Shown piece after piece: positions 1 to 56,566 of a stretch of DNA of 56,566 nucleotides; the stretch's first letter is position 1; every line of letters begins with the position of its first letter. The stretch comes from Clostridium rhizosphaerae (GTDB lineage Bacteria > Bacillota > Clostridia > Clostridiales > Clostridiaceae). The translations under genes were made by a program, and so were the position numbers. Location: positions 1 to 56,566 of the forward strand of contig NZ_JAESWC010000025.1 in assembly GCF_016765585.1 (NCBI RefSeq). Direction: 5' to 3'. The notes beneath the pieces were generated by a model that was not told the DNA's origin, did no database searches, and worked only from the letters and a program-made list of their open reading frames with translations.

Positions 1-1
1 T

Positions 2-88
2 GAGCTTGATGCCACAGACCTAAATTTTAATCATGGCATGAAAAAAGCCTACCTAAAGGCAGGCTTATTTTGGTATGCCATTTTTTAG
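2..88 (+). CDS. C-terminal fragment of an unidentified ORF, possibly transposase
   Basis: An open frame runs in from the left edge and ends at TAG 86-88. Its last residues include NHGMKKAYLKAGLFWYAIF. I do not recognise the protein. About 15 bases downstream, 103-119 reads on the minus strand as GAGGCTGTCCTGAAAAC, which resembles the terminal inverted repeats of some IS families. That makes a transposase 3' end conceivable. The same DNA can fold as a hairpin (TGGCAT 34-39 with ATGCCA 75-80, and inner AAGCCT with AGGCTT) followed by six T, so it could instead be an intrinsic terminator. Confidence is low. Confidence 0.3.
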   Translation, partial: ELDATDLNFNHGMKKAYLKAGLFWYAIF

Positions 89-316
89 GGTCACCTTAAA
101 TAGTTTTCAGGACAGCCTCTTTATTTTTAATAGGTGCATTATTCCATTAGTAAAGAATATAAAAGCATACATTATATGGGGTATTCGTAATTATAACTTA
201 AAAGTAATATAAAATTAAGATTTTCTTAAAGAAATATAAGACTAATTCTTAAACTTTACACTTCATAATGAATTATAGATTTTAAATTCTATTAAATGAG
301 AAAGTAGAGAAAAGTT

Positions 317-1021
317 ATGAAGAGTAATAAAAGCAATTGGAAACTTATTATATTGATGATAGCACTAATGCCTATCATGACTGGAGCAGTTGTTTATTTA
401 AAATCAAGTGGAGTGCTAAGCTATATGTATTCTGCTGAAGCTTTTAAAAGTTATATTAATGGATTTGGACAAAAAGCTTATGTGATTTTTTTCATGCTGC
501 AACTTTTGGGCACAATTTTGGCACCTATACCTAATAATATAACCGCGGCTGCAGGAGCAGCGGTACTTGGAGGATGGCAAGCTTTCTTTATTAGCACATT
601 TGCTACTTTAATAGGCTCTGCTGCAGCATTTATACTTGCTAAAAAGCTTGGAAGACCAATTGTCAATAAGCTTGTGGGTCACAAAATTTCAGACAAATAC
701 GAGAAGTTAATTTCAAAAAAAGGCACAACTCTCTTAATATTAATGTTTTTACTTCCTTTTTTTCCAGATGACGCACTTTGCTTTTTAGCAGGGATGAGTA
801 AAATCTCCTTTAGAAGGTTTTTTATAATTACGGTACTTACAAGGCCATGGGGAATTTTAGGATCAACTTTAATTGGTTCAGGAAGTATATCTCTTAACTG
901 GCTTGGTTGGGCATTAATAATTATTATAAGTGTATTAATAGTAATTTACCAAGACAAAATAGAAGAAAAGCTAGTAAACGGGCTAAAATATATGAATGGT
1001 ATTAAAAGTGAGTGTGAATAG
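317..1021 (+). CDS. TVP38/TMEM64 (VTT domain) family membrane protein
   Basis: A 234-residue integral membrane protein of the TVP38/TMEM64/DedA-like (VTT, formerly SNARE-associated) superfamily. An N-terminal membrane helix at about residues 9-31 is followed by the VTT core (about 60-185). The core contains the small-residue stretch ITAAAGAAVLGG, the basic AKKLGR turn and LPFFPDDALCFLAGMS, the typical proline/glycine re-entrant signature. A last helix lies near 190-212, before a charged tail. Relatives are implicated in lipid scrambling or envelope homeostasis, but the substrate cannot be read from sequence. The gene stands alone. The ribosome binding site before ATG 317 is weak. Confidence 0.85.
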   Translation: MKSNKSNWKLIILMIALMPIMTGAVVYLKSSGVLSYMYSAEAFKSYINGFGQKAYVIFFMLQLLGTILAPIPNNITAAAGAAVLGGWQAFFISTFATLIGSAAAFILAKKLGRPIVNKLVGHKISDKYEKLISKKGTTLLILMFLLPFFPDDALCFLAGMSKISFRRFFIITVLTRPWGILGSTLIGSGSISLNWLGWALIIIISVLIVIYQDKIEEKLVNGLKYMNGIKSECE

Positions 1022-1041
1022 CTAATCAGAGAAAAATATTG

Positions 1042-1214
1042 TTATTTATGTCTTAAGCTTTCAATAAGGTGTTTCAATGCTAGCCTAGGTTCATAAATTA
1101 TCATTCTAGGTCCTGAAAATCTCATAACATCTTTTATCTTTTCTCTATATTCAGTCTTATAGCAGTGAATTTTACATCTCCCACAGTTTCCTTTTCTTCA
1201 GAGATTTTTTCCAT
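1042..1214 (-). pseudogene. Remnant of a YgbA-like (nitrous oxide-stimulated promoter family) gene
   Basis: Reading the minus strand from ATG 1214 (AAAGGAG seven bases upstream) gives MEKISEEKETV, a plausible family N-terminus, and then runs to a stop in that frame. A second frame carries GNCGRCKIHCYK, then REKIKDVMRFSGPRM, IIYEPRLALKHLIESLRHK and TAA at 1042-1044. This is the conserved C-terminal half of the YgbA-type family, with its Cys-x2-Cys...HCYK motif. The two halves abut in different frames, and roughly 40 residues of the usual protein, including its other cysteines, are missing. That is what an internal, frame-shifting deletion would leave. Family assignment rests on motif memory only. 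The ribosome binding site is intact, so decay may be recent. Confidence 0.7.
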
Positions 1215-1370
1215 ATGAAAACTCCTTTGATAAGCATATTTATATATTTAAATATTTACGAACTAACATTATTATTTATTATATCATTTTGGGTTTAAGA
1301 GGATTTTAAGTAAGTATAAAGAATATATAATCATAAATTTATAAGCTGAATATAAATGGGGGATTTAATT

Positions 1371-2147
1371 ATGAGAGGTAAGATTGACACTATATTGTTT
1401 GATCTGGATGGAACCTTATATGCTAAAGGAAAGCCAATAAAGTCAGCAGTAAATGTTATTGAAACGCTAAGAAAAGAAAAAGTTAAACTTGCATTTATTA
1501 CTAATACGGATGGATGGACAGTGGAGCATATTCATAAAAGGCTTATTGATATGGGCTTTAACATTGCTCTTGAGGAAGTGTTTACACCAGTAGCTGCAGT
1601 AAAACAGTTTTTTGCTGATAATAAAGATAAGTCCTGCTATTTATTAGTTACTGATGAGGTGTTTGAAAGCTTGAAGGGCTTGAAATTAAATGACATTAAT
1701 CCAGACTATGTAGTAGTTGGGGATTTTAGTGATAAAACAAACTACGAAGAAATAAATAAGGTCTTTAGATTTATAATGAATGGTTCTGAGATTCTTGCTT
1801 TATCTAAAGCAAACTATTATTTTCAGGATAATGGAATCAATATTAATACGGGGGCCTTTGTAGGCATGTTTGAAAAAGCTTGTGAAAAAGAAGCTGTTTT
1901 ACTTGGAAAGCCTTCAAAAGAGTTTTTTAACCTGGCACTTAATCGTTTAGGCAGCAAAGCAGAAAGTACAATTGTGGTTGGAGATGACATTACAGTTGAT
2001 ATTACAGGGGCTAAAGCTGTTAATGCTATAAGCGTGCTTGTAACGACAGGACATTATAATGAAGAGATAGTCAAAAGCTTCAAGGAAAAGCCTGATTATA
2101 TCATAGAAGATATAACGCATCTTCCAAGTCTATTAATGGAGGAGTAA
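1371..2147 (+). CDS. HAD-superfamily hydrolase, NagD-like (subfamily IIA)
   Basis: A 258-residue phosphatase-like protein. Motif I is FDLDGTLY (nucleophile and general acid at about D11 and D13), motif II is FITNTDG, a conserved Lys lies in LLGKPSKEFF, and motif IV is VGDDITVD near the C-terminus. The capped IIA arrangement matches NagD/AraL-type sugar or nucleotide phosphatases, but the substrate is unknown. An in-frame ATG at 1356 lies inside the GGGGGA ribosome binding site, so I place the start at 1371, eight bases after that site. It is monocistronic and ends in a strong terminator. Confidence 0.85.
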   Translation: MRGKIDTILFDLDGTLYAKGKPIKSAVNVIETLRKEKVKLAFITNTDGWTVEHIHKRLIDMGFNIALEEVFTPVAAVKQFFADNKDKSCYLLVTDEVFESLKGLKLNDINPDYVVVGDFSDKTNYEEINKVFRFIMNGSEILALSKANYYFQDNGININTGAFVGMFEKACEKEAVLLGKPSKEFFNLALNRLGSKAESTIVVGDDITVDITGAKAVNAISVLVTTGHYNEEIVKSFKEKPDYIIEDITHLPSLLMEE

Positions 2148-2174
2148 TATAGAAATACGTAAAGAGCTCTAAGC

Positions 2175-2215
2175 GGCTGCCTCATAATATAAATATGAGG
2201 CAGCCTTGAATTTTT
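2175..2215. terminator. Bidirectional intrinsic terminator
   Basis: The stem GGCTGCCTCAT (2175-2185) pairs with ATGAGGCAGCC (2195-2205). It is followed by TTGAATTTTT on the plus strand. It separates the plus-strand HAD gene from the convergent minus-strand DeoR gene. Confidence 0.85.
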
Positions 2216-2225
2216 AAAATTAAAT

Positions 2226-3002
2226 TTATTCTTTCTGGACCACTATTACTTCAATACCTAAATCCTCTATTTTAGCCAACTCGTCTTCTACTGCATCCCA
2301 GTCGGTTATTAATAAATCAAATTTATTTGCATCCACATCTTTCAAAAAAGCATTATGCCCTATTTTTTGGCTTGGAAACAATGCAATGTTTTTTCTGGAG
2401 TTATTGGCAATGGCCCTTTGAAATGATGAGGTTTCTGGTGTGCCGTTAGAAGCTCCGTACTCTGCTGAAAAGCCTGCACCAGTTAGAAAGCTTAAATCAA
2501 AACGCATATTTCTCACAAACTCTTGAGCAAAAGAATCTACAATTCTTCCATTAGCTCTCATTTTGCCTCCAACTACAAAGACTGAAATGTTTTCGTAGTC
2601 TCTTAAAAAAGAAGCATTGTCTACAGAGTTTGTTATAACTGTGAACTCAATATTTTTTGGAAAATACTTAAGCATTAAATATCCAAGGTTTCCAGCAGTA
2701 ATATATACTGAGTCATTTGGCTTTATAAACTCTACTGCTTTTTTCGCTATAGCATCATAATTTTCATATACATTTTCAAGGTTAGCATTGTTACATTTAC
2801 TTGGTTTTTGCTGACCGACCTGAAGCACAGGTATTGCTCCGCCATGGGTTCTCTTAAGAAGTCCTTTTTCCTCAAGTATTCTTAAATCTCGTCTTGCAGA
2901 ATCAACAGAGACATCAAAGGTCTCCTGAATTTCTCCGATAGATATTCTTCCTTTTTCGTTAATGATTTTTAATATTTGTTCATGCCTTTCTTCAATAAAC
3001 AT
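2226..3002 (-). CDS. DeoR-family transcriptional regulator
   Basis: A 258-residue repressor-type protein. The N-terminal DeoR winged helix (about residues 3-58) includes ISIGEIQETFDVSVDSARR and LEEKGLLKRTHGGAIP, the hallmark of the family. The C-terminal DeoRC sensor domain (about 75-240) contains ITNSVDNASFL, VVGGKM and FLTGAGFSAEYG, the isomerase-like fold that senses sugar phosphates in relatives. It is divergent from the MFS gene at 3258, so that transporter is the likely target. The effector is unknown. Confidence 0.9.
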   Translation of the reverse strand: MFIEERHEQILKIINEKGRISIGEIQETFDVSVDSARRDLRILEEKGLLKRTHGGAIPVLQVGQQKPSKCNNANLENVYENYDAIAKKAVEFIKPNDSVYITAGNLGYLMLKYFPKNIEFTVITNSVDNASFLRDYENISVFVVGGKMRANGRIVDSFAQEFVRNMRFDLSFLTGAGFSAEYGASNGTPETSSFQRAIANNSRKNIALFPSQKIGHNAFLKDVDANKFDLLITDWDAVEDELAKIEDLGIEVIVVQKE

Positions 3003-3084
3003 AATATCACCTCAAATAATAATAAATTCAAAATAAATAAAATCCGAATTTATTCATCTTTAGTAATATTTTATCATTATTGTT

Positions 3085-3149
3085 AATGATTGTAAATACA
3101 AAGCATGAAAAATAATTAATAAACATGAAAAACAATGAATGCAATCATT
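3085..3149. promoter_or_regulatory. Candidate DeoR operator repeats
   Basis: Within the 255-bp divergent spacer, AATGATTG (3085-3092) recurs inverted as CAATCATT (3142-3149). Further partial copies such as AATCATTACTGATTATG follow. Repeats of this kind between a DeoR gene and its divergent partner are typical operators. No clear -35/-10 pair was found for either gene, so this is a weak proposal. Confidence 0.35.
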
Positions 3150-3257
3150 ACTGATTATGAAAGATATATATTTATGAGTTATTGTAATAATGTGGTACAA
3201 TTGTAAGTAAATATTATAGAATTTTGTAATTTACGATTCAAAGGATGGGAATGAAAT

Positions 3258-4508
3258 ATGAATATTATCAGCAAATTACTAAAGCCATATAAAAATTTAC
3301 CTATGAGTGTCTACGTAATATTTTTTGCATCCATAATAAATAATCTAGGTAATTTCGTGGCGCCATTTCTAACAATGTTTTTGACTTACTCCATAGGTAT
3401 GAAGGTAGAAACAGTAGGAATAATTGTTGCAATAAACAGTTTTGTAGGTCTTGTAGCTTCTGCTCATGGAGGAAAACTAATAGACATTATAGGAAGAAAA
3501 AAGATATTTATTATTTTTAGGACTACTTCAGCTATAGCTCTTCTATCATGTGCCTTTACAAGAAATCCAATAATATTGACAGTGCTGCTTATTCTGTCAA
3601 ATTTTCTTGGAGGATACTCTCTTCCTGTTTACAGCACTATCATTACGGACATTACAGAAGGAGAACAGAGAAATACAGCTTTCTCACTGCAGTATATGGC
3701 TTTAAATATCGGCTTTTCAGTAGGACCTCTATTAGCAGGATTTTTATATAATAACTATTTGATTTGGCTTTTCTTAGGCGATGCAGCAACTACATTTATT
3801 TCTGTAATATTAGTAGCTTTGTTTATTCCAGAAACTATGCCTGATAAACTGAAGATATCAAGTTCAAAGAACAATAAGCTTGAACATGCAGAGGAAGGAA
3901 GTCTTCTTCAGGCTTTAATTAAAAGACCGACTCTGGTTTTATTCTCTTTTATAATAATTCTATATTTTATAGTATTTTCTCAATTCAACTTTGGTCTTTC
4001 ACTTCAAGTCAGTGAAGTTTTTAAAAACAAGTCAGCAGCTGTATTTGGAAGTCTAATGACAGTTAATGCAGTGCTGTGCAGTATAATACCAATGTTTTTA
4101 ACAGCCTTAACTGGCAAAATAAAAGCCTCCTTAAGTATGGTTGCAGGGGGAATGCTGTATGCTGTAGGCTTTGGAATGATATTTTTTATTCACAGCTATT
4201 TCTTATTTGTAATTTCAGCTATGATTTGGACTATGGGAGAAATATTAATAGCGACCAATACTAATGTATATATTGCTGATCATACTCCAGCTTCACACAG
4301 GGGAAGATTTAATTCTATATTCCCCATAATAAGAAAGCTTGGCTTTATGATTGGACCGATAATTGCGGGACTTTATGTAAAGTACACAAATATAAGAAAC
4401 CTATGGCTTTTTTTAGGAGTGCTTTCTATTATAGGAGCTGTTATGATGTACAGACTGCATTTAATAGATAATAAGGCTAATGAAATTTCAGCCTCTGAAA
4501 GTGCTTAA
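3258..4508 (+). CDS. MFS transporter
   Basis: A 416-residue protein with about twelve membrane helices in two six-helix halves, split by a charged loop near residues 195-215 (KISSSKNNKLEHAEEGS). The loop after helix 2 contains GGKLIDIIGRKK, the motif-A signature of the major facilitator superfamily. The second half carries a related DHTPASHRGRFNS segment. The substrate is unknown; drug or sugar efflux are both possible. Start ATG 3258 follows AAAGGATGGG. The divergent DeoR gene probably regulates it, which leans towards a carbohydrate-related role, but that is inference. Confidence 0.85.
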   Translation: MNIISKLLKPYKNLPMSVYVIFFASIINNLGNFVAPFLTMFLTYSIGMKVETVGIIVAINSFVGLVASAHGGKLIDIIGRKKIFIIFRTTSAIALLSCAFTRNPIILTVLLILSNFLGGYSLPVYSTIITDITEGEQRNTAFSLQYMALNIGFSVGPLLAGFLYNNYLIWLFLGDAATTFISVILVALFIPETMPDKLKISSSKNNKLEHAEEGSLLQALIKRPTLVLFSFIIILYFIVFSQFNFGLSLQVSEVFKNKSAAVFGSLMTVNAVLCSIIPMFLTALTGKIKASLSMVAGGMLYAVGFGMIFFIHSYFLFVISAMIWTMGEILIATNTNVYIADHTPASHRGRFNSIFPIIRKLGFMIGPIIAGLYVKYTNIRNLWLFLGVLSIIGAVMMYRLHLIDNKANEISASESA

Positions 4509-4545
4509 CTTCATGATTTTTTACATATGAGAAAGGAATTTTTTT

Positions 4546-5205
4546 ATGAATTTGATATATGGAACTTATAACCCTGCTAAGGTGGCAAGTATGATACAAA
4601 TGCTTGAGGGACTAGATATTTCTATTACAGGTCTTGCATGCATTGATACAAGATTAAAAGAGGCAGAAGAAAGCGGTAAGGAACCGCTGGCAAATGCAAA
4701 GCAAAAGGCTATGTGCTACTACAAGCAAATAAAAAGATCTATATTTTCCTGTGATTCAGGGCTCTATTTTGAGGAGGTTAATGAAGAGGATCAGCCGGGA
4801 GTGTTGATAAAAAGGATTCATGGACAAAATTTGTCTTATAGTGAGATGCTTACCTTCTACAGTAAATTAGCAAAAAACTATGGAGGTAAATTAACAGCCT
4901 ACTATAAAAACGCAATATGCTTAGTGATGAATGAAAAGAAGATTTATACATATGATGGTGCAGATATTTATTCAGAGAAATTTTATATTGTAGATAAGCC
5001 TCATAAGAAATATGTGGAAGGGTTTCCGCTTGATTCTTTATCTGTAGATATAAATAGCATGAAATATTATTATGATCTGAAAGGTAAAAGAAGCAAAAAC
5101 TTAGGGGTAATTCAGGGGTTTAAAAAATTTTTTATTAAAAGTTTAAAGGAATATGGGGGAGATTATGATGAGAGTTGGAAGGGCAGTTCGAGTACTAACG
5201 GATGA
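4546..5205 (+). CDS. Ham1/RdgB-like non-canonical purine NTP pyrophosphatase
   Basis: A 219-residue protein of the ITPase (Ham1/RdgB/Maf-like) fold. It opens with LIYGTYNPAKVASM, matching the family N-terminal T/SxNxxK substrate-binding element. ANAKQKA follows, then the SCDSGLYFEE motif, equivalent to the DDSGLE signature. Such enzymes hydrolyse deoxyinosine, xanthosine or related triphosphates to the monophosphate plus pyrophosphate. The C-terminal third diverges from housekeeping RdgB, so substrate specificity may differ. It starts a run of closely spaced plus-strand genes and its end overlaps the next gene by 41 bases. Confidence 0.75.
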   Translation: MNLIYGTYNPAKVASMIQMLEGLDISITGLACIDTRLKEAEESGKEPLANAKQKAMCYYKQIKRSIFSCDSGLYFEEVNEEDQPGVLIKRIHGQNLSYSEMLTFYSKLAKNYGGKLTAYYKNAICLVMNEKKIYTYDGADIYSEKFYIVDKPHKKYVEGFPLDSLSVDINSMKYYYDLKGKRSKNLGVIQGFKKFFIKSLKEYGGDYDESWKGSSSTNG

Positions 5206-6361
5206 GAATAGAGAGGAATTATTAAAGAACACAGGTGAAAAAAGAAAAATTATAGTAAGTATATTTTATCCTTCTGATGAGGATATAAAGGAAAATCAAA
5301 AAGGATTTTATATTGACTTATTTACTCCCTGTGAGGAAGAGTTTATTAAAAAGTTTGCAGGAAAGAAAAACATGGCAGGACAGCAGGTGGATGAAACTTA
5401 TCTTAGGAGCATAAAGACGAATACTTTTAATAATATTGAAATCAGCAAAAGGGAAATATTATATCCTGTGGTTATATTTTCACCTGGTTTAGGGATGGAC
5501 AAAGACTGCTTGATTTATAATATTGAAAAATTAGTTAGTGAAGGCTTTATTGTTTTTACATTGGGACATATATATGAAACTGATTTTACAATACTGCCTA
5601 GCGGAGAAGTGTTAAATAAAATTGATAGAATTGATGATTTTACTTTTGAAGAAAAAGAGCAGCTTATTGAAATAAGAAAAGAAGATATCTTGTTTTTAAT
5701 AGAGGAATTAAAAGTATTAAATTCCAAAGATGAAATGATAAAGGGTAAATTGGATTTAGATAAGATTGGAATTATCGGACACTCACTCGGAGGATCAGCT
5801 GTATTTAATGCGGCAAAAGAAGATATAAGAATTAAAGCTGTTGTAATGCTTGACGGCAGCTTACAGCATTTTGATTTGGTTAAAGATATTGAAGAAGGAA
5901 AAAGAATGACAACACCTTTTTTAAATTTTAGAAGAGGCTCCATTGATTATAATGAGGAAATGAAAAAGACAATAGAATTTAATGAAAGCAGAACTGATGG
6001 AGAGGAATTTAAAAAGAGAATTATAGGCCGTAACAAAACTCTAATAGGTCAGATAGAAGGACAAAAGCAGCTTTATGAATATTTATCAGATTATAAGTCA
6101 TTTATAAAACTTAAGCATTCAGAGCATCTTACTTTTACAGATTGGCCTGTTATTTATAACCAGGAATTTGAAAATAATATATTGTCCATAAAAGAGGCGC
6201 ATGTAATAATAAGCGAAATAACTGTTAGATTTTTTAAGGAATTTTTGTGCGGTATGAGAGGCAGCTACAATGAATTTATTGATAGCGGCAGGTGTCCTTT
6301 AATTTGCAGCATAAACAAGAATGGTGAAGTAGTTAATATAAAGGGGGGCGCAGTATGTTAA
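5165..6361 (+). CDS. Alpha/beta hydrolase, platelet-activating-factor acetylhydrolase-like
   Basis: About 398 residues. The nucleophile elbow is GHSLGG (Ser near residue 207), preceded by an oxyanion-region strand VVIFSPGLGMD and a lid region rich in acidic residues. The acid is plausibly in VVMLDGS, and the His probably in KHSEHLTF. The layout matches the PAF-acetylhydrolase/dienelactone-hydrolase-like esterases. I see no signal peptide, so it is likely cytoplasmic. An ATG at 5153 precedes the GGGGGAG ribosome binding site, so the ATG ATG pair at 5165/5168 is the better start. It overlaps the genes on both sides, implying translational coupling. Confidence 0.75.
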   Translation: MMRVGRAVRVLTDENREELLKNTGEKRKIIVSIFYPSDEDIKENQKGFYIDLFTPCEEEFIKKFAGKKNMAGQQVDETYLRSIKTNTFNNIEISKREILYPVVIFSPGLGMDKDCLIYNIEKLVSEGFIVFTLGHIYETDFTILPSGEVLNKIDRIDDFTFEEKEQLIEIRKEDILFLIEELKVLNSKDEMIKGKLDLDKIGIIGHSLGGSAVFNAAKEDIRIKAVVMLDGSLQHFDLVKDIEEGKRMTTPFLNFRRGSIDYNEEMKKTIEFNESRTDGEEFKKRIIGRNKTLIGQIEGQKQLYEYLSDYKSFIKLKHSEHLTFTDWPVIYNQEFENNILSIKEAHVIISEITVRFFKEFLCGMRGSYNEFIDSGRCPLICSINKNGEVVNIKGGAVC

Positions 6362-6696
6362 TATGTCCAAATTGCAAAAGCGAATTTGAAGATGGAGTAT
6401 CAATCTGCAGTGATTGTGGTACTGCATTAGTTAAACAGCCTGAAGAAGAGAAGGATGATATAAGTGATAAATGGAACTGGCTGAAGGACTTTGGAAATAT
6501 AACTGCTAAAAGAGCTTTGACTATATTATTTTATTTAGGCCTTGCACCATTATTTATATCAAGCATTTTATTTAGAAGTTTCCTTGGCATCGTTTATTTT
6601 ATATTCGGAGTTTTGATATGGAAAATTATTTGCGAGTTATTAATTATTGTTTTTAGGTGCTTTGAAACCTATGTGGAAAAGAATAAAAGGGAATAG
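6355..6696 (+). CDS. Zinc-ribbon membrane protein, DUF4282-like
   Basis: A 113-residue protein. An N-terminal zinc ribbon has cysteines at 4, 7, 18 and 21 (CPNC...CSDC). After an acidic linker there are two membrane helices (about 55-75 and 80-101), ending in an ICELLIIVFR segment resembling DUF4282 domains. The function of such small zinc-ribbon/membrane proteins is unknown. Its start overlaps the end of the hydrolase gene by seven bases and it has a GGGGGG-type ribosome binding site, so it belongs to the same transcript. Confidence 0.7.
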   Translation: MLICPNCKSEFEDGVSICSDCGTALVKQPEEEKDDISDKWNWLKDFGNITAKRALTILFYLGLAPLFISSILFRSFLGIVYFIFGVLIWKIICELLIIVFRCFETYVEKNKRE

Positions 6697-6790
6697 GAAA
6701 ATTTGATTATAAAAATATTTTACATTGAAGAGTTGCATATATGGTGTAAAACTAAAAGATAGACAATTAAAAGATATGGGGGAGTATAAA

Positions 6791-8050
6791 ATGAAAAACA
6801 GGGGCATAGAACAAAAAATAAATGAATACTTAGAAGCTTATACAAAACTATGGGCCTTCAGCGGCTCTATTGCTGCTATGAAGGATGGGGAAGTGCTTTT
6901 TAAAAATGCTTACGGATATGCTAACAGGGAACACAAAATTTTAAATACTACGGAAACTAAATATAGAATATGGTCAATTACAAAGCAATTTACAGCAGCA
7001 GCTATATTAATTCTTGAGGAAAGAGGAGCATTAAAAGTAGAAGATAGCTTAAGGAAGCATTTTCCTGAATGGACTAAGCTGGACTCTGATATTACTATTC
7101 ATCATTTATTGACGCACACTTCAGGAATTTTCAACTATTCAAATTTACCGAATTCTCATAGAACCTTTCAAAGAATGCATCATGACAGAGCTGAATTAAT
7201 TGAAATGTTTACAAGCAAAGCTTTGGATTTTGAGCCGGGCACAGATTGGAATTACTGCAATACAGGCTATTATCTTTTAGGATTACTAATTGAAAAATTA
7301 TCAGGAAAAACCTATAGTGAGTTTTTGAAGGATAATATTTTTAAACCTTTAGGAATGTTTAATACAGGAGTAGATGATGATAAAACAATTGTTTCTAACA
7401 AAGCATCAGGATATTATCTGAATGAAAATGATTTAATTCATTGTAATTATATTGACATGGAATTAATGTACTCATCAGGAGGAATGTATTCAACAGTTGA
7501 AGATTTACTCATATGGGATGGGGCTTTGAGAACCAACAAACTTTTAAACAGAAAATCAGTTGAAAAAATGAATACAGCCTATAAAAACAATTATGGCTAT
7601 GGAGTTTCGATAAATATGAACGGAAATAGAAGAGTTGTTCATCATAGTGGAAGCTGTGAAGGCTTTTTAACGGAAATACACAGATATGTGGACGATGATT
7701 TTTGTGTTGTTGTGCTCAGCAACTATGGATTTACAGCTGTAAATAAATTGTGTAAGGCTATTGCGGCTATTGCATTTGAGGACAAGTATGAAATGCCTGT
7801 TAAGCCTGAGGTATATGATTTAAACTCAGAAACTCTTAACAGTTATTTAGGTATATATGGAGGGGAAGGCTTTAAACTTGAACTGAAAAAAGAAAAAGAT
7901 GATCTGAATTTAATTATTGATGAAGAATATGTTTTACCAGCCTATCCAATTGGCGAGAATATTTTACACCATACATGGATTGACGAAGAATATGTCTTTG
8001 AAAAGGATGAAGAGGGACAGCTATCTCTTTGGGGTGCTATGAAAAGATAA
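6791..8050 (+). CDS. Serine hydrolase, class C beta-lactamase/penicillin-binding-like family
   Basis: A 419-residue protein with the three signatures of the family: SxxK as SITK (Ser62-Lys65), YxN as YCN (Tyr155-Asn157), and a KTG-equivalent HHSG (284-287). The C-terminal ~80 residues resemble the small beta-barrel often appended to these esterases/peptidases. No signal peptide is evident, so a cytosolic esterase or peptidase is more likely than a resistance enzyme. A TTG at 6725 opens the frame earlier, but GGGGGAG sits just before ATG 6791, which I take as the start. Confidence 0.85.
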   Translation: MKNRGIEQKINEYLEAYTKLWAFSGSIAAMKDGEVLFKNAYGYANREHKILNTTETKYRIWSITKQFTAAAILILEERGALKVEDSLRKHFPEWTKLDSDITIHHLLTHTSGIFNYSNLPNSHRTFQRMHHDRAELIEMFTSKALDFEPGTDWNYCNTGYYLLGLLIEKLSGKTYSEFLKDNIFKPLGMFNTGVDDDKTIVSNKASGYYLNENDLIHCNYIDMELMYSSGGMYSTVEDLLIWDGALRTNKLLNRKSVEKMNTAYKNNYGYGVSINMNGNRRVVHHSGSCEGFLTEIHRYVDDDFCVVVLSNYGFTAVNKLCKAIAAIAFEDKYEMPVKPEVYDLNSETLNSYLGIYGGEGFKLELKKEKDDLNLIIDEEYVLPAYPIGENILHHTWIDEEYVFEKDEEGQLSLWGAMKR

Positions 8051-8064
8051 CGGAGGTTAACTCT

Positions 8065-8535
8065 ATGAAGTACACATTAAAAAGAAGTTATGACCATAAG
8101 GTGGAGATATTTCACAATTGGAATATTAATGAGTTGAAACTAGAAGGTGCAGAACTCATAGAAGCCTTAAAAGCTTATTTGACAGATGCTATGGAAGGAA
8201 TTTTGGATCCTGACACTGCAGGAAAGAAGCCTGATGGATATTTAAATAACTTGCAAAGTGGCAGATTGGGAGATTTTTCTAAAAGATACATTATAATAGC
8301 TGAAGATAATGATAAAGTAATAGGAATATTGATATGTCTGCCTGATAAAGAAAAAACAATGCATATTTATTCTTTAGGAGTAATTAAGGAGTATCGTAAA
8401 AAGGGGATAGCTTCAGCCTTATTAGCAAGATGCATAAATGATATGCTTAAAAATAACATAAATGAAGTTATATTAGATGTTCATTCAGATAATATACCGG
8501 CTCGAAATTTATACAGTAAATTTGGGTTTAAGTAG
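8065..8535 (+). CDS. GNAT family N-acetyltransferase, C-terminus possibly truncated
   Basis: A 156-residue acetyltransferase. The acetyl-CoA loop is RKKGIASALLARC after the LGVIKEY strand, then DVHSDNIPARNLYSKFGFK. Family members normally continue into a last beta strand, but here TAG comes straight after GFK. The other reading frame continues VYKQDVKDYTRGNF, which could be the displaced C-terminus, so a one-base frameshift is possible. ATG 8065 follows CGGAGG; the upstream TTG at 8029 lies inside the previous gene. The substrate is unknown. Confidence 0.75.
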   Translation: MKYTLKRSYDHKVEIFHNWNINELKLEGAELIEALKAYLTDAMEGILDPDTAGKKPDGYLNNLQSGRLGDFSKRYIIIAEDNDKVIGILICLPDKEKTMHIYSLGVIKEYRKKGIASALLARCINDMLKNNINEVILDVHSDNIPARNLYSKFGFK

Positions 8536-8581
8536 AAGAGTATATAAACAAGATGTAAAAGATTATACCAGGGGGAATTTT

Positions 8582-8815
8582 GTGAAAAGATATTCTAAGG
8601 CAGAGCTGCAGCAAGCATTGAACTTGATTGAAAATGGAAGCTCATTTTCTGAAGTAGCCAAGGAAACAGGAATAAATAAAAGTATTTTAGCAAGAGAAAA
8701 TAGAAAAAGGAAAAATGAAAAAGCTGATAGAAATATGAATCGGGATAGTGAAAGAATTTTAAAAGAAAACTTGGTTCTATTTGAAAAAATAAATTTACAA
8801 AAACTAATAGATTAG
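8582..8815 (+). CDS. Small helix-turn-helix protein
   Basis: A 77-residue protein from GTG 8582, placed correctly after AGGGGGAA. Residues about 5-35 (LQQALNLIENGSSFSEVAKE, then TGINKS) look like a Psq/resolvase-type helix-turn-helix. A highly basic stretch follows (RENRKRKNEK), with a helical tail. It could be a small DNA-binding regulator. The upstream part of the open frame overlaps the acetyltransferase gene and is probably not translated. No family could be named with confidence. Confidence 0.55.
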   Translation: MKRYSKAELQQALNLIENGSSFSEVAKETGINKSILARENRKRKNEKADRNMNRDSERILKENLVLFEKINLQKLID

Positions 8816-8826
8816 CGGGTGATATC

Positions 8827-9378
8827 ATGATTTATTATGAAGATGATAGCATAAAGATTAGAGATTTGCTTAATGAGGATGTTATTAACTTATTTTCCTG
8901 CAGGATAGATAGAGAATTAAATTTACATGATCCAAGGCCAATACCTAATACAAGTAAAGAGCTGCTGAATGAATGTAAAGATTATTGCAATAGATTTGAT
9001 ACTGAGATAATGAATGAAAACACGGAAGATAGAAAATACAAATATTTTATTATAACTAACAAGGACAATAATTTTATAGGTTTTGTTAATTTTTTTAGTA
9101 TTAATAAGGAAAAGAAGCAAGGTGAAATGGGAGTAACCATAGGCGATAAAAGGTACTTTAGAAAAGGTATTGCCTATACAGCAATAAATGCTGTTGTAAA
9201 GTTTATATTCGAAAACATGGATATCAATAGAATATACATTGAAACAGGTGAAACCAATAAAGCAGCATTGGGACTGTTTGATAAGCTTGGCTTTAAAAAA
9301 CGCGGTGAGTATCTTGAGGATGATAATTTCAAGTTTATAATTATAGAAAAGCTGAGAAGTTTAGAATCTTATAATTAA
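8827..9378 (+). CDS. GNAT N-acetyltransferase, RimJ/RimL type
   Basis: A 183-residue protein with the RimJ/RimL-like layout: N-terminal IKIRDLLNED, strand IGFVNFF, then GVTIGDKRYFRKGIAY, whose RKGIA is the acetyl-CoA loop. IYIETGETNKAALGLFDKLG supplies the conserved NxxxxxLxxKLGF helix. It probably acetylates an amino group on a small molecule or protein N-terminus. It lies 11 bases after the small HTH gene, with GCGGGTGAT as ribosome binding site. It is the last gene of the run before a terminator. Confidence 0.8.
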   Translation: MIYYEDDSIKIRDLLNEDVINLFSCRIDRELNLHDPRPIPNTSKELLNECKDYCNRFDTEIMNENTEDRKYKYFIITNKDNNFIGFVNFFSINKEKKQGEMGVTIGDKRYFRKGIAYTAINAVVKFIFENMDINRIYIETGETNKAALGLFDKLGFKKRGEYLEDDNFKFIIIEKLRSLESYN

Positions 9379-9380
9379 CA

Positions 9381-9420
9381 AAAAAAGGAGCTGTCTTATT
9401 TTGAGAAAGCTCCTTTTTAT
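9381..9420. terminator. Bidirectional intrinsic terminator
   Basis: AAAAAAGGAGCT pairs with AGCTCCTTTTT around a ~15-nt loop. It is flanked by A and T runs, so it can serve the plus-strand acetyltransferase and the minus-strand lipoprotein. Confidence 0.8.
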
Positions 9421-9422
9421 TA

Positions 9423-10007
9423 TTAGGATTTCTTTACTTCACGTTTTCCAGTTACAGAAGAATCAGCATCCATTTTAAAGCCGGCTTTAGCTTCGTCACT
9501 GTTAAAATAGATATTTCCATCAACTTTTGCATCTATTAACTGAAAATCTTTAGTTTCTACATAAACATCACCTTTAAAGGTTCCGTGCTGAATGCTGGCA
9601 TTTGGACTTTTAACAACCATTTTAGGCGCTGTCAAAGTAAACCTGTTTGTAACTTTTTTATTGCTGTCTTGAGTATAAAGAGCTAACTTCCTTTGTAAAT
9701 CGCCCTTACTGTTTTTAAAGTCACCTTCTAGTATAATATCTTTACTAATAGTTAAGTCTTTTACAATTGCAATAATCCATCTTCCATCTTTGCTGGTAGC
9801 TTTTAAGAATGCAGCTTCATTATCTACAATTGAAGCAGTAGTTACTGCATCTGGGGGAGTTTTTTGATTTGTATTTTGCTGATTAGTAGTATTTGGCGAT
9901 GATGGAGCGGGAGCTGGTGCTGGTTTTGGACCGCATCCAGTGAATAATGAAGATATTACAATTGTTGATACTAATACTGCTGATAGTATTGATTTTCTTG
10001 CTTTCAT
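9423..10007 (-). CDS. Putative lipoprotein with repeated beta-strand domain
   Basis: A 194-residue lipoprotein. The signal peptide ends in the lipobox FTGC (Cys25), followed by an Ala/Pro-rich and Asn/Gln-rich linker to about residue 55. The C-terminal ~130 residues contain regularly spaced short beta strands (KDLTISKDIILEG, APKMVVKSPN, GTFKGDVYVE, AKVDGNIYFN), like a right-handed beta-helix or polymer-forming domain. The likely location is the outer face of the cytoplasmic membrane. The function is not recognised. Start ATG 10007 follows AGGAGG. Confidence 0.75.
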   Translation of the reverse strand: MKARKSILSAVLVSTIVISSLFTGCGPKPAPAPAPSSPNTTNQQNTNQKTPPDAVTTASIVDNEAAFLKATSKDGRWIIAIVKDLTISKDIILEGDFKNSKGDLQRKLALYTQDSNKKVTNRFTLTAPKMVVKSPNASIQHGTFKGDVYVETKDFQLIDAKVDGNIYFNSDEAKAGFKMDADSSVTGKREVKKS

Positions 10008-10091
10008 AGTTTACCTCCTAAATAATTAAATTCATAAATACTGTAGGTAGTATTAACAAAAATTACTTTTATTATGTAATAGTTGGACGAA

Positions 10092-10124
10092 AAAAAGGTG
10101 CTGCCATAAAAACAACACCTTTTT
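10092..10124 (-). terminator. Intrinsic terminator of the nitroreductase gene
   Basis: AAAAAGGTG (10092-10100) pairs with CACCTTTTT (10116-10124). On the minus strand the hairpin ends in T residues and lies 14 bases after the nitroreductase stop. Confidence 0.75.
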
Positions 10125-10137
10125 ACTAAAAACAAAT

Positions 10138-10893
10138 TTATAGAACCTTTCCAACAGGAGCCGCATAAACTACAAATTCATCATCACCATCAAGCTCTAG
10201 ATAGTTATCAAAATTGTTCTGGTCATAAGCAGCGATAGCGCATGTGCCGCAGCCTATAGCTTCACAGGCAAGATATAAATTTTGACATACATGTCCTGCG
10301 TCTAAAAGCATGGGCTTATGGGCACCTATACTATACCTCCATTCACCTCTATAAGGAATTACACTCCAAATAAATGTAACAGCGCTTCTGCCTGTAAACT
10401 TTTGACCTAAAGTCAGCCTTGAGAGATTTTCTTCTAAATTCTTATCTTCTTTAATGAATAAAAGCTCATGGGTTAATGCCAGATAACGATATATTCCATT
10501 CTTTAATCCTTGAACTCTATTTACAGCAATGTAAGTTTCAAAGGGATGTCTTGCGCCAGCAGAAGGAACAGGTCTCAATGCAGCATAGTTATTTCCTCTT
10601 ATTTCTTTTATTCCTTGAGTAGCCCAAAGAAGAAAAGAAAGTTCTTCTAGAGTGAGACTTTCTTCTGAATAAACTCTATTGCTTTTTCTGTCTTTTAAAA
10701 TTTCCATTATATTAGGCTTTTTTAACACATTTTCTGTAACCTCTGGCAGAGCTAAAATTTCAGCATTGCTGTCGTAAGGTTTTTGCAGAGGAGGTTGTGG
10801 AAGCTGAAGTTCCTGATCAGATTTTATTTCATCCTCTTCATTGTCATCAAACCTTGATTTCAACCATTGTCTTTGTGCCTTTATTCTATCCAT
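10138..10893 (-). CDS. SagB-type nitroreductase-fold oxidoreductase
   Basis: A 251-residue FMN-dependent nitroreductase-fold protein. Residues about 70-95 carry RKSNRVYSEESLTLEELSFL, then PVPSAGARHPFETYIAV, the hallmark of SagB/ThcOx-type dehydrogenases. The C-terminal DAGHVCQNLYLACEAIGCG is the helix that shapes the FMN pocket. SagB enzymes oxidise azolines in thiazole/oxazole-modified peptides, but no cyclodehydratase (SagC/SagD) or precursor peptide is nearby, so this is a stand-alone member of unknown substrate. ATG 10893 lies nine bases after GGGGGA; earlier in-frame ATGs at 10902 and 10926 are less well placed. Confidence 0.85.
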   Translation of the reverse strand: MDRIKAQRQWLKSRFDDNEEDEIKSDQELQLPQPPLQKPYDSNAEILALPEVTENVLKKPNIMEILKDRKSNRVYSEESLTLEELSFLLWATQGIKEIRGNNYAALRPVPSAGARHPFETYIAVNRVQGLKNGIYRYLALTHELLFIKEDKNLEENLSRLTLGQKFTGRSAVTFIWSVIPYRGEWRYSIGAHKPMLLDAGHVCQNLYLACEAIGCGTCAIAAYDQNNFDNYLELDGDDEFVVYAAPVGKVL

Positions 10894-11049
10894 TATTATC
10901 ATTCCCCCAATTAAAATGTATAACAATTATAGCATAATATTATATTTATTACCAAATAGTGGCTTTAAGAAATTATTTAAATTTAGAAATAGGTATTTTA
11001 TTTTCCACAAATAAGTGTTATTATCTAAATGTGGTCAAATTGAATATTG

Positions 11050-11141
11050 TTTGTAGTGCTAGGGGCGCCTTATGGCTGAGAGAAGTTTATAACTTTAACC
11101 CTTCGAACCTGATGCGGGTAAAACCGACGTAGGAAAGCTGT
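11050..11141 (+). ncRNA. TPP riboswitch (THI-box)
   Basis: The aptamer signature is unmistakable: AGGGGCGCC, then GGCTGAGAGAAG, ACCCTTCGAACCTGATGCGG, GTAAAACCGACGTAGGAAA. CTGAGA and the CUGAUGCGGGU segment are the invariant thiamine-pyrophosphate contacts. It lies upstream of a thiamine-uptake operon, so bound TPP should shut the operon off through the terminator immediately downstream. Edges are approximate. Confidence 0.96.
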
Positions 11142-11158
11142 TTAGATATTAGTATCCT

Positions 11159-11194
11159 AATGCACTATTTTTATAGTGCATTTTTTATTTTTTT
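11159..11194 (+). terminator. Riboswitch-controlled terminator
   Basis: ATGCACTA (11160-11167) pairs with TAGTGCAT (11174-11181), followed by a long T-rich tail. It lies about 20 bases after the TPP aptamer and before the first gene. This is the expression platform expected to form when TPP is bound. Confidence 0.9.
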
Positions 11195-11219
11195 AGCAGT
11201 GGAAGACTTGGAGGAAGCT

Positions 11220-11969
11220 ATGTATATTGATGCTCATAATCATTTAGATTTTTACGGAAAAAATCTTGATAAAGCTTTAAACATAATCAAGCAGAACAAT
11301 ATTATCACCTTAGGCTGCGCTATGGATGTGCAAACTTATTTATTTACAAAAGAAATAAACAAGGATAATCCTCTTATAATACCATGCTTTGGCATACATC
11401 CTTGGAAGGCTGATGAAAATTTTATGAACTTAGATAGCTTTGAGCAGTACATTAAGGAGAGTAAAGTAATTGGAGAAATAGGGCTTGATTATCATTGGGT
11501 GCTAGAAAAAGAGAAATATCCATATATGAGACAAGTATTTAGTTACTTTCTCAAAATGGCTTATAAGTACAATAAGATTACCAATATACACACAAAAGGT
11601 GCGGAGGAAGAAATCTATGAGAGCATAAAGAAATATGAATTAAAAACTCCAATAATCCACTGGTACAGCGGACCTTTAGATACAATGAAAAAGCTTTTAG
11701 ACTATGGCTGTTATTTTACTACAAGTGTGGATATCGGCTATTCAAAGCTTACGGAAGAGATTGTAAAAACTCTTCCTTTAAACAGAATATTGACAGAGAC
11801 GGACGGACCAACTTCACTGGAATGGGTTAACGGGCAATATGGATATCCAGATGAGGTTAAAAACATAGTAAATCAAATAGCAATAATAAAAAATCTTCCC
11901 TATGAGGAAGTAAAGCATACTATTGCAGAAAACTTTAAGAAAGCAGGTGAATGTAATGAATACAGTTAA
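11220..11969 (+). CDS. TatD-family metal-dependent hydrolase
   Basis: A 249-residue TIM-barrel protein of the amidohydrolase superfamily, TatD branch. Metal ligands can be followed: HNH at residues 6-8, Glu in GEIGLDYHW, His in NIHTKGA, His in IIHWYSG and Asp in LTETDGP. The open frame extends upstream to an ATG at 11160, but that ATG lies in the riboswitch terminator. ATG 11220, preceded by GGAGGA, is the start. Classical TatD enzymes are DNases. As first gene of a TPP-controlled operon this one may instead hydrolyse a thiamine breakdown product, which is inference. Its end overlaps the next gene. Confidence 0.85.
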   Translation: MYIDAHNHLDFYGKNLDKALNIIKQNNIITLGCAMDVQTYLFTKEINKDNPLIIPCFGIHPWKADENFMNLDSFEQYIKESKVIGEIGLDYHWVLEKEKYPYMRQVFSYFLKMAYKYNKITNIHTKGAEEEIYESIKKYELKTPIIHWYSGPLDTMKKLLDYGCYFTTSVDIGYSKLTEEIVKTLPLNRILTETDGPTSLEWVNGQYGYPDEVKNIVNQIAIIKNLPYEEVKHTIAENFKKAGECNEYS

Positions 11970-12246
11970 TGTAAGTCTTCAAGTAATACCAAATGTTCCT
12001 GAGGAAAGAATTTATCCAGTTGTAGACAAGGTTATAGAATATATAGCATCAACTGGAGTTAAGTATATCGTAGGTCCTATGGAAACTACTATGGAGGGTG
12101 ATTTAGATACACTTTTAGACATTGTAAAAAAAGCTCAACAGATATGTGTTGAAGAAGGAGCTTCAAGAGTAGCATCAGTAGTAAAAATAGACTACAAAAG
12201 CGAAGGCGTGACCATAGATGAAAAGATCCACAAATATAGGGAATAA
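11956..12246 (+). CDS. Thiamine-binding protein, MTH1187/YkoF-like family
   Basis: A 96-residue protein of the small MTH1187 (thiamine_BP) family, a ferredoxin-like fold related to the halves of YkoF. Visible features are VNVSLQVIPNV, YPVVDKVIEYIASTGVKYIV and GPMETTMEGDLDTLLDIV, the family's conserved GPxETTxEG motif. Relatives bind thiamine or its pyrimidine moiety in the cytoplasm. ATG 11956 follows AGGTGA and sits inside the end of the TatD gene. The next gene starts before this one stops. The TPP riboswitch context supports the call. Confidence 0.88.
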   Translation: MNTVNVSLQVIPNVPEERIYPVVDKVIEYIASTGVKYIVGPMETTMEGDLDTLLDIVKKAQQICVEEGASRVASVVKIDYKSEGVTIDEKIHKYRE

Positions 12247-12970
12247 GCTGTATCCTATTGTCACAATAATAATCGTTGTATTATTGTGGCAGGGAATTAC
12301 AGTCTTTAGGCATGTACCGCAGTATTTACTTCCGTCTCCTGTTAAGATAGTTAATACTCTGTTTAAAGATTTTAAAATTATTTCAGCACATACAAAGGTA
12401 ACGCTTTATGAATCCTTTATCGGTTTTGGACTATCAATAATATTTTCATTTGTATTGGCCATACTAATGGACAGCTTTCAAGTAATAAAAAAATGTATAT
12501 ACCCTATTTTAGTTATATCTCAGACCATTCCTACAATAGCTATTGCGCCGCTGTTTATAATATGGTTTGGGTTTGGTGCATTGCCAAAGATTATAGTAGT
12601 TGTAATGGTGTGCTTCTTTCCTATAGTTATAAGCTTAGTAGATGGTTTTGAAAAAGTGGACAGGGATTATATAAATCTATTTAGTACCTTTAAGGCTTCA
12701 AAGCTTCAAACCTTTTATCATTTGAAGCTGCCATATGCCATGGTAAACTTATTTTCAGGACTTAAAATTGCGGCAACTTATATGATAATGTCAGCGGTTA
12801 TAGGTGAATGGCTGGGTGGAGATAAAGGTATAGGAGTGTATATGGTAAGATCCAAAAATGCCTATGCTTTGGACAAGGTATTTGCATCAATATTAGTAAT
12901 AGTGTTTGTAAGTATATTAATTATTTATATTATCGATTTTATAGGTAAGAAAATAGTTCATTGGAAGTAA
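12218..12970 (+). CDS. ABC transporter permease, ThiX-like (thiamine precursor uptake)
   Basis: A 250-residue permease of the SsuC/TauC/ThiX (BPD_transp_1) family with about six membrane helices. It has an N-terminal helix at residues 12-30, the conserved QTIPTIAIAPLFIIWFGFG region and the EAA loop (TFKASKLQTFYHLKLPYAM) that docks on the ATPase. GEWLGGDKGIG near the C-terminus is also conserved. With the following binding protein and ATPase it forms a three-part importer, probably for a hydroxymethylpyrimidine-type thiamine precursor, given the TPP riboswitch. It overlaps the upstream gene by 29 bases. Confidence 0.88.
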   Translation: MKRSTNIGNKLYPIVTIIIVVLLWQGITVFRHVPQYLLPSPVKIVNTLFKDFKIISAHTKVTLYESFIGFGLSIIFSFVLAILMDSFQVIKKCIYPILVISQTIPTIAIAPLFIIWFGFGALPKIIVVVMVCFFPIVISLVDGFEKVDRDYINLFSTFKASKLQTFYHLKLPYAMVNLFSGLKIAATYMIMSAVIGEWLGGDKGIGVYMVRSKNAYALDKVFASILVIVFVSILIIYIIDFIGKKIVHWK

Positions 12971-12982
12971 GGAGAGTAAGTT

Positions 12983-13999
12983 ATGAAAAAAAATAAAATT
13001 TTATCAATAGCGGCTGCTTTAACAGTTACTGCAGCAATAATGTCAGGCTGTGCAGCAAAGAAAGAAGATATAAAAAAAGAAGAAGCAAACAAGCCTTTAG
13101 AAAAGACTACAGTTATTCTTGACTGGACTCCAAATACAAACCATACAGGATTATATACTGCATTGGAAAAAGGCTATTATAAGGCAGAAGGACTGGATGT
13201 TCAAATAATTCAGCCTTCAGAAGGAAGCACTGCAACCCTTGTTGCGGCAGGAAAAGGCGACTTTGGGGTTAGCTACCAGGAAGACGTTACATATGCTCTA
13301 ACAGGAGATGAACCAGTTCCTATAAAAGCTATTGCAACTATAATTCAGCATAATACTTCAGGCTTTGCGGCTCCAAAGAGCAAAAATATAAAGAGCGTAA
13401 AAGACTTTGAAGGAAAAACTTACGGTGGATGGGGATCTCCTTCTGAGGAAGCTGTTTTGAAAGCTGTTATGGAGAAAAACGGAGCGGATTACAGCAAGCT
13501 TAAAAATATTAGCATGGGTAATGATGATTTCTTTACAGCTGTTCAGAAGAATATAGATTTTGCTTGGATTTTTGAAGGTTGGACAGGAATAGAAGCAAAG
13601 ACTAAAGGAATAGATCTAGACTATATACCTGTAAAAGATTTAGATCCTGCTTTAGATTACTATACTCCAATATTAATTACTAGCAACAGCATTATAAAGG
13701 ACAATCCAGAAAAGGTTAAAAAATTTTTAAGAGCAACTCAAAAAGGTTATGAGGATGCAATAAAAAATCCTGACGAAGCAGCTAAAATACTTTTAAAATA
13801 TGCTCCAGAAATAAACCAAAACCTTGCTGTAGAAAGTCAAAAATATCTAGCAAAACAATATGTTGCAGATGCGCCAAAATGGGGAGTTATGAAAACAGAA
13901 GTTTGGAACAACTATGCTAAGTTCTTAAAGGATAAAGGACTAATCAAAAAGGAGCTAAAGGCTGAAGATGCATTCACAAATGAATTCCTTCCAAAATAA
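12983..13999 (+). CDS. ABC substrate-binding lipoprotein, ThiY/NMT1-like
   Basis: A 338-residue lipoprotein: signal peptide with lipobox IMSGC (Cys23), then an NMT1/ThiY type-2 periplasmic-binding fold. [20 protein letters not shown] is the diagnostic N-terminal strand of pyrimidine-binding ThiY/Thi5 proteins. GEGSTATLV-like and YQEDVTYA elements follow. Such proteins deliver formylaminopyrimidine or hydroxymethylpyrimidine to the ThiX permease. It lies 12 bases downstream of thiX with GGAGAG as ribosome binding site, and overlaps the ATPase gene. Confidence 0.9.
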
Positions 14000-14717
14000 T
14001 AATCAAAGTTTTTTAATCAAGCTTGAAGATGTAAGTAAAAGCTTTAATAAAGCAGAGGTATTGAAGAATATTTCGCTTACAGTAAATAAGGGTGAATTTA
14101 TTTCCATATTAGGCCCCAGCGGCTGCGGCAAAAGCACTTTATTTAATATTATAACCAGATTGATAAAAGCAGATAGTGGATCTGTTTCTGTTGAGGGAAA
14201 CATAGGTTATATGCAGCAAAAAGATTTGCTGCTTCCTTGGAAGACAGTGCTTCATAATGTTGTTTTGCCTTTAGAGATAAGAGGAGAAGATAAGAAGTTT
14301 TCAATTCAAAAGGCAATGAAGTATATAGAGGTAATGGGACTTAAAGGCTACGAAGATAAATTCTCCTATGAGCTTTCAGGAGGAATGAAACAAAGAGCAA
14401 GCTTTTTAAGAACCTTTCTTTCTTCTGAGGAAATAATGCTTTTAGATGAGCCTTTTGGTGCACTTGATTCTATTACAAAGGGAAAAATGCAAAAGTGGCT
14501 TTTGGAGATGAAAGATACTTTAGATAATACTATACTTTTTATAACTCATGATATAGAAGAAGCGATATTTTTATCAGACAGGATATATGTTTTGTCTTCA
14601 AGACCAGGAGTTATAAAAGAAGAGATAGTTATAGATTTTTGCACAGAGAATAAAATTAACAGACTATTATCTCAAGAACTATTAAATACAAAAGAACATA
14701 TACTAGAAATACTATAA
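13968..14717 (+). CDS. ABC transporter ATP-binding protein, ThiZ-like
   Basis: A 249-residue ATPase of the SsuB/TauB/ThiZ class. Walker A is GPSGCGKST (Lys near 55), the Q-loop is [11 protein letters not shown], the signature is LSGGMKQR, Walker B is [12 protein letters not shown], and the switch His is in ITHDIEEA. It energises the thiamine-precursor importer. The start overlaps the thiY end by 32 bases, and an alternative ATG at 13980 exists; neither has a strong ribosome binding site, as expected for coupling. It is the last gene of the riboswitch operon. Confidence 0.9.
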
Positions 14718-14725
14718 AATAAGAT

Positions 14726-14763
14726 AAGGCAGACAATAAAAATTATTGTACTGCCTCATTTTA
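14726..14763. terminator. Bidirectional intrinsic terminator
   Basis: GGCAG-A-CAATAA (14728-14739) pairs with TTATTG-TA-CTGCC, followed by TCATTTTA. It lies between the thiamine operon and the convergent GGDEF-EAL gene. Confidence 0.75.
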
Positions 14764-16995
14764 CTTACTCATATTTAAAAAACTAATTACTTCTTCTTCA
14801 GGAAGGGGTTTTGATAAAAGATATCCCTGCATTTTATTGCAGCCTGCAGATTTTAAATAAGCTAGCTGAGTCTTATCCTCTATACCTTCAGCAACAATAC
14901 TAAGACCCATCTTATGGCCGATGAATATTATAGAACTTACTACTGATTCTGTAAGGTTATCCGTGACTACATCGTCTATAAAAGATTTATCTATTTTAAG
15001 AGTATTTATAGGCAGACATTTCAAGTAATTTAATGATGAATATCCTTTTCCAAAGTCATCAAGTGCAATATCAAGACCTAAGTCTCGAAGCATTCTAAGT
15101 TTTTCTATATTTGTATCAATGTTTTCCATAAGCACTGTTTCTGTAATTTCTAGCTCTAAATAATTTGAAGATAAGCCAGTTTCATTAACAATTCCCATAA
15201 CTATATCTGGAAAGTTATTTTGAATAAGTTGTACTATAGAAATATTAACAGATATTTTAAGATCCTTAAAACCCTCATTGTGCAGTTTTACGAGAAATTC
15301 GCAGGCTGTTTTAAGTACCCATTCACCAATAGGCATAATTAAGCCCATTTCTTCTGCTACTGATATAAATTTATCGGGAGGAACTCTGCCAAGCTTTGGG
15401 TTGTCCCATCTAATAAGAGCCTCCATTCCGGTTATTTTACCTGAAGTCAAATCTAGCTGAGGCTGATAATATAATTTAAATTCATTATTTTTAAGAGCTA
15501 ATTTAAGATTATCTTCAAGATTAATTCTATATAAAAGACTTTTACTCATCTCTTCATTATAAAAAGTGAAATTATTTCTTCCATAAGATTTAGCCTTATA
15601 CATTGCTGTGTCAGCATTCCTTAAAAGAACTCCTAAATTATCTCCATCCTTTGGAAACATGCATATGCCAATACTTAATGTAGAACTCACAACTATTTCA
15701 TCTATTTTAAAGGGATCATTAAAAGTATCAATTAAACTTTTTCCGATGATTTCAACATTGTTTTTCGAATCTATGTTAGTAAGTACTATAATAAATTCGT
15801 CTCCGCCAAGTCTTATTAAATTGTTTTCTTCAGGGCATATTTTAGCTAATCTTTCAGCTGTATTTTGGAGAAGGACATCACCAGTATTGTGACCAAAAGT
15901 ATCGTTTATAAGTTTAAAATTATCCACATCAATAAATAGTAGAGCACCTTTATGACCATTATTAATAGTTGTATTTATAATTGAAGCTGTATTTTCATAT
16001 AGATACAATCTGTTTGGGAGACCTGTCAAAGAATCGTAGTACGCATTATAATGAAGCTGCTCTTGATACATCTTTAGTTCTTCGTACTTTTCTTTAAGCA
16101 TATTTTCGTACTGAGTTCGTTCAGTAATTACTTTTTTTCTGAGTGATCTTATATAACGCTGAGCAACTATATGAAGTATAAGCAGGATAATAATTAATAT
16201 GATACCTAGCGCTACATATTTTTCTTTCTGATTTTGCTTATATATTTTTGAGTGATAGAAAAAATACTTCTGGTAAAGTTCTTCGTAAGCTCCGGATCTA
16301 TGAAGATCTTCAAGTCTTTTATTTATATAATCCACCAATTCAGGGTCAGCCTTGTTTACTCCATAGCACACCTGCTGTGGAAATAGATCACCAACTTGCT
16401 GTATAATGTCATTCTTTAGATCCTTAGTTGTAATATAGTAATTAACTACCTCTTGATTTTCAAATAATACATCAATTTGCCCCTTAGCGAGAGCGTCAAC
16501 TGCTTGGCTTATGTTGTCATACTGTATGTAATTCGTTAATTTAAGATTATTTCTTAGTATGTTCTCAGAATACTGAGCTTTGCCAACGCCAACTGAATAT
16601 TTGCTTAGGTCATTCAAAGTTACCCTGTTAAATCCATTCCTTGTATAAATTGATATATAAGTGTCTAAAACTGTATTTGAGAAAAGTATATCTTTTTTTC
16701 TTTCATCATTTACTACCATAAGTCCTGTTGTATCAATTTCTCCGGCCTTAAGTCTTTCATAGATCTTATCCCAGCTGTCAGTAGAAATAGAAAGCCTGTA
16801 GTCCTCATTTTTAAAAATAAGGTTAGTAAGTTCAATATCAAAGCCTGATATTTGATTGTTATTCATATATTTGTAAGGGGGATAATTTACTTCAGGCTGA
16901 TATTTTATTTCTTTTACATCTGCCTTAACTGAAAAGGATTGCAGAATAATGATACAGAAAAAAAGAATAAAGACATATTTTCGATAGCGCTCCAT
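14761..16995 (-). CDS. Diguanylate cyclase/phosphodiesterase with periplasmic solute-binding sensor
   Basis: A 744-residue membrane protein. A signal peptide (about 1-25) is followed by an SBP_bac_3-type sensor (about 30-250; YPPYKYMNNNQISGFDIELT is the amino-acid-binding-protein-like start). One membrane helix lies near 258-278, then a coiled coil to about 315. The GGDEF domain (about 318-475) has an intact RLGGDEF. The EAL domain (about 490-735) has GMEALIRW, DDFGKGYSSLNYL and AEGIED. Both catalytic motifs look active, so it may make or degrade c-di-GMP in response to an extracellular ligand. It is a single gene. Confidence 0.92.
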   Translation of the reverse strand: MERYRKYVFILFFCIIILQSFSVKADVKEIKYQPEVNYPPYKYMNNNQISGFDIELTNLIFKNEDYRLSISTDSWDKIYERLKAGEIDTTGLMVVNDERKKDILFSNTVLDTYISIYTRNGFNRVTLNDLSKYSVGVGKAQYSENILRNNLKLTNYIQYDNISQAVDALAKGQIDVLFENQEVVNYYITTKDLKNDIIQQVGDLFPQQVCYGVNKADPELVDYINKRLEDLHRSGAYEELYQKYFFYHSKIYKQNQKEKYVALGIILIIILLILHIVAQRYIRSLRKKVITERTQYENMLKEKYEELKMYQEQLHYNAYYDSLTGLPNRLYLYENTASIINTTINNGHKGALLFIDVDNFKLINDTFGHNTGDVLLQNTAERLAKICPEENNLIRLGGDEFIIVLTNIDSKNNVEIIGKSLIDTFNDPFKIDEIVVSSTLSIGICMFPKDGDNLGVLLRNADTAMYKAKSYGRNNFTFYNEEMSKSLLYRINLEDNLKLALKNNEFKLYYQPQLDLTSGKITGMEALIRWDNPKLGRVPPDKFISVAEEMGLIMPIGEWVLKTACEFLVKLHNEGFKDLKISVNISIVQLIQNNFPDIVMGIVNETGLSSNYLELEITETVLMENIDTNIEKLRMLRDLGLDIALDDFGKGYSSLNYLKCLPINTLKIDKSFIDDVVTDNLTESVVSSIIFIGHKMGLSIVAEGIEDKTQLAYLKSAGCNKMQGYLLSKPLPEEEVISFLNMSK

Positions 16996-17319
16996 TTAAA
17001 TATCACTCCAATTTTAATTTGAAATCAAGAGTTTAATTTTTATAATTATACATTTAAGAATATTATAAACTATTAGACATAAATTTACAATATATGTGTT
17101 CTTTCGTCAAAAAATTAACATTAGAAATCTAGTTTTGAATTTTTACATAATTGTTTAGTTAATAGTTTTAATTGAATACTTAGTTTTCAAAATATGAAGG
17201 AGTTTATAAATTTTATATGAGTTCAGATATGTTAAACGAATTATACTATGTAGCATTTGCTGCTCGTATACGAATAACGAGCAGCTTGTACAATATATAA
17301 AATAAATAAGCAACTAAAA
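16996..17319. other. Intergenic region with one hairpin
   Basis: This 324-bp AT-rich stretch holds the promoter region of the GGDEF-EAL gene; no convincing -35/-10 pair was seen. Near its right-hand end, GCTGCTCGT (17259-17267) pairs with ACGAGCAGC (17277-17285). The hairpin has no T tail on either strand, so it is only a weak terminator candidate for the metallophosphoesterase gene. Confidence 0.5.
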
Positions 17320-18225
17320 TTACTTAGGTTTTAGAGTATTAAAATAATCTACTAAACTTCTGGGCCCTGCAAGTATTTCCTTACCAATAAATAATGTGCC
17401 ATCTCCCTTTGCTTTAACATTCCATTTAACAAGCATGATGCTGCCCTCCATAATCTCAATTGCTGTTATGAAACGAGGATGAACTGTGCTTCCAGCATTA
17501 AAGTATGGTATCTCGCCTACTTCAGGAAATTTGGCTCTATGGGTATGGCCTGCAATAAGCATAAGCTTTTTTTTCCTTGCCCAATTAGTAAGCTTTTTTT
17601 CCACGGCCTCTTTTTGATCATAGTTTTTCGCTGTATTTGTTGGATCATTAATGCCTAATGCAGAAAGTGGTTCCCATAAGGTTTTGCATAAAAATCTACC
17701 TAATTGCCAACGCTTATCATTTATATATTGACCTTGATGACCGTGTATTAAAAGTATTTTACCATTGGAGGGTGTATATCTTAAAACTAATCCCTCATGA
17801 ACTTTTATACCTTTAAATAAATCGATAGTTTTATTTTCATGCTCATCATAATACTCGTACAAATTATTTTTTACAAACTGGATACTTCTCTTTACAATAT
17901 CGTGATTTCCAAAGATAAGGTGAAGCCTTCCTTCATTGTAGAACTTGGACAGACATTTAAAAATACTGTTATATTCTTCTTTAATATCAGAATAGTTGCC
18001 GTTTTTCCATAGCTCATCCCCATCACCAATTTCTATATAAGTGAAATTTTCATTATAATAATTGTTTATAGCAACAAAATAAAGATTTTCGTTTTTAGAG
18101 AAGGCATCAGATAAGCCTCCGTTGCCTCTATGACAGTCGCTTATTAAAACAATTTTTGAGGAATCATTAAAAGGTATTTCTTCGGCGGTTTTAAAAACTT
18201 GAGATATACGTTTTGATGTTTTCAT
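17320..18225 (-). CDS. Calcineurin-like metallophosphoesterase
   Basis: A 301-residue protein with the full two-metal motif set: SDCHRGN (in place of DxH), GDGDELW (GDxxE/D), FGNHD (GNHD/E), IHGHQG and GHTHRAKFP (GHxH). AGSTVHPR follows. Motif spacing is reminiscent of LpxH-like phosphodiesterases, but this bacterium should not make lipid A, so the substrate is unknown. It lies downstream of the DUF4474 gene on the same strand with a 33-base gap, so the two probably form an operon. Confidence 0.85.
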   Translation of the reverse strand: MKTSKRISQVFKTAEEIPFNDSSKIVLISDCHRGNGGLSDAFSKNENLYFVAINNYYNENFTYIEIGDGDELWKNGNYSDIKEEYNSIFKCLSKFYNEGRLHLIFGNHDIVKRSIQFVKNNLYEYYDEHENKTIDLFKGIKVHEGLVLRYTPSNGKILLIHGHQGQYINDKRWQLGRFLCKTLWEPLSALGINDPTNTAKNYDQKEAVEKKLTNWARKKKLMLIAGHTHRAKFPEVGEIPYFNAGSTVHPRFITAIEIMEGSIMLVKWNVKAKGDGTLFIGKEILAGPRSLVDYFNTLKPK

Positions 18226-18258
18226 TTTTTCACCCCTAAAAGGTCAAAACTTTTTAAA

Positions 18259-19095
18259 CTAATGTTTCTTTCGCATAACTGCTTTAATATTTTTATATAT
18301 TTCTGGTGCTTGTACCATAACGACTATTATTTTATCAGTTAATCTGTTGAATGGCCTAGTGACATCTTGGTACTTATCGCATAAATACTGATTTTTTACT
18401 TGTATAGCCCAGTCTGTTAATTTTGTTCGTGTAATAGGTTGAGGTGAATGGGGTTTTTTAAAGGTAAATCCCACGGTGGTTTCATTTATTTGAATCTCGT
18501 TTTGCAAATACCCGGCTCTTAATACTGATTCTACAAATGCATTGCACATTTCTTTATCCTTTAATGTAATACGAACATCCATTGTTAATTCGGAAGGCTT
18601 TGAAAATTCACCTAGTTTAAATCCTGTTAGCCACCAATGAGTTTCTTCTCTTTGGAAAAGAGGTTGTCCATTTTTCTTTAAACAAACGTATATCTTTAAA
18701 ATTTCCTCATCGCTTGCACAATGATAGAAAAGATTTTTATATATGAGAGGTACAAATAAGTTTGCCCATTCAGATGTATAAACTCCTATCTCACAGCCCG
18801 TAGTCATATCGTATTGGCCCTTCCATAATTCAATCAGCCACCTCTTTTCTTTATATTCAAAGTAAAATGGTTCGCAGTCTACAATCATTCCTGTAGGTGC
18901 TGCGGATTCATCATACAAACGGCAGTATCCCATTTTTCTCTGCCAGGCGTCCATAGTGGAGTAGAACATGTCTTGAGTTGGATCGTAAGCATATCCAAAG
19001 GTTTCTATAGTCTTGTCCAAAAAATCCTTGTCTTTAAGATCTTTATTGTTCCTTATTCGTGCAATAGCAATTAAGGTTTTTAAACCTAAGAACAC
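18259..19095 (-). CDS. DUF4474 domain-containing protein
   Basis: A 278-residue protein. Its N-terminal half contains FGYAYDPTQDMFYSTMDAWQ, then CRLYDESAAPTGMIVDCEPF and LIELWKGQYDMTTGCEIGVY, which I recognise as DUF4474. No membrane helix or catalytic motif is apparent in the rest, which ends in a basic tail (AVMRKKH). The function of the domain is unknown. It starts at ATG 19095 after AGGAGGTAA and is followed on the same strand by the metallophosphoesterase. Confidence 0.75.
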   Translation of the reverse strand: MFLGLKTLIAIARIRNNKDLKDKDFLDKTIETFGYAYDPTQDMFYSTMDAWQRKMGYCRLYDESAAPTGMIVDCEPFYFEYKEKRWLIELWKGQYDMTTGCEIGVYTSEWANLFVPLIYKNLFYHCASDEEILKIYVCLKKNGQPLFQREETHWWLTGFKLGEFSKPSELTMDVRITLKDKEMCNAFVESVLRAGYLQNEIQINETTVGFTFKKPHSPQPITRTKLTDWAIQVKNQYLCDKYQDVTRPFNRLTDKIIVVMVQAPEIYKNIKAVMRKKH

Positions 19096-19282
19096 AAAAA
19101 TTACCTCCTTATTGAATGTTTTTGTATATAATATTCTCTATGTAATAATTGTGTTAAAGGTAATATACTAGAACTTTTGCATTGTATACAGCTAAAATAA
19201 AGCTTATTTCAAGGATATTATAATAAAGTTATCAACATTTAATAAAAATATCATATAGTGGAAATGGGAAAGGAAGGTGTTA

Positions 19283-19564
19283 ATGATGAGTTTTTTTAAG
19301 AACCTAGGCGAAACAGTAAAAGATACTGCTTCTACTATTGGAGCAAAATCTATGGATGTATTAGAAATAGGCAAACTAAAATTACAACGAAATAAGCTTG
19401 AAAGTGTTATCAAGGACAAGAAGTTTGAAATTGGAGATACAGTTTATGAAGATCATAAACGTAATGCAGCGCCTGATGCAGATAAGCTCATAAAGATATT
19501 TGATGAAATTCAAGATATAGAAAATCAGATTTCTGAGCTTGATGAAAAGATTAAACAGCTGTAG
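19283..19564 (+). CDS. Small coiled-coil protein
   Basis: A 93-residue protein, alpha-helical throughout. FFKNLGETVKDTASTIGAKS forms an amphipathic N-terminal helix, and the C-terminal half (KIFDEIQDIENQISELDEKI) has heptad spacing typical of a coiled coil. It resembles small clostridial proteins paired with zinc-ribbon domains, but no cysteines are present. The ribosome binding site AGGAAGG fits ATG 19283 or 19286; a GTG at 19277 is inside that site. It is monocistronic with its own terminator. Confidence 0.6.
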   Translation: MMSFFKNLGETVKDTASTIGAKSMDVLEIGKLKLQRNKLESVIKDKKFEIGDTVYEDHKRNAAPDADKLIKIFDEIQDIENQISELDEKIKQL

Positions 19565-19596
19565 ACATTATAAATTAAAGAAATATATAATATAAA

Positions 19597-19641
19597 AGCC
19601 TTGAAATTTTGATTATAAATTCTCAGAATTCAAGGTTTTTA
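19597..19641 (+). terminator. Intrinsic terminator
   Basis: CCTTGAA-A-TT (from 19599) pairs with AA-TTCAAGG (to 19635) across a larger loop, followed by TTTTT. It lies 33 bases after the coiled-coil gene. Confidence 0.75.
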
Positions 19642-19732
19642 TATTGCTGTAAATTTATGCATTTGTACTATCATATCTGTATATATTATGATAATAATAA
19701 TATTAAGTCTTTATTAAAGGAGGTTTTTATAA

Positions 19733-20341
19733 ATGAGACACAAATTTTTAATTTTTTCAGATTACATATGACCTTTTTGTTATATCGGCAAAGGAATTGT
19801 CGACAAACTTAAGGAAGAATTCGATATTGAGGATGATTGGCTTCCATTAGAAATACATCCGGACACTCCTAAAGAGGGAATGGCACTTACTAAAAGATTT
19901 CCAGCAGCTCAGCTTAATAGAATGATTGAAAATTTAAAGGCAGCTGGAAAGCAGTATGGAATTCAATTTAATGAGTTTACTATCTTGTCTAACTCACATA
20001 TGGCATTAGCTGCAGGGGAATATGCTAAAGAAATGGGTAAATTCCATGAGTTTCATGAGGAAGCTTTTAACTCGTATTTTACACAAGGTAAAGATATTGG
20101 AGATATAGAAATTATTTCTTCAATAGCTGAGAAGGTGGGACTTGACAGCAGGGATCTATTAAAAAATATACAAGAAGGAAAGTATGATAACATACTTGAA
20201 GAAACCCAGCAAATAGCACATGAGAATGAAATAAACAGTACACCAACTTTTATAATAGACAACAAATATGCAGTAGTAGGAGCTCAGGCTTTAGAAAGCT
20301 TTAGAGAGGCTTTAATGCAGATAGAGAGGGAACAGAAGTAG
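19733..20341 (+). CDS. DsbA/FrnE-family thiol oxidoreductase, probable selenoprotein (in-frame TGA at codon 13)
   Basis: From ATG 19733, preceded at ideal spacing by AAAGGAGG, the frame reads MRHKFLIFSDYI, TGA (19769-19771), PFCYIGKGIVDKL, and stays open to 20341 (202 residues counting TGA). FrnE-type proteins have CPFC here, so TGA replaces exactly the first, nucleophilic cysteine: U-P-F-C. The rest of the fold is intact, including the cis-Pro motif NSTPTFII and LTKRFPAAQ. Just after the TGA the RNA can fold: TCGGC (19785-19789) with GTCGA (19799-19803), loop starting 18 bases after TGA. That spacing suits a bacterial SECIS. A simple nonsense mutation or sequencing error remains possible. 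A normal gene call would start falsely at 19880. Confidence 0.75.
19772..19807 (+). promoter_or_regulatory. Candidate bacterial SECIS stem-loop
   Basis: Directly 3' of the in-frame TGA, stem TCGGC/GTCGA (19785-19789 with 19799-19803, one G-U) closes the loop AAAGGAATT. A lower stem TTTG/CAAA (19776-19779 with 19804-19807) lies across a five-base bulge. An alternative fold pairs CCTTT (19772-19776) with AAAGG (19790-19794). Which one forms, and whether SelB binds it, cannot be decided here. Confidence 0.45.
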
Positions 20342-20463
20342 AATACACAGTAAACTACGTAATGTAGGATGTGTTTAAAAACCGGTAGTTACATAATAAT
20401 TTTCAGTGATGATGAAGATATAAAATAATAGCTTAGACATACTTAAAGGAGGGGCATAATAAA

Positions 20464-20721
20464 ATGGATTTAGAAAATATAAAAAACTCAATTGTAACTA
20501 ATGTGTATCACATTCCTGCAGACAAGAAGGTGGCGCTTCATAAGCATCCAACCCATGATGAAGTTTTTTACTGTATAAAAGGCGAAGGCTTTGGAGTATT
20601 AGAAGACAAGGATATTGAACTTAAAGTTGGGAAGGCGTTTATAGTACCTGCTGGTGTTATGCATGCTTTAAGATCAGATAGCGAAATATATGTTACTTCA
20701 TTTTTAATACCTAAGGTATAA
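20464..20721 (+). CDS. Cupin domain protein
   Basis: An 85-residue single-domain cupin. The first cupin motif is HKHPTHDEVFYCIKGEG (metal-binding His-x-His and Glu), and the second is PAGVMHALRS, giving the last His. Such mini-cupins bind a metal and often act as dioxygenases or sensors; the specific role is unknown. It starts at ATG 20464 after AAAGGAGGGG, lies 122 bases after the DsbA-family gene, and is followed by a flavin reductase 26 bases further on. The three may form a redox-related group. Confidence 0.82.
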   Translation: MDLENIKNSIVTNVYHIPADKKVALHKHPTHDEVFYCIKGEGFGVLEDKDIELKVGKAFIVPAGVMHALRSDSEIYVTSFLIPKV

Positions 20722-20747
20722 CAAAATTAACACAGGTGGATGAAACA

Positions 20748-21293
20748 ATGAAAGTTATGGTTATTACAAGCAGTCCAAACAAGGATGGGCTTACTGAAGC
20801 CTGTGGAAATTCTGCAAAGCTTGGCGCTGAAGAAGCTGGTGCTGAAGTTGTTATGGTTGATTTAGACAATATGAAAGTAGGCCAGTGTCATGCCTGTGGA
20901 AATGGGTGGGGACCATGCCTAAACGTAAATCAGTGTCAGGTTAGAGATGATTTTCAAGATTTACATAATTCCCTTAAGGATATGGATGCATTTGTATTCG
21001 TTACTCCAGTTTACTGGGGAGATATGAGTGAATCTGCCAAGGCTTTCTTTGATAGATTAAGAAGATGCGAGGCATGGAAAAAAGAGAAGGGATATCTTCA
21101 AGATAAACCTGTTATAGCTGTTGCGGCAGCAGGAGGCAGCGGCAATGGTACAATATCCTGCTTAACTTCCATGGAAAGACTTTTAATGCCTGTAAAAGCT
21201 GAAAGGTTTGATTATATCAGCATAACTAAAAAAACTAGAAGCTTTAAATTAAATACAATAAAAGAAAGTACAAAAGCTATGCTAACAAAATAA
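20748..21293 (+). CDS. NAD(P)H-dependent FMN reductase-like flavoprotein
   Basis: A 181-residue flavodoxin-fold protein. ITSSPNKDGLTEACG is the phosphate-binding loop of the NADPH-dependent FMN reductase/iron-sulfur flavoprotein family. CHACGNGWGPCLNVNQC shows a cluster of four cysteines like the iron-sulfur flavoproteins. TPVYWGDMSESAKAFFDRL is the flavin-contact region and AAAGGSGNG the third loop. It probably uses FMN to reduce small substrates. The true start is ATG 20748 after AGGTGG; an in-frame GTG at 20736 overlaps that site. Confidence 0.85.
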   Translation: MKVMVITSSPNKDGLTEACGNSAKLGAEEAGAEVVMVDLDNMKVGQCHACGNGWGPCLNVNQCQVRDDFQDLHNSLKDMDAFVFVTPVYWGDMSESAKAFFDRLRRCEAWKKEKGYLQDKPVIAVAAAGGSGNGTISCLTSMERLLMPVKAERFDYISITKKTRSFKLNTIKESTKAMLTK

Positions 21294-21295
21294 TA

Positions 21296-21333
21296 TAAAA
21301 ATAGTATGTCTTATTTCAGGTATACTATTTTTG
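21296..21333 (+). terminator. Intrinsic terminator
   Basis: AAAAATAGTAT pairs with ATACTATTTTT around a ~13-nt loop, directly after the flavin reductase stop. Confidence 0.75.
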
Positions 21334-21340
21334 TAAAAAG

Positions 21341-21379
21341 AATAAAACACTCTAGATATTTTTCTAGGGTGTTTTATTC
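21341..21379. terminator. Second, symmetrical terminator hairpin
   Basis: AATAAAACAC-T-CTAGA (21341-21356) pairs with TCTAG-G-GTGTTTTATT. It can act on either strand and lies in tandem with the previous terminator. Confidence 0.65.
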
Positions 21380-21390
21380 GTATCTAGTAT

Positions 21391-21419
21391 TTGACAAACA
21401 ATTACTATATGTAGATAAT
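21391..21419 (+). promoter_or_regulatory. SigmaA-type promoter
   Basis: TTGACA (21391-21396), a 17-bp spacer, then GATAAT (21414-21419). It lies 50 bases upstream of the small membrane protein gene. Confidence 0.7.
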
Positions 21420-21468
21420 ATTCATAAATAATGTATAAAAAAAACTAAGAATTAAGGAGATTAAGGTA

Positions 21469-21621
21469 ATGGCATTTTTACGATGGATAGGCGGGGTAGT
21501 CGTATTTTTCTGGGTGCTTGGGCTTGTTTTAAGACTGGCAGGCAGACTTTTGAACCTATTATTAATAGTTGCAGTTATTGTTTTTTTAGTTGATTTTTTA
21601 TTTGGCAGAAAGAAAAACTAA
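21469..21621 (+). CDS. Small membrane protein, lmo0937-like (DUF5670)
   Basis: A 50-residue protein. Start: ATG 21469 after AAGGAGATTAAGG; stop: TAA at 21619-21621. MAFLRWIGGVVVFFWVLGLV is followed by an RLAG turn, LLLIVAVIVFLVDFLF and a basic tail (GRKKN). Two short membrane segments with a basic end match the lmo0937-type family of small stress-associated membrane proteins. It has its own sigmaA-like promoter, which supports it being a real gene despite its size. Confidence 0.75.
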   Translation: MAFLRWIGGVVVFFWVLGLVLRLAGRLLNLLLIVAVIVFLVDFLFGRKKN

Positions 21622-21685
21622 GAAATCACTACTATAATTTAAGGGTAGGCAATCAAAATATGCCTACTCTTAAAAGTTATATTAT

Positions 21686-22237
21686 CTATACATTTTCATT
21701 TAACAAGACCATATGTATATGGTCTTCCCATTTGCCGTTAATTTTAAGGTATTTATAAGCTAAACCCTCATTATAGAAACCTAACTTTTCAACTACTCTT
21801 AAAGATCGTTTGTTTTTAGGCATAATATTAGCCTCAATTCTATGAAGGCCAAGTTCATTAAATACAATATCAATTCCTTTTTTTATTGCTTCTGTAATGT
21901 ACCCTTTATTTAGTTCTGCTTCATCTAATTTGTATCCAAGATGGCAAGATAGAAAAGCACCTCTTACAATATTATTAAAGCTTATGGTTCCTATTGTTTT
22001 ATCAGGTTCAGTTTTCTTGAAAATCCAAAACCTCAGCCCTATACCATTATTAAAATTAATTAAATCATCATCTAGCCTTTTCTCATGGTATTGAACTGTG
22101 TAAAAATCTTTTGGTCCTCGTGCTTCCCATTCTTCCAAAAAAGTTTTGTTTCTTAAAAAATAGTCTAAAACTATTTGTGCGTGGGATTTATCAAGTATCT
22201 TTAGTATAAGTCGATCTGTTTCATAAATTTGATTCAT
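21686..22237 (-). CDS. GNAT N-acetyltransferase, RimJ/RimL type
   Basis: A 183-residue acetyltransferase. ETDRLILKILDKSHAQIVLD is the RimJ/RimL-like start, SFNNIVRGAFLSCHLGYKLD the central strand, and LNKGYITEAIKKGI the acetyl-CoA loop. IEANIMPKNKRSLRVVEKLG is the C-terminal helix motif. The substrate is unknown; protein N-terminus or antibiotic modification are typical. Start ATG 22237 follows AGGAGGTACTTCT. Confidence 0.85.
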   Translation of the reverse strand: MNQIYETDRLILKILDKSHAQIVLDYFLRNKTFLEEWEARGPKDFYTVQYHEKRLDDDLINFNNGIGLRFWIFKKTEPDKTIGTISFNNIVRGAFLSCHLGYKLDEAELNKGYITEAIKKGIDIVFNELGLHRIEANIMPKNKRSLRVVEKLGFYNEGLAYKYLKINGKWEDHIHMVLLNENV

Positions 22238-22380
22238 TAGAAGTACCTCCTAAATTTATATGGAGAACACTATATCTTTGAAATCCTAATCTATCTTAGG
22301 TGAAATGCGAATATATAAAAATTATAGCATTACTATTTGTTAATTCCCAATAATATAAGATAAAATATTATAAAAGGTTG

Positions 22381-22411
22381 TTGACATTAACGCAGCGTAA
22401 AGGTGTATATT
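22381..22411 (+). promoter_or_regulatory. MerR-type promoter with 19-bp spacer and central dyad
   Basis: TTGACA (22381-22386) and TATATT (22406-22411) are separated by 19 bp instead of the usual 17. The spacer carries the dyad ACGC-A-GCGT flanked by TT and AA. This is the textbook target of MerR-family activators. It stands upstream of a MerR/TipA-like gene, which implies autoactivation. Confidence 0.7.
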
Positions 22412-22420
22412 TATTTCATC

Positions 22421-22556
22421 AGGAGGCTCAATACTTGAAAATCAGCAAGTGCATTGAATAAATATAGGATGCTTAATGATTGATAATCATTAAGTGCGTA
22501 AAAGGAATACAGGAGACTTGAGGATTAATAATCCTCAAGGGCAGTATAAGGAATGC
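22421..22556 (+). repeat. Three tandem ~45-bp hairpin repeats in the leader of the MerR gene
   Basis: Units start at 22421, 22466 and 22511 (45, 45 and 46 bp). Each begins with AGGAGG, AGGATG or AGGAGA. Each holds an inverted repeat: CTTG/CAAG in unit 1, CTTAATGATT/AATCATTAAG in unit 2, CTTGAGGATT/AATCCTCAAG in unit 3. Units 2 and 3 end in an AAGGAAT-type tail. The real ribosome binding site AGGAGGG follows as if it began a fourth unit. Sequence differs between units while pairing is kept, so the RNA hairpins are probably selected. Confidence 0.7.
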
Positions 22557-22567
22557 AGGAGGGTATC

Positions 22568-23329
22568 ATGGAATATACAATTCAAAAGCTAGCAATGCTC
22601 GCTAATGTAAGTACCAGAACTTTAAGGTATTATGATGAAATTGACATTCTTAAGCCGGCAAGAATCAATTCATCAGGATATAGAATTTATGGCGAGAAAG
22701 AAGTTGATAGACTTCAGCAAATTCTTTTTTACAGAGAGCTTGGTGTGAGCTTGGAAGAAATTAAAGAAATAGTAACCTCTCCATCCTTTGATGCAGTAAG
22801 AGCACTGAAAGAACATCGGGAAAAGCTTCTTGATAAAAGAAAACAATTGGATACGCTTATTGAAAATGTGGATAGAACAATTGGAGTTAAGGAAAGAGGG
22901 ATTACAATGAGTGATAAAGATAAATTTAAAGGCTTTAAGAAAAAGTTAATTGAAGATAATGAAAAAAAATATGGTAAGGAAATCCGTGAAAAATATGGTG
23001 ACGAAACGGTTAACAAATCAAATGCCAAGCTCAATAACATGACTCAAGAGGAATATGATGAAGTGACTAAGCTTGGTGAGGAAGTTTTAAAAACTCTTAA
23101 GGATGCTTTTAAAACAGGGGATCCTGCAGGAGAACTAGCTCAAAAGGCTGCAGATTTGCATAGACAGTGGCTAAGTTTCTACTGGGACAGTTATAGTAAA
23201 GAAGCTCATGCGGGTGTTGCTCAGATGTATGTAGCTGATGAAAGATTTACAGCTTATTATGATAAAGAGCAACCAGGAACAGCAGAGTTTTTAAGAGACG
23301 CAATATTTATTTATACGGGAATGAAATAG
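22568..23329 (+). CDS. MerR-family regulator with TipAS ligand-binding domain
   Basis: A 253-residue regulator. The N-terminal MerR domain has YTIQKLAMLANVSTRTLRYY and SGYRIYGEKEVDRLQQILFY, followed by a long dimerisation helix (about 75-115). The C-terminal ~120 residues are a TipAS (antibiotic-recognition) domain, recognisable from LGEEVLKTLKDAF, HRQWLSFYWDSYS, and YVADERFTAYYDK with FLRDAIFIYTG. TipA-type proteins bind thiopeptide-like ligands and activate their own promoter. The 19-bp-spacer promoter at 22381 agrees. ATG 22568 is correct because AGGAGGG lies before it; ATG 22553 overlaps the last repeat unit. Confidence 0.92.
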   Translation: MEYTIQKLAMLANVSTRTLRYYDEIDILKPARINSSGYRIYGEKEVDRLQQILFYRELGVSLEEIKEIVTSPSFDAVRALKEHREKLLDKRKQLDTLIENVDRTIGVKERGITMSDKDKFKGFKKKLIEDNEKKYGKEIREKYGDETVNKSNAKLNNMTQEEYDEVTKLGEEVLKTLKDAFKTGDPAGELAQKAADLHRQWLSFYWDSYSKEAHAGVAQMYVADERFTAYYDKEQPGTAEFLRDAIFIYTGMK

Positions 23330-23333
23330 CATG

Positions 23334-23387
23334 ATGCCTCCCATAGGGTAAGTTCGAATAGAATTTACTCCATGGGAGGTATTTTTA
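23334..23387 (+). terminator. Intrinsic terminator
   Basis: GCCTCCCAT pairs with ATGGGAGGT (after the inner GGGTAA/TTTACTC region), followed by ATTTTT. It lies just after the MerR gene stop. Confidence 0.85.
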
Positions 23388-23389
23388 AT

Positions 23390-23419
23390 CTAGTTTTTCA
23401 CTATATAGTGAAAAACTAG
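23390..23419. promoter_or_regulatory. Perfect 30-bp palindrome, candidate operator
   Basis: The two 15-base arms are exactly complementary: CTAGTTTTTCACTAT (23390-23404) and ATAGTGAAAAACTAG (23405-23419). The core TCACTA...TAGTGA is repeated in the palindrome at 23528, which points to a shared DNA-binding protein. The next gene encodes an HTH protein. A terminator function is also possible, but there is no good T run after it. Confidence 0.6.
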
Positions 23420-23527
23420 AGATAAACGGAGATAGAACGTGAAATATTATTGTAAACATGTAATTTTCAATTATTTTCAGATAAATACATATATTTGAAA
23501 CTTGATTATATATACCCATAGATATAC

Positions 23528-23561
23528 AATTAAATTGTCACTAGATAGTGATAATTTAATT
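23528..23561. promoter_or_regulatory. Second palindrome with the same TCACTA/TAGTGA core
   Basis: AATTAAATT-g-TCACTA (23528-23543), spacer GA, then TAGTGA-t-AATTTAATT (23546-23561): 15 of 16 positions pair. It ends one base before the AGGGAG ribosome binding site of the HTH gene at 23577. A protein bound here, or the hairpin in RNA, could block expression. Confidence 0.6.
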
Positions 23562-23576
23562 AGGGAGTGAAGATAT

Positions 23577-24353
23577 ATGAGCAATATTTCTATTATAACA
23601 ATGGAAAACAGAAGGCTCTATCCGGCACAGGTATACAATAGTGAAGATAAAGAATTAATAAATACAATAGTAAGCATTGACGGTATTTATGATTTACTAT
23701 ATAGAGGGCAGAAAATATTAGTTATATCGAATCAATATGACCAACAAGGTAATAACCTGGAAATCTTTTACGGTCAGCTGGAAAAGGAAGATATAAAATG
23801 TATATTTAATATTAGTGAAGAAGAAAGCAATAGAGAACTTAACTCAGTTATGACTTTATCAGAGGCAGCAAGAAAATGGGGACTATCTGATGGCTCAACT
23901 ATTAGAAAGGCTATTGAAAGAGGCAAATTTGAAAAATATGAGATAAAGCAGGCTGGGGATGTATGGATTACAACCTATTCAGCTATGGAAAGAGTTTTTG
24001 GAGATATAAAAAATGAAGAAGATGCATTCATTATATATGACGATTTTTTATATTATATATTTAGGCACTATAATAGTGATGCATCATTTGATTATCTTAA
24101 AGGGGAATATCTTGAGAAGAAAATAAAAGAAAATGAAGAAGCATATCAGTATATAAAAGAAGTATTTACTAAAGCTTTAAGTGCAATAAGAGATAATCGT
24201 AATGTGATTTTTAAGAAAAAGAGAAATAATAAAGTGATGATGGTAATGTGCACAGAAAAAGAATTGTTTCACTATGTAGAATATCTTCCATTTAGAAGAA
24301 TGATGTCGTCAAAAAGATGTCAGCAGCTGTTAGAAGATTTGAGAGATGTATAG
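23577..24353 (+). CDS. Helix-turn-helix protein of unknown family
   Basis: A 258-residue protein. Residues about 90-140 contain LSEAARKWGLSDGSTIRKAI, then RGKFEKYEIKQAGDVWITT, an excisionase/MerR-like HTH of the helix-turn-helix_17 type. The N-terminal ~85 residues (NIVSIDGIYDLLYRGQKIL-like beta strands) and a basic C-terminal region (IFKKKRNNKVMMVMCTEKEL) are not recognised. Two palindromes with a common core lie upstream, so autoregulation is a natural hypothesis. Start ATG 23577 follows AGGGAGTGA. Nothing is co-transcribed with it. Confidence 0.65.
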   Translation: MSNISIITMENRRLYPAQVYNSEDKELINTIVSIDGIYDLLYRGQKILVISNQYDQQGNNLEIFYGQLEKEDIKCIFNISEEESNRELNSVMTLSEAARKWGLSDGSTIRKAIERGKFEKYEIKQAGDVWITTYSAMERVFGDIKNEEDAFIIYDDFLYYIFRHYNSDASFDYLKGEYLEKKIKENEEAYQYIKEVFTKALSAIRDNRNVIFKKKRNNKVMMVMCTEKELFHYVEYLPFRRMMSSKRCQQLLEDLRDV

Positions 24354-24469
24354 AGGTAAGAATATTTAGAAGGTTGTCAGTCAGTATTGCTAGTGGAAGA
24401 TTTATTGAAGAGATTCTGCTATAAAATAGAGCATTTAGAAGGTGGTCTATGTGTAAAAATAATATTGAG

Positions 24470-24502
24470 AAAGTGCGAGGAATTAAATTCTCGCACTTTT
24501 TG
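24470..24502 (+). terminator. Intrinsic terminator
   Basis: AAGTGCGAG (24471-24479) pairs with CTCGCACTT (24490-24498), followed by a TTTG run. It ends the HTH gene's transcript. Confidence 0.85.
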
Positions 24503-24574
24503 TATTTATTTTAAGTATACGTAATATTAAGGAAGACTTTAACAAACTAAAGTTGTAGCTTGTATATTTCAAAA

Positions 24575-24604
24575 TTGACATTTATATGATAAAATTAATT
24601 TAAT
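24575..24604 (+). promoter_or_regulatory. SigmaA-type promoter of the PAS-EAL gene
   Basis: TTGACA (24575-24580), an 18-bp spacer, then TTTAAT (24599-24604), about 75 bases upstream of the start codon. Confidence 0.6.
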
Positions 24605-24678
24605 GAATTTTATGCCAAAATGAAAGATATTTTGTCTTAGTATGCAAAAAAATCTGAACTATACAGGATGATAAAACT

Positions 24679-25977
24679 ATGAAGATGACTAACAGCTACT
24701 TAAAAATACAACCTAGCAGAGATTTTCCATTAGAAGATAAAAATTTTATTAATAATGTAGTTGATAATTCAAATGTAATAATACATATTTGGGATTTAAA
24801 TGAAAACTTGATACTATTTAATAGATTCGCTGAAATAATTACAGGTTATTCAAAGGAAGAAGTGCTGGGAAAAGGGTGGAGAGGAACCTTAATAACCGAT
24901 GATATCTGCCATAATATGAGCGATTTGTTTGACAACGCTTTACTAGGAGAATCATTGCCGCCTCATGAGGCAAAGCTGCTCACAAAGAATGGAAATATAA
25001 TTGATATACTTTGGATCAATAGTCTTCTCTATGAGGATAAAGTTGATATACCTACTTACATTATATCTATAGGTATAAATATAGGAAGCAGTATAGAAGG
25101 ATCTATACAGTCAGCAGGCATGGCATTAAGTGCAGCAAAAGAATTTGGAAATAACATTTTTGCATTTTATAATTCAGGGCTGCATCACGAAGTACTGGAA
25201 AAGCTTAGTTTTACTAATGAGTTAAAAAAAGCAATTAACAATGGTGAATTTTCAGTTGATTTTCAACCACAATACGATATAACTAAAAATGAAATGTTAG
25301 GACTTGAAGCATTAATCCGTTGGAAACATGAAAAAAACGGATTTATTTCGCCGGGGATTTTTATCCCTTTGGCTGAAGAACTCGATATGGTGATTGAAAT
25401 AGATATGTGGATTATAAACAAAGTTTTCAGTCTTGTAGCTTACTCGGATTATTTTAGAGATAATGACATATGTGTAAGTATTAACTTGTCAGCAAAGCAT
25501 TTTGAAAAGGATAATTTAGTTCATGATATAAAAAGACTACTAGATAAATATCCCATTTTACCAAAACGAATAGTATTTGAAATTACTGAAAGCTCTCTCA
25601 TAAAGGATACAGATCATGCTATAAGCATTCTTAATAGTTTAAAAAGTCTTGGAGTAAGGATAGCCCTAGACGATTTTGGCTCAGGGTATAGCTCTTTAAA
25701 CTACTTGAAGAAACTACCTATTGATATTATAAAACTTGATAAGTCTATAATAGACGAAATTGTTGATAGTTCAGCTGGAAATATAATTTTTAATTCCATT
25801 ATAGAATTAGCTAATAAATTGAAACTTATAACTGTTGCAGAAGGCGTAGAAACACAAGAACAGCTTCAATTGATTAGAGATAGTAATTGTAAGATTGTTC
25901 AAGGATACATTTTATCTAAGCCTGTTAGCATTAATGAAGTCTTTAAATTAAATATTTTTGAAAGAAAGGACAGCTAA
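24679..25977 (+). CDS. PAS-EAL cyclic-di-GMP phosphodiesterase
   Basis: A 432-residue cytoplasmic protein. The PAS domain (about 22-140) shows NVIIHIWDLNENLILFNRFA, ITGYSKEEVLGKGWR and a PAC-like strand YIISIGINIG. After a linker, an EAL domain (about 178-425) has GLEALIRWKHE, SINLSAKHFEK, EITESSLIKD, ALDDFGSGYSSLNYL and VAEGVET. All visible metal and general-base residues are present, so it should hydrolyse c-di-GMP. There is no GGDEF partner domain. It is monocistronic and ends in a terminator overlapping its stop codon. Confidence 0.9.
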   Translation: MKMTNSYLKIQPSRDFPLEDKNFINNVVDNSNVIIHIWDLNENLILFNRFAEIITGYSKEEVLGKGWRGTLITDDICHNMSDLFDNALLGESLPPHEAKLLTKNGNIIDILWINSLLYEDKVDIPTYIISIGINIGSSIEGSIQSAGMALSAAKEFGNNIFAFYNSGLHHEVLEKLSFTNELKKAINNGEFSVDFQPQYDITKNEMLGLEALIRWKHEKNGFISPGIFIPLAEELDMVIEIDMWIINKVFSLVAYSDYFRDNDICVSINLSAKHFEKDNLVHDIKRLLDKYPILPKRIVFEITESSLIKDTDHAISILNSLKSLGVRIALDDFGSGYSSLNYLKKLPIDIIKLDKSIIDEIVDSSAGNIIFNSIIELANKLKLITVAEGVETQEQLQLIRDSNCKIVQGYILSKPVSINEVFKLNIFERKDS

Positions 25978-25995
25978 GCTTAGCTGCCTTTTTTA
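25968..25995. terminator. Terminator overlapping the PAS-EAL stop codon
   Basis: The palindrome CAGCTAAG/CTTAGCTG, extended by AGG and CCT, is followed by TTTTTT. The hairpin includes the TAA at 25975-25977 and reaches into the end of the convergent small gene. Confidence 0.8.
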
Positions 25996-26178
25996 CTTTC
26001 CTAGAATCTTTGCTATCTCTTGTATAAGATTACCTTTCTCATCAGTGTCGAACCTATCATTTCTAAAGTATTTCTCAACAACTTTTTTAGCAATTTCACT
26101 TCCGCTTTCCTGAGAAGCATGCTTCATAACAATAGCCTGATTAATTAAGCAGTTATAAACCTCATTAGAAATTATCAT
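25993..26178 (-). CDS. Small hypothetical protein
   Basis: A 61-residue acidic, mostly helical protein (MIISNEVYNCLINQAIVMKH...IQEIAKILGK). ATG 26178 lies six bases after a perfect AGGAGG, which is the main argument that it is a real gene; an in-frame upstream ATG at 26196 precedes that site. No domain was recognised. It shares a bidirectional terminator with the PAS-EAL gene. Confidence 0.6.
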   Translation of the reverse strand: MIISNEVYNCLINQAIVMKHASQESGSEIAKKVVEKYFRNDRFDTDEKGNLIQEIAKILGK

Positions 26179-26287
26179 AGCAATCCTCCTATACATCTTA
26201 TTAGGAAATTAACAACTATCAATTGAATATTTCATCTAATTCTTATATTACCCTTGCTTTTAGTAAATATTAGTACTAAAATAAAAG

Positions 26288-26301
26288 TGAGTAATCACTC
26301 A
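26288..26301. promoter_or_regulatory. Candidate TetR operator
   Basis: TGAGT-AATC-ACTCA, a dyad typical of TetR/AcrR operators. It lies 38 bases upstream of the TetR-family gene of an efflux operon. Confidence 0.6.
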
Positions 26302-26338
26302 TTTTAATTATTGATAAATACTGAAAGGAGTTTTGCTA

Positions 26339-26956
26339 GTGGCACGTGGAGATAGAGAAGAAGAAATAATAGAAGCAGCGGTTAAGATTTTTTCAGAAAA
26401 AGGATTTAGTGCTGCAACTACAAGTGAAATTGCAAAAGAAGCTGGAATAGCTGAAGGCACTATATTTAGATATTTTAAAACTAAAAAAGATATTTTAAGA
26501 AAAGTTATGATTAAGCTTGTGGAGGTGATGGGGGAAAGGATAATGACAAGGAGACTTGCTCAAATTTTTGAGGTAAATAAAGATAAAGATGAAAAAGAAG
26601 TACTCAAAATATTATTAAAAGATAGATTCGATGTTGCAGTAAAATATTGGGACATGATAAAGGTAGTTATGACCGAAGTGCAATATCATGAAGATTTAAA
26701 GGAAGCCTTGATCAAAAATATAATAATCAAAGGAAAGAGTATTGTAGAATTGTTTTTTCAACAGGGGATAGAGAAAGGAAGATTTAGAAATATAGATACA
26801 AATATAGTTATAAGATCGTTAATCGGCATGATGGGCCTGTACGTTATACAAAAGCAAATAATGCCTGACTTAGTCACTGTGGAAGAGGATAAGCAGCTGG
26901 ATATAATGATAGATCTATTTTTAAATGGTTTGTATAAAAGGGAGGAAGTTTTATGA
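26339..26956 (+). CDS. TetR/AcrR-family regulator
   Basis: A 205-residue repressor. The N-terminal HTH reads REEEIIEAAVKIFSEKGF, ATTSEIAKEAGIAEGTIFRY and FKTKKDILRKV, standard for TetR. The C-terminal domain (about 60-200) is a helical ligand-binding part. GTG 26339 follows AAAGGAG by eight bases, better than the in-frame TTG at 26333. Its stop overlaps the HlyD gene start (ATGA), so it is the first gene of an efflux operon and probably represses it through the TGAGT/ACTCA dyad just upstream. Confidence 0.9.
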   Translation: MARGDREEEIIEAAVKIFSEKGFSAATTSEIAKEAGIAEGTIFRYFKTKKDILRKVMIKLVEVMGERIMTRRLAQIFEVNKDKDEKEVLKILLKDRFDVAVKYWDMIKVVMTEVQYHEDLKEALIKNIIIKGKSIVELFFQQGIEKGRFRNIDTNIVIRSLIGMMGLYVIQKQIMPDLVTVEEDKQLDIMIDLFLNGLYKREEVL

Positions 26957-27699
26957 TTAAGAAGATATTTTCACTCATTACTGTAACAGTATTATTACTG
27001 AATTTTTCAGGATGCAGTTTAAAAGGTGAGGAAAAAAGCAATAAGTATACGGCAACAGTTGAAGCTGAGAGTTTTTATATTCCAGCAGAGATTTCCGGGA
27101 AGATAGAAAATATATCAGTTGAGCAGGGAAAGGAGATAAAAGCAAATCAAGTAGTTGCACAAATTGAGAGTAAAGGGCTTGAAATACAGAAGCAGCAGGC
27201 AGAAGCAGTCCTTAACATTGCTAAGCTTAAAAAGGATGATTTGCCAAGCAAGGCAAGCAGCAAAGTTAAAGATCAGGCTGAGGAGGCTGTTAAGCAGGCT
27301 CAGGCTTCAGTTGACCTTCTTAGTTTGCAAATAGAAAAAACAAAGGTAACCTCAGCCAATGATGGAGTAATATCTGACGTTTTCCTTCATAAGGGAGAAA
27401 TTGCTTCACCTGGTATGAATATCGCAAAGGCAATAAACTTAAAAACCAGATATGTAAAGATATATGTGGAAGAGGAAAAGAGAAATGAGATTAAGCTAAA
27501 TAGTAATTTTCCAATTTATTATAATGGCAAAGATTTAGGACAGGGAAAAGTAATATATATTTCCCCAGAGTCTGAATTTACTCCTAAGAATGTAGAGAAA
27601 AAAAGTGATAAGGAAAAGACGGTTTTTGAAGTTAAACTTAAGCTTGATGACAATACCACTTTAATGCCAGGTACTATGGTAGATGTGGAATTGAGGTGA
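26953..27699 (+). CDS. HlyD-like membrane fusion lipoprotein
   Basis: A 248-residue protein with a lipobox (NFSGC, Cys about 21) and a biotinyl-lipoyl-like domain. IPAEISGKIENISVEQGKEI is followed by an alpha-helical hairpin (about 75-120), and KTKVTSANDGVISDVFLHKG completes the lipoyl half. A beta-barrel domain follows (YVKIYVEEEKRNEI). This is the YbhG/HlyD type of periplasmic adaptor, here lipid-anchored for a Gram-positive envelope. It overlaps the TetR gene by four bases and precedes the ABC genes. Confidence 0.88.
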   Translation: MIKKIFSLITVTVLLLNFSGCSLKGEEKSNKYTATVEAESFYIPAEISGKIENISVEQGKEIKANQVVAQIESKGLEIQKQQAEAVLNIAKLKKDDLPSKASSKVKDQAEEAVKQAQASVDLLSLQIEKTKVTSANDGVISDVFLHKGEIASPGMNIAKAINLKTRYVKIYVEEEKRNEIKLNSNFPIYYNGKDLGQGKVIYISPESEFTPKNVEKKSDKEKTVFEVKLKLDDNTTLMPGTMVDVELR

Positions 27700-27704
27700 T
27701 ATCT

Positions 27705-28493
27705 ATGAATGCAATATCAGTAAAAAATTTATCTAAAAGCTTTGGAGACTTTAAGGCGGTAGATGATATAAGCTTTGAGGTTCCAAAGGGAAAAATCTAT
27801 GGCTTTTTAGGTCCAAACGGATCAGGAAAGTCGACAACTATTAGAATGCTATGCGGAGTGCTTACCCCTACATCAGGTACAGCTGAGGTACTTGGGTATG
27901 ATATAAAAAAGGAGTCTGAGAAAATAAAGCAGAGTATAGGCTACATGTCACAAAAATTTAGCCTTTATGAAGATTTGACAGTTAGTGAAAATCTAGATTT
28001 CTATGCCGGAGTTTATGGACTTTCAAAGAAAGAAAAAGAAGAAAGAAAAAAAGCTATAATAGCTATGGCAGGACTAAACGGAAGAGAAAAAAATATAACT
28101 AAAAACCTTTCAGGAGGCTGGAAGCAAAGGCTGGCGCTTGGTTGTGCACTTATCCATAAACCAAAGCTTCTTATTTTAGACGAACCTACAGCAGGAGTAG
28201 ATCCAGTATCCAGAAGGATATTTTGGGAAATGATTTATTCCTTAGCTAGAGAAGGCATCACTGTTTTAGTAACTACTCACTATATGGACGAAGCTTCAAG
28301 CTGTGATCTCCTATGTTTTATTTTTAATGGAAAGATAATGGCTGCAGGTTCTCCAAAAGAACTTATAGAAAAAGAGCAGGTAGGAAACCTCGAAGATGTT
28401 TTTATAAGATATGTTGAAAGATCAACTAATCAAAAAATAGAAGCCTCCTTTGAAGAACTGAAAACTATTGTAGGAGAGGGGGAGGAAATATGA
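27705..28493 (+). CDS. ABC transporter ATP-binding protein (multidrug efflux type)
   Basis: A 262-residue ATPase. Walker A is GPNGSGKST, the Q-loop region is YMSQKFSLYED, the signature is LSGGWKQR, Walker B is LLILDEPTAGVD, and the switch His is in VTTHYMDEA. It matches the YbhF/NatA/DrrA group of export ATPases that work with ABC-2 permeases. GTG 27696 in frame is within the GAGGTGAT ribosome binding site, so ATG 27705 is preferred. Stop and next start overlap (ATGA). Confidence 0.92.
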   Translation: MNAISVKNLSKSFGDFKAVDDISFEVPKGKIYGFLGPNGSGKSTTIRMLCGVLTPTSGTAEVLGYDIKKESEKIKQSIGYMSQKFSLYEDLTVSENLDFYAGVYGLSKKEKEERKKAIIAMAGLNGREKNITKNLSGGWKQRLALGCALIHKPKLLILDEPTAGVDPVSRRIFWEMIYSLAREGITVLVTTHYMDEASSCDLLCFIFNGKIMAAGSPKELIEKEQVGNLEDVFIRYVERSTNQKIEASFEELKTIVGEGEEI

Positions 28494-29620
28494 AGCTTCA
28501 GAGATTTTGGGCAATAGTAAAAAAAGAATTCATCCAGATAAAAAGAGATAAAGCGAGCTTTGGTATTGCTATAGGTATGCCTATTATGATGATGCTATTA
28601 TTTGGATATGCAGTAGCTACGCAGCTTGAAGATATATCAACAGTAGTACTTGACCAAAGTAATACAGCTGAAAGTCGTGAACTTATTAGGAGCTTTCAAA
28701 ATACTCTTTATTTTAAAATACAAGGAAATGTAAATAATTTAGAAGATATGGAGCAGAAGATAAACAGTGGAAAAGTTCATGCAGGGATTATTATACCTCC
28801 AAATTATTCTGAAAAACTTTTGAGTAGAGAAAGACCAAAGGTACAGCTTATAATTGATGGCTCTGACCCTACTACCGCAAAAACAGCTTTTTCAAGCGGA
28901 GTAATGGCCGGTGAAAAAAGCGGAATGAAGACAATGGCTGGTCTGTCTGAGAAATTGTCACAAAATATAAATACTGGTGGTGTTGAGGTATCCACTAAGG
29001 TATTGTATAATCCAAGTCTTAGAAATCAGAACTTTACTATTCCAGGCTTGGTAGGACTTATAATGCAAAATATAACTGTACTTTTAACTGCTTTTGCATT
29101 AGTAAGAGAAAGAGAAAGAGGTACTATAGAGCAGCTTATTGTAACCCCTATAAAATCACATGAACTTATATTAGGAAAGCTTTTACCTTACGTATTAATA
29201 GGTTTTTTAGACTTTATTTTCTCTCTTGCCTTAGGGCTTATATGGTTTCAAGTTCCTATAGCAGGAAGTCTTGGATTGCTGCTATTTTTGGGAGCAGGCT
29301 TTGTAGTTTGTGCACTTGCCATAGGCATTCTTATATCTACAGTATCAAAAACTCAGCTTCAAGCTATGCAGCTTAGTGTGCTTATTATACTTCCAAGCGT
29401 GCTTTTATCAGGATTTGTTTTTCCAAGAGAAGCTATGCCTAAGTTTATACAGTATTTAGGCTATGCACTTCCTTTAACCTACTTCCTAAATATTTTAAGA
29501 GGAATAGTAACAAAAGGAGTGGGCATGGAGTATTTGCTTAATGATGTATCATTATTATTTGTGCTTGGCCTTGTACTGCTTATAATAAGTATGATAAGGT
29601 TTAAAAAGAAGCTTGATTAA
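28490..29620 (+). CDS. ABC-2 type efflux permease
   Basis: A 376-residue permease of the YbhS/YbhR (ABC-2) family. The first helix is about residues 24-44 (ASFGIAIGMPIMMMLLFGYA), followed by a large extracellular domain (about 45-175). Five C-terminal helices follow, with the conserved RERERGTIEQLIVTPIKSHE motif. It is the membrane partner of the ATPase immediately upstream. Only one permease gene is present, so the transporter is presumably a homodimer. The substrate is unknown; a toxic compound or antibiotic is likely. Confidence 0.9.
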   Translation: MKLQRFWAIVKKEFIQIKRDKASFGIAIGMPIMMMLLFGYAVATQLEDISTVVLDQSNTAESRELIRSFQNTLYFKIQGNVNNLEDMEQKINSGKVHAGIIIPPNYSEKLLSRERPKVQLIIDGSDPTTAKTAFSSGVMAGEKSGMKTMAGLSEKLSQNINTGGVEVSTKVLYNPSLRNQNFTIPGLVGLIMQNITVLLTAFALVRERERGTIEQLIVTPIKSHELILGKLLPYVLIGFLDFIFSLALGLIWFQVPIAGSLGLLLFLGAGFVVCALAIGILISTVSKTQLQAMQLSVLIILPSVLLSGFVFPREAMPKFIQYLGYALPLTYFLNILRGIVTKGVGMEYLLNDVSLLFVLGLVLLIISMIRFKKKLD

Positions 29621-29644
29621 GCATGAGAAGGTTATGGTGATTGT

Positions 29645-30580
29645 ATGAAGGTTGAGAGGCTGCTGGCAATAGTTATGCTGCTTATGAATAAGGATAAGAT
29701 AACAGCAAGTGAATTGGCTGAGTATTTTGAGGTGTCAGTAAGAACCATAGTTAGGGATATGGAAGCCATAAATATGGCAGGAATACCTATAGTGGCTCAT
29801 CAAGGTAAAAATGGAGGCTTCAGTATATTAAAAAACTATAAGGTTGATAAAAATTTTTTGACACCTGATGAAATAGCATCTATTTTAAGAGCGCTAAGTG
29901 GAGTAAATAAAGCTTTAAGTGATAAAAGTGTTAATAATATTATGGAAAAGGTTCAAGGACTGATTCCTAAGGATAAAATAGAGGATATAAATAAAAGGTC
30001 TCAGAAGTTGATTATTGATATGACACCATGGGAGAGATATAATCCTCAGGAAAAGAAGGTTGCTCTTATAAAAGAAGCATTAGAAGGAAGAAGAGTTATA
30101 TCCTTTAAATATATCAGTTCAAATGGATCAATTTCTGAAAGGTTAGTTGAGCCCATATCTTTGGTATTAAAACTATATAGCTGGTATATTTACGGTTACT
30201 GTAGAGCAAGAAATGACTACAGACTATTTAAGGTTTCTAGAATGAAAGATTTAAATATGTTAGAAGATGCCTTTGAAGAAAGAGAAGGAAAGGTAGAAGA
30301 ATTTCCTTGGCAAAAAAGTTTTAGCAGCGGTTTTCCTCAGCATATAGTTATGAAGTTTAATCCCACAGTAAGGAACCGAGTAGAGGAGTATTTTGATGAA
30401 TCTTCCATAACCTATGATGAAGCAGGCAATCTAATAGTTAGCGTAAACTATCCAGAAGATGAATGGGTATACAGCATGATTTTAAGTTATGGAAGTGAAG
30501 TCGAGGTTGTTAAACCAAAGCATATTAGAGATATAATTAGGGAACGGGCTTTAAAAATATCAAATATTTATAATAAATAA
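29645..30580 (+). CDS. YafY-type regulator (HTH_11 plus WYL domain)
   Basis: A 311-residue regulator. The N-terminal HTH reads RLLAIVMLLMNKDKITASEL, AEYFEVSVRTIVRDMEAI, and AGIPIVAHQGKNGGFSIL, typical of the DeoR-like YafY family. The WYL domain (about 140-220) has VISFKYISSNGS, EPISLVLKLYSWYIYGYCRA and YRLFKVSRM. A C-terminal WCX region follows. Such proteins sense nucleotides or other ligands and are often co-transcribed with the gene they regulate. It lies 24 bases after the efflux permease and before the zinc-ribbon gene, either of which may be its target. Confidence 0.88.
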   Translation: MKVERLLAIVMLLMNKDKITASELAEYFEVSVRTIVRDMEAINMAGIPIVAHQGKNGGFSILKNYKVDKNFLTPDEIASILRALSGVNKALSDKSVNNIMEKVQGLIPKDKIEDINKRSQKLIIDMTPWERYNPQEKKVALIKEALEGRRVISFKYISSNGSISERLVEPISLVLKLYSWYIYGYCRARNDYRLFKVSRMKDLNMLEDAFEEREGKVEEFPWQKSFSSGFPQHIVMKFNPTVRNRVEEYFDESSITYDEAGNLIVSVNYPEDEWVYSMILSYGSEVEVVKPKHIRDIIRERALKISNIYNK

Positions 30581-30588
30581 TTATAACA

Positions 30589-30604
30589 TGACATAATGCT
30601 GTCA
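30589..30604. promoter_or_regulatory. Inverted repeat, candidate YafY-type operator
   Basis: TGACA-TAATGC-TGTCA lies between the YafY gene and the zinc-ribbon gene, with TATAAT at 30617-30622 just downstream. The position near the zinc-ribbon promoter suggests control of that gene. Confidence 0.5.
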
Positions 30605-30654
30605 TATTTAACCCTATATAATTAGATTATAAAACATATAGGGAGGAAAACATT

Positions 30655-30909
30655 ATGGAAAAATTATTTTGTCAAAGCTGCGGAATGCCAATGAATGAGG
30701 AGGTTCTGGGTACAAACACCGACGGAACTAAAAATACCGAGTATTGTATTTACTGCTACAAGGAAGGTGCATTTACTTCTCCTAATGCTACTTTGGAGCA
30801 AATGATTGAGGAATGCGTTCCATTCATGAAGGAGAACGGCATGGAAGAAGCTGAAGCAAGAAGACTATTAAACGAGCAGCTTCCAAAGCTTAAGAGATGG
30901 TCGAAATAA
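30655..30909 (+). CDS. Zinc-ribbon protein (Zn_ribbon_2-like)
   Basis: An 84-residue protein. FCQSCGMPM and EYCIYCYKEGAF supply four cysteines as CxxC...CxxC, matching the small putative zinc-ribbon family often found beside YafY-type regulators. A C-terminal helical region (LEQMIEECVPFMKENGMEEA) ends in LPKLKRW. The function is unknown; a regulator's partner or quencher-like protein is possible. ATG 30655 follows AGGGAGG. It ends just upstream of the cysS leader and is not co-directional with its attenuator. Confidence 0.82.
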   Translation: MEKLFCQSCGMPMNEEVLGTNTDGTKNTEYCIYCYKEGAFTSPNATLEQMIEECVPFMKENGMEEAEARRLLNEQLPKLKRWSK

Positions 30910-30936
30910 TTAGTTTAAATTTTTAGAATATTTATA

Positions 30937-30966
30937 TGTACATTTTCCTGAAAGATGGTATATAAT
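30937..30966 (+). promoter_or_regulatory. SigmaA-type promoter of the cysS leader
   Basis: TGTACA (30937-30942), 18-bp spacer, TATAAT (30961-30966). Transcription would start near 30973, a few bases before the strong ribosome binding site of the leader peptide. Confidence 0.65.
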
Positions 30967-30998
30967 GTGTATATATCATTTAGAGGAGGTCAATCAAA

Positions 30999-31082
30999 AT
31001 GAAATGCTGTTGCTGTTGTTATTTAACTAATTTAATATTAGTAAGTTTAAATAGCAACAAGTCTGCAATTTTATTGAGATAG
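30999..31082 (+). CDS. Poly-cysteine leader peptide of cysS
   Basis: A 27-residue frame with GAGGAGGT (30983-30990) eight bases before ATG 30999. It begins MKCCCCCYLTNLILVSLNSN, with five consecutive Cys codons at 31005-31019, and ends at TAG 31080-31082. It lies directly upstream of a terminator and the cysteinyl-tRNA synthetase gene. The composition and position match classical amino-acid leader peptides such as TrpL or HisL, where the ribosome stalls when the charged tRNA is scarce. The peptide itself probably has no function. Confidence 0.82.
   Translation: MKCCCCCYLTNLILVSLNSNKSAILLR
31014..31059 (+). promoter_or_regulatory. Leader hairpin pairing the Cys codons with the downstream strand
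   Basis: 31014-31026 (TGTTGTTATTTAA) pairs with 31047-31059 (TTTAAATAGCAAC region) over 13 bp with one G-U. The first strand covers the last two Cys codons plus Tyr and Leu. The second strand's last base is the first of the antiterminator segment. A ribosome stalled on the Cys codons would prevent this hairpin. Confidence 0.7.
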
Positions 31083-31125
31083 CCTTATAAGTTTAATTTT
31101 AATTAGCATTATAAGCTGCAGGTTT
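31059..31125 (+). promoter_or_regulatory. Candidate antiterminator pairing
   Basis: AAGTCTGCA (31059-31067) can pair with TGCAGGTTT (31117-31125), nine pairs including two wobbles. It competes with the terminator because it uses the same CTGCAGG strand. The 31059-31067 segment lies inside the leader ORF near its stop, so a ribosome completing the peptide would cover it. Another hairpin, AGCCTTATAA with TTATAAGCT, lies between. Confidence 0.55.
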
Positions 31126-31147
31126 TTGCCTGCAGTTTTTATTTTTT
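31113..31147 (+). terminator. Attenuator terminator upstream of cysS
   Basis: CTGCAGG (31116-31122) pairs with CCTGCAG (31129-31135) around TTTTTG, extended by AAG/TTT, with a long T tail (TTTTTATTTTTT). It lies 28 bases before the cysS start codon and must be bypassed for cysS expression. Confidence 0.92.
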
Positions 31148-31174
31148 GTTAAGAAAGATAGGGAGGTAATATTA

Positions 31175-32587
31175 ATGAAGTTTTCGGTTTATAACACGTT
31201 AACTGGAAAGAAGGAAGAAATAATACCAGTAGAAGAAGGGAAAGTAAGACTTTATACCTGTGGACCTACAGTATACAATTATGCGCATATAGGAAACCTA
31301 CGAACCTATATTTTTGAAGATGTTCTTAAAAAGTCATTAGAGTATATAGGCTTTGAAGTAAAGCACGCCATGAATATCACTGATGTGGGACACTTGGAGT
31401 CCGATTCAGACAGCGGTGAGGATAAGATGGCCTTAGGCGCAAGCAGAGAAAAGAAAACAGTATGGGAAATTGCAAGGTTTTATGAGGAAGCTTTTTTGAA
31501 GGATTGCGAGCTTTTAAATATAAAAAGACCTTATGTTGTGTGCAGAGCCACAGAACATATTGAAGATATGATTAAGTTTATACAATTGCTTGAGCAAAAA
31601 GGCTTTACTTATATAGCCAACGGTAATGTATATTTTTCTATTGAAAAGTTCCCTGACTATACTAAGCTTGCAAACCTAAGCATAGACGAACTTAAGGCAG
31701 GAAGCAGGGTTGAGGTTGATCCTCATAAGAAAAATCCAATGGATTTTGTACTTTGGTTTACAAACTCAAAATTTAGTAATCAAATAATGCAGTGGGAATC
31801 ACCTTGGGGCAAAGGATTTCCGGGATGGCATATCGAATGTTCAGCAATGTCAATGAAGTATCTCGGTGACAGAATAGACATACACTGCGGAGGTGTTGAC
31901 CATATACCTGTGCACCATACAAATGAGATAGCACAATCAGAAAGTGCTGTAGGACATAAATGGGTAAACTATTGGATGCATGGTGAATTTTTAGTGTTTG
32001 ATAACGGCAAAATGTCAAAATCAAACGGAGGTTTCTTAACTGTTTCAAAGCTTATTGAAAAAGGCTTTAGTCCATTAGATTACAGATATTTTTGCCTTCA
32101 GTCTAAATACAAGAAACAATTAGTTTTTAGCTTTGAAAGTTTAAAAGAGGCTCAAAAGTCGTTCAGTAGACTAAAAAGCAAAATTAAAGGAATACTGGAG
32201 AGTAAAAATGCTGAAGATATGCTTAATGAAGATAACATTAAGAGCTACCAAGCTAAGTTTGCTGAGCAAATAAGTGATGATTTGAATATAGCAAATGCGT
32301 TTACAATATTATCAGAGGTTATAAAGGATGAGGCTTTAAATAATTCCGAAAAGGTATATTTAATTGAAGATTTTGATAGGGTATTTTCTCTGAACTTAAC
32401 CGAAATTAATAATGCAAATGAAAATTTAAGCGTTGATGATACTTATATTAATAATCTTATCCAGGAGAGAAATCAAGCTAGAAAAGAAAAAAACTGGGCT
32501 AGAGCAGATGAAATTAGAAATATTCTTTTAGATCAGAATATTGAACTTATCGATTCAAAAGAAGGCACTGCTTGGAAGGGAAAATAA
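31175..32587 (+). CDS. cysS: Cysteinyl-tRNA synthetase
   Basis: A 470-residue class I synthetase that charges tRNA-Cys. The zinc ligand Cys29 and HIGH-type AHIGN (His38) appear in YTCGPTVYNYAHIGN. GWHIECSAMSMKYLG contains another zinc cysteine, HCGGVDHIPVHHTNE follows, and the KMSKS loop is GKMSKSNGG near residue 279. The C-terminal DALR-like and anticodon-binding helices follow, ending RADEIRNILL and DSKEGTAWKG. ATG 31175 follows GGGAGG. Expression is probably controlled by the leader peptide and attenuator upstream instead of a T-box. Confidence 0.97.
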   Translation: MKFSVYNTLTGKKEEIIPVEEGKVRLYTCGPTVYNYAHIGNLRTYIFEDVLKKSLEYIGFEVKHAMNITDVGHLESDSDSGEDKMALGASREKKTVWEIARFYEEAFLKDCELLNIKRPYVVCRATEHIEDMIKFIQLLEQKGFTYIANGNVYFSIEKFPDYTKLANLSIDELKAGSRVEVDPHKKNPMDFVLWFTNSKFSNQIMQWESPWGKGFPGWHIECSAMSMKYLGDRIDIHCGGVDHIPVHHTNEIAQSESAVGHKWVNYWMHGEFLVFDNGKMSKSNGGFLTVSKLIEKGFSPLDYRYFCLQSKYKKQLVFSFESLKEAQKSFSRLKSKIKGILESKNAEDMLNEDNIKSYQAKFAEQISDDLNIANAFTILSEVIKDEALNNSEKVYLIEDFDRVFSLNLTEINNANENLSVDDTYINNLIQERNQARKEKNWARADEIRNILLDQNIELIDSKEGTAWKGK

Positions 32588-32609
32588 GGCTATAAAACTA
32601 TAGTAACAT

Positions 32610-32654
32610 AAAAATATTGACTTGCCTGATAAGGACAAGTCAATATTTTTTTAT
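32610..32654 (+). terminator. Intrinsic terminator after cysS
   Basis: AAAATATTGACTTG pairs with CAAGTCAATATTTT around a ten-base loop, followed by a T run. Confidence 0.88.
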
Positions 32655-32765
32655 TTAAAAAGATTTTATAACTAACAATCAAACATATACTTCTAACATT
32701 AATTCATTTTAAACAAGTGCGTTCCTATCATATAATTTAAATATACTAGAAAAGAAAATTTTAAA

Positions 32766-32777
32766 GTTCCGCGGAAC
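32766..32777. promoter_or_regulatory. Perfect palindrome GTTCCGCGGAAC
   Basis: A 12-bp perfect palindrome, unusually GC-rich for its surroundings, about 140 bases before the sugar-binding lipoprotein. It could be an operator for a regulator encoded elsewhere. It does not match the usual CcpA cre consensus. Confidence 0.45.
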
Positions 32778-32908
32778 AGCACTATCAGTATAATAAGCTG
32801 CTGCAGCTGGCTTATTTACTACATCAAATTGACTATAATTTAATTTTATGAATTACTTGATATAATACTTGTGAGATTTTGAAAAAAATAATAATAGGGG
32901 GAAATAAC

Positions 32909-34594
32909 ATGAAAAAAAGACATTTAGTTGCCCTGCTAGCATGTATTTTCATAACTTCAACACTTATAGGATGTAAAAAGGATACTGTTTCTACAAATAG
33001 TGAATGGAAAACTAAAGGGACTAATGAGTATGGATGGGCGATTCCAGAAAAAACTGTAGAAATCAATTTTTATGCTAAGGGCAAATATGATCCTGAAAAA
33101 TCTAAAACAAGAACTGAACCTCTAGAAAAATACGTATTAGATAACTTTAATGTTAAATTAAATAAAATCGTTTACAATCAAGATGGTGACGAAAGGTTTA
33201 ATTTATCATTAGCTTCTAATGATTATCCCGAAGTAATAACAGGACTTAGCAAGGGAGATGTAGAGAAGTTAAAGGAGCAAGGAAAAATAAAAGATTTAAC
33301 ACCTTATATAGATAAGTATGGTGAAAGTATCAAAAAAGAATTGGGAGATTTATATAGTAGATATAAAGATAAAGATGGCAAGGTATATGCATTACCATTT
33401 GGATGGGGAATGCTTCCTATACCTGATTATTCAGCACATATTAGATGGGACTGGTATCAGGAAATAGGAGCTCCTAAGTTTGAAACTCCTGAAGAATATT
33501 ACGATGTATTAAAGAAGATTGTGGAAAAACATCCAACAAACTCAAAGGGACAAAAGGTATATGCACTATCTTGGGATAATGACAATTGTTTTATATCTAC
33601 AGCAAATGCTTCATCAACTGGTTCTGTACCTGCAGCAGCAGGTATATGGGGGTTAAAGGAAGGCTATAAGGAAGACAGCAGCCACAATTTAACACATTGG
33701 GTAAATACTCAAGAAGGATTAGATTTTACTAAGTTTTATAATAAAGCCTATAGAGATGGAATGTTAGATCCAGATTCATTCTCAAATAAATTTGAGCAAT
33801 GGAAAACAAAAGTTTCTGATGAGAGAGTTGTAGGTCACATTGGAGCATGGTGGGAAACTTGGAATGCAGGACATGAAGTGTGGCAAAAAACAAACAAAAA
33901 CTGGACTGAAGATCAAAGATTTGTACAAGTTTCATTAAAATCTTCTAATGCTGAACAGTCGTATCTATCACCAAAAGATACAACAGCAGGCGGATATACT
34001 GTTATAACAGATAAAGCTAAGGACCCAGAAGCAATAATGAGATTCCTTAATTTTGCTATTACGCCAAATGGTACAAGATTATTTGCTTGGGGAATTCCAA
34101 ACCTAGATAATTCTAATTGGAATTTTAAAGATGGAAAGTGGAGCTTTAATGAAAAGACTAAACAAGAAATAATTAATGCTACTTATGATTATAAAGCACA
34201 TGAGCCGCTTGGATCAAATTACTTGTGGTTAGATCATACTGGTGGAGTTATTAGTGATGCACCTCAAACAAATATTTGGATTGATCAATGCTTTAATGAT
34301 CAGGCAAAGTGGAAGAAAGTTATGAATGATAACTTAAAAAATACTATTTATGATAATTCAGCTATGGATCAAATTGGATTCTTACCAGATAATCCTGTAA
34401 CAGTTATTCAACAGCAAGTTGATGATATTGTCAGAAGCTATTGGGCAAAAGCTATTTTGAGTAAGACTGATGCAGAGTTTGACCAAAATTATGCAGAATT
34501 GAAGAGCAAGGTCCAAAAAGCAGGTGTAGATAAGCTAGAAAAATATATGACAGAACAATATAAGAATAATTTAAACAATTGGGGTAAGAAGTAA
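32909..34594 (+). CDS. Extracellular carbohydrate-binding lipoprotein (ABC importer, LplA-like)
   Basis: A 561-residue lipoprotein. Lipobox TLIGC (Cys about 23), then a long type-1 solute-binding fold of the LplA/large CUT1 class. GWAIPEKTVEINFYAKGKYD opens the first domain, with KVYALPFGWGMLPIPDYSAH and IRWDWYQEIGAPKFETPEEY further on. These proteins capture oligosaccharides outside the cell. The start is ATG 32909 after AGGGGGAA; an in-frame TTG at 32879 is not used. The two permease genes and catabolic genes downstream suggest an alpha-galactoside or similar oligosaccharide. Confidence 0.9.
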   Translation: MKKRHLVALLACIFITSTLIGCKKDTVSTNSEWKTKGTNEYGWAIPEKTVEINFYAKGKYDPEKSKTRTEPLEKYVLDNFNVKLNKIVYNQDGDERFNLSLASNDYPEVITGLSKGDVEKLKEQGKIKDLTPYIDKYGESIKKELGDLYSRYKDKDGKVYALPFGWGMLPIPDYSAHIRWDWYQEIGAPKFETPEEYYDVLKKIVEKHPTNSKGQKVYALSWDNDNCFISTANASSTGSVPAAAGIWGLKEGYKEDSSHNLTHWVNTQEGLDFTKFYNKAYRDGMLDPDSFSNKFEQWKTKVSDERVVGHIGAWWETWNAGHEVWQKTNKNWTEDQRFVQVSLKSSNAEQSYLSPKDTTAGGYTVITDKAKDPEAIMRFLNFAITPNGTRLFAWGIPNLDNSNWNFKDGKWSFNEKTKQEIINATYDYKAHEPLGSNYLWLDHTGGVISDAPQTNIWIDQCFNDQAKWKKVMNDNLKNTIYDNSAMDQIGFLPDNPVTVIQQQVDDIVRSYWAKAILSKTDAEFDQNYAELKSKVQKAGVDKLEKYMTEQYKNNLNNWGKK

Positions 34595-34604
34595 TATTGT
34601 TAAT

Positions 34605-34634
34605 GAGAAGGGAGACTGCCCCCTTCTCTTTTTA
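34605..34634 (+). terminator. Intrinsic terminator between binding protein and permease
   Basis: GAGAAGGG (34605-34612) pairs with CCCTTCTC (34621-34628), followed by TTTTTAA. Partial termination here would explain higher expression of the binding protein than of the permeases, a common arrangement. Confidence 0.85.
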
Positions 34635-34639
34635 ATAAA

Positions 34640-34740
34640 ATGCAAAAGGCAACCTGCGAGAGGAAGCGAACATCTTAGGTACCAAGTGCTCGATGGGGAG
34701 AGAACAACTCAGGCTGCCTAGTGTTTCGAGTGAAAGGAGA
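34640..34740 (+). other. Structured intergenic element, candidate regulatory RNA
   Basis: About 100 bases that look highly structured. The outer arms GGCA-A-CCTG and CAGG-C-TGCC (near 34646-34654 and 34711-34719) pair with one A-C mismatch. Inside are CGAG/CTCG and CTT-AGGTACC-AAG elements. The base composition is more GC-rich than its surroundings. It matches no riboswitch class I can recall and could also be an inserted small repeat. Confidence 0.45.
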
Positions 34741-34745
34741 AAATA

Positions 34746-35708
34746 ATGAGCAATCAATCTATACAGACAAGAAACTTACAAGTCAAAGAAGAGAAGAAAT
34801 TAGATAAAATAATAAGAACATTTAAAAGAGAGAAACACATATGGATGATCTGTATTCCAATAATAATATGGGTTCTTGTATTCGCTTATTATCCCATGTA
34901 TGGAATGTTAATAGCATTTTTTCACTATACTCCGGGAAAAAGCATTTTTGCCTGTGACTGGGCAGGACTATTTTATTTTAAACAATTTTTTAGCGCGCCA
35001 GAGTTCTTTAATGTTCTGAGAAATACTTTGGCTATAAGTGGATTAAATCTTTTATTTGGATTTCCAGCGCCAATTATACTTGCATTGCTAATTAACGAAA
35101 TAAGCAGTAAGTATTTTAAGAAAACTATACAAACCGTGTCCTATTTACCATATTTTATTTCTTGGGTAGTTACAGCAAGTCTAATATATACATTTTTGAG
35201 TACTGATGGATTATTACCAGTTATTCTTCAAAAGTTTGGTTTGCTGCACAGAGAAATATCATTTTTGGGAGAAGGTAAGTATTTTTGGACTATAATTACT
35301 TCAGCGAATATATGGAAAACTATTGGGTATTCATCCATTCTTTATCTATCCGCCATTGCAGGTATTGATAAAGAATTATATTCCGCTGCGGAGGTAGATG
35401 GAGTAAACAGGTTTGGAAAAGTATGGCACATAACTTTACCTGGAATAAGAGGCACAATAATAGTACTTTTGATACTTCAAATAGGAAGCATTTTAAATGC
35501 AGGCTTTGAGCAGCAGCTTCTTTTAGGCTCACCTCAGACCAGAGAGTATTGGGATGTAATTGATACCTATGCATATAGATACGGTATACAATTAGGAAGA
35601 TATTCATATGGTATGGTAGTTGGATTATTTAAATCAGTTATTGGTCTTACACTTGTATTTTTGACAAATCGTCTAAGTAAGAAGTTTTTTGACATATCAG
35701 TAATGTAA
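34746..35708 (+). CDS. Carbohydrate ABC transporter permease (LplB-like)
   Basis: A 320-residue permease of the CUT1 family with about six membrane helices. The first helix is IWMICIPIIIWVLVFAYYPM and the conserved EAA loop is YSAAEVDGVNRFGKVWHITL, which docks on the ATPase. It pairs with the second permease 74 bases downstream to form a heterodimeric channel. A long charged N-terminal tail (about 1-33) is usual for this class. ATG 34746 follows AAAGGAG. No ATPase is encoded in the locus. Confidence 0.92.
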   Translation: MSNQSIQTRNLQVKEEKKLDKIIRTFKREKHIWMICIPIIIWVLVFAYYPMYGMLIAFFHYTPGKSIFACDWAGLFYFKQFFSAPEFFNVLRNTLAISGLNLLFGFPAPIILALLINEISSKYFKKTIQTVSYLPYFISWVVTASLIYTFLSTDGLLPVILQKFGLLHREISFLGEGKYFWTIITSANIWKTIGYSSILYLSAIAGIDKELYSAAEVDGVNRFGKVWHITLPGIRGTIIVLLILQIGSILNAGFEQQLLLGSPQTREYWDVIDTYAYRYGIQLGRYSYGMVVGLFKSVIGLTLVFLTNRLSKKFFDISVM

Positions 35709-35722
35709 TAGTATTTTTGTTT

Positions 35723-35769
35723 GGAGACCATGATGATTGATAATCATTATGAGTAGTATAAGGAAAACT
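35723..35769 (+). repeat. Single copy of the ~45-bp hairpin repeat family
   Basis: GGAGACC, then arms CATGATGATT (35729-35738) and AATCATTATG (35742-35751) with one mismatch, then GTAGTATAAGGAAAACT, followed by the ribosome binding site AGGGGG. It has the same layout as the three units at 22421-22556: ggag, hairpin, AGTATAAGGAA tail, then a ribosome binding site. Confidence 0.6.
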
Positions 35770-35781
35770 AGGGGGTATAAA

Positions 35782-36678
35782 ATGGAACTAAGACATTATA
35801 AAAAGAGCTTAGGAAGCAAAATATTTGATATTTTTAACATTATTTTCATGATATTACTAATTATTATAATGCTATATCCTTTTATAAATCAATTGGCCAT
35901 TTCTTTTAATGATAGTACTGATGCAATTAAAGGAGGAATATATCTTTGGCCTAGGAAAGTTTCTTTTGAGTCTTACAAATTTATATTTTCTCAGAAGTCT
36001 ATGATTAAAGCCACATTTATTTCTATAGCAAGAGTAGTAGTTGGAACAGCTACAAGTGTAATAGGAACTGCACTTTTGGCATATGTGGTAACTATTAAAG
36101 GATTTTCAGGAAGACAATTCATGAGAAGACTCTTTGTTATAACAATGTATCTTAGCGGTGGATTAATTCCTTTTTATCTATTGATGCTTAAATTACATTT
36201 AACAAATACCTTTACTATATATTGGCTACCTAGTATTTTTAGTGCTTATAATATGCTTATTATTGCCGCATATATGCAGGAAATACCTAATGCACTAAGT
36301 GAATCAGCAAGAATAGATGGCGCAGGAGAACTTACAATATTTTGGAAAATAATGTTTCCTATATGTATTCCGGTAATAGCAGCAATATGTGTTTTTAACG
36401 GTGTTGGACATTGGAACGATTGGTTTACAAGCGTGGTTTATAATCCATCTGGAAAGTGGGATACCTTACAGGTATATTTAAGAAGAGTTTTACTAGAAAC
36501 AGAGGCATTAGAAAAAATAAGAGACCAGCAGATTGCATCCACACAATACTCTTCACTTACACCAAAGACAGTGCAGGCTGCTATAACAATGATTGTAACA
36601 GTTCCAATTGCAATGATATATCCGTTCTTCCAAAAGTATTTTATATCAGGAATAACAATTGGAGCTGTTAAAGAATAA
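35782..36678 (+). CDS. Carbohydrate ABC transporter permease (LplC-like)
   Basis: A 298-residue second permease of the importer. The first helix is about residues 15-37 (IIFMILLIIIMLYPFINQLA), then an extracytoplasmic loop with YLWPRKVSFESYKFIF, further helices, and the EAA loop ALSESARIDGAGELTIFWKI. The C-terminus PFFQKYFISGITIGAVKE is conserved in the family. ATG 35782 follows AGGGGG; the ORF extends to 35737 but that part is the hairpin repeat. It lies 29 bases before the six-hairpin enzyme. Confidence 0.92.
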   Translation: MELRHYKKSLGSKIFDIFNIIFMILLIIIMLYPFINQLAISFNDSTDAIKGGIYLWPRKVSFESYKFIFSQKSMIKATFISIARVVVGTATSVIGTALLAYVVTIKGFSGRQFMRRLFVITMYLSGGLIPFYLLMLKLHLTNTFTIYWLPSIFSAYNMLIIAAYMQEIPNALSESARIDGAGELTIFWKIMFPICIPVIAAICVFNGVGHWNDWFTSVVYNPSGKWDTLQVYLRRVLLETEALEKIRDQQIASTQYSSLTPKTVQAAITMIVTVPIAMIYPFFQKYFISGITIGAVKE

Positions 36679-36707
36679 TTTTACTTAAAATAAAGGAGCA
36701 TTAAGTT

Positions 36708-38093
36708 ATGGAGTTAAATAGAGTTTCTATAAAATCTTCTAATGCTAAGCTTGTTGAAGGCTTTAACTGGGCTAAAGAGAAGGCCTTAAAATATGTTAAT
36801 ACAAATGATCCTGTAGGGTTATGGTACGAGGCATCACTTCCGGGAAGAGATGCCTTCTGCATGAGGGATGTTTCTCATCAAAGCACAGGTGCGCAAATAC
36901 TTGGACTAAGTTCATTTAATAAAAATATGCTGAAAAAATTTGCTAAAAATATCAGTAAGTCAAGAGATTGGTGCAGCTATTGGGAAATAAACAAATATAA
37001 TTTGCCTGCTCCGGAAGATTATAAAACCGATGATGACTTTTGGTATAACCTACCTGCAAACTTTGATGTTTTGGATTGTTGCTATAGGCAATACCTTTGG
37101 ACAGGAGATTTAGATTATATTAATGATCCGGGTTTCTTAAACTTTTATGAAAGAACTGTTAAGGATTATGTAAAGTGTTGGGATATTAATAATGATGGTT
37201 TTTTAGAGTATAAGGGAGACTGCATTTACAGAGGAATTCCTTCATACCTTGAAGGTCAGGTTGGAGTTGATAAAATTATATCCGCATGTGATATGCTGTC
37301 TGCACAGTACAGGGGGTATTTATCTTATTCTAAAATACAGAGGCTAAGAGGAAATAATTTAGAAGCAAAAGAACATGAAGAAAAAGCAGAAAATGTAAAA
37401 CGTATGTTTAATACTAAGTGGTGGAATGAAAATAAAAATAATTACAATACCTTTATTTTAGAAAATGGAGAGTTTTATGGTGTTTCTGAAAATGATGCAG
37501 AAAAAAGCGGGCACTTGGTAACAACTCTACCTTTATATTTTGATATTGTTGAAGGTAAGCAAAGAGTTGATAATTCTATTAAAGTACTCTTAAGTTGTAA
37601 GAATATAAATGTTGAAACAGAATCTCATTATCCAGAGGTGTTATACAAATACGGCTTTGATAAAGAAGCATATGACTTTATAATGGATTTAGTAAGCCCT
37701 TTAAAGAAGAGAAGGGAATATCCCGAGGTATCTTATAGTGTTGTTGGCAGTATTATTACAGGTATGGTTGGGATAAAGCCGGATGCAACAAAAAAATTAA
37801 TTGAAAGCACCCCAAGATTAACAGAGGATGTAGAATGGATTGAAATTGACAATATTCCTATATTTAATAATGAAATTTCAATAAAGTGCGTAGGAAATAA
37901 AGAAGCAGTATTTATAAACAAAGGAAAAGACACTGTACTTTGGAAGGCCGTATTTTCCACTAATTCTAATGAATTTATGATAGATGGGACAAAAGTCAAA
38001 GCACAAAAAGAAGAAAAAAGTGATGGAAGTAAATGCTCGTATGTGGTAATACCAGTGCATGAAAATGAACAGCATCATGTGAAGATTATCTGA
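36708..38093 (+). CDS. Six-hairpin glycosidase-like protein
   Basis: A 461-residue protein. VGLWYEASLPGRDAFCMRDV, FWYNLPANFDVLDCCYRQYL and DINNDGFLEYKGD, with YLEGQVGVDK, look like an (alpha/alpha)6-barrel glycoside hydrolase. Asp and Glu in these motifs are plausible catalytic residues. The family was not identified; GH127-, GH88- or trehalase-like enzymes share the fold. No signal peptide is visible, so it should act on imported oligosaccharide in the cytoplasm. It is the last gene of the transport operon (30 bases after permease 2) and precedes a strong terminator. Confidence 0.65.
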   Translation: MELNRVSIKSSNAKLVEGFNWAKEKALKYVNTNDPVGLWYEASLPGRDAFCMRDVSHQSTGAQILGLSSFNKNMLKKFAKNISKSRDWCSYWEINKYNLPAPEDYKTDDDFWYNLPANFDVLDCCYRQYLWTGDLDYINDPGFLNFYERTVKDYVKCWDINNDGFLEYKGDCIYRGIPSYLEGQVGVDKIISACDMLSAQYRGYLSYSKIQRLRGNNLEAKEHEEKAENVKRMFNTKWWNENKNNYNTFILENGEFYGVSENDAEKSGHLVTTLPLYFDIVEGKQRVDNSIKVLLSCKNINVETESHYPEVLYKYGFDKEAYDFIMDLVSPLKKRREYPEVSYSVVGSIITGMVGIKPDATKKLIESTPRLTEDVEWIEIDNIPIFNNEISIKCVGNKEAVFINKGKDTVLWKAVFSTNSNEFMIDGTKVKAQKEEKSDGSKCSYVVIPVHENEQHHVKII

Positions 38094-38122
38094 TTTATTT
38101 AGGCTAATTCTATTATGAGAAA

Positions 38123-38177
38123 GGAGAACGTAGATAGATTTGAATTTATACGAATCTATCTACGTTCCCCATTTTTA
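38123..38177. terminator. Bidirectional intrinsic terminator
   Basis: GAACGTAGATAGATT (from 38127) pairs with AATCTATCTACGTTC (to 38167), followed by CCCCATTTTTATTTT. It is a long, strong hairpin between the sugar operon and the convergent TauE gene. Confidence 0.88.
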
Positions 38178-38966
38178 TTTTATTATAGCTATTGCGGTCA
38201 TTACTATACCCATCGCCGTAAAACATATGCCAACAGTTCGTTGTAATGTTTTTTCATTAATCTTATTAGCAAAGCGAGAGCCTAAAATTCCGCCTATTAC
38301 AGCACCTGCTGATAGTAAAATGCCTAATAAAATATCTATGTTTCCTCTAACAGCATAACCTATAGTTGAGGAAAGAGCAGTTATAGCCATTATAAGAGTA
38401 GAAGTACCTATAGCCTTATGAAGTGGAAATGACATTAATATTATTAAAGCTAGAAGTATCATAACTCCGCCGCCGGCTCCAAATATTCCGCTTAATATTC
38501 CTATACCTAATCCTATAATTAATGCCGCTAATATTTTTTGCCATTCTGCTTTAAAATGTATAAATCCACTTACAGTATCTGATGGAGCATTTTTTTCTTT
38601 ATAACTCTTTCGTATCATTGATAAGCCTGCAATAACTAAAACAATCCCAAAGCTTGAAGAAAGGTTGCCTTCACCCATTTTACTTGCAAAGGATGCACCT
38701 AACTGAGCTCCAATAATAGAAGTTAAAGCTATCCAAATACCTGATTTAAGCTCAATATTGCCATTCTTGTAGTAGGAATAGGCCACAGTTAAAGAAGCTA
38801 TAACATCTACAAAAAGACTTGTACCTATTGCGGTGTGAACACTAACTTTGAAGAACATACTTAAAATAGGAACTATAATCATAACTCCGCTGGCACCTAT
38901 AAGACTTGTAATACCGCCGGTTACAACACCAATAGCTACTGCTAAAATATAAAATAATAAATTCAT
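38175..38966 (-). CDS. TauE/SafE family membrane exporter
   Basis: A 263-residue protein with about eight membrane helices. GVVTGGITSLIGASGVMIIV and a second copy in GIGILSGIFGAGGGVMILLA are the internally duplicated GAGGG-type motif of the TauE/SafE family. They export or exchange organosulfonates, sulfite or short organic acids; the substrate is unknown. It is transcribed with the TetR gene upstream (23 bases apart), which should repress both. Confidence 0.88.
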   Translation of the reverse strand: MNLLFYILAVAIGVVTGGITSLIGASGVMIIVPILSMFFKVSVHTAIGTSLFVDVIASLTVAYSYYKNGNIELKSGIWIALTSIIGAQLGASFASKMGEGNLSSSFGIVLVIAGLSMIRKSYKEKNAPSDTVSGFIHFKAEWQKILAALIIGLGIGILSGIFGAGGGVMILLALIILMSFPLHKAIGTSTLIMAITALSSTIGYAVRGNIDILLGILLSAGAVIGGILGSRFANKINEKTLQRTVGICFTAMGIVMTAIAIIK

Positions 38967-38989
38967 AATAATTTGCCTCCTTTACTGCA

Positions 38990-39556
38990 TTATTTTAATG
39001 ATAAGCTTATAAATTTAATTAAGAAATTGATGTTATCTTCCTTATCATTTGGATGGAATTCTATCATTGTTAATAAACATACCATTAACGATTCTGCTAA
39101 TCTTATATCAACGTTAGAACAATTGCTAAGATGATTTACCTTAGCACTACATTCAAAGAAATACTCTAATTTTGAAATCAGGCAGAGTTTTAAATCGTTA
39201 ATTTCACTGTCATCTTTTAGCTCATCTATTGAAGTGTTTATTAAAGCCTTTCCTAATCCATTTCTTGATTCAATATCTTCATAAAGTGTTTTTATAAGTT
39301 TTTCGAGCTTTTGTTCCGAAGAAATAGTAAGTTCGTTTATATTATCAAGTTTGTTGAATGTATTTTGCCAACTTTCTTTAAGTATGCTTATATAAAGCTG
39401 TTTTTTATTTTCGTAGTAATTATATAAAGTTCCAACAGCTACCTTGGATTTTTGGGATATCATTTTCATATCAACATTTGTATAGCTAAGTTCCATAAAC
39501 AATTGAGTAGCAAAGTTTCTAATAGTTTGCTCAACGTCTTTAATTATTTTTGGCAT
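38990..39556 (-). CDS. TetR/AcrR-family regulator
   Basis: A 188-residue repressor. TIRNFATQLFMELSYTNVDM, KMISQKSKVAVGTLYNYYEN and KKQLYISILKESW are the N-terminal HTH. The C-terminal helical domain has little recognisable identity. The gene leads the TauE operon and a perfect dyad lies just upstream of its start, supporting autorepression. The pair sits between the sugar transport operon and its AraC regulator. Confidence 0.88.
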   Translation of the reverse strand: MPKIIKDVEQTIRNFATQLFMELSYTNVDMKMISQKSKVAVGTLYNYYENKKQLYISILKESWQNTFNKLDNINELTISSEQKLEKLIKTLYEDIESRNGLGKALINTSIDELKDDSEINDLKLCLISKLEYFFECSAKVNHLSNCSNVDIRLAESLMVCLLTMIEFHPNDKEDNINFLIKFISLSLK

Positions 39557-39573
39557 AATAGCACCCCTTTTTT

Positions 39574-39589
39574 ATGAATCGTGATTCAT
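39574..39589. promoter_or_regulatory. Perfect dyad, candidate TetR operator
   Basis: ATGAATC-GT-GATTCAT lies 17 bases before the TetR/TauE operon start codon, so repressor bound here would block its transcription. Confidence 0.7.
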
Positions 39590-39726
39590 TTAAAGTATAT
39601 ATTTATTATATAATCATATTTTTTATTTGTAAATACATTTTTAATTCATGTAAAATTAATACATATAAAAACACTTGAATTTATAAAATTCATGAGTAAT
39701 TTTTGTGAAGTTAAGAATTTTAAATA

Positions 39727-39768
39727 TAATATTAGGACTGGTTTATTTTAAACCAGTCCTAATATTAT
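39727..39768. terminator. Bidirectional intrinsic terminator
   Basis: AATATTAGGACTGGTTT pairs with AAACCAGTCCTAATATT around ATTTT. It lies just after the AraC gene stop (minus strand). Confidence 0.85.
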
Positions 39769-39775
39769 ATAGATA

Positions 39776-40606
39776 TTAACTTTTTACTAAATACTCGCTG
39801 GGAGAATAACCTTTTATCTTTTTAAAGGTTTTTGAGAAAGCCAACTGATCCGTATATCCAACTGACCGGGATACATCCGCTATTCTTAAGTTTTTATTTT
39901 GCTTTAAAAGCTCACAGGCTTTATTAACCCTGTATTGGATCAAAAAATTTTCTGGAGATATATTTAGGGAGTTTTTAAAAAGACTACTAAAATAGCTTCT
40001 ATTTAAGCCAATATGCTCTGCGATGTTTTTTACGGATATACTTCTATGATAATTCATTTCTATATATTCTATAGCTTTTTGTATATATTCATGTTTATAG
40101 CTTGTTGGTTCTTTTACCTTGGCTTCTTCAATCAATACCGATAGAAATAGATAAAGATAACCCAGCATTCCAATTTCGCGAGCATGTTCGAGTTTTGTGC
40201 TTTCAAAAATTTTACTCAAATATTCTTTAACAATGTCAGGATGTTTTGTTGTTATTAAAGGACTGTACTTGCTTAATCCAAGCTGACTAATATACTGAGG
40301 GGCTTTTATTCCGTTAAAACCTACCCATATATAATTCCAGGGAGTATTTTCATCAGCTTCATAATAAGTTATATCACCAGGGCATATTAAAAAACCCTGG
40401 TTTTTTTTTATTTCAAATGTAAGTTCATCTATATAAAATTTGCCGCAGCCCTCCGTAACAAAGTGTATCAAATAATGATCTCTAACTGCAGGGCCATAAG
40501 AATGTTTAGGTTTACAGTTTTCCCAGCCACATTGATAAACTACTAAATTTGAGTCATATTTATTTGTTATTTCTAGGAATAATTCCTCCATAAGAAAATC
40601 ACTCAT
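39776..40606 (-). CDS. AraC-family transcriptional regulator
   Basis: A 276-residue regulator. The N-terminal cupin-like sugar-sensing domain (about 25-150) has GPAVRDHYLIHFVTEGCGKF and YIDELTFEIKKNQGFLICPG. The C-terminal double HTH (about 175-274) reads AIEYIEMNYHRSISVKNIAE, HIGLNRSYFSSLFKNSLNIS and YTDQLAFSKTFKKIKGYSPS. It is divergent from the GH4/GH36 genes and, by the usual logic, activates them in response to an alpha-galactoside. Start ATG 40606 follows GGAGGTTTC. Confidence 0.92.
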   Translation of the reverse strand: MSDFLMEELFLEITNKYDSNLVVYQCGWENCKPKHSYGPAVRDHYLIHFVTEGCGKFYIDELTFEIKKNQGFLICPGDITYYEADENTPWNYIWVGFNGIKAPQYISQLGLSKYSPLITTKHPDIVKEYLSKIFESTKLEHAREIGMLGYLYLFLSVLIEEAKVKEPTSYKHEYIQKAIEYIEMNYHRSISVKNIAEHIGLNRSYFSSLFKNSLNISPENFLIQYRVNKACELLKQNKNLRIADVSRSVGYTDQLAFSKTFKKIKGYSPSEYLVKS

Positions 40607-40759
40607 ATGAAACCTCCAAGAAAATTTAATATAAATTAATGTAACATTGAACTATACACTAACAACATAATTCCATATATATTAACTTGTCTACTGACTA
40701 TAATTATAAATGAAAACAAAAATAAAGTAAAAATAAAACGTTTAAATGGAGGGATATTT
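40607..40759. promoter_or_regulatory. Divergent control region between araC-type and melA-type genes
   Basis: A 153-bp AT-rich spacer. TATAAT occurs near 40699 but without a well-spaced -35. The dyad TAAAACGTTTA near 40735 is weakly cre-like, but lacks the consensus ends. AraC sites probably lie here; they cannot be identified from one sequence. Confidence 0.4.
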
Positions 40760-42058
40760 ATGGGAAAGATAGCTTTTATGGGGGCAGGTAGTACAATTTT
40801 TGCGAAAAATGTATTAGGTGATGTGATGTCAACTCCATCGCTTTGTGACTCGGAGATTGCGCTTTATGACATAGATCACAAGAGATTAAATGAATCAGAA
40901 GTTATTTTAAATAATATTAATAATAATTCCAATAATGGACGTGCAAAGATTACAGCTTATCTAGATAGAAAAGAAGCTTTAAGAGGAGCAAAATATGTAG
41001 TAAATGCTATTCAAGTAGGGGGATATGAACCTTCTACAGTTATTGATTTTGAGATACCTAAAAAATATGGCTTGCGCCAAACTATAGGGGATACCTTAGG
41101 TATTGGAGGAATATTTAGAGCTTTAAGAACCATTCCTGTATTATTTGATTTTGCTAAGGATATGGAAGAAGTTTGCCCCGATGCATGGTTTTTAAATTAT
41201 ACAAATCCAATGGCTGCACTTACTGGAGCTATGCTTAGAGGAACAAGTATTAAGACTGTTGGGCTTTGTCATAGTGTACAAGTTTGCGCAGATCATCTAT
41301 TAAAAGGATTGGAAATGAAAACTGATAATCTTCAATGGAAGATAGCAGGTATAAATCATATGGCTTGGTTGCTCGAAATTTCAAGAAACGGAGAAGATTT
41401 ATATCCGGAAATTAAGAAAAGAGCTCTAGAAAGAGAAGCCCCACACCATGATATGGTCCGTTATGAGATAATGAAGAGATTCGGTTATTATGTAACAGAA
41501 TCAAGTGAACACAATGCAGAGTATATGCCTTATTTTATAAAGGATAAATATCCTGAGTTAATAGAAAAATTCAATATACCTCTTGATGAATACCCAAGAA
41601 GATGCATAGCTCAAATAAAAGGCTGGGAGCAAATGGGCAAGGACTTGGTTAACAACAAAAACATCGAGCATAAACGAACAACAGAATATGCTTCATATAT
41701 AATGGAGGCTATGGAAACTAATATTCCATATAAAATTGGAGGAAATGTATTAAATGCAGGATTAATAACAAATCTGCCTAAAGATGCAGTAGTAGAAGTT
41801 CCATGTTTAGTTGACAGAAGCGGAGTAACTCCATGTTATATAGGTGAGCTTCCGCCTCAACTAGCTGCATTAAACAGAACTAATATTAATACACAACTAT
41901 TGACTTTGGAAGCAGCTTTAACAGGTAAGAAGGAACATATTTATCATGCTGCACTGCTTGATCCTCATACTTCAGCAGAATTATCAATAGATGATATCAT
42001 TTCCTTGTGTGACGATTTGATTGAGGCCCATGGCGACTGGCTTCCTAAGTTTGTTTAA
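40760..42058 (+). CDS. melA: GH4 alpha-galactosidase/alpha-glucosidase
   Basis: A 432-residue NAD- and metal-dependent glycosidase of family GH4. The N-terminal Rossmann motif is KIAFMGAGSTIFAKNVLGDV. The active site elements are NYTNPMAALTGAM and GLCHSVQ, where the Cys binds the metal. AGINHMAWLLEISRNGEDLY contains the conserved NH motif. The enzyme cleaves by an oxidation/elimination mechanism inside the cell. Together with the next gene it degrades alpha-galactosides. The symbol rests on strong MelA similarity; an alpha-glucosidase specificity cannot be excluded. Confidence 0.9.
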   Translation: MGKIAFMGAGSTIFAKNVLGDVMSTPSLCDSEIALYDIDHKRLNESEVILNNINNNSNNGRAKITAYLDRKEALRGAKYVVNAIQVGGYEPSTVIDFEIPKKYGLRQTIGDTLGIGGIFRALRTIPVLFDFAKDMEEVCPDAWFLNYTNPMAALTGAMLRGTSIKTVGLCHSVQVCADHLLKGLEMKTDNLQWKIAGINHMAWLLEISRNGEDLYPEIKKRALEREAPHHDMVRYEIMKRFGYYVTESSEHNAEYMPYFIKDKYPELIEKFNIPLDEYPRRCIAQIKGWEQMGKDLVNNKNIEHKRTTEYASYIMEAMETNIPYKIGGNVLNAGLITNLPKDAVVEVPCLVDRSGVTPCYIGELPPQLAALNRTNINTQLLTLEAALTGKKEHIYHAALLDPHTSAELSIDDIISLCDDLIEAHGDWLPKFV

Positions 42059-42095
42059 GTTGTAATTGGGTTTTTAAGAAATGGAGGAGGCTAAA

Positions 42096-43859
42096 GTGAA
42101 AGAAATTAAATCAAACTATAGAATAATTAGAATAGATGGAGCAGATGATTTAAATTTAAATATCGTGAGTGAAAAGTTAGAAGAGGGTCTGGAAAGCATA
42201 AAGTTTAAAATTACTTCAGAAAATCCAATTTATATGCCTAAAGTAACAATTTCATGGAAGCAGCCAATTATAGATATACATTCTTATTGGTATCCTACAG
42301 CTTTTAGAAATAAGGCCTTCCACGCTGATTGGGCAAGAGGATTTTTCTCCAAGGCAACAATTTCTGCACCGGTTTCATGTCTTTATAATGCAAATGGTCA
42401 GAATAGACATACATGTGCTTTTTCTGATGCTTTAAATACTGTTAACATTAATGTAGGTGTACATGAAGAGGATGGTACTTTTGAATGTAAAATTGTTCTC
42501 TTTACAGAACTCTCAAAGAAAACACATGAATATGAAGGAGAGCTTAGAATAGATACAAGAGACATACCCTTCTACGAAAGCCTAAAGGATGTTTCAAAAT
42601 GGTGGGAAACCTTTAAAAAGTATAAGACTGCCTTTGTGCCTGAAGCTGCAAGGCAGCCTATGTATTCGACCTGGTACAGTTTTCATCAAGAGCTTAAGGA
42701 TTATGAAATTGAAAAGCAATGCAGCATAGCTAAAAAACTAGGCTGCGAGGCTGTTATTGTGGATGACGGCTGGCAGACAGAGGATAATAATAGGGGGTAT
42801 GCTTATTGCGGCGACTGGAAGGTATCTAGTAAAAGAATTTCTGATATGAAAGAGCATGTAAAAAGAGTGCATGATATGGGACTTAAATATTTGCTTTGGT
42901 ACAGTGTTCCATTTGTTGGGTTGTATTCAGAAGTTTGGAACAGGTTTAAAGATAAGCTTTTAGGCTATGATGAAATTTTAAAGACAGGAGTACTTGACCC
43001 AAGATATCCTGAGGTTAGAGAATATTTGATTTCTATATATGAGAATGCAGTTGCTGAATGGGACCTAGACGGCCTAAAGCTTGATTTTGTAGATGAATTT
43101 GATTTACCTTATGATAAAAAGGATAATTACAATGAATTTATGGATTTTGAATCAGTTCAAGAAGCCGTAGATTGCTTATTAAGTTCAGTGATTGAAAAGC
43201 TTAGATTTATTAAGCCTGATATTATGATTGAATTTAGGCAAAGATATATAGGACCTTATATGAGAAAGTATGGTAATATGTTTAGAGTTACAGACTGTCC
43301 TAATGACCCAATAACTAATAGAATAGGATCAATGGATATAAGACTTTTATGTGGAAATACTGCAGCTCACTCAGATATGCTTATGTGGAATACTGATGAT
43401 ACTGTGGAAAGTGCAGCTTTGCAGTTTATAAATATATTATTTTCAGTACCTCAATTATCTATGAGATTTGAGAATTTACCTCAAGAGCATTTTAAAATGA
43501 TCAGCTTTTGGCTGAGATTTTGGAAGCAGCATAGAGATGTACTTTTAGACGGCAGACTTATACCCTATTATCCTGCATTAAACTATCCTGTAATTGTTTC
43601 TAGCACAGAAGAACAATATTTAGCAGCTGTATACGCTGATTTTGTTGTGCATTTAGGCAAGGAAGCAAACAAAAATATAATATTAGTAAACGGAACATTA
43701 AAAAATAAACTCTATGTTGAAATAGAAAATGATTTAGGACATAGGAAAATGGAAGTTTTAAACTGCATGGGGGAAGTAGTTAAAAAGGAAAATATAAATT
43801 TAGGCAAGGGAGTATTGATTGTTGATATTCCAGTATCAGGTATTGCTTATATTAAATAA
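42096..43859 (+). CDS. GH36-type alpha-galactosidase
   Basis: A 587-residue enzyme of clan GH-D. The N-terminal beta-sandwich (about 1-180) precedes a TIM barrel. YSTWYSFHQELKDYEIEKQC, VIVDDGWQTEDNNRGYAYCG and LDGLKLDFVDEFD, whose Asp in KLDF is the expected nucleophile, are visible. FRVTDCPNDPITNRIGSMDI should contain the acid/base Asp. It hydrolyses terminal alpha-galactose units in the cytoplasm. GTG 42096 follows GGAGGAGG; the ATG at 42081 lies in that site. It is 37 bases after melA, so one operon. Confidence 0.88.
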   Translation: MKEIKSNYRIIRIDGADDLNLNIVSEKLEEGLESIKFKITSENPIYMPKVTISWKQPIIDIHSYWYPTAFRNKAFHADWARGFFSKATISAPVSCLYNANGQNRHTCAFSDALNTVNINVGVHEEDGTFECKIVLFTELSKKTHEYEGELRIDTRDIPFYESLKDVSKWWETFKKYKTAFVPEAARQPMYSTWYSFHQELKDYEIEKQCSIAKKLGCEAVIVDDGWQTEDNNRGYAYCGDWKVSSKRISDMKEHVKRVHDMGLKYLLWYSVPFVGLYSEVWNRFKDKLLGYDEILKTGVLDPRYPEVREYLISIYENAVAEWDLDGLKLDFVDEFDLPYDKKDNYNEFMDFESVQEAVDCLLSSVIEKLRFIKPDIMIEFRQRYIGPYMRKYGNMFRVTDCPNDPITNRIGSMDIRLLCGNTAAHSDMLMWNTDDTVESAALQFINILFSVPQLSMRFENLPQEHFKMISFWLRFWKQHRDVLLDGRLIPYYPALNYPVIVSSTEEQYLAAVYADFVVHLGKEANKNIILVNGTLKNKLYVEIENDLGHRKMEVLNCMGEVVKKENINLGKGVLIVDIPVSGIAYIK

Positions 43860-43895
43860 TCAAGCAGCTTAGCAGATGCTTATAAGTAATAAAAA

Positions 43896-43948
43896 GCCGT
43901 CGCGATATCTAGATAACTTCTTATCTAGATATCGCGATGGCATTTTTT
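43896..43948. terminator. Bidirectional intrinsic terminator
   Basis: GCCGTCGCGATATCTAGATAA pairs with its complement across CTTC with one G-T mismatch, followed by ATTTTTT. It is the most stable-looking terminator in the window, between GH36 and the convergent metallophosphoesterase. Confidence 0.92.
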
Positions 43949-44780
43949 ATTTATCTATTTTAAATTTATTTAAGACTTTTCCATCTATACCAATAGCGGA
44001 TACGTTGATAAAATCTTCATCAACATCTACAATTACACAATGGTGTTTAGCTATAGGAGCAACCAGTACCCCCTTCTTATCTTTATATTTGTCTCTAAGT
44101 TTTTCTCCTCCTCCGCCAGTAATAATTTGATGAACACAGTCTATTTTTCTTATTGAATAATTATGTTCATGTCCTGAAAAAACAATATCAATATTGTGCT
44201 TTTTAACTATATTCCAAAAGGCATCTCTTTCACTAGGGTACAAGCCCAAGCAATGCCCTAAATGAGCTCCTGTAGGAAAGGCAGGAGAATGAACAAATAA
44301 AAATTTATTTTTAGTTTCTCTTGAAGCAGCAGCTTCAAAAAAAGCAAGCTGTTTTTCGGAAATTTTATTTAGCTCTCCATAGTGAAAGGAATTAAGTATT
44401 ATAAGTCTTGTATCTCCATAGTCCACATAATAAGCGGTATTGTTATAATCCTCAAGGCATGTATCGGGCAATGTATAGTTGTAAAACATTTGAAATACTT
44501 TTTCGTAAGAATTATCTATAGGTTCGTTATTTACTTCATGATTTCCTATTATGGGAAGCAAAGGTTTATCAGAATAATATTTTTCAATTAGTGCTCTAAA
44601 GCCTTGAAGCTGACTAACTAATATAGCTTTATCACTGCTGCCCGCTATATTATCCCCGCCAAGTACAATAAATTCAGGTTCAGATTTTAGCTTTTTGCTT
44701 TCTTTTAATAATTTTGATACAACCTTTTCATTTATACCATTATCCTTGCCTTTTGTATCGCTTAATATCATGAATCTCAC
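43947..44780 (-). CDS. Calcineurin-like metallophosphoesterase
   Basis: A 277-residue protein. Metal motifs: SDTKGKD (Asp), LGGDNIAG (GD), IGNHEVNNEP (GNHE), FVHSPAFPTG and FSGHEHNYS (GHxH). This matches purple-acid-phosphatase-like/PA14 PAP phosphoesterases with a compact cytoplasmic form. The start overlaps almost directly with the kinase-like gene upstream (16 bases between). Convergent with the GH36 gene. The substrate is unknown. Confidence 0.85.
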   Translation of the reverse strand: MRFMILSDTKGKDNGINEKVVSKLLKESKKLKSEPEFIVLGGDNIAGSSDKAILVSQLQGFRALIEKYYSDKPLLPIIGNHEVNNEPIDNSYEKVFQMFYNYTLPDTCLEDYNNTAYYVDYGDTRLIILNSFHYGELNKISEKQLAFFEAAASRETKNKFLFVHSPAFPTGAHLGHCLGLYPSERDAFWNIVKKHNIDIVFSGHEHNYSIRKIDCVHQIITGGGGEKLRDKYKDKKGVLVAPIAKHHCVIVDVDEDFINVSAIGIDGKVLNKFKIDK

Positions 44781-44795
44781 AGTATCATCTCCAAA

Positions 44796-45377
44796 TTAAC
44801 TAATCTTTTTGTAATTAATTTTTTTATAGTGTCTCCATTTTTCATAAAGATCAGGTCTAGTCTCCTTCAGAAAATCAAATAATTCCTGTTTAAAGCCAGT
44901 CTTTTCAATACCGCTGATAAGCAAGTTTGGAATTTCAGTTTTCTTTTTCATTGATTTTGCAGTATCTATAAGCTTAAGCTCATAAGAAGGAGTAACAAAA
45001 ACATGAAATATAGCTGCATCAAGTCTTTTGTAGCCAACTTTAATCATGGACTCATACAGTTCAATAATCTTAGTTATAGTATGTGATGTTAATTTATGTG
45101 TCTCTAAATATTTATCAAGCTCAATTCCGGAGATTAGTTCTCTTACAATATAGTTCTCTCCATATTTATAGAGCTTTGGGAAATGAATATCTCCCTGAGC
45201 TATTGTTAAAGATTGTACTTCTTCCTTGCACTCTCTTTTGCTCTTAAATACTTTAATGCATTTTTCACTGTCAATTTTATATACACTGCCCTGAGTTCCT
45301 GTTCCTAAAAGCTGAAGTTCTTTCAAATTAAATCCTGAATGCTCGCTTATAAAAACCACCTGCTTAAAAATAATCAT
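44796..45377 (-). CDS. Small protein-kinase-like protein
   Basis: A 193-residue minimal kinase fold. LLGTGTQGSVYKID is a glycine-rich loop, KCIKVFKSKRECKEEVQSL supplies the Lys and a helix-C Glu, YGENYIVRELISG the hinge. KRLDAAIFHVFV takes the place of the catalytic HRDxxxxN loop (Asp kept, His in place of Asn), and LKLIDTAKS the DFG motif (Asp kept). It resembles small bacterial RIO- or aminoglycoside-type kinases; activity is uncertain. The adjacent metallophosphoesterase follows 15 bases later. The start is uncertain; no clear ribosome binding site was seen. Confidence 0.65.
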   Translation of the reverse strand: MIIFKQVVFISEHSGFNLKELQLLGTGTQGSVYKIDSEKCIKVFKSKRECKEEVQSLTIAQGDIHFPKLYKYGENYIVRELISGIELDKYLETHKLTSHTITKIIELYESMIKVGYKRLDAAIFHVFVTPSYELKLIDTAKSMKKKTEIPNLLISGIEKTGFKQELFDFLKETRPDLYEKWRHYKKINYKKIS

Positions 45378-45499
45378 AATGTCAGTATATGATTTGAAAA
45401 ATGTCTTTGTGTACTAATAGTTTGAGAAAAGATTAGAAATACTCTTTTGGAGAATACTATTAAATTATCAGAATGGTTTATAGAAAGGAGGATTCAGTG

Positions 45500-46537
45500 A
45501 TGAAGCTTAAACTTGGAAAAAATACATCAAAAGAAAGGCTTAGAAGAATAAAAAATTCACCTAATTACAGAAAAGGAAGATTTCATAATCTTGAAGGTGT
45601 TTATGATTTATCAGACTATACAAGCATCATTAGAATGCTTAAGGATATGTTTTTCAATAAAACTAAAAGACGTGAACCTCCTTGTGCTTTGCCTTCAATA
45701 AAAACTGATTTAATGAGTTTAAATCCAAATGAAGATATTATTATCTGGTTTGGGCATTCCTCCTGGTTCATTCAGCTTAATGGTAAAAGATTTTTAATAG
45801 ATCCTGTGCTGAGCGGCAGTGCTTCTAAAATAAAATTCTTTAATAGAAGCTATAAAGGGAGTGATATATATAAAGTAAGTGATATTCCGGATATAGACTA
45901 TCTTCTTATCTCACACGACCACTATGACCATTTAGACCATGAGGCTGTAGCAGAATTAAGACCTAAAATTAAACAGCTAATTGCAGGGCTTGGGGTAGGA
46001 GCATATTTTGAGCGCTGGGGCTTTGATAAAAGTATAATAATTGAAAAGGACTGGAACCAAGGTATAATTATTGATAATGGGTTTGAGATAACTATAACTC
46101 CTGCAAGGCATTTATCTGGAAGAGGGGGAAAGAAAAATCAAACTTTGTGGATATCCTTTGTAATAAAGACAGGGAATATGAAAGTTTTCTATAGTGGAGA
46201 TTCAGGCTATGGCTCTCATTTTAAGCAAATTGGAGAAAGCTATGGTCCTTTTGATTTAGCTATTTTAGAATGTGGTCAGTACAGCGGGCATTGGCCTGAT
46301 TCGCATATGATGCCTGAAGAGACAGTTCAAGCTTCTGTTGACTTAAAAGCAGAAAAACTGCTACCTTCTCATTGGGCTAAGTTTACCTTGTCTATGCATG
46401 CATGGGATGAACCTATAATTAGAGTAACTAAAGAAAGCAGCAGAAGAAATGTGAACTTGCTTCATCCTATGATTGGCGAAAAATTAGATATTAAAGTACC
46501 TAAGAAAACTGAAGCCTGGTGGGAGAAGATTAAATGA
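45500..46537 (+). CDS. MBL-fold metallo-hydrolase, NAPE-PLD-like
   Basis: A 345-residue metallo-beta-lactamase-fold hydrolase. SHDHYDHLDH is the HxHxDH zinc motif, ITPARHLSGRG supplies another His, and YSGDSGYGSHF and SHWAKF complete the set. IIWFGHSSWFIQLNGKRFLI with DPVLSG opens the fold. This arrangement is typical of the bacterial UlaG/RomA/NAPE-phospholipase D-like group. ATG 45500 follows AAAGGAGG; an upstream in-frame ATG (45473) precedes that site. It is not linked to the neighbours. Confidence 0.85.
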   Translation: MKLKLGKNTSKERLRRIKNSPNYRKGRFHNLEGVYDLSDYTSIIRMLKDMFFNKTKRREPPCALPSIKTDLMSLNPNEDIIIWFGHSSWFIQLNGKRFLIDPVLSGSASKIKFFNRSYKGSDIYKVSDIPDIDYLLISHDHYDHLDHEAVAELRPKIKQLIAGLGVGAYFERWGFDKSIIIEKDWNQGIIIDNGFEITITPARHLSGRGGKKNQTLWISFVIKTGNMKVFYSGDSGYGSHFKQIGESYGPFDLAILECGQYSGHWPDSHMMPEETVQASVDLKAEKLLPSHWAKFTLSMHAWDEPIIRVTKESSRRNVNLLHPMIGEKLDIKVPKKTEAWWEKIK

Positions 46538-46543
46538 TTTAAA

Positions 46544-46577
46544 ACAGGTATGCTGGTTTTCACGCTAGCATACCTGT
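46544..46577. terminator. Intrinsic terminator hairpin
   Basis: ACAGGTATGCT pairs with AGCATACCTGT. Read on the minus strand it is followed by TTTTAAA, so it mainly serves the ger operon; on the plus strand the tail is poor. Confidence 0.7.
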
Positions 46578-46590
46578 AGTATTATGCTTA

Positions 46591-47715
46591 TTATAAATCT
46601 CCGCGCCCCGTTCTTTCAATATGGACCTTAGGCTTTACTTCAATTTCAGAATCCGATATAACTTTATCCCAATCTATTCCGTTGCGTCTCCCATATTTCG
46701 CAGCTGCTATACTTCCAAGTTCAAGACCATCAAAGCTGTAATCATTTTTTATTTTTTTAATTAAAGTTTCTGAAGAATTTTTTATTTTTTCTTCTATTTC
46801 CTTCTGAACCTCTTCTTTTGCATTAATATTATTATAAAAATTATTAAACATTTCGTTTTCCAAAATTTCACCATTTAATGTGACTTCAATTGTAAATTTA
46901 TATTTGTCACCATTTTTTTCACAAGTAACCTTTCGTTTGGAGGTGCCATAAAAACTGAAAGATTCAGTAGGGGTTCTTTGTATGTCTATATGACCATGGC
47001 ACTTGTTCTCTCTTAGAAGATTAAAAAATCGAGTCTCAGCCATATTTAGCTTTCCAATCATCTTATAGTTCTTAAATAAGGAAAGTCCTTTAACTTCAAA
47101 ACCCTCGTCGGTGCTTTCTATATAAGGAATAACCAGAGATTTTCCCTCTTGAGTAGTTTTAATGTAAATATCAGAAAGATTATAGTGTTTTGAAAAAAAG
47201 TTGTTGTTGTTAAGATTACGAATAATTCCGTCAATCTCATCTGCAGCACAATTAGCTCCTTCTATTTGTCTTTTAAAAGCATTTTCTGCAGAACCAGAGA
47301 TTACAGCAATGGAACCATTATCATTTACTGCTGGATTGTTGAATAAGAAGTCTATAATTGTTTTAATACCATTTTCAGATATATCTTCGCTGAATAAATA
47401 AACCTTTTCAAAACCTAATACAAACTTATTGCTTATTTTGGTCTGCCTATCTTCTCTTGCAGTACCAATTGTATTACCAATAGCCCTTCTTACATCGCAA
47501 GAAGATAACTTTTCGTTTTTAAAGGTATAGAAGCTTGTTGGAATTATAAATTGAAGTTCACCTCCAGCCTTTTTTTCTAAATCATAACCAATTCCATTAG
47601 TAATTAACATTTCTTCTATAGGCTGAGCAGTTATTCCTGACATAAATCCAGTTAAAATTATTAACAAAATAAGCAGTTTGAAGTAGTTATTGAACCTAAC
47701 TTTCATCATTAGCAC
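46591..47715 (-). CDS. Ger(x)C-family spore germination protein, atypical N-terminus
   Basis: A 374-residue GerKC/GerAC-like protein, third gene of a gerA-gerB-gerC operon. The domain series is clear: LSSCDVRRAIGNTIGTARED, VYLFSEDISENGIKTIIDFL, SAENAFKRQI, and the C-terminal KNDYSFDGLELGSIAAAKYG. Family members are lipoproteins with LTGCWD at the cleavage site. Here the same place reads ILTGFMSGITAQP, so the lipobox Cys appears to be replaced by Phe. It might be retained by the N-terminal hydrophobic segment instead, or be inactive. Its start overlaps the gerB stop. Confidence 0.85.
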   Translation of the reverse strand: MLMMKVRFNNYFKLLILLIILTGFMSGITAQPIEEMLITNGIGYDLEKKAGGELQFIIPTSFYTFKNEKLSSCDVRRAIGNTIGTAREDRQTKISNKFVLGFEKVYLFSEDISENGIKTIIDFLFNNPAVNDNGSIAVISGSAENAFKRQIEGANCAADEIDGIIRNLNNNNFFSKHYNLSDIYIKTTQEGKSLVIPYIESTDEGFEVKGLSLFKNYKMIGKLNMAETRFFNLLRENKCHGHIDIQRTPTESFSFYGTSKRKVTCEKNGDKYKFTIEVTLNGEILENEMFNNFYNNINAKEEVQKEIEEKIKNSSETLIKKIKNDYSFDGLELGSIAAAKYGRRNGIDWDKVISDSEIEVKPKVHIERTGRGDL

Positions 47716-48787
47716 CCTTCTTTAAATGACATATAAAAGCAATAACTGTGGTATAAGCAACTGAGAATATTGCATCTATTACTGCAAGTCTGCTATTGAT
47801 ACTCCTTCTTGTAATCTCATCTTTATATTGAAGACTTAAATAAAGACTTAAAATAAAAATGACTATGAAAATGATTTTCTTATTAACTTTTTTAAATATA
47901 TCTTTCAGTGTAAATGCAGATAAAAAATAAAAGTTTGATAAGGTCTTAAAGATAATTACGCTCCAAAACATCATAAAAATGAGCCTGAAATTACTTACTA
48001 CAGGTATTACAACAGCTTTAGGCACAGTAGATACTGACCATACATATTTAGGTATAAGATCTATGCCTAAAAAATAAATAGTTATGAATACAAACCAAAA
48101 ATATATTCCTATTACAATAAATATTGTCTTATATATACATCCAGCCAGCTTATCCTTTTCTACCAAAAATGGTGATGCAATAAAAATTATTTCAATACCA
48201 TTGTAAGCAAATAAAGACTCTTTTGTAGATTTTATTATATTAACTGGAGATGCCTGAAATACAGGAAGAAGATTTCTGTAATTACCTTCTTTAAAGGCGA
48301 ATACCAAAATTGAACTTAAAATAATTGTTATAAAGAAAATCAGAGTATTTAGCCTGCCTAATATGCGTAAATCCTTATAGGCAGTAATTGATCCTATCAA
48401 TAAAAAAACTATTAAAAGTTTTAGCTGAGTTTGGTAAGATGCTAATGATATAAGAAAAATGTTACACAATCCTGAAGCGACTGATGTTGTTCTATAAAGA
48501 AACATTAAAAATAATAAAAAATTTAGAAATGTACCTAGTATTTTACCAAAACATAACTTACTCAAATCAAGGATGTTTTTATCAGGATATTTTTTAGCAA
48601 CAAAAAGCCATAGTGTGCCAAGATATAAGGGGAAAACAGCTCCTAAAATTCCTGCAATCCAAGCATCTTGGCCAGACTTTTTTACAAGGTCATTAGGAAG
48701 TGATAAAGCCCCGATGCCAACAATAGTTCCTACTGATAGAAAAATAAGTTGTCTTGAATCTACACTATTGTTGCTTGGATTATTCAT
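47696..48787 (-). CDS. GerAB-type germinant receptor permease
   Basis: A 363-residue APC-superfamily-like transporter with about ten membrane helices. It opens RQLIFLSVGTIVGIGALSLP (GerAB start), with PDKNILDLSKLCFGKILGTF and a characteristic SLFAYNGIEIIFIASPFLV in the middle. GerAB proteins bind the germinant (amino acid or sugar) in the spore inner membrane. It sits between gerA and gerC, overlapping both neighbours (48780-48787 and 47696-47715). Confidence 0.9.
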   Translation of the reverse strand: MNNPSNNSVDSRQLIFLSVGTIVGIGALSLPNDLVKKSGQDAWIAGILGAVFPLYLGTLWLFVAKKYPDKNILDLSKLCFGKILGTFLNFLLFLMFLYRTTSVASGLCNIFLISLASYQTQLKLLIVFLLIGSITAYKDLRILGRLNTLIFFITIILSSILVFAFKEGNYRNLLPVFQASPVNIIKSTKESLFAYNGIEIIFIASPFLVEKDKLAGCIYKTIFIVIGIYFWFVFITIYFLGIDLIPKYVWSVSTVPKAVVIPVVSNFRLIFMMFWSVIIFKTLSNFYFLSAFTLKDIFKKVNKKIIFIVIFILSLYLSLQYKDEITRRSINSRLAVIDAIFSVAYTTVIAFICHLKKGANDES

Positions 48788-50267
48788 TTTTTGGCCTCCT
48801 AAATATTTTTCTAAAGTTCTTTTGACGTACAGGATTATTACTCGATACAGATACTGGCCTGTTGTTCATCTTCCATAAGGGATAGCGGAGAAAAATATCC
48901 TTAAAATCACCCTTGTTATTAAAATTAAGATATGGCACTCCAAAGCTATCAATGGAAAAAAGATGAAGAACTATGAAATACCAGCCTATAGTAACCCCAA
49001 GTACGCCAAAAATATTAGCAAGGATTAAGACAGGGATAGTAATAATTCTTACAGATTGAGCCATTTCGTAATTAGGTATGGAAAAGGAGCATACAGCTGT
49101 AATTCCGACTATAAGCAGTGTGGCCGGGCTTACTAATTTTGCCTGAAGAGCTGCATTTCCTATAATAAAACCACCAACAACACTTACAGTTTGACTTATT
49201 CTACTTGGAAGTCTTAATCCTGATTCCCTAAGTAGCTCTATAACGAAAAGCATTGAAAGTATCTCCATAAAAGGAGTAAGTGCTATACCTTTTCTCGATT
49301 GAACTATTGGAATAACAAATTTTATTGGAATAAGCTCGCTATTGAATTTTATTAGGGCTAAATACAATGAAGGCAAAGTGTAAACAAGAGTAACAGCGGT
49401 AAATCTAATTATCCTTATAAAAGAAGAAATTAGTGTGCGTTCGTAGTAATCTTCAACCGTCTGAAAGAAGTCAATCATAGTAGAAGGATAGGTGATAACA
49501 TAAGGTGTACCATCAAGAATAATAGCTGCTCTGCCTTCTAGAAGTGCAGCCGCAATAATATCCGGACGCTCAGTTCCAAAACTTTGGGGAAAAGGAGAGT
49601 AGGTATAGTCTTCTATAAATTGCTCAAGCACTCCGGTAGCAAGTACTGAGTCTACATCAATTGCTTTTATACGCTTTTTTATTTCATTTAATATATCATT
49701 ATTGATAATATCTTCCATGTATACAATAGCTAAATCAGTTTGACCTCTAGAGCCTATTAGATATTTATCAATGGATAAGTTTTTATCTTTAATTTTACGT
49801 TTTATCATTGAAAGATTACTTTCTAGATTTTCAGTAAAACCCTCCCTAGAACCTCTGATAGCGACTTCGTTAGGGGGTTCTTCTATAGCTCTGCGCATCC
49901 ATGAAGATGTATCAATTAGAATAAATTGAGGAGAATTACTTAATACAATAACAGTACAACCTCTTTTTAAAAAATATAGTACTTTATTTATATCTTTTTC
50001 GACAATAGTATTACTCATGGAAATATATTTTTCGCAAAGATATTCAGGAAGATTTAAAATAGTACTTAAATCTTCATCGACACGAAACATTAGTGGAGAC
50101 AGTACGTCTCTGTCAATAATATTTTTTTCTGTTAAACCTTCTAAATATAATATGGAAGCATTTATTGGCTTTATTTTTCCTATTATAAAAAATTTTACGA
50201 CTAGATGTCTGTTACCAATATCTTTTGATATTTCATTTATTTTATTTTTAAGATTTATATCATTCAT
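48780..50267 (-). CDS. GerAA-type spore germination protein
   Basis: A 495-residue GerA-family subunit. The cytosolic N-terminal domain (about 1-290) includes ILIDTSSWMRRAIEEPPNEV and IRGSREGFTENLESNLSMIK, the conserved PxxExxIRGPxxGF-like motif. FIEDYTYSPFPQSFGTERPD and AAALLEGRAAIILDGTPYVI follow. The C-terminal half has five or so membrane helices. These proteins form pentameric ion channels in germination receptors. It is the first gene of the minus-strand ger operon. Start ATG 50267 has GGGTGAT as ribosome binding site. Confidence 0.93.
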   Translation of the reverse strand: MNDINLKNKINEISKDIGNRHLVVKFFIIGKIKPINASILYLEGLTEKNIIDRDVLSPLMFRVDEDLSTILNLPEYLCEKYISMSNTIVEKDINKVLYFLKRGCTVIVLSNSPQFILIDTSSWMRRAIEEPPNEVAIRGSREGFTENLESNLSMIKRKIKDKNLSIDKYLIGSRGQTDLAIVYMEDIINNDILNEIKKRIKAIDVDSVLATGVLEQFIEDYTYSPFPQSFGTERPDIIAAALLEGRAAIILDGTPYVITYPSTMIDFFQTVEDYYERTLISSFIRIIRFTAVTLVYTLPSLYLALIKFNSELIPIKFVIPIVQSRKGIALTPFMEILSMLFVIELLRESGLRLPSRISQTVSVVGGFIIGNAALQAKLVSPATLLIVGITAVCSFSIPNYEMAQSVRIITIPVLILANIFGVLGVTIGWYFIVLHLFSIDSFGVPYLNFNNKGDFKDIFLRYPLWKMNNRPVSVSSNNPVRQKNFRKIFRRPKNE

Positions 50268-50524
50268 AATTGTAATAAATCACCCCCAGAGTCAATAAAT
50301 AGTTTTCCTTACTTCCTTTATTTTTATAACTTTCATATTAGTTCTTTGATAGATATATATATTACAGACTAACCTTGGGCATTTTTTTAAAGTTAACAAC
50401 TTTTTAATGAATTTATCGTGAAAAAAATTTACGAATATTATGTTATTAATGAAAGCTGTGCTATAATGTAATCAGTATCATGAAGTATTACTACTAAAAT
50501 ATGACAAAAATATGAGGTGAAATT

Positions 50525-52297
50525 ATGAACGTAAAAGAAAGAATCGAAAAGTTAAGAAACCTTATGAGAGAAAGAAATATTGAAGCATACATAGTACCAA
50601 GCTCAGACCCTCACCAAAGCGAATATGTTGCAGAACATTATACTGCTAGAGCCTTTATATCAGGTTTTACAGGTTCAGCAGGAACAGCAGTAATTACTTT
50701 AAAAGAAGCTGGCTTATGGACAGACGGAAGATACTTTCTTCAAGCTGAAAATGAGCTTAAGGGTACAGGAGTAACTTTATTTAGAATGGGTGAAAGCGGA
50801 GTGCCAACTATTGAAGCTTTCCTAAGAGATTCTCTAAGTAAAGGATCAAAGGTTGGATTTGATGGAAAGGTTATATCAGTAGATTATTTCAGAAGTCTAA
50901 AAAATGTTTTAGACAGCAAAGACTTTTCATATGCAATAAATGAAGATTTAATAAATGAAGTTTGGTCAGACAGACCAGAAAAGCCTACTACAGAAGTTAT
51001 ACTTCATGATATAAAATATACTGGAAAATCAAGAGAAGAAAAGCTTTCTGAAGTTGTTTCTGAAATGAAAGCAGTAGGTGCAGATTATTATGTAATATCA
51101 GGTTTAGATGATATTGCTTGGCTTTTTAATATAAGAGGAAGAGATGTAGAATGTAATCCATTGACAATAGCATATGCTGTTGTTACAGAAAACAAAAACT
51201 ACTTATTCATAGATGATAGAAAAGTAAGTTCAGAGGTTAAAGAAGAACTTGAAAAAGCTAATGTAGAGCTAAGACCTTATGACAGCATAGTAAATTTCGT
51301 TGCTAATATTACAGAGGGGACAGTACTTGTTGATCCATCAAAGACTAATACTTGGGTTTATGATGCAATCAAGGTTAAAACTGTAGAAGCTATGGATATT
51401 ACAACAAGATTAAAAGCAGTAAAAAATGAAGTTGAAATTAAAAATGTAAGAAACGCTATGGTTAGAGACGGCGCTGCTATGGTTAAGTTCATCAACTGGA
51501 TAAAGAAAACTATAAAGACACGTACTATAACTGAAATTGAAGCAGCTGATAAACTTGAAGCCTTTAGAAGAGAAGGAGATAATTTCTACGATTTAAGCTT
51601 TACAACAATTTCAGCATACAAGGAAAATGCTGCAGTTGTTCACTATCATCCTACAAAAACTAGCTTTGGAACTATAAAACCAGAAAGCTTTTACTTAATA
51701 GACTCAGGTGCTCAATATCTAGATGGCACAACAGATATAACAAGAACTTTAGCAATGGGACAGCTAACTGAGGAAGAAAAGAAAGATTATACTCTTGTAC
51801 TAAAGGGTATGATTAATTTAGCAAGTCAGAGATTCCTTTATGGAACTACTGGCTCAAATCTTGATATATTAGCTAGAATTCCATTATGGAATGCCGGAAT
51901 GGATTATAAGCATGGAACAGGACATGGTATAGGCTTCTTCCTAAATGTTCATGAAGGACCACACAGAATAGCTATGGTTCCTAATACCGTTAAGCTTGAA
52001 AAAGGAATGATTATGTCTGATGAGCCAGGAGTTTATAAGGCTGGTAAGCATGGAATAAGAATAGAAAACCTTGTTACAGCTCAAGAAGATGAAAAGACAG
52101 AGTACGGCGGACAATTCATGAAGTTTGAGACATTAACTTTATGTCCTATTGATTTAGAGCCTATTGATGTTTCTTTATTAACACCAGAAGAAAAAGCATG
52201 GCTAAATAATTATCATAAGACTGTATTTGGAAAGTTATCATCTAACTTAAAGGGTGAAGATTTAGAATTCTTAAAATTAGCAACAAGAGAAATATAA
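50525..52297 (+). CDS. Aminopeptidase P family protein (Xaa-Pro aminopeptidase)
   Basis: A 590-residue three-domain M24B peptidase: two creatinase-like N-terminal domains (about 1-300; YIVPSSDPHQSEYVAEHYTA, ISGFTGSAGTAVIT and LWTDGRYFLQAE) and a C-terminal pita-bread catalytic domain. Metal and active-site motifs are VVHYHPT, LIDSGAQYLDGTTDITRT, GTGHGIGFFLNVHEGPH and MSDEPGVYKAGKHGIRIEN. This is the long, PepP2-like form found in clostridia, cleaving N-terminal residues before proline in the cytosol. ATG 50525 follows GAGGTGAA. Flanked by the two ger operons; linkage may be coincidental. Confidence 0.95.
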   Translation: MNVKERIEKLRNLMRERNIEAYIVPSSDPHQSEYVAEHYTARAFISGFTGSAGTAVITLKEAGLWTDGRYFLQAENELKGTGVTLFRMGESGVPTIEAFLRDSLSKGSKVGFDGKVISVDYFRSLKNVLDSKDFSYAINEDLINEVWSDRPEKPTTEVILHDIKYTGKSREEKLSEVVSEMKAVGADYYVISGLDDIAWLFNIRGRDVECNPLTIAYAVVTENKNYLFIDDRKVSSEVKEELEKANVELRPYDSIVNFVANITEGTVLVDPSKTNTWVYDAIKVKTVEAMDITTRLKAVKNEVEIKNVRNAMVRDGAAMVKFINWIKKTIKTRTITEIEAADKLEAFRREGDNFYDLSFTTISAYKENAAVVHYHPTKTSFGTIKPESFYLIDSGAQYLDGTTDITRTLAMGQLTEEEKKDYTLVLKGMINLASQRFLYGTTGSNLDILARIPLWNAGMDYKHGTGHGIGFFLNVHEGPHRIAMVPNTVKLEKGMIMSDEPGVYKAGKHGIRIENLVTAQEDEKTEYGGQFMKFETLTLCPIDLEPIDVSLLTPEEKAWLNNYHKTVFGKLSSNLKGEDLEFLKLATREI

Positions 52298-52318
52298 CTA
52301 TAAGCTTAATTTCTATAA

Positions 52319-52367
52319 TAAAAAAGTCTGCAAAGCATCATAATAAAATGCTTTGCAGACTTTTTTT
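52319..52367 (+). terminator. Intrinsic terminator after aminopeptidase P
   Basis: AAAAAAGTCTGCAAAGCAT pairs with ATGCTTTGCAGACTTTTTT around a nine-base loop, with a T tail. Confidence 0.92.
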
Positions 52368-52477
52368 AGTTTTTTTAAAAAGGCAAAAAACCATAAGCAT
52401 GTATATATACTGATTTCAAATTATATTTCTGAATTAAATGGATAAACTATTAGAAATGCCATTGAGGGGAATTATAA

Positions 52478-53569
52478 ATGAAAAATAATATTACCAGCAG
52501 ACAGGTTTCATTTGTCCTATACGGTATAATAGTAGGTTATGGAATTATAGATTTGCCTAAAAATACAGCGGAAGTTGGGGGAACTGGTGGATGGGTCAGC
52601 TTATTTATTGCAACGATAATTTTTATAGTTATTACATATATGCTTACATATCTGCAATATGTGCATGAAGATAAAACTATTTATGAGTACAGCCTGCAAT
52701 TAGTAGGCAAATTTTTAACATATGTTTTTACTTTCGTCTATATAATCTACTTCTTTTTATTTTTTACAATGATTAATAGGATATCTAGTGAGACAATGAC
52801 AAACACAATTCTGATAAAAACACCTGTAAAGTACATTAGTATATTATTTTATATAGTTACTGGATATGCAGCAGCAAAGGGCTTAAATACTATCATACGA
52901 TTATGTCAAATATATGGAGCTATAAGTATCGGTTTTTCAATAATTTTCAGCTTAATTTTATTTACTAAAGGTAAACTAGTAAATATAACTCCCATATTTG
53001 TTACAAATGATATAATGGTTTATTTTAAAGGAATAGGCAAAATATTTCTTCCTCTGATTGGAATGGAGATACTTACTGTAATTCCTATAAAGAAAAATAA
53101 TAATAAAAAAATAGCTAGATATACAACATTAATGGTTGGGGTTATAGGAATTTTATATATTTTCATTATAGAATCAGTTTTATCAGTTACTGGTGTTGAG
53201 CCAATTATACATATAAAAGCATCTGTATTTGTAGTTGCAAAGGGGATTGATGTATATTCTCTTGAGTTTTTGAGGAGGCTGGATGGTATATATATATTTA
53301 TTTGGATGCTAAATATTGTTTGCAGTTTGAGCTTATGGAACTATGGAACAGTAACTTTAACAAGTAAAGTTTTTAAAGGCATAAGGCCTAGTATAATTAT
53401 AATTTTTATTATTATTCTGTCTTATATCACATCTCTAATTCCTAAATCTATAATGCAGGTAGAAAAATTTATTACATATTTATCCTACGCAGGCATTATG
53501 ACTTTTTTTATAATTCCTTTTATATTATTAATTGTTACAAAGGTGAAAAAAAATGATAAAAAAATATAA
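52478..53569 (+). CDS. GerAB-type germinant receptor permease
   Basis: A 363-residue permease-like protein with about ten membrane helices. RQVSFVLYGIIVGYGIIDLP is the GerAB-type opening helix, TNTILIKTPVKYISILFYIV and IGKIFLPLIGMEILTVIPIK are conserved middle segments. It presumably binds the germinant. First gene of the plus-strand ger operon and overlaps the gerC gene by 17 bases. ATG 52478 lies after GAGGGGAAT. Confidence 0.9.
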   Translation: MKNNITSRQVSFVLYGIIVGYGIIDLPKNTAEVGGTGGWVSLFIATIIFIVITYMLTYLQYVHEDKTIYEYSLQLVGKFLTYVFTFVYIIYFFLFFTMINRISSETMTNTILIKTPVKYISILFYIVTGYAAAKGLNTIIRLCQIYGAISIGFSIIFSLILFTKGKLVNITPIFVTNDIMVYFKGIGKIFLPLIGMEILTVIPIKKNNNKKIARYTTLMVGVIGILYIFIIESVLSVTGVEPIIHIKASVFVVAKGIDVYSLEFLRRLDGIYIFIWMLNIVCSLSLWNYGTVTLTSKVFKGIRPSIIIIFIIILSYITSLIPKSIMQVEKFITYLSYAGIMTFFIIPFILLIVTKVKKNDKKI

Positions 53570-54680
53570 AAGTATTATGTTTTTATTAAGCTTAACCACA
53601 CTCTTAACTGGCTGTTGGGATTATAATGATGTGAATAAAAGAAGTATTATTCTGGCAAATGGAATAGACGAGACAGATGATAAAATAGAGTTTACGGGTG
53701 AAATTGCAAGTCTTCTATCTAAAAATTCATCATCTGGCGGAAAAGGACAAATAACTGATACATATATTAATGTTGCCACAGGCAGATATTTTGAAGATGC
53801 AAGAAGTGCTTATAATTCACACGAACCCTTTGAAAGTTTCTTAGGCGCTCAAAGAGCAATTGTTTTTAGCCAGAAATATGCTGAAAGAGGAATAGAATCT
53901 TATATAAATAGAAATTACAATGCCCCAGAGTTTAGGAGCTCTGCACTTACAGCAGTAAGTAAAGAATCTTCAAGAGAATTTTTTAGTGGTAAAATTGAAA
54001 ATGACATATCAATTGGATATGCTGCGGAAGATACGATAAAATATCTAAGTGATACTGGAGCTGCCCTATATAAAATAATTCAAGAAATAAATGCTGATAT
54101 ACAATTTGGCGACATAGGATATTTGCTCCCATACATTACAAAAAAAGAAGGTACTATAGAGTATATTGGGATGGCAGCAATGAAAGATTCAAAGCTAGTT
54201 GGAATTATAGATAAAAAAGAAAGTGACGGTTTTTTGTTTATTTTATCCAAAAAAGCAACGAACATAATTCCTTTTCCTCATCCAAGTAATGAAAAAAATC
54301 TAGTATCAATAAAATCGAAGCTTAAGAAAAGAAGGGTAAGGACTAGTTATGAAAATAATAAAGTTAATATATATTTAGATTTAAAGCTTATTTCACAGAT
54401 ATACTATCCATATAAAATTGAAATGATTAGTAAAAATGATATTAAAAAGCTAGAAGAAATGGTTAGCCGAAAAGTAGAACATGACGTACTTAAAGCAATA
54501 GAACGCTCAAAAAATGAGTTTAAATGTGATGTATTTGCTTTCGGCAGGTACTTTAAATCACAAAATATGAGCACATACCGGAAGATTAACTGGAAAGAAG
54601 AGTATTTAAATGCTGAATTTCATATAAATGTCACAACAAAAATTAAAAATACAAATCTTCTAGATACAAAAATTAAATGA
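53553..54680 (+). CDS. Ger(x)C-family germination lipoprotein
   Basis: A 375-residue GerAC-like lipoprotein. It has the standard signal peptide and lipobox LLTGCWDYNDVNKRSIILAN (Cys21), unlike its counterpart at 46591. Then AYNSHEPFESFLGAQRAIVF, YINRNYNAPEFRSSALTAVS, and the C-terminal domain YPYKIEMISKNDIKKLEEMV. It should be anchored to the outer face of the spore inner membrane, where it contacts the GerA/GerB complex. It overlaps gerB by 17 bases and gerA by about four. Confidence 0.92.
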   Translation: MIKKYKSIMFLLSLTTLLTGCWDYNDVNKRSIILANGIDETDDKIEFTGEIASLLSKNSSSGGKGQITDTYINVATGRYFEDARSAYNSHEPFESFLGAQRAIVFSQKYAERGIESYINRNYNAPEFRSSALTAVSKESSREFFSGKIENDISIGYAAEDTIKYLSDTGAALYKIIQEINADIQFGDIGYLLPYITKKEGTIEYIGMAAMKDSKLVGIIDKKESDGFLFILSKKATNIIPFPHPSNEKNLVSIKSKLKKRRVRTSYENNKVNIYLDLKLISQIYYPYKIEMISKNDIKKLEEMVSRKVEHDVLKAIERSKNEFKCDVFAFGRYFKSQNMSTYRKINWKEEYLNAEFHINVTTKIKNTNLLDTKIK

Positions 54681-54700
54681 CTAAACTAAGGATGGATATT

Positions 54701-56131
54701 ATGATAAGAAAAGATAAATATGCAAATAAGATTAGAGAACTCATAAACAATATATCCGATGTATCAGTGAGAAGTTTGTATGTTAAGAATAAGTCAATTT
54801 ATATACTTTATATTCCACAGATAACAAACAAAGAAAGACTCTCGGAAGAAATAATAAAACCTATTATTCAGTATTCCGGTAATCACGATATTACAGAGGA
54901 TTTAATAATGAAATCTGTTATCTATTTAGATGAGGTTTTCTGCGCCAATGATGAAAATGAAATAAGTAACTATATTCTTGATGGTAAATCAATTATTATA
55001 ATATCTGATTGTGAGAAGTATTTGGTAGCAAATACTTTAAAAGTGGAAAAAAGAAGTGTAGAGTCTCCCGCAGTACAGTCATCGGCCAGATCGCCAAAGG
55101 ATGCCTTTGTTGAAGCTATAGATGTAAATATATCACTTATCAGATACAGAATAAGGAATTCTGCTCTAAAAATTGATTATTATAGCGTGGGAAAAAGGAC
55201 AAAAACCTCTGTAGCTGTAATATATATTGAAGATATTGCAAATCCAACATATGTAGCGGAGATTAAAAATAGAATTCAAAAAATTAATGTGGATGGAATA
55301 TTGGAATCAGGTTATGTGCAAAAATTTATATCTGATGGAAGTAATAATTTATTTCCGCAGACTGGTATTTGTGAAAGGTCTGATGAAGCATGTGCCGACA
55401 TATTAGATGGAAAGGTTTGTATTCTTGTTAACGGGAGCAACCTGGCATTAATAGCACCGAAAACTTTTATAGAGTTTTTTGATGCAGGAGATGATCATTA
55501 TGAAAATGTATATTTTGGCATATTTTTAAAATTTATAAGATTTCTTTCACTAATAATAAGTTTAACTCTATCATCTATTTATGTTGCAGTTGTTGGTTTT
55601 CATTCAGACTTTCTACCTTCTCAATATATTTTAGCTATTGCAGCCTCCAGGGTAGGGGTTCCGGTTAATTCTGCTTTAGAGGCTACTATTATGGAAATTA
55701 TACTTGAGTTATTAAGAGAAGCGAACCTAAGACTTCCCAAAAAGATAGGTACATCTATAGGAATTGTTGGTGCTATAGTAATTGGTCAAGCACTGGTAGC
55801 TGCAGGTCTTGTCAGTTCACCTATAATAATAATAGTAGCTCTATCATCATTAGCTTCATATGCCGTACCTGATTTTACAATTATAACCCCTATAAGGATT
55901 TTAAAGTTTTTAATGATTTTTTTAACAGCTGTTTTTGGACTATTTGGTTTTGCTATGGGCCTCAGTATTATTATGATTAAGTTAGCATCTACAACCAGCT
56001 TCGATGTACCGTATACCTCACCTGTATCGCCTTTCAGTTTTAAGGCTATGAAAAATTTTATATTTAGTAATGTAACTCAATCAAAAGAGAGACCAGAATA
56101 TTTAGACTTAAAGGATAAAACAAGAGAATAA
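54701..56131 (+). CDS. GerAA-type spore germination protein
   Basis: A 476-residue GerA subunit. The N-terminal cytosolic part includes SARSPKDAFVEAIDVNISLI (the PxxExF-like motif in divergent form), VAVIYIEDIANPTYVAEIKN, FPQTGICERSDEACADILDG and VCILVNGSNLALIAPKTFIE. The C-terminal half has about five membrane helices. It completes a gerB-gerC-gerA operon, an order different from the minus-strand operon. ATG 54701 lies eight bases after AAGGA. An ATG at 54677 overlaps the gerC stop (ATGA), has no ribosome binding site and would add eight residues. Confidence 0.9.
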   Translation: MIRKDKYANKIRELINNISDVSVRSLYVKNKSIYILYIPQITNKERLSEEIIKPIIQYSGNHDITEDLIMKSVIYLDEVFCANDENEISNYILDGKSIIIISDCEKYLVANTLKVEKRSVESPAVQSSARSPKDAFVEAIDVNISLIRYRIRNSALKIDYYSVGKRTKTSVAVIYIEDIANPTYVAEIKNRIQKINVDGILESGYVQKFISDGSNNLFPQTGICERSDEACADILDGKVCILVNGSNLALIAPKTFIEFFDAGDDHYENVYFGIFLKFIRFLSLIISLTLSSIYVAVVGFHSDFLPSQYILAIAASRVGVPVNSALEATIMEIILELLREANLRLPKKIGTSIGIVGAIVIGQALVAAGLVSSPIIIIVALSSLASYAVPDFTIITPIRILKFLMIFLTAVFGLFGFAMGLSIIMIKLASTTSFDVPYTSPVSPFSFKAMKNFIFSNVTQSKERPEYLDLKDKTRE

Positions 56132-56396
56132 ATAAGCAGCTCTGTTTATATATCTTTTCTAAGATTTATTGAAGTATAATAAAGATACTTGTCCTAGCGT
56201 GTCATCATGAGATATTCGCAATAATAGTGAGGTTATAAGAGTAATAGAAGGTTATTTTAATATAACAGGATAATAATGTTGAAGGCTAATATCTAAAAAT
56301 GATATTATATTCCTTGTCGCTGACACAAAGCGACAACAAATCATTTAAAAAATCTTCAATATCTAATAGCAAGTAAAGATTACTTAAAAAAAGATG
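56132..56396. other. Intergenic region before the rRNA-type promoter
   Basis: No coding frame stands out. TTGTCGCT (56314-56321) pairs with AGCGACAA (56329-56336), a hairpin like those seen upstream of clostridial rRNA operons. The region just before the promoter is rich in A (about 56372-56392), resembling an UP element. No terminator was seen for the ger operon. Confidence 0.5.
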
Positions 56397-56425
56397 TTGA
56401 CAGATGAAAGCTTAGATGATAAGAT
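56397..56425 (+). promoter_or_regulatory. Strong sigmaA promoter, rRNA type
   Basis: TTGACA (56397-56402), exactly 17 bp, TAAGAT (56420-56425), with A-tracts immediately upstream. It leads into a leader typical of rRNA operons. Confidence 0.8.
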
Positions 56426-56454
56426 ATAAAAGCTGTAACGAAGCAAAGCAAATT

Positions 56455-56566
56455 GGTCTTTGAAAATTAAACAGAGAAATTAAGGGTTAAAGTCCTAAAT
56501 GGACTTTAACGGATAACTTAGCTGATGGAAATCAGCGAGTATAAGTTATCCAGGAACATGACCAGC
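56455..56566 (+). ncRNA. Likely leader of an rRNA operon (5' part)
   Basis: The segment GGTCTTTGAAAATTAAACAG followed by AGAAA at 56455-56479 is the conserved box that precedes 16S rRNA in clostridia. Two hairpins follow: GTTAAAGTCC/GGACTTTAAC (56486-56510) and GGATAACTTA/TAAGTTATCC (56511-56551, with an inner GCTGAT/ATCAGC). The last of these shares AGTATAAG...CAGGA with the hairpin repeats elsewhere in the window. The 16S gene should start beyond the right edge; none of it is present. Confidence 0.65.

Follow-up and report, generated by a model that had tools for sequence, protein, structure and literature searches.

Why should a cysteinyl-tRNA synthetase (CysRS) gene in a T-box-rich clostridial genome be preceded by a short ORF with five Cys codons in a row and a transcription terminator, and what does this leader control? 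We addressed this question by sequence analysis of the 56,566-nucleotide stretch of Clostridium rhizosphaerae DNA (contig NZ_JAESWC010000025.1), hereafter called the window, in which the gene lies. Taken together, the data described below make it very probable that a ribosome-mediated transcription attenuator, sensing the charging of Cys-tRNA, controls a reserve CysRS gene.

The elements of the leader all lie on the + strand and are given in window coordinates. An upstream Zn-ribbon gene ends at 30909, and the ATG of cysS is at 31175. Between them, the promoter proposed by the first-pass annotation is present as a sigma-A-type match, TGTACA-18-TATAAT (30937..30966, with TATAAT at 30961-30966), that agrees with the consensus at 10 of 12 bases; however, the promoter scan gave 2 matches against 1.8 expected by chance, and the match is therefore no evidence by itself. 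A Shine-Dalgarno sequence, GAGGAGGT (30983..30990), which has similar counterparts in the aligned relatives, precedes the leader ORF MKCCCCCYLTNLILVSLNSNKSAILLR (30999..31082), a frame of 27 codons that starts with ATG at 30999 and stops with TAG at 31080-31082. Five consecutive Cys codons, TGC TGT TGC TGT TGT (31005..31019), constitute the proposed stall site. They are followed by a segment that we call strand 2 (31047..31067) and by an intrinsic terminator hairpin (strands 3:4; 31113..31138) of 11 bp with a loop of 4 and a T tail, which is kept in 16 aligned leaders. The terminator scan found this one hairpin against 0.0 (sd 0.2) expected, which is beyond chance. The 27-residue ORF with its five Cys codons and the T-tailed terminator just before cysS, as originally described, were thus read directly. 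We examined 45 distinct TGYx4 runs in the genome; that of the leader alone falls in a short ORF (≤60 codons) with a Shine-Dalgarno match. Elsewhere in the window, a TPP riboswitch at 11051-11152 (+) exceeded its gathering score.

The gene that follows the leader (31175..32587, 470 aa) passed the general cysS model TIGR00435 with 489.7 and 490.1 bits in two scans (cut-off 340). Its best-scoring model was NF011108/PRK14536, yet the score of 641.8 bits was under the curated cut-off of 780. The HIGN and KMSKS motifs are present, as seen in two alignments, and so are the Cys, Cys, His and Glu residues at the positions of the zinc ligands of E. coli CysRS. Among solved structures, 3sp1 is nearest by sequence. 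Two full-length cysS genes are present in the genome. The other one, on contig C16, scored 608.6 bits to TIGR00435 and, as read from its raw sequence, lies in what we presume to be an ispD-cysS-mrnC-thyX-rlmB-like cluster. Judged by these profile scores and alignments, the window gene is the second copy and not the housekeeping one; we call it cysS2 and take it to be of spirochaete type, a label drawn from its relatives. A cysS2 match at E 1e-150 or better was observed in 55 of the 194 family genomes sampled. Three other listed genomes of the same genus were without cysS2 and had only the other cysS.

To see how far the leader is conserved, relatives were gathered by a peptide-pattern plus tblastn search (53 named loci) and from whole genomes, and deduplicated to 88 loci. 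The counts exclude rows L052 and L067, in which the gene start is missing, row L068, which is the window itself, and loci shared by the two collections. A Shine-Dalgarno-led Cys-run leader with a terminator was present at 27 of the 88 distinct cysS loci, 24 from Clostridia and 3 from alphaproteobacterial metagenome-assembled genomes (MAGs). These are the window, 20 more family genomes, Lutispora saccharofermentans (L015), Tepidibacter (L032), Peptostreptococcaceae (L034) and the MAGs L053, L055 and L056. The terminator finder marked the hairpin in 21 of the 27; those of L032, L092, L130, L133, L135 and L141, as well as the first hairpin of L074, were picked by eye. The leader was absent from the other 61 loci, one of which, in genome G035, has a displaced leader (see below). 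On the CysRS tree, the leader required 10 changes compared to 23.4 with shuffled labels (0 of 500 shuffles as low). Its distribution is clustered, with repeated loss or gain, and the three alphaproteobacterial rows stand apart on the tree; their leaders reflect either independent origin or far transfer. The terminator before cysS in these three gut MAGs has another core, GGCAGC.

Terminators also occur without the Cys run. In genus g25, where cysS2 was the only cysS matched, a terminator persists within 150 nt upstream of cysS2 at 15 other loci (for example L086) that have no Cys-run ORF, and G098 keeps both; L082 likewise has a terminator and no Cys-run leader before cysS2. G094 and G123 each have an additional cysS2-type copy (L170, L171), which has no Cys-run leader. 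In eight leaders (L032, L034, L074, L075, L147, L148, L150 and L152), inspection by eye showed the first terminator to be followed by another hairpin that has a T-rich tail.

We folded the leader of the window and obtained a minimum energy of -47.6 kcal/mol (z = -4.46). A 13-bp pairing of 31014-31026 with 31047-31059, as initially proposed, can be drawn with one G-U pair, but the fold prefers another register, 31008-31017 (strand 1) with 31050-31059, as part of a longer stem, and the duplex computation agrees. Lying inside the Cys codons, this 1:2 register would suit an attenuation model better than the earlier one. Strand 2 can alternatively pair with the left arm of the terminator: the 9-bp antiterminator noted earlier, 31059-31067 with 31117-31125, is present with two G-U pairs and, continued across one bulge into 31054-31057 with 31126-31129, reaches 13 bp, so that 31054-31067 engages the left arm and loop (31117-31129). 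In the window alone, this 2:3 pairing was not better than in shuffled sequences (p 0.14-0.18, and p 0.635 with a shorter arm), and its support comes from the relatives.

Once the whole terminator is transcribed, its fold (-22.7 kcal/mol) is more stable than the antiterminator (about -10 kcal/mol, computed with the right arm blocked), and antitermination must therefore be kinetic. Two stall positions were tried. The minimum-energy fold contained the antiterminator only for a ribosome at the last Cys codon, and that for a ribosome at the first Cys codon was without it. In the ribosome-free fold, the leader Shine-Dalgarno (30986-30990) is paired with GCCTT at the stop codon (31082-31086), and CCTT or CCT recurs at the stop-codon position in close relatives. 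Such sequestration, predicted by folding, may hold the leader to few rounds of translation.

Among the 24 clostridial loci, the 2:3 pairing had a mean energy of -12.18 kcal/mol compared to -7.78 for shuffled sequences (0 of 200 sets as low). When strands were swapped among these loci the mean was -9.98 (0 of 5000 as low, kinship not corrected for), and with 21 dereplicated loci 3 of 5000 swaps were as low. Individually, 17 of the 24 loci reached p ≤0.05; the window is outside these (0.14, and 0.175 and 0.18 in two other sets). The 1:2 pairing of the Cys run with strand 2 was also stronger than in shuffles (-14.43 vs -10.56, 0 of 200), while 66 of 5000 swaps, and 171 of 5000 after dereplication, were as low, again uncorrected for kinship. 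The first-pass annotation had staked its reading on conservation of the Cys run and of the alternative pairing in relatives, and both were found, the former at 27 of 88 loci and the latter above shuffles in the 24 Clostridia.

We also folded partial transcripts with the polymerase just past the terminator loop and the ribosome-covered RNA hidden, and counted pairs of the terminator left arm with any upstream base. A ribosome placed at the last Cys codon left at least 5 such expected pairs in all 27 leaders (mean 10.8). For a ribosome at the stop codon the figure was 14 of 27 (mean 4.8), and without a ribosome it was 15 of 27 (mean 6.1). In the alignment of 16 leaders, the antiterminator was paired in 82.7% of cells (23-39% for slid versions) and the terminator in 92.5%. 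The covariation score of the antiterminator was 0.296 vs at most 0.159 for slid versions. Two of five covariation measures beat the shuffles (3 and 6 of 500 as high), and the other three were not above them (405, 296 and 254 of 500 as high). In the shared left arm, three sequences change U to C, with G as both partners, and two change G to A, with U as both partners. These changes are supportive but not decisive, because these columns often hold G-U pairs.

The Cys run is also one strand of a stem that beats shuffles, and it could be asked whether the TGY repeat is a mere RNA strand of a riboswitch-like switch controlled by a protein or metabolite, with translation of the ORF being irrelevant. 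Exactly one TGC among TGT codons in 19 of 27 runs suggests a constraint at the RNA level, as such a switch would have. The reading frame, however, argues against it. We found 29 (TGY)3+ runs on the coding strand of the 88 upstream regions and 1 on the other strand. A Shine-Dalgarno-led start puts 27 of the 29 in frame as Cys codons, although for 11 of these 27 another frame also has a lax Shine-Dalgarno-led start; of the two left over, one is an additional run in L015 and the other is in the leaderless relative L095. The ORF and its Shine-Dalgarno are kept, moreover, while tail length and peptide vary. No Rfam family reached its gathering score in the leader stretch, the best sub-threshold match being L20_leader (22 bits vs 58.7), and the consensus fold of the 16 leaders recovered the terminator alone. 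We consider a translation-independent switch improbable, although it is the strongest of the alternatives.

Classical attenuation in the manner of trp and his, the reading initially put forward, is instead supported by the conservation of the leader, the pairing statistics and the absence of a T-box. We infer that the ribosome would follow RNA polymerase along the leader. If Cys-tRNA is short, it would stall on the Cys codons and occupy strand 1, leaving strand 2 free to pair with the left arm of the terminator before the right arm is made, and transcription would read through into cysS2. With ample Cys-tRNA, the ribosome would reach the stop codon and mask, or have already passed, strand 2, and the terminator would form. 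By the usual footprint, a ribosome at the TAG would mask just a part of 31059-31067, so the earlier claim that it covers this segment would hold partly. In a leader that is left untranslated, the 1:2 pairing would likewise favor the terminator.

Stalling might also be a property of the peptide, if nascent MKCCCCC... itself arrests the ribosome, for example on sensing thiol redox or metal instead of Cys-tRNA. Metal binding or oxidation of Cys runs is conceivable, and CysRS is a zinc enzyme, which fits such a sensor. The leaders are nevertheless variable: the number of Cys residues is 3-6, the first Cys codon lies at position 2-8, some runs are interrupted, and the remainder of the peptide differs among clades. 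The downstream gene, moreover, encodes CysRS, which replenishes the very charged tRNA called for by the run. We regard peptide arrest as slightly less probable still than the translation-independent switch, and the attenuator reading Cys-tRNA as the preferred explanation.

A covariance model was built from the 16 aligned leaders and used to search other genomes. It gave 20 matches in the 194 family genomes, 18 of them directly upstream of cysS2; 13 of the 20 matched genomes had given sequences to the model. It is very unlikely that the hairpin merely ends transcription of the Zn-ribbon gene upstream and that the short ORF arose by chance: the Zn-ribbon gene is on the same strand and the promoter match in between is no better than chance, but leader, terminator and cysS occur together in 27 loci, Alphaproteobacteria included, and the model leads to cysS2 in nearly all of its family matches.

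One of the other two family matches, in G035 (L191 / L198), is a leader ∼4 kb upstream of cysS2, with recombinase-like genes, which we take to be Tn554-like, in between. This cysS2, cut off from its own leader, is an open natural experiment on expression. The other, a weak match (45.2 bits) at L197 (G054:C1), lacks a Cys-run ORF and precedes a gene that resembles, by eye, an ABC transporter; a 34-codon ORF after an AGGAGGT-like site, then a hairpin, lie before this gene. In 391 class genomes, the model found the window and three weak matches (41.8-43.8 bits) without a Cys-run ORF. The idea that the leader serves other genes was thus not borne out by the weak matches in the 391 class and 194 family genomes. 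Absence of a model match elsewhere is weak evidence, because under the strict filters three known leaders, in G013, in G014 and at the G054 cysS2 locus, go undetected. In another family of the class, L176 and L178 have a GCCGCAGG hairpin before an ABC transporter-like gene, and a leader ORF, MNRTRYFGLVISLNRPPVFII, was picked by eye in L176; from its sequence, this leader looks like another attenuator, not based on Cys.

The first-pass annotation had seen no T-box at cysS, and the T-box covariance model (RF00230) indeed had no match upstream of the window cysS2. In the genome as a whole, with 150 of 182 first-look candidates scored, there were 23 matches: 20 exceeded the cut-off, 2 fell slightly short of it and 1 was a fragment. 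For the 22 full-length matches, the first downstream ORF of at least 130 codons was taken as the target, lysS and hisS being outside this examination. By best NCBIfam model, 18 of the 22 precede aminoacyl-tRNA synthetase genes: leuS, proS, valS, pheS, gltX, asnS, thrS (two), aspS, argS (two), tyrS, alaS, trpS, serS, metG, glyS and ileS. Many of these score under the whole-protein cut-off because the scan took in no more than 300 residues. The remaining four targets are cysK, a gene resembling cystathionine gamma-lyase, a symporter (best models far below cut-off) and a small protein without assignment. Each copy of thrS (C27:19975, C12:1247506) and of argS (C10:581996, C1:56916) has its own T-box match. 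Neither the housekeeping cysS nor the window copy is among the 22 targets from the candidates scored. The earlier suggestion that the leader replaces a T-box is too simple, as the housekeeping cysS also lacks a match and 18 other synthetase genes have one. A T-box scan of 20 cysS loci gave three matches: those in L060 and L061 are ∼700 nt upstream of the matched cysS and that in L062 is downstream of it.

As cysS2 comes in addition to another CysRS gene, the switch would bring in a second enzyme only if the normal supply of Cys-tRNA fails. We asked whether the leader is tied to the presence of the housekeeping gene (cysS1). It was found in 18 of 29 genomes with cysS1 and in 3 of 26 without it (Fisher p 2e-4), counts in which G035 was classed as leaderless before the model search found its leader displaced by an insertion. 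The tie was demoted to a trend, because the tree gives 4 (starred branches) to 7 independent contrasts, with which a sign test cannot reach 0.05. This split suits a reserve role, though it is not independent of kinship. It is possible, and we propose it tentatively, that leader and cysS2 form a dedicated failure switch: a horizontally spread, spirochaete-type CysRS would stay silent until the housekeeping CysRS or the cysteine supply fails (through an inhibitor, metal or oxidative damage, or starvation), and the switch would tend to be dismantled where cysS2 is the sole CysRS. Its origin would lie in a lineage whose aminoacyl-tRNA synthetase genes are otherwise left to T-boxes, with a further origin in gut Alphaproteobacteria.

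The proposed device can be set against two familiar ones. Enterobacterial attenuators of the trp, his and pheST type have a regulatory codon run, alternative 1:2, 2:3 and 3:4 stems and a terminator; the cysS2 leader likewise combines a codon run, such alternative stems and a terminator, and differs in amino acid, gene and lineage. The T-box (RF00230) resembles it in having tRNA charging as its input and terminator read-through before Firmicutes aminoacyl-tRNA synthetase genes as its output, but a T-box binds uncharged tRNA directly, without translation. The genome would offer a natural side-by-side of two RNA sensing solutions, uncharged tRNA bound directly and charged tRNA read by the ribosome. 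The intact, displaced and decayed leaders form a graded series for asking why a T-box or an attenuator is kept.

A 2005 comparative paper states that classical attenuation governs no aminoacyl-tRNA synthetase gene of Firmicutes (PMC1262725), and the leaders at the 24 clostridial loci, that of the window included, are strong candidates for an exception. The main text of a 2024 survey of 50 genomes contains no word starting with 'cys' and no 'tRNA synthetase' (PMC11109978). We found no report of a clostridial Cys-run cysS leader in open-access full texts, a scope that leaves most subscription journals outside. Among the closest described cases is uORFC-8-2 upstream of Rhodobacterales cysS, for which Cys-codon attenuation has been proposed: it is a Cys-codon uORF before cysS with an intrinsic terminator and proposed stalling on low Cys-tRNA (PMC8632094). 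It belongs to another phylum and has two tandem Cys codons, usually at 14 and 15 (PMC8632094). The clostridial leaders, on the other hand, have runs of 3-6 Cys from codon 2-8, and that of the window serves a second cysS in a T-box-rich Firmicute.

Cys-run leader ORFs are also described for actinobacterial cys operons and related genes, where a short ORF likewise carries the run and attenuation by cysteine availability is reported for M. smegmatis (PMC1262725, PMC4633059; Canestrari et al. 2020 via PMC9031893). The actinobacterial run is near the stop codon and there is no conserved terminator hairpin (PMC1262725), and the ORFs are leaderless and precede sulfur and cysteine metabolism genes (PMC1262725, PMC4633059, PMC9031893). 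The clostridial leader, in contrast, is Shine-Dalgarno-led, has its run near the start, is followed by an intrinsic terminator and precedes an aminoacyl-tRNA synthetase gene. The mechanism is therefore of a known kind; what is new, as far as our searches show, is that it occurs in this lineage, at this copy of the gene and in a T-box setting.
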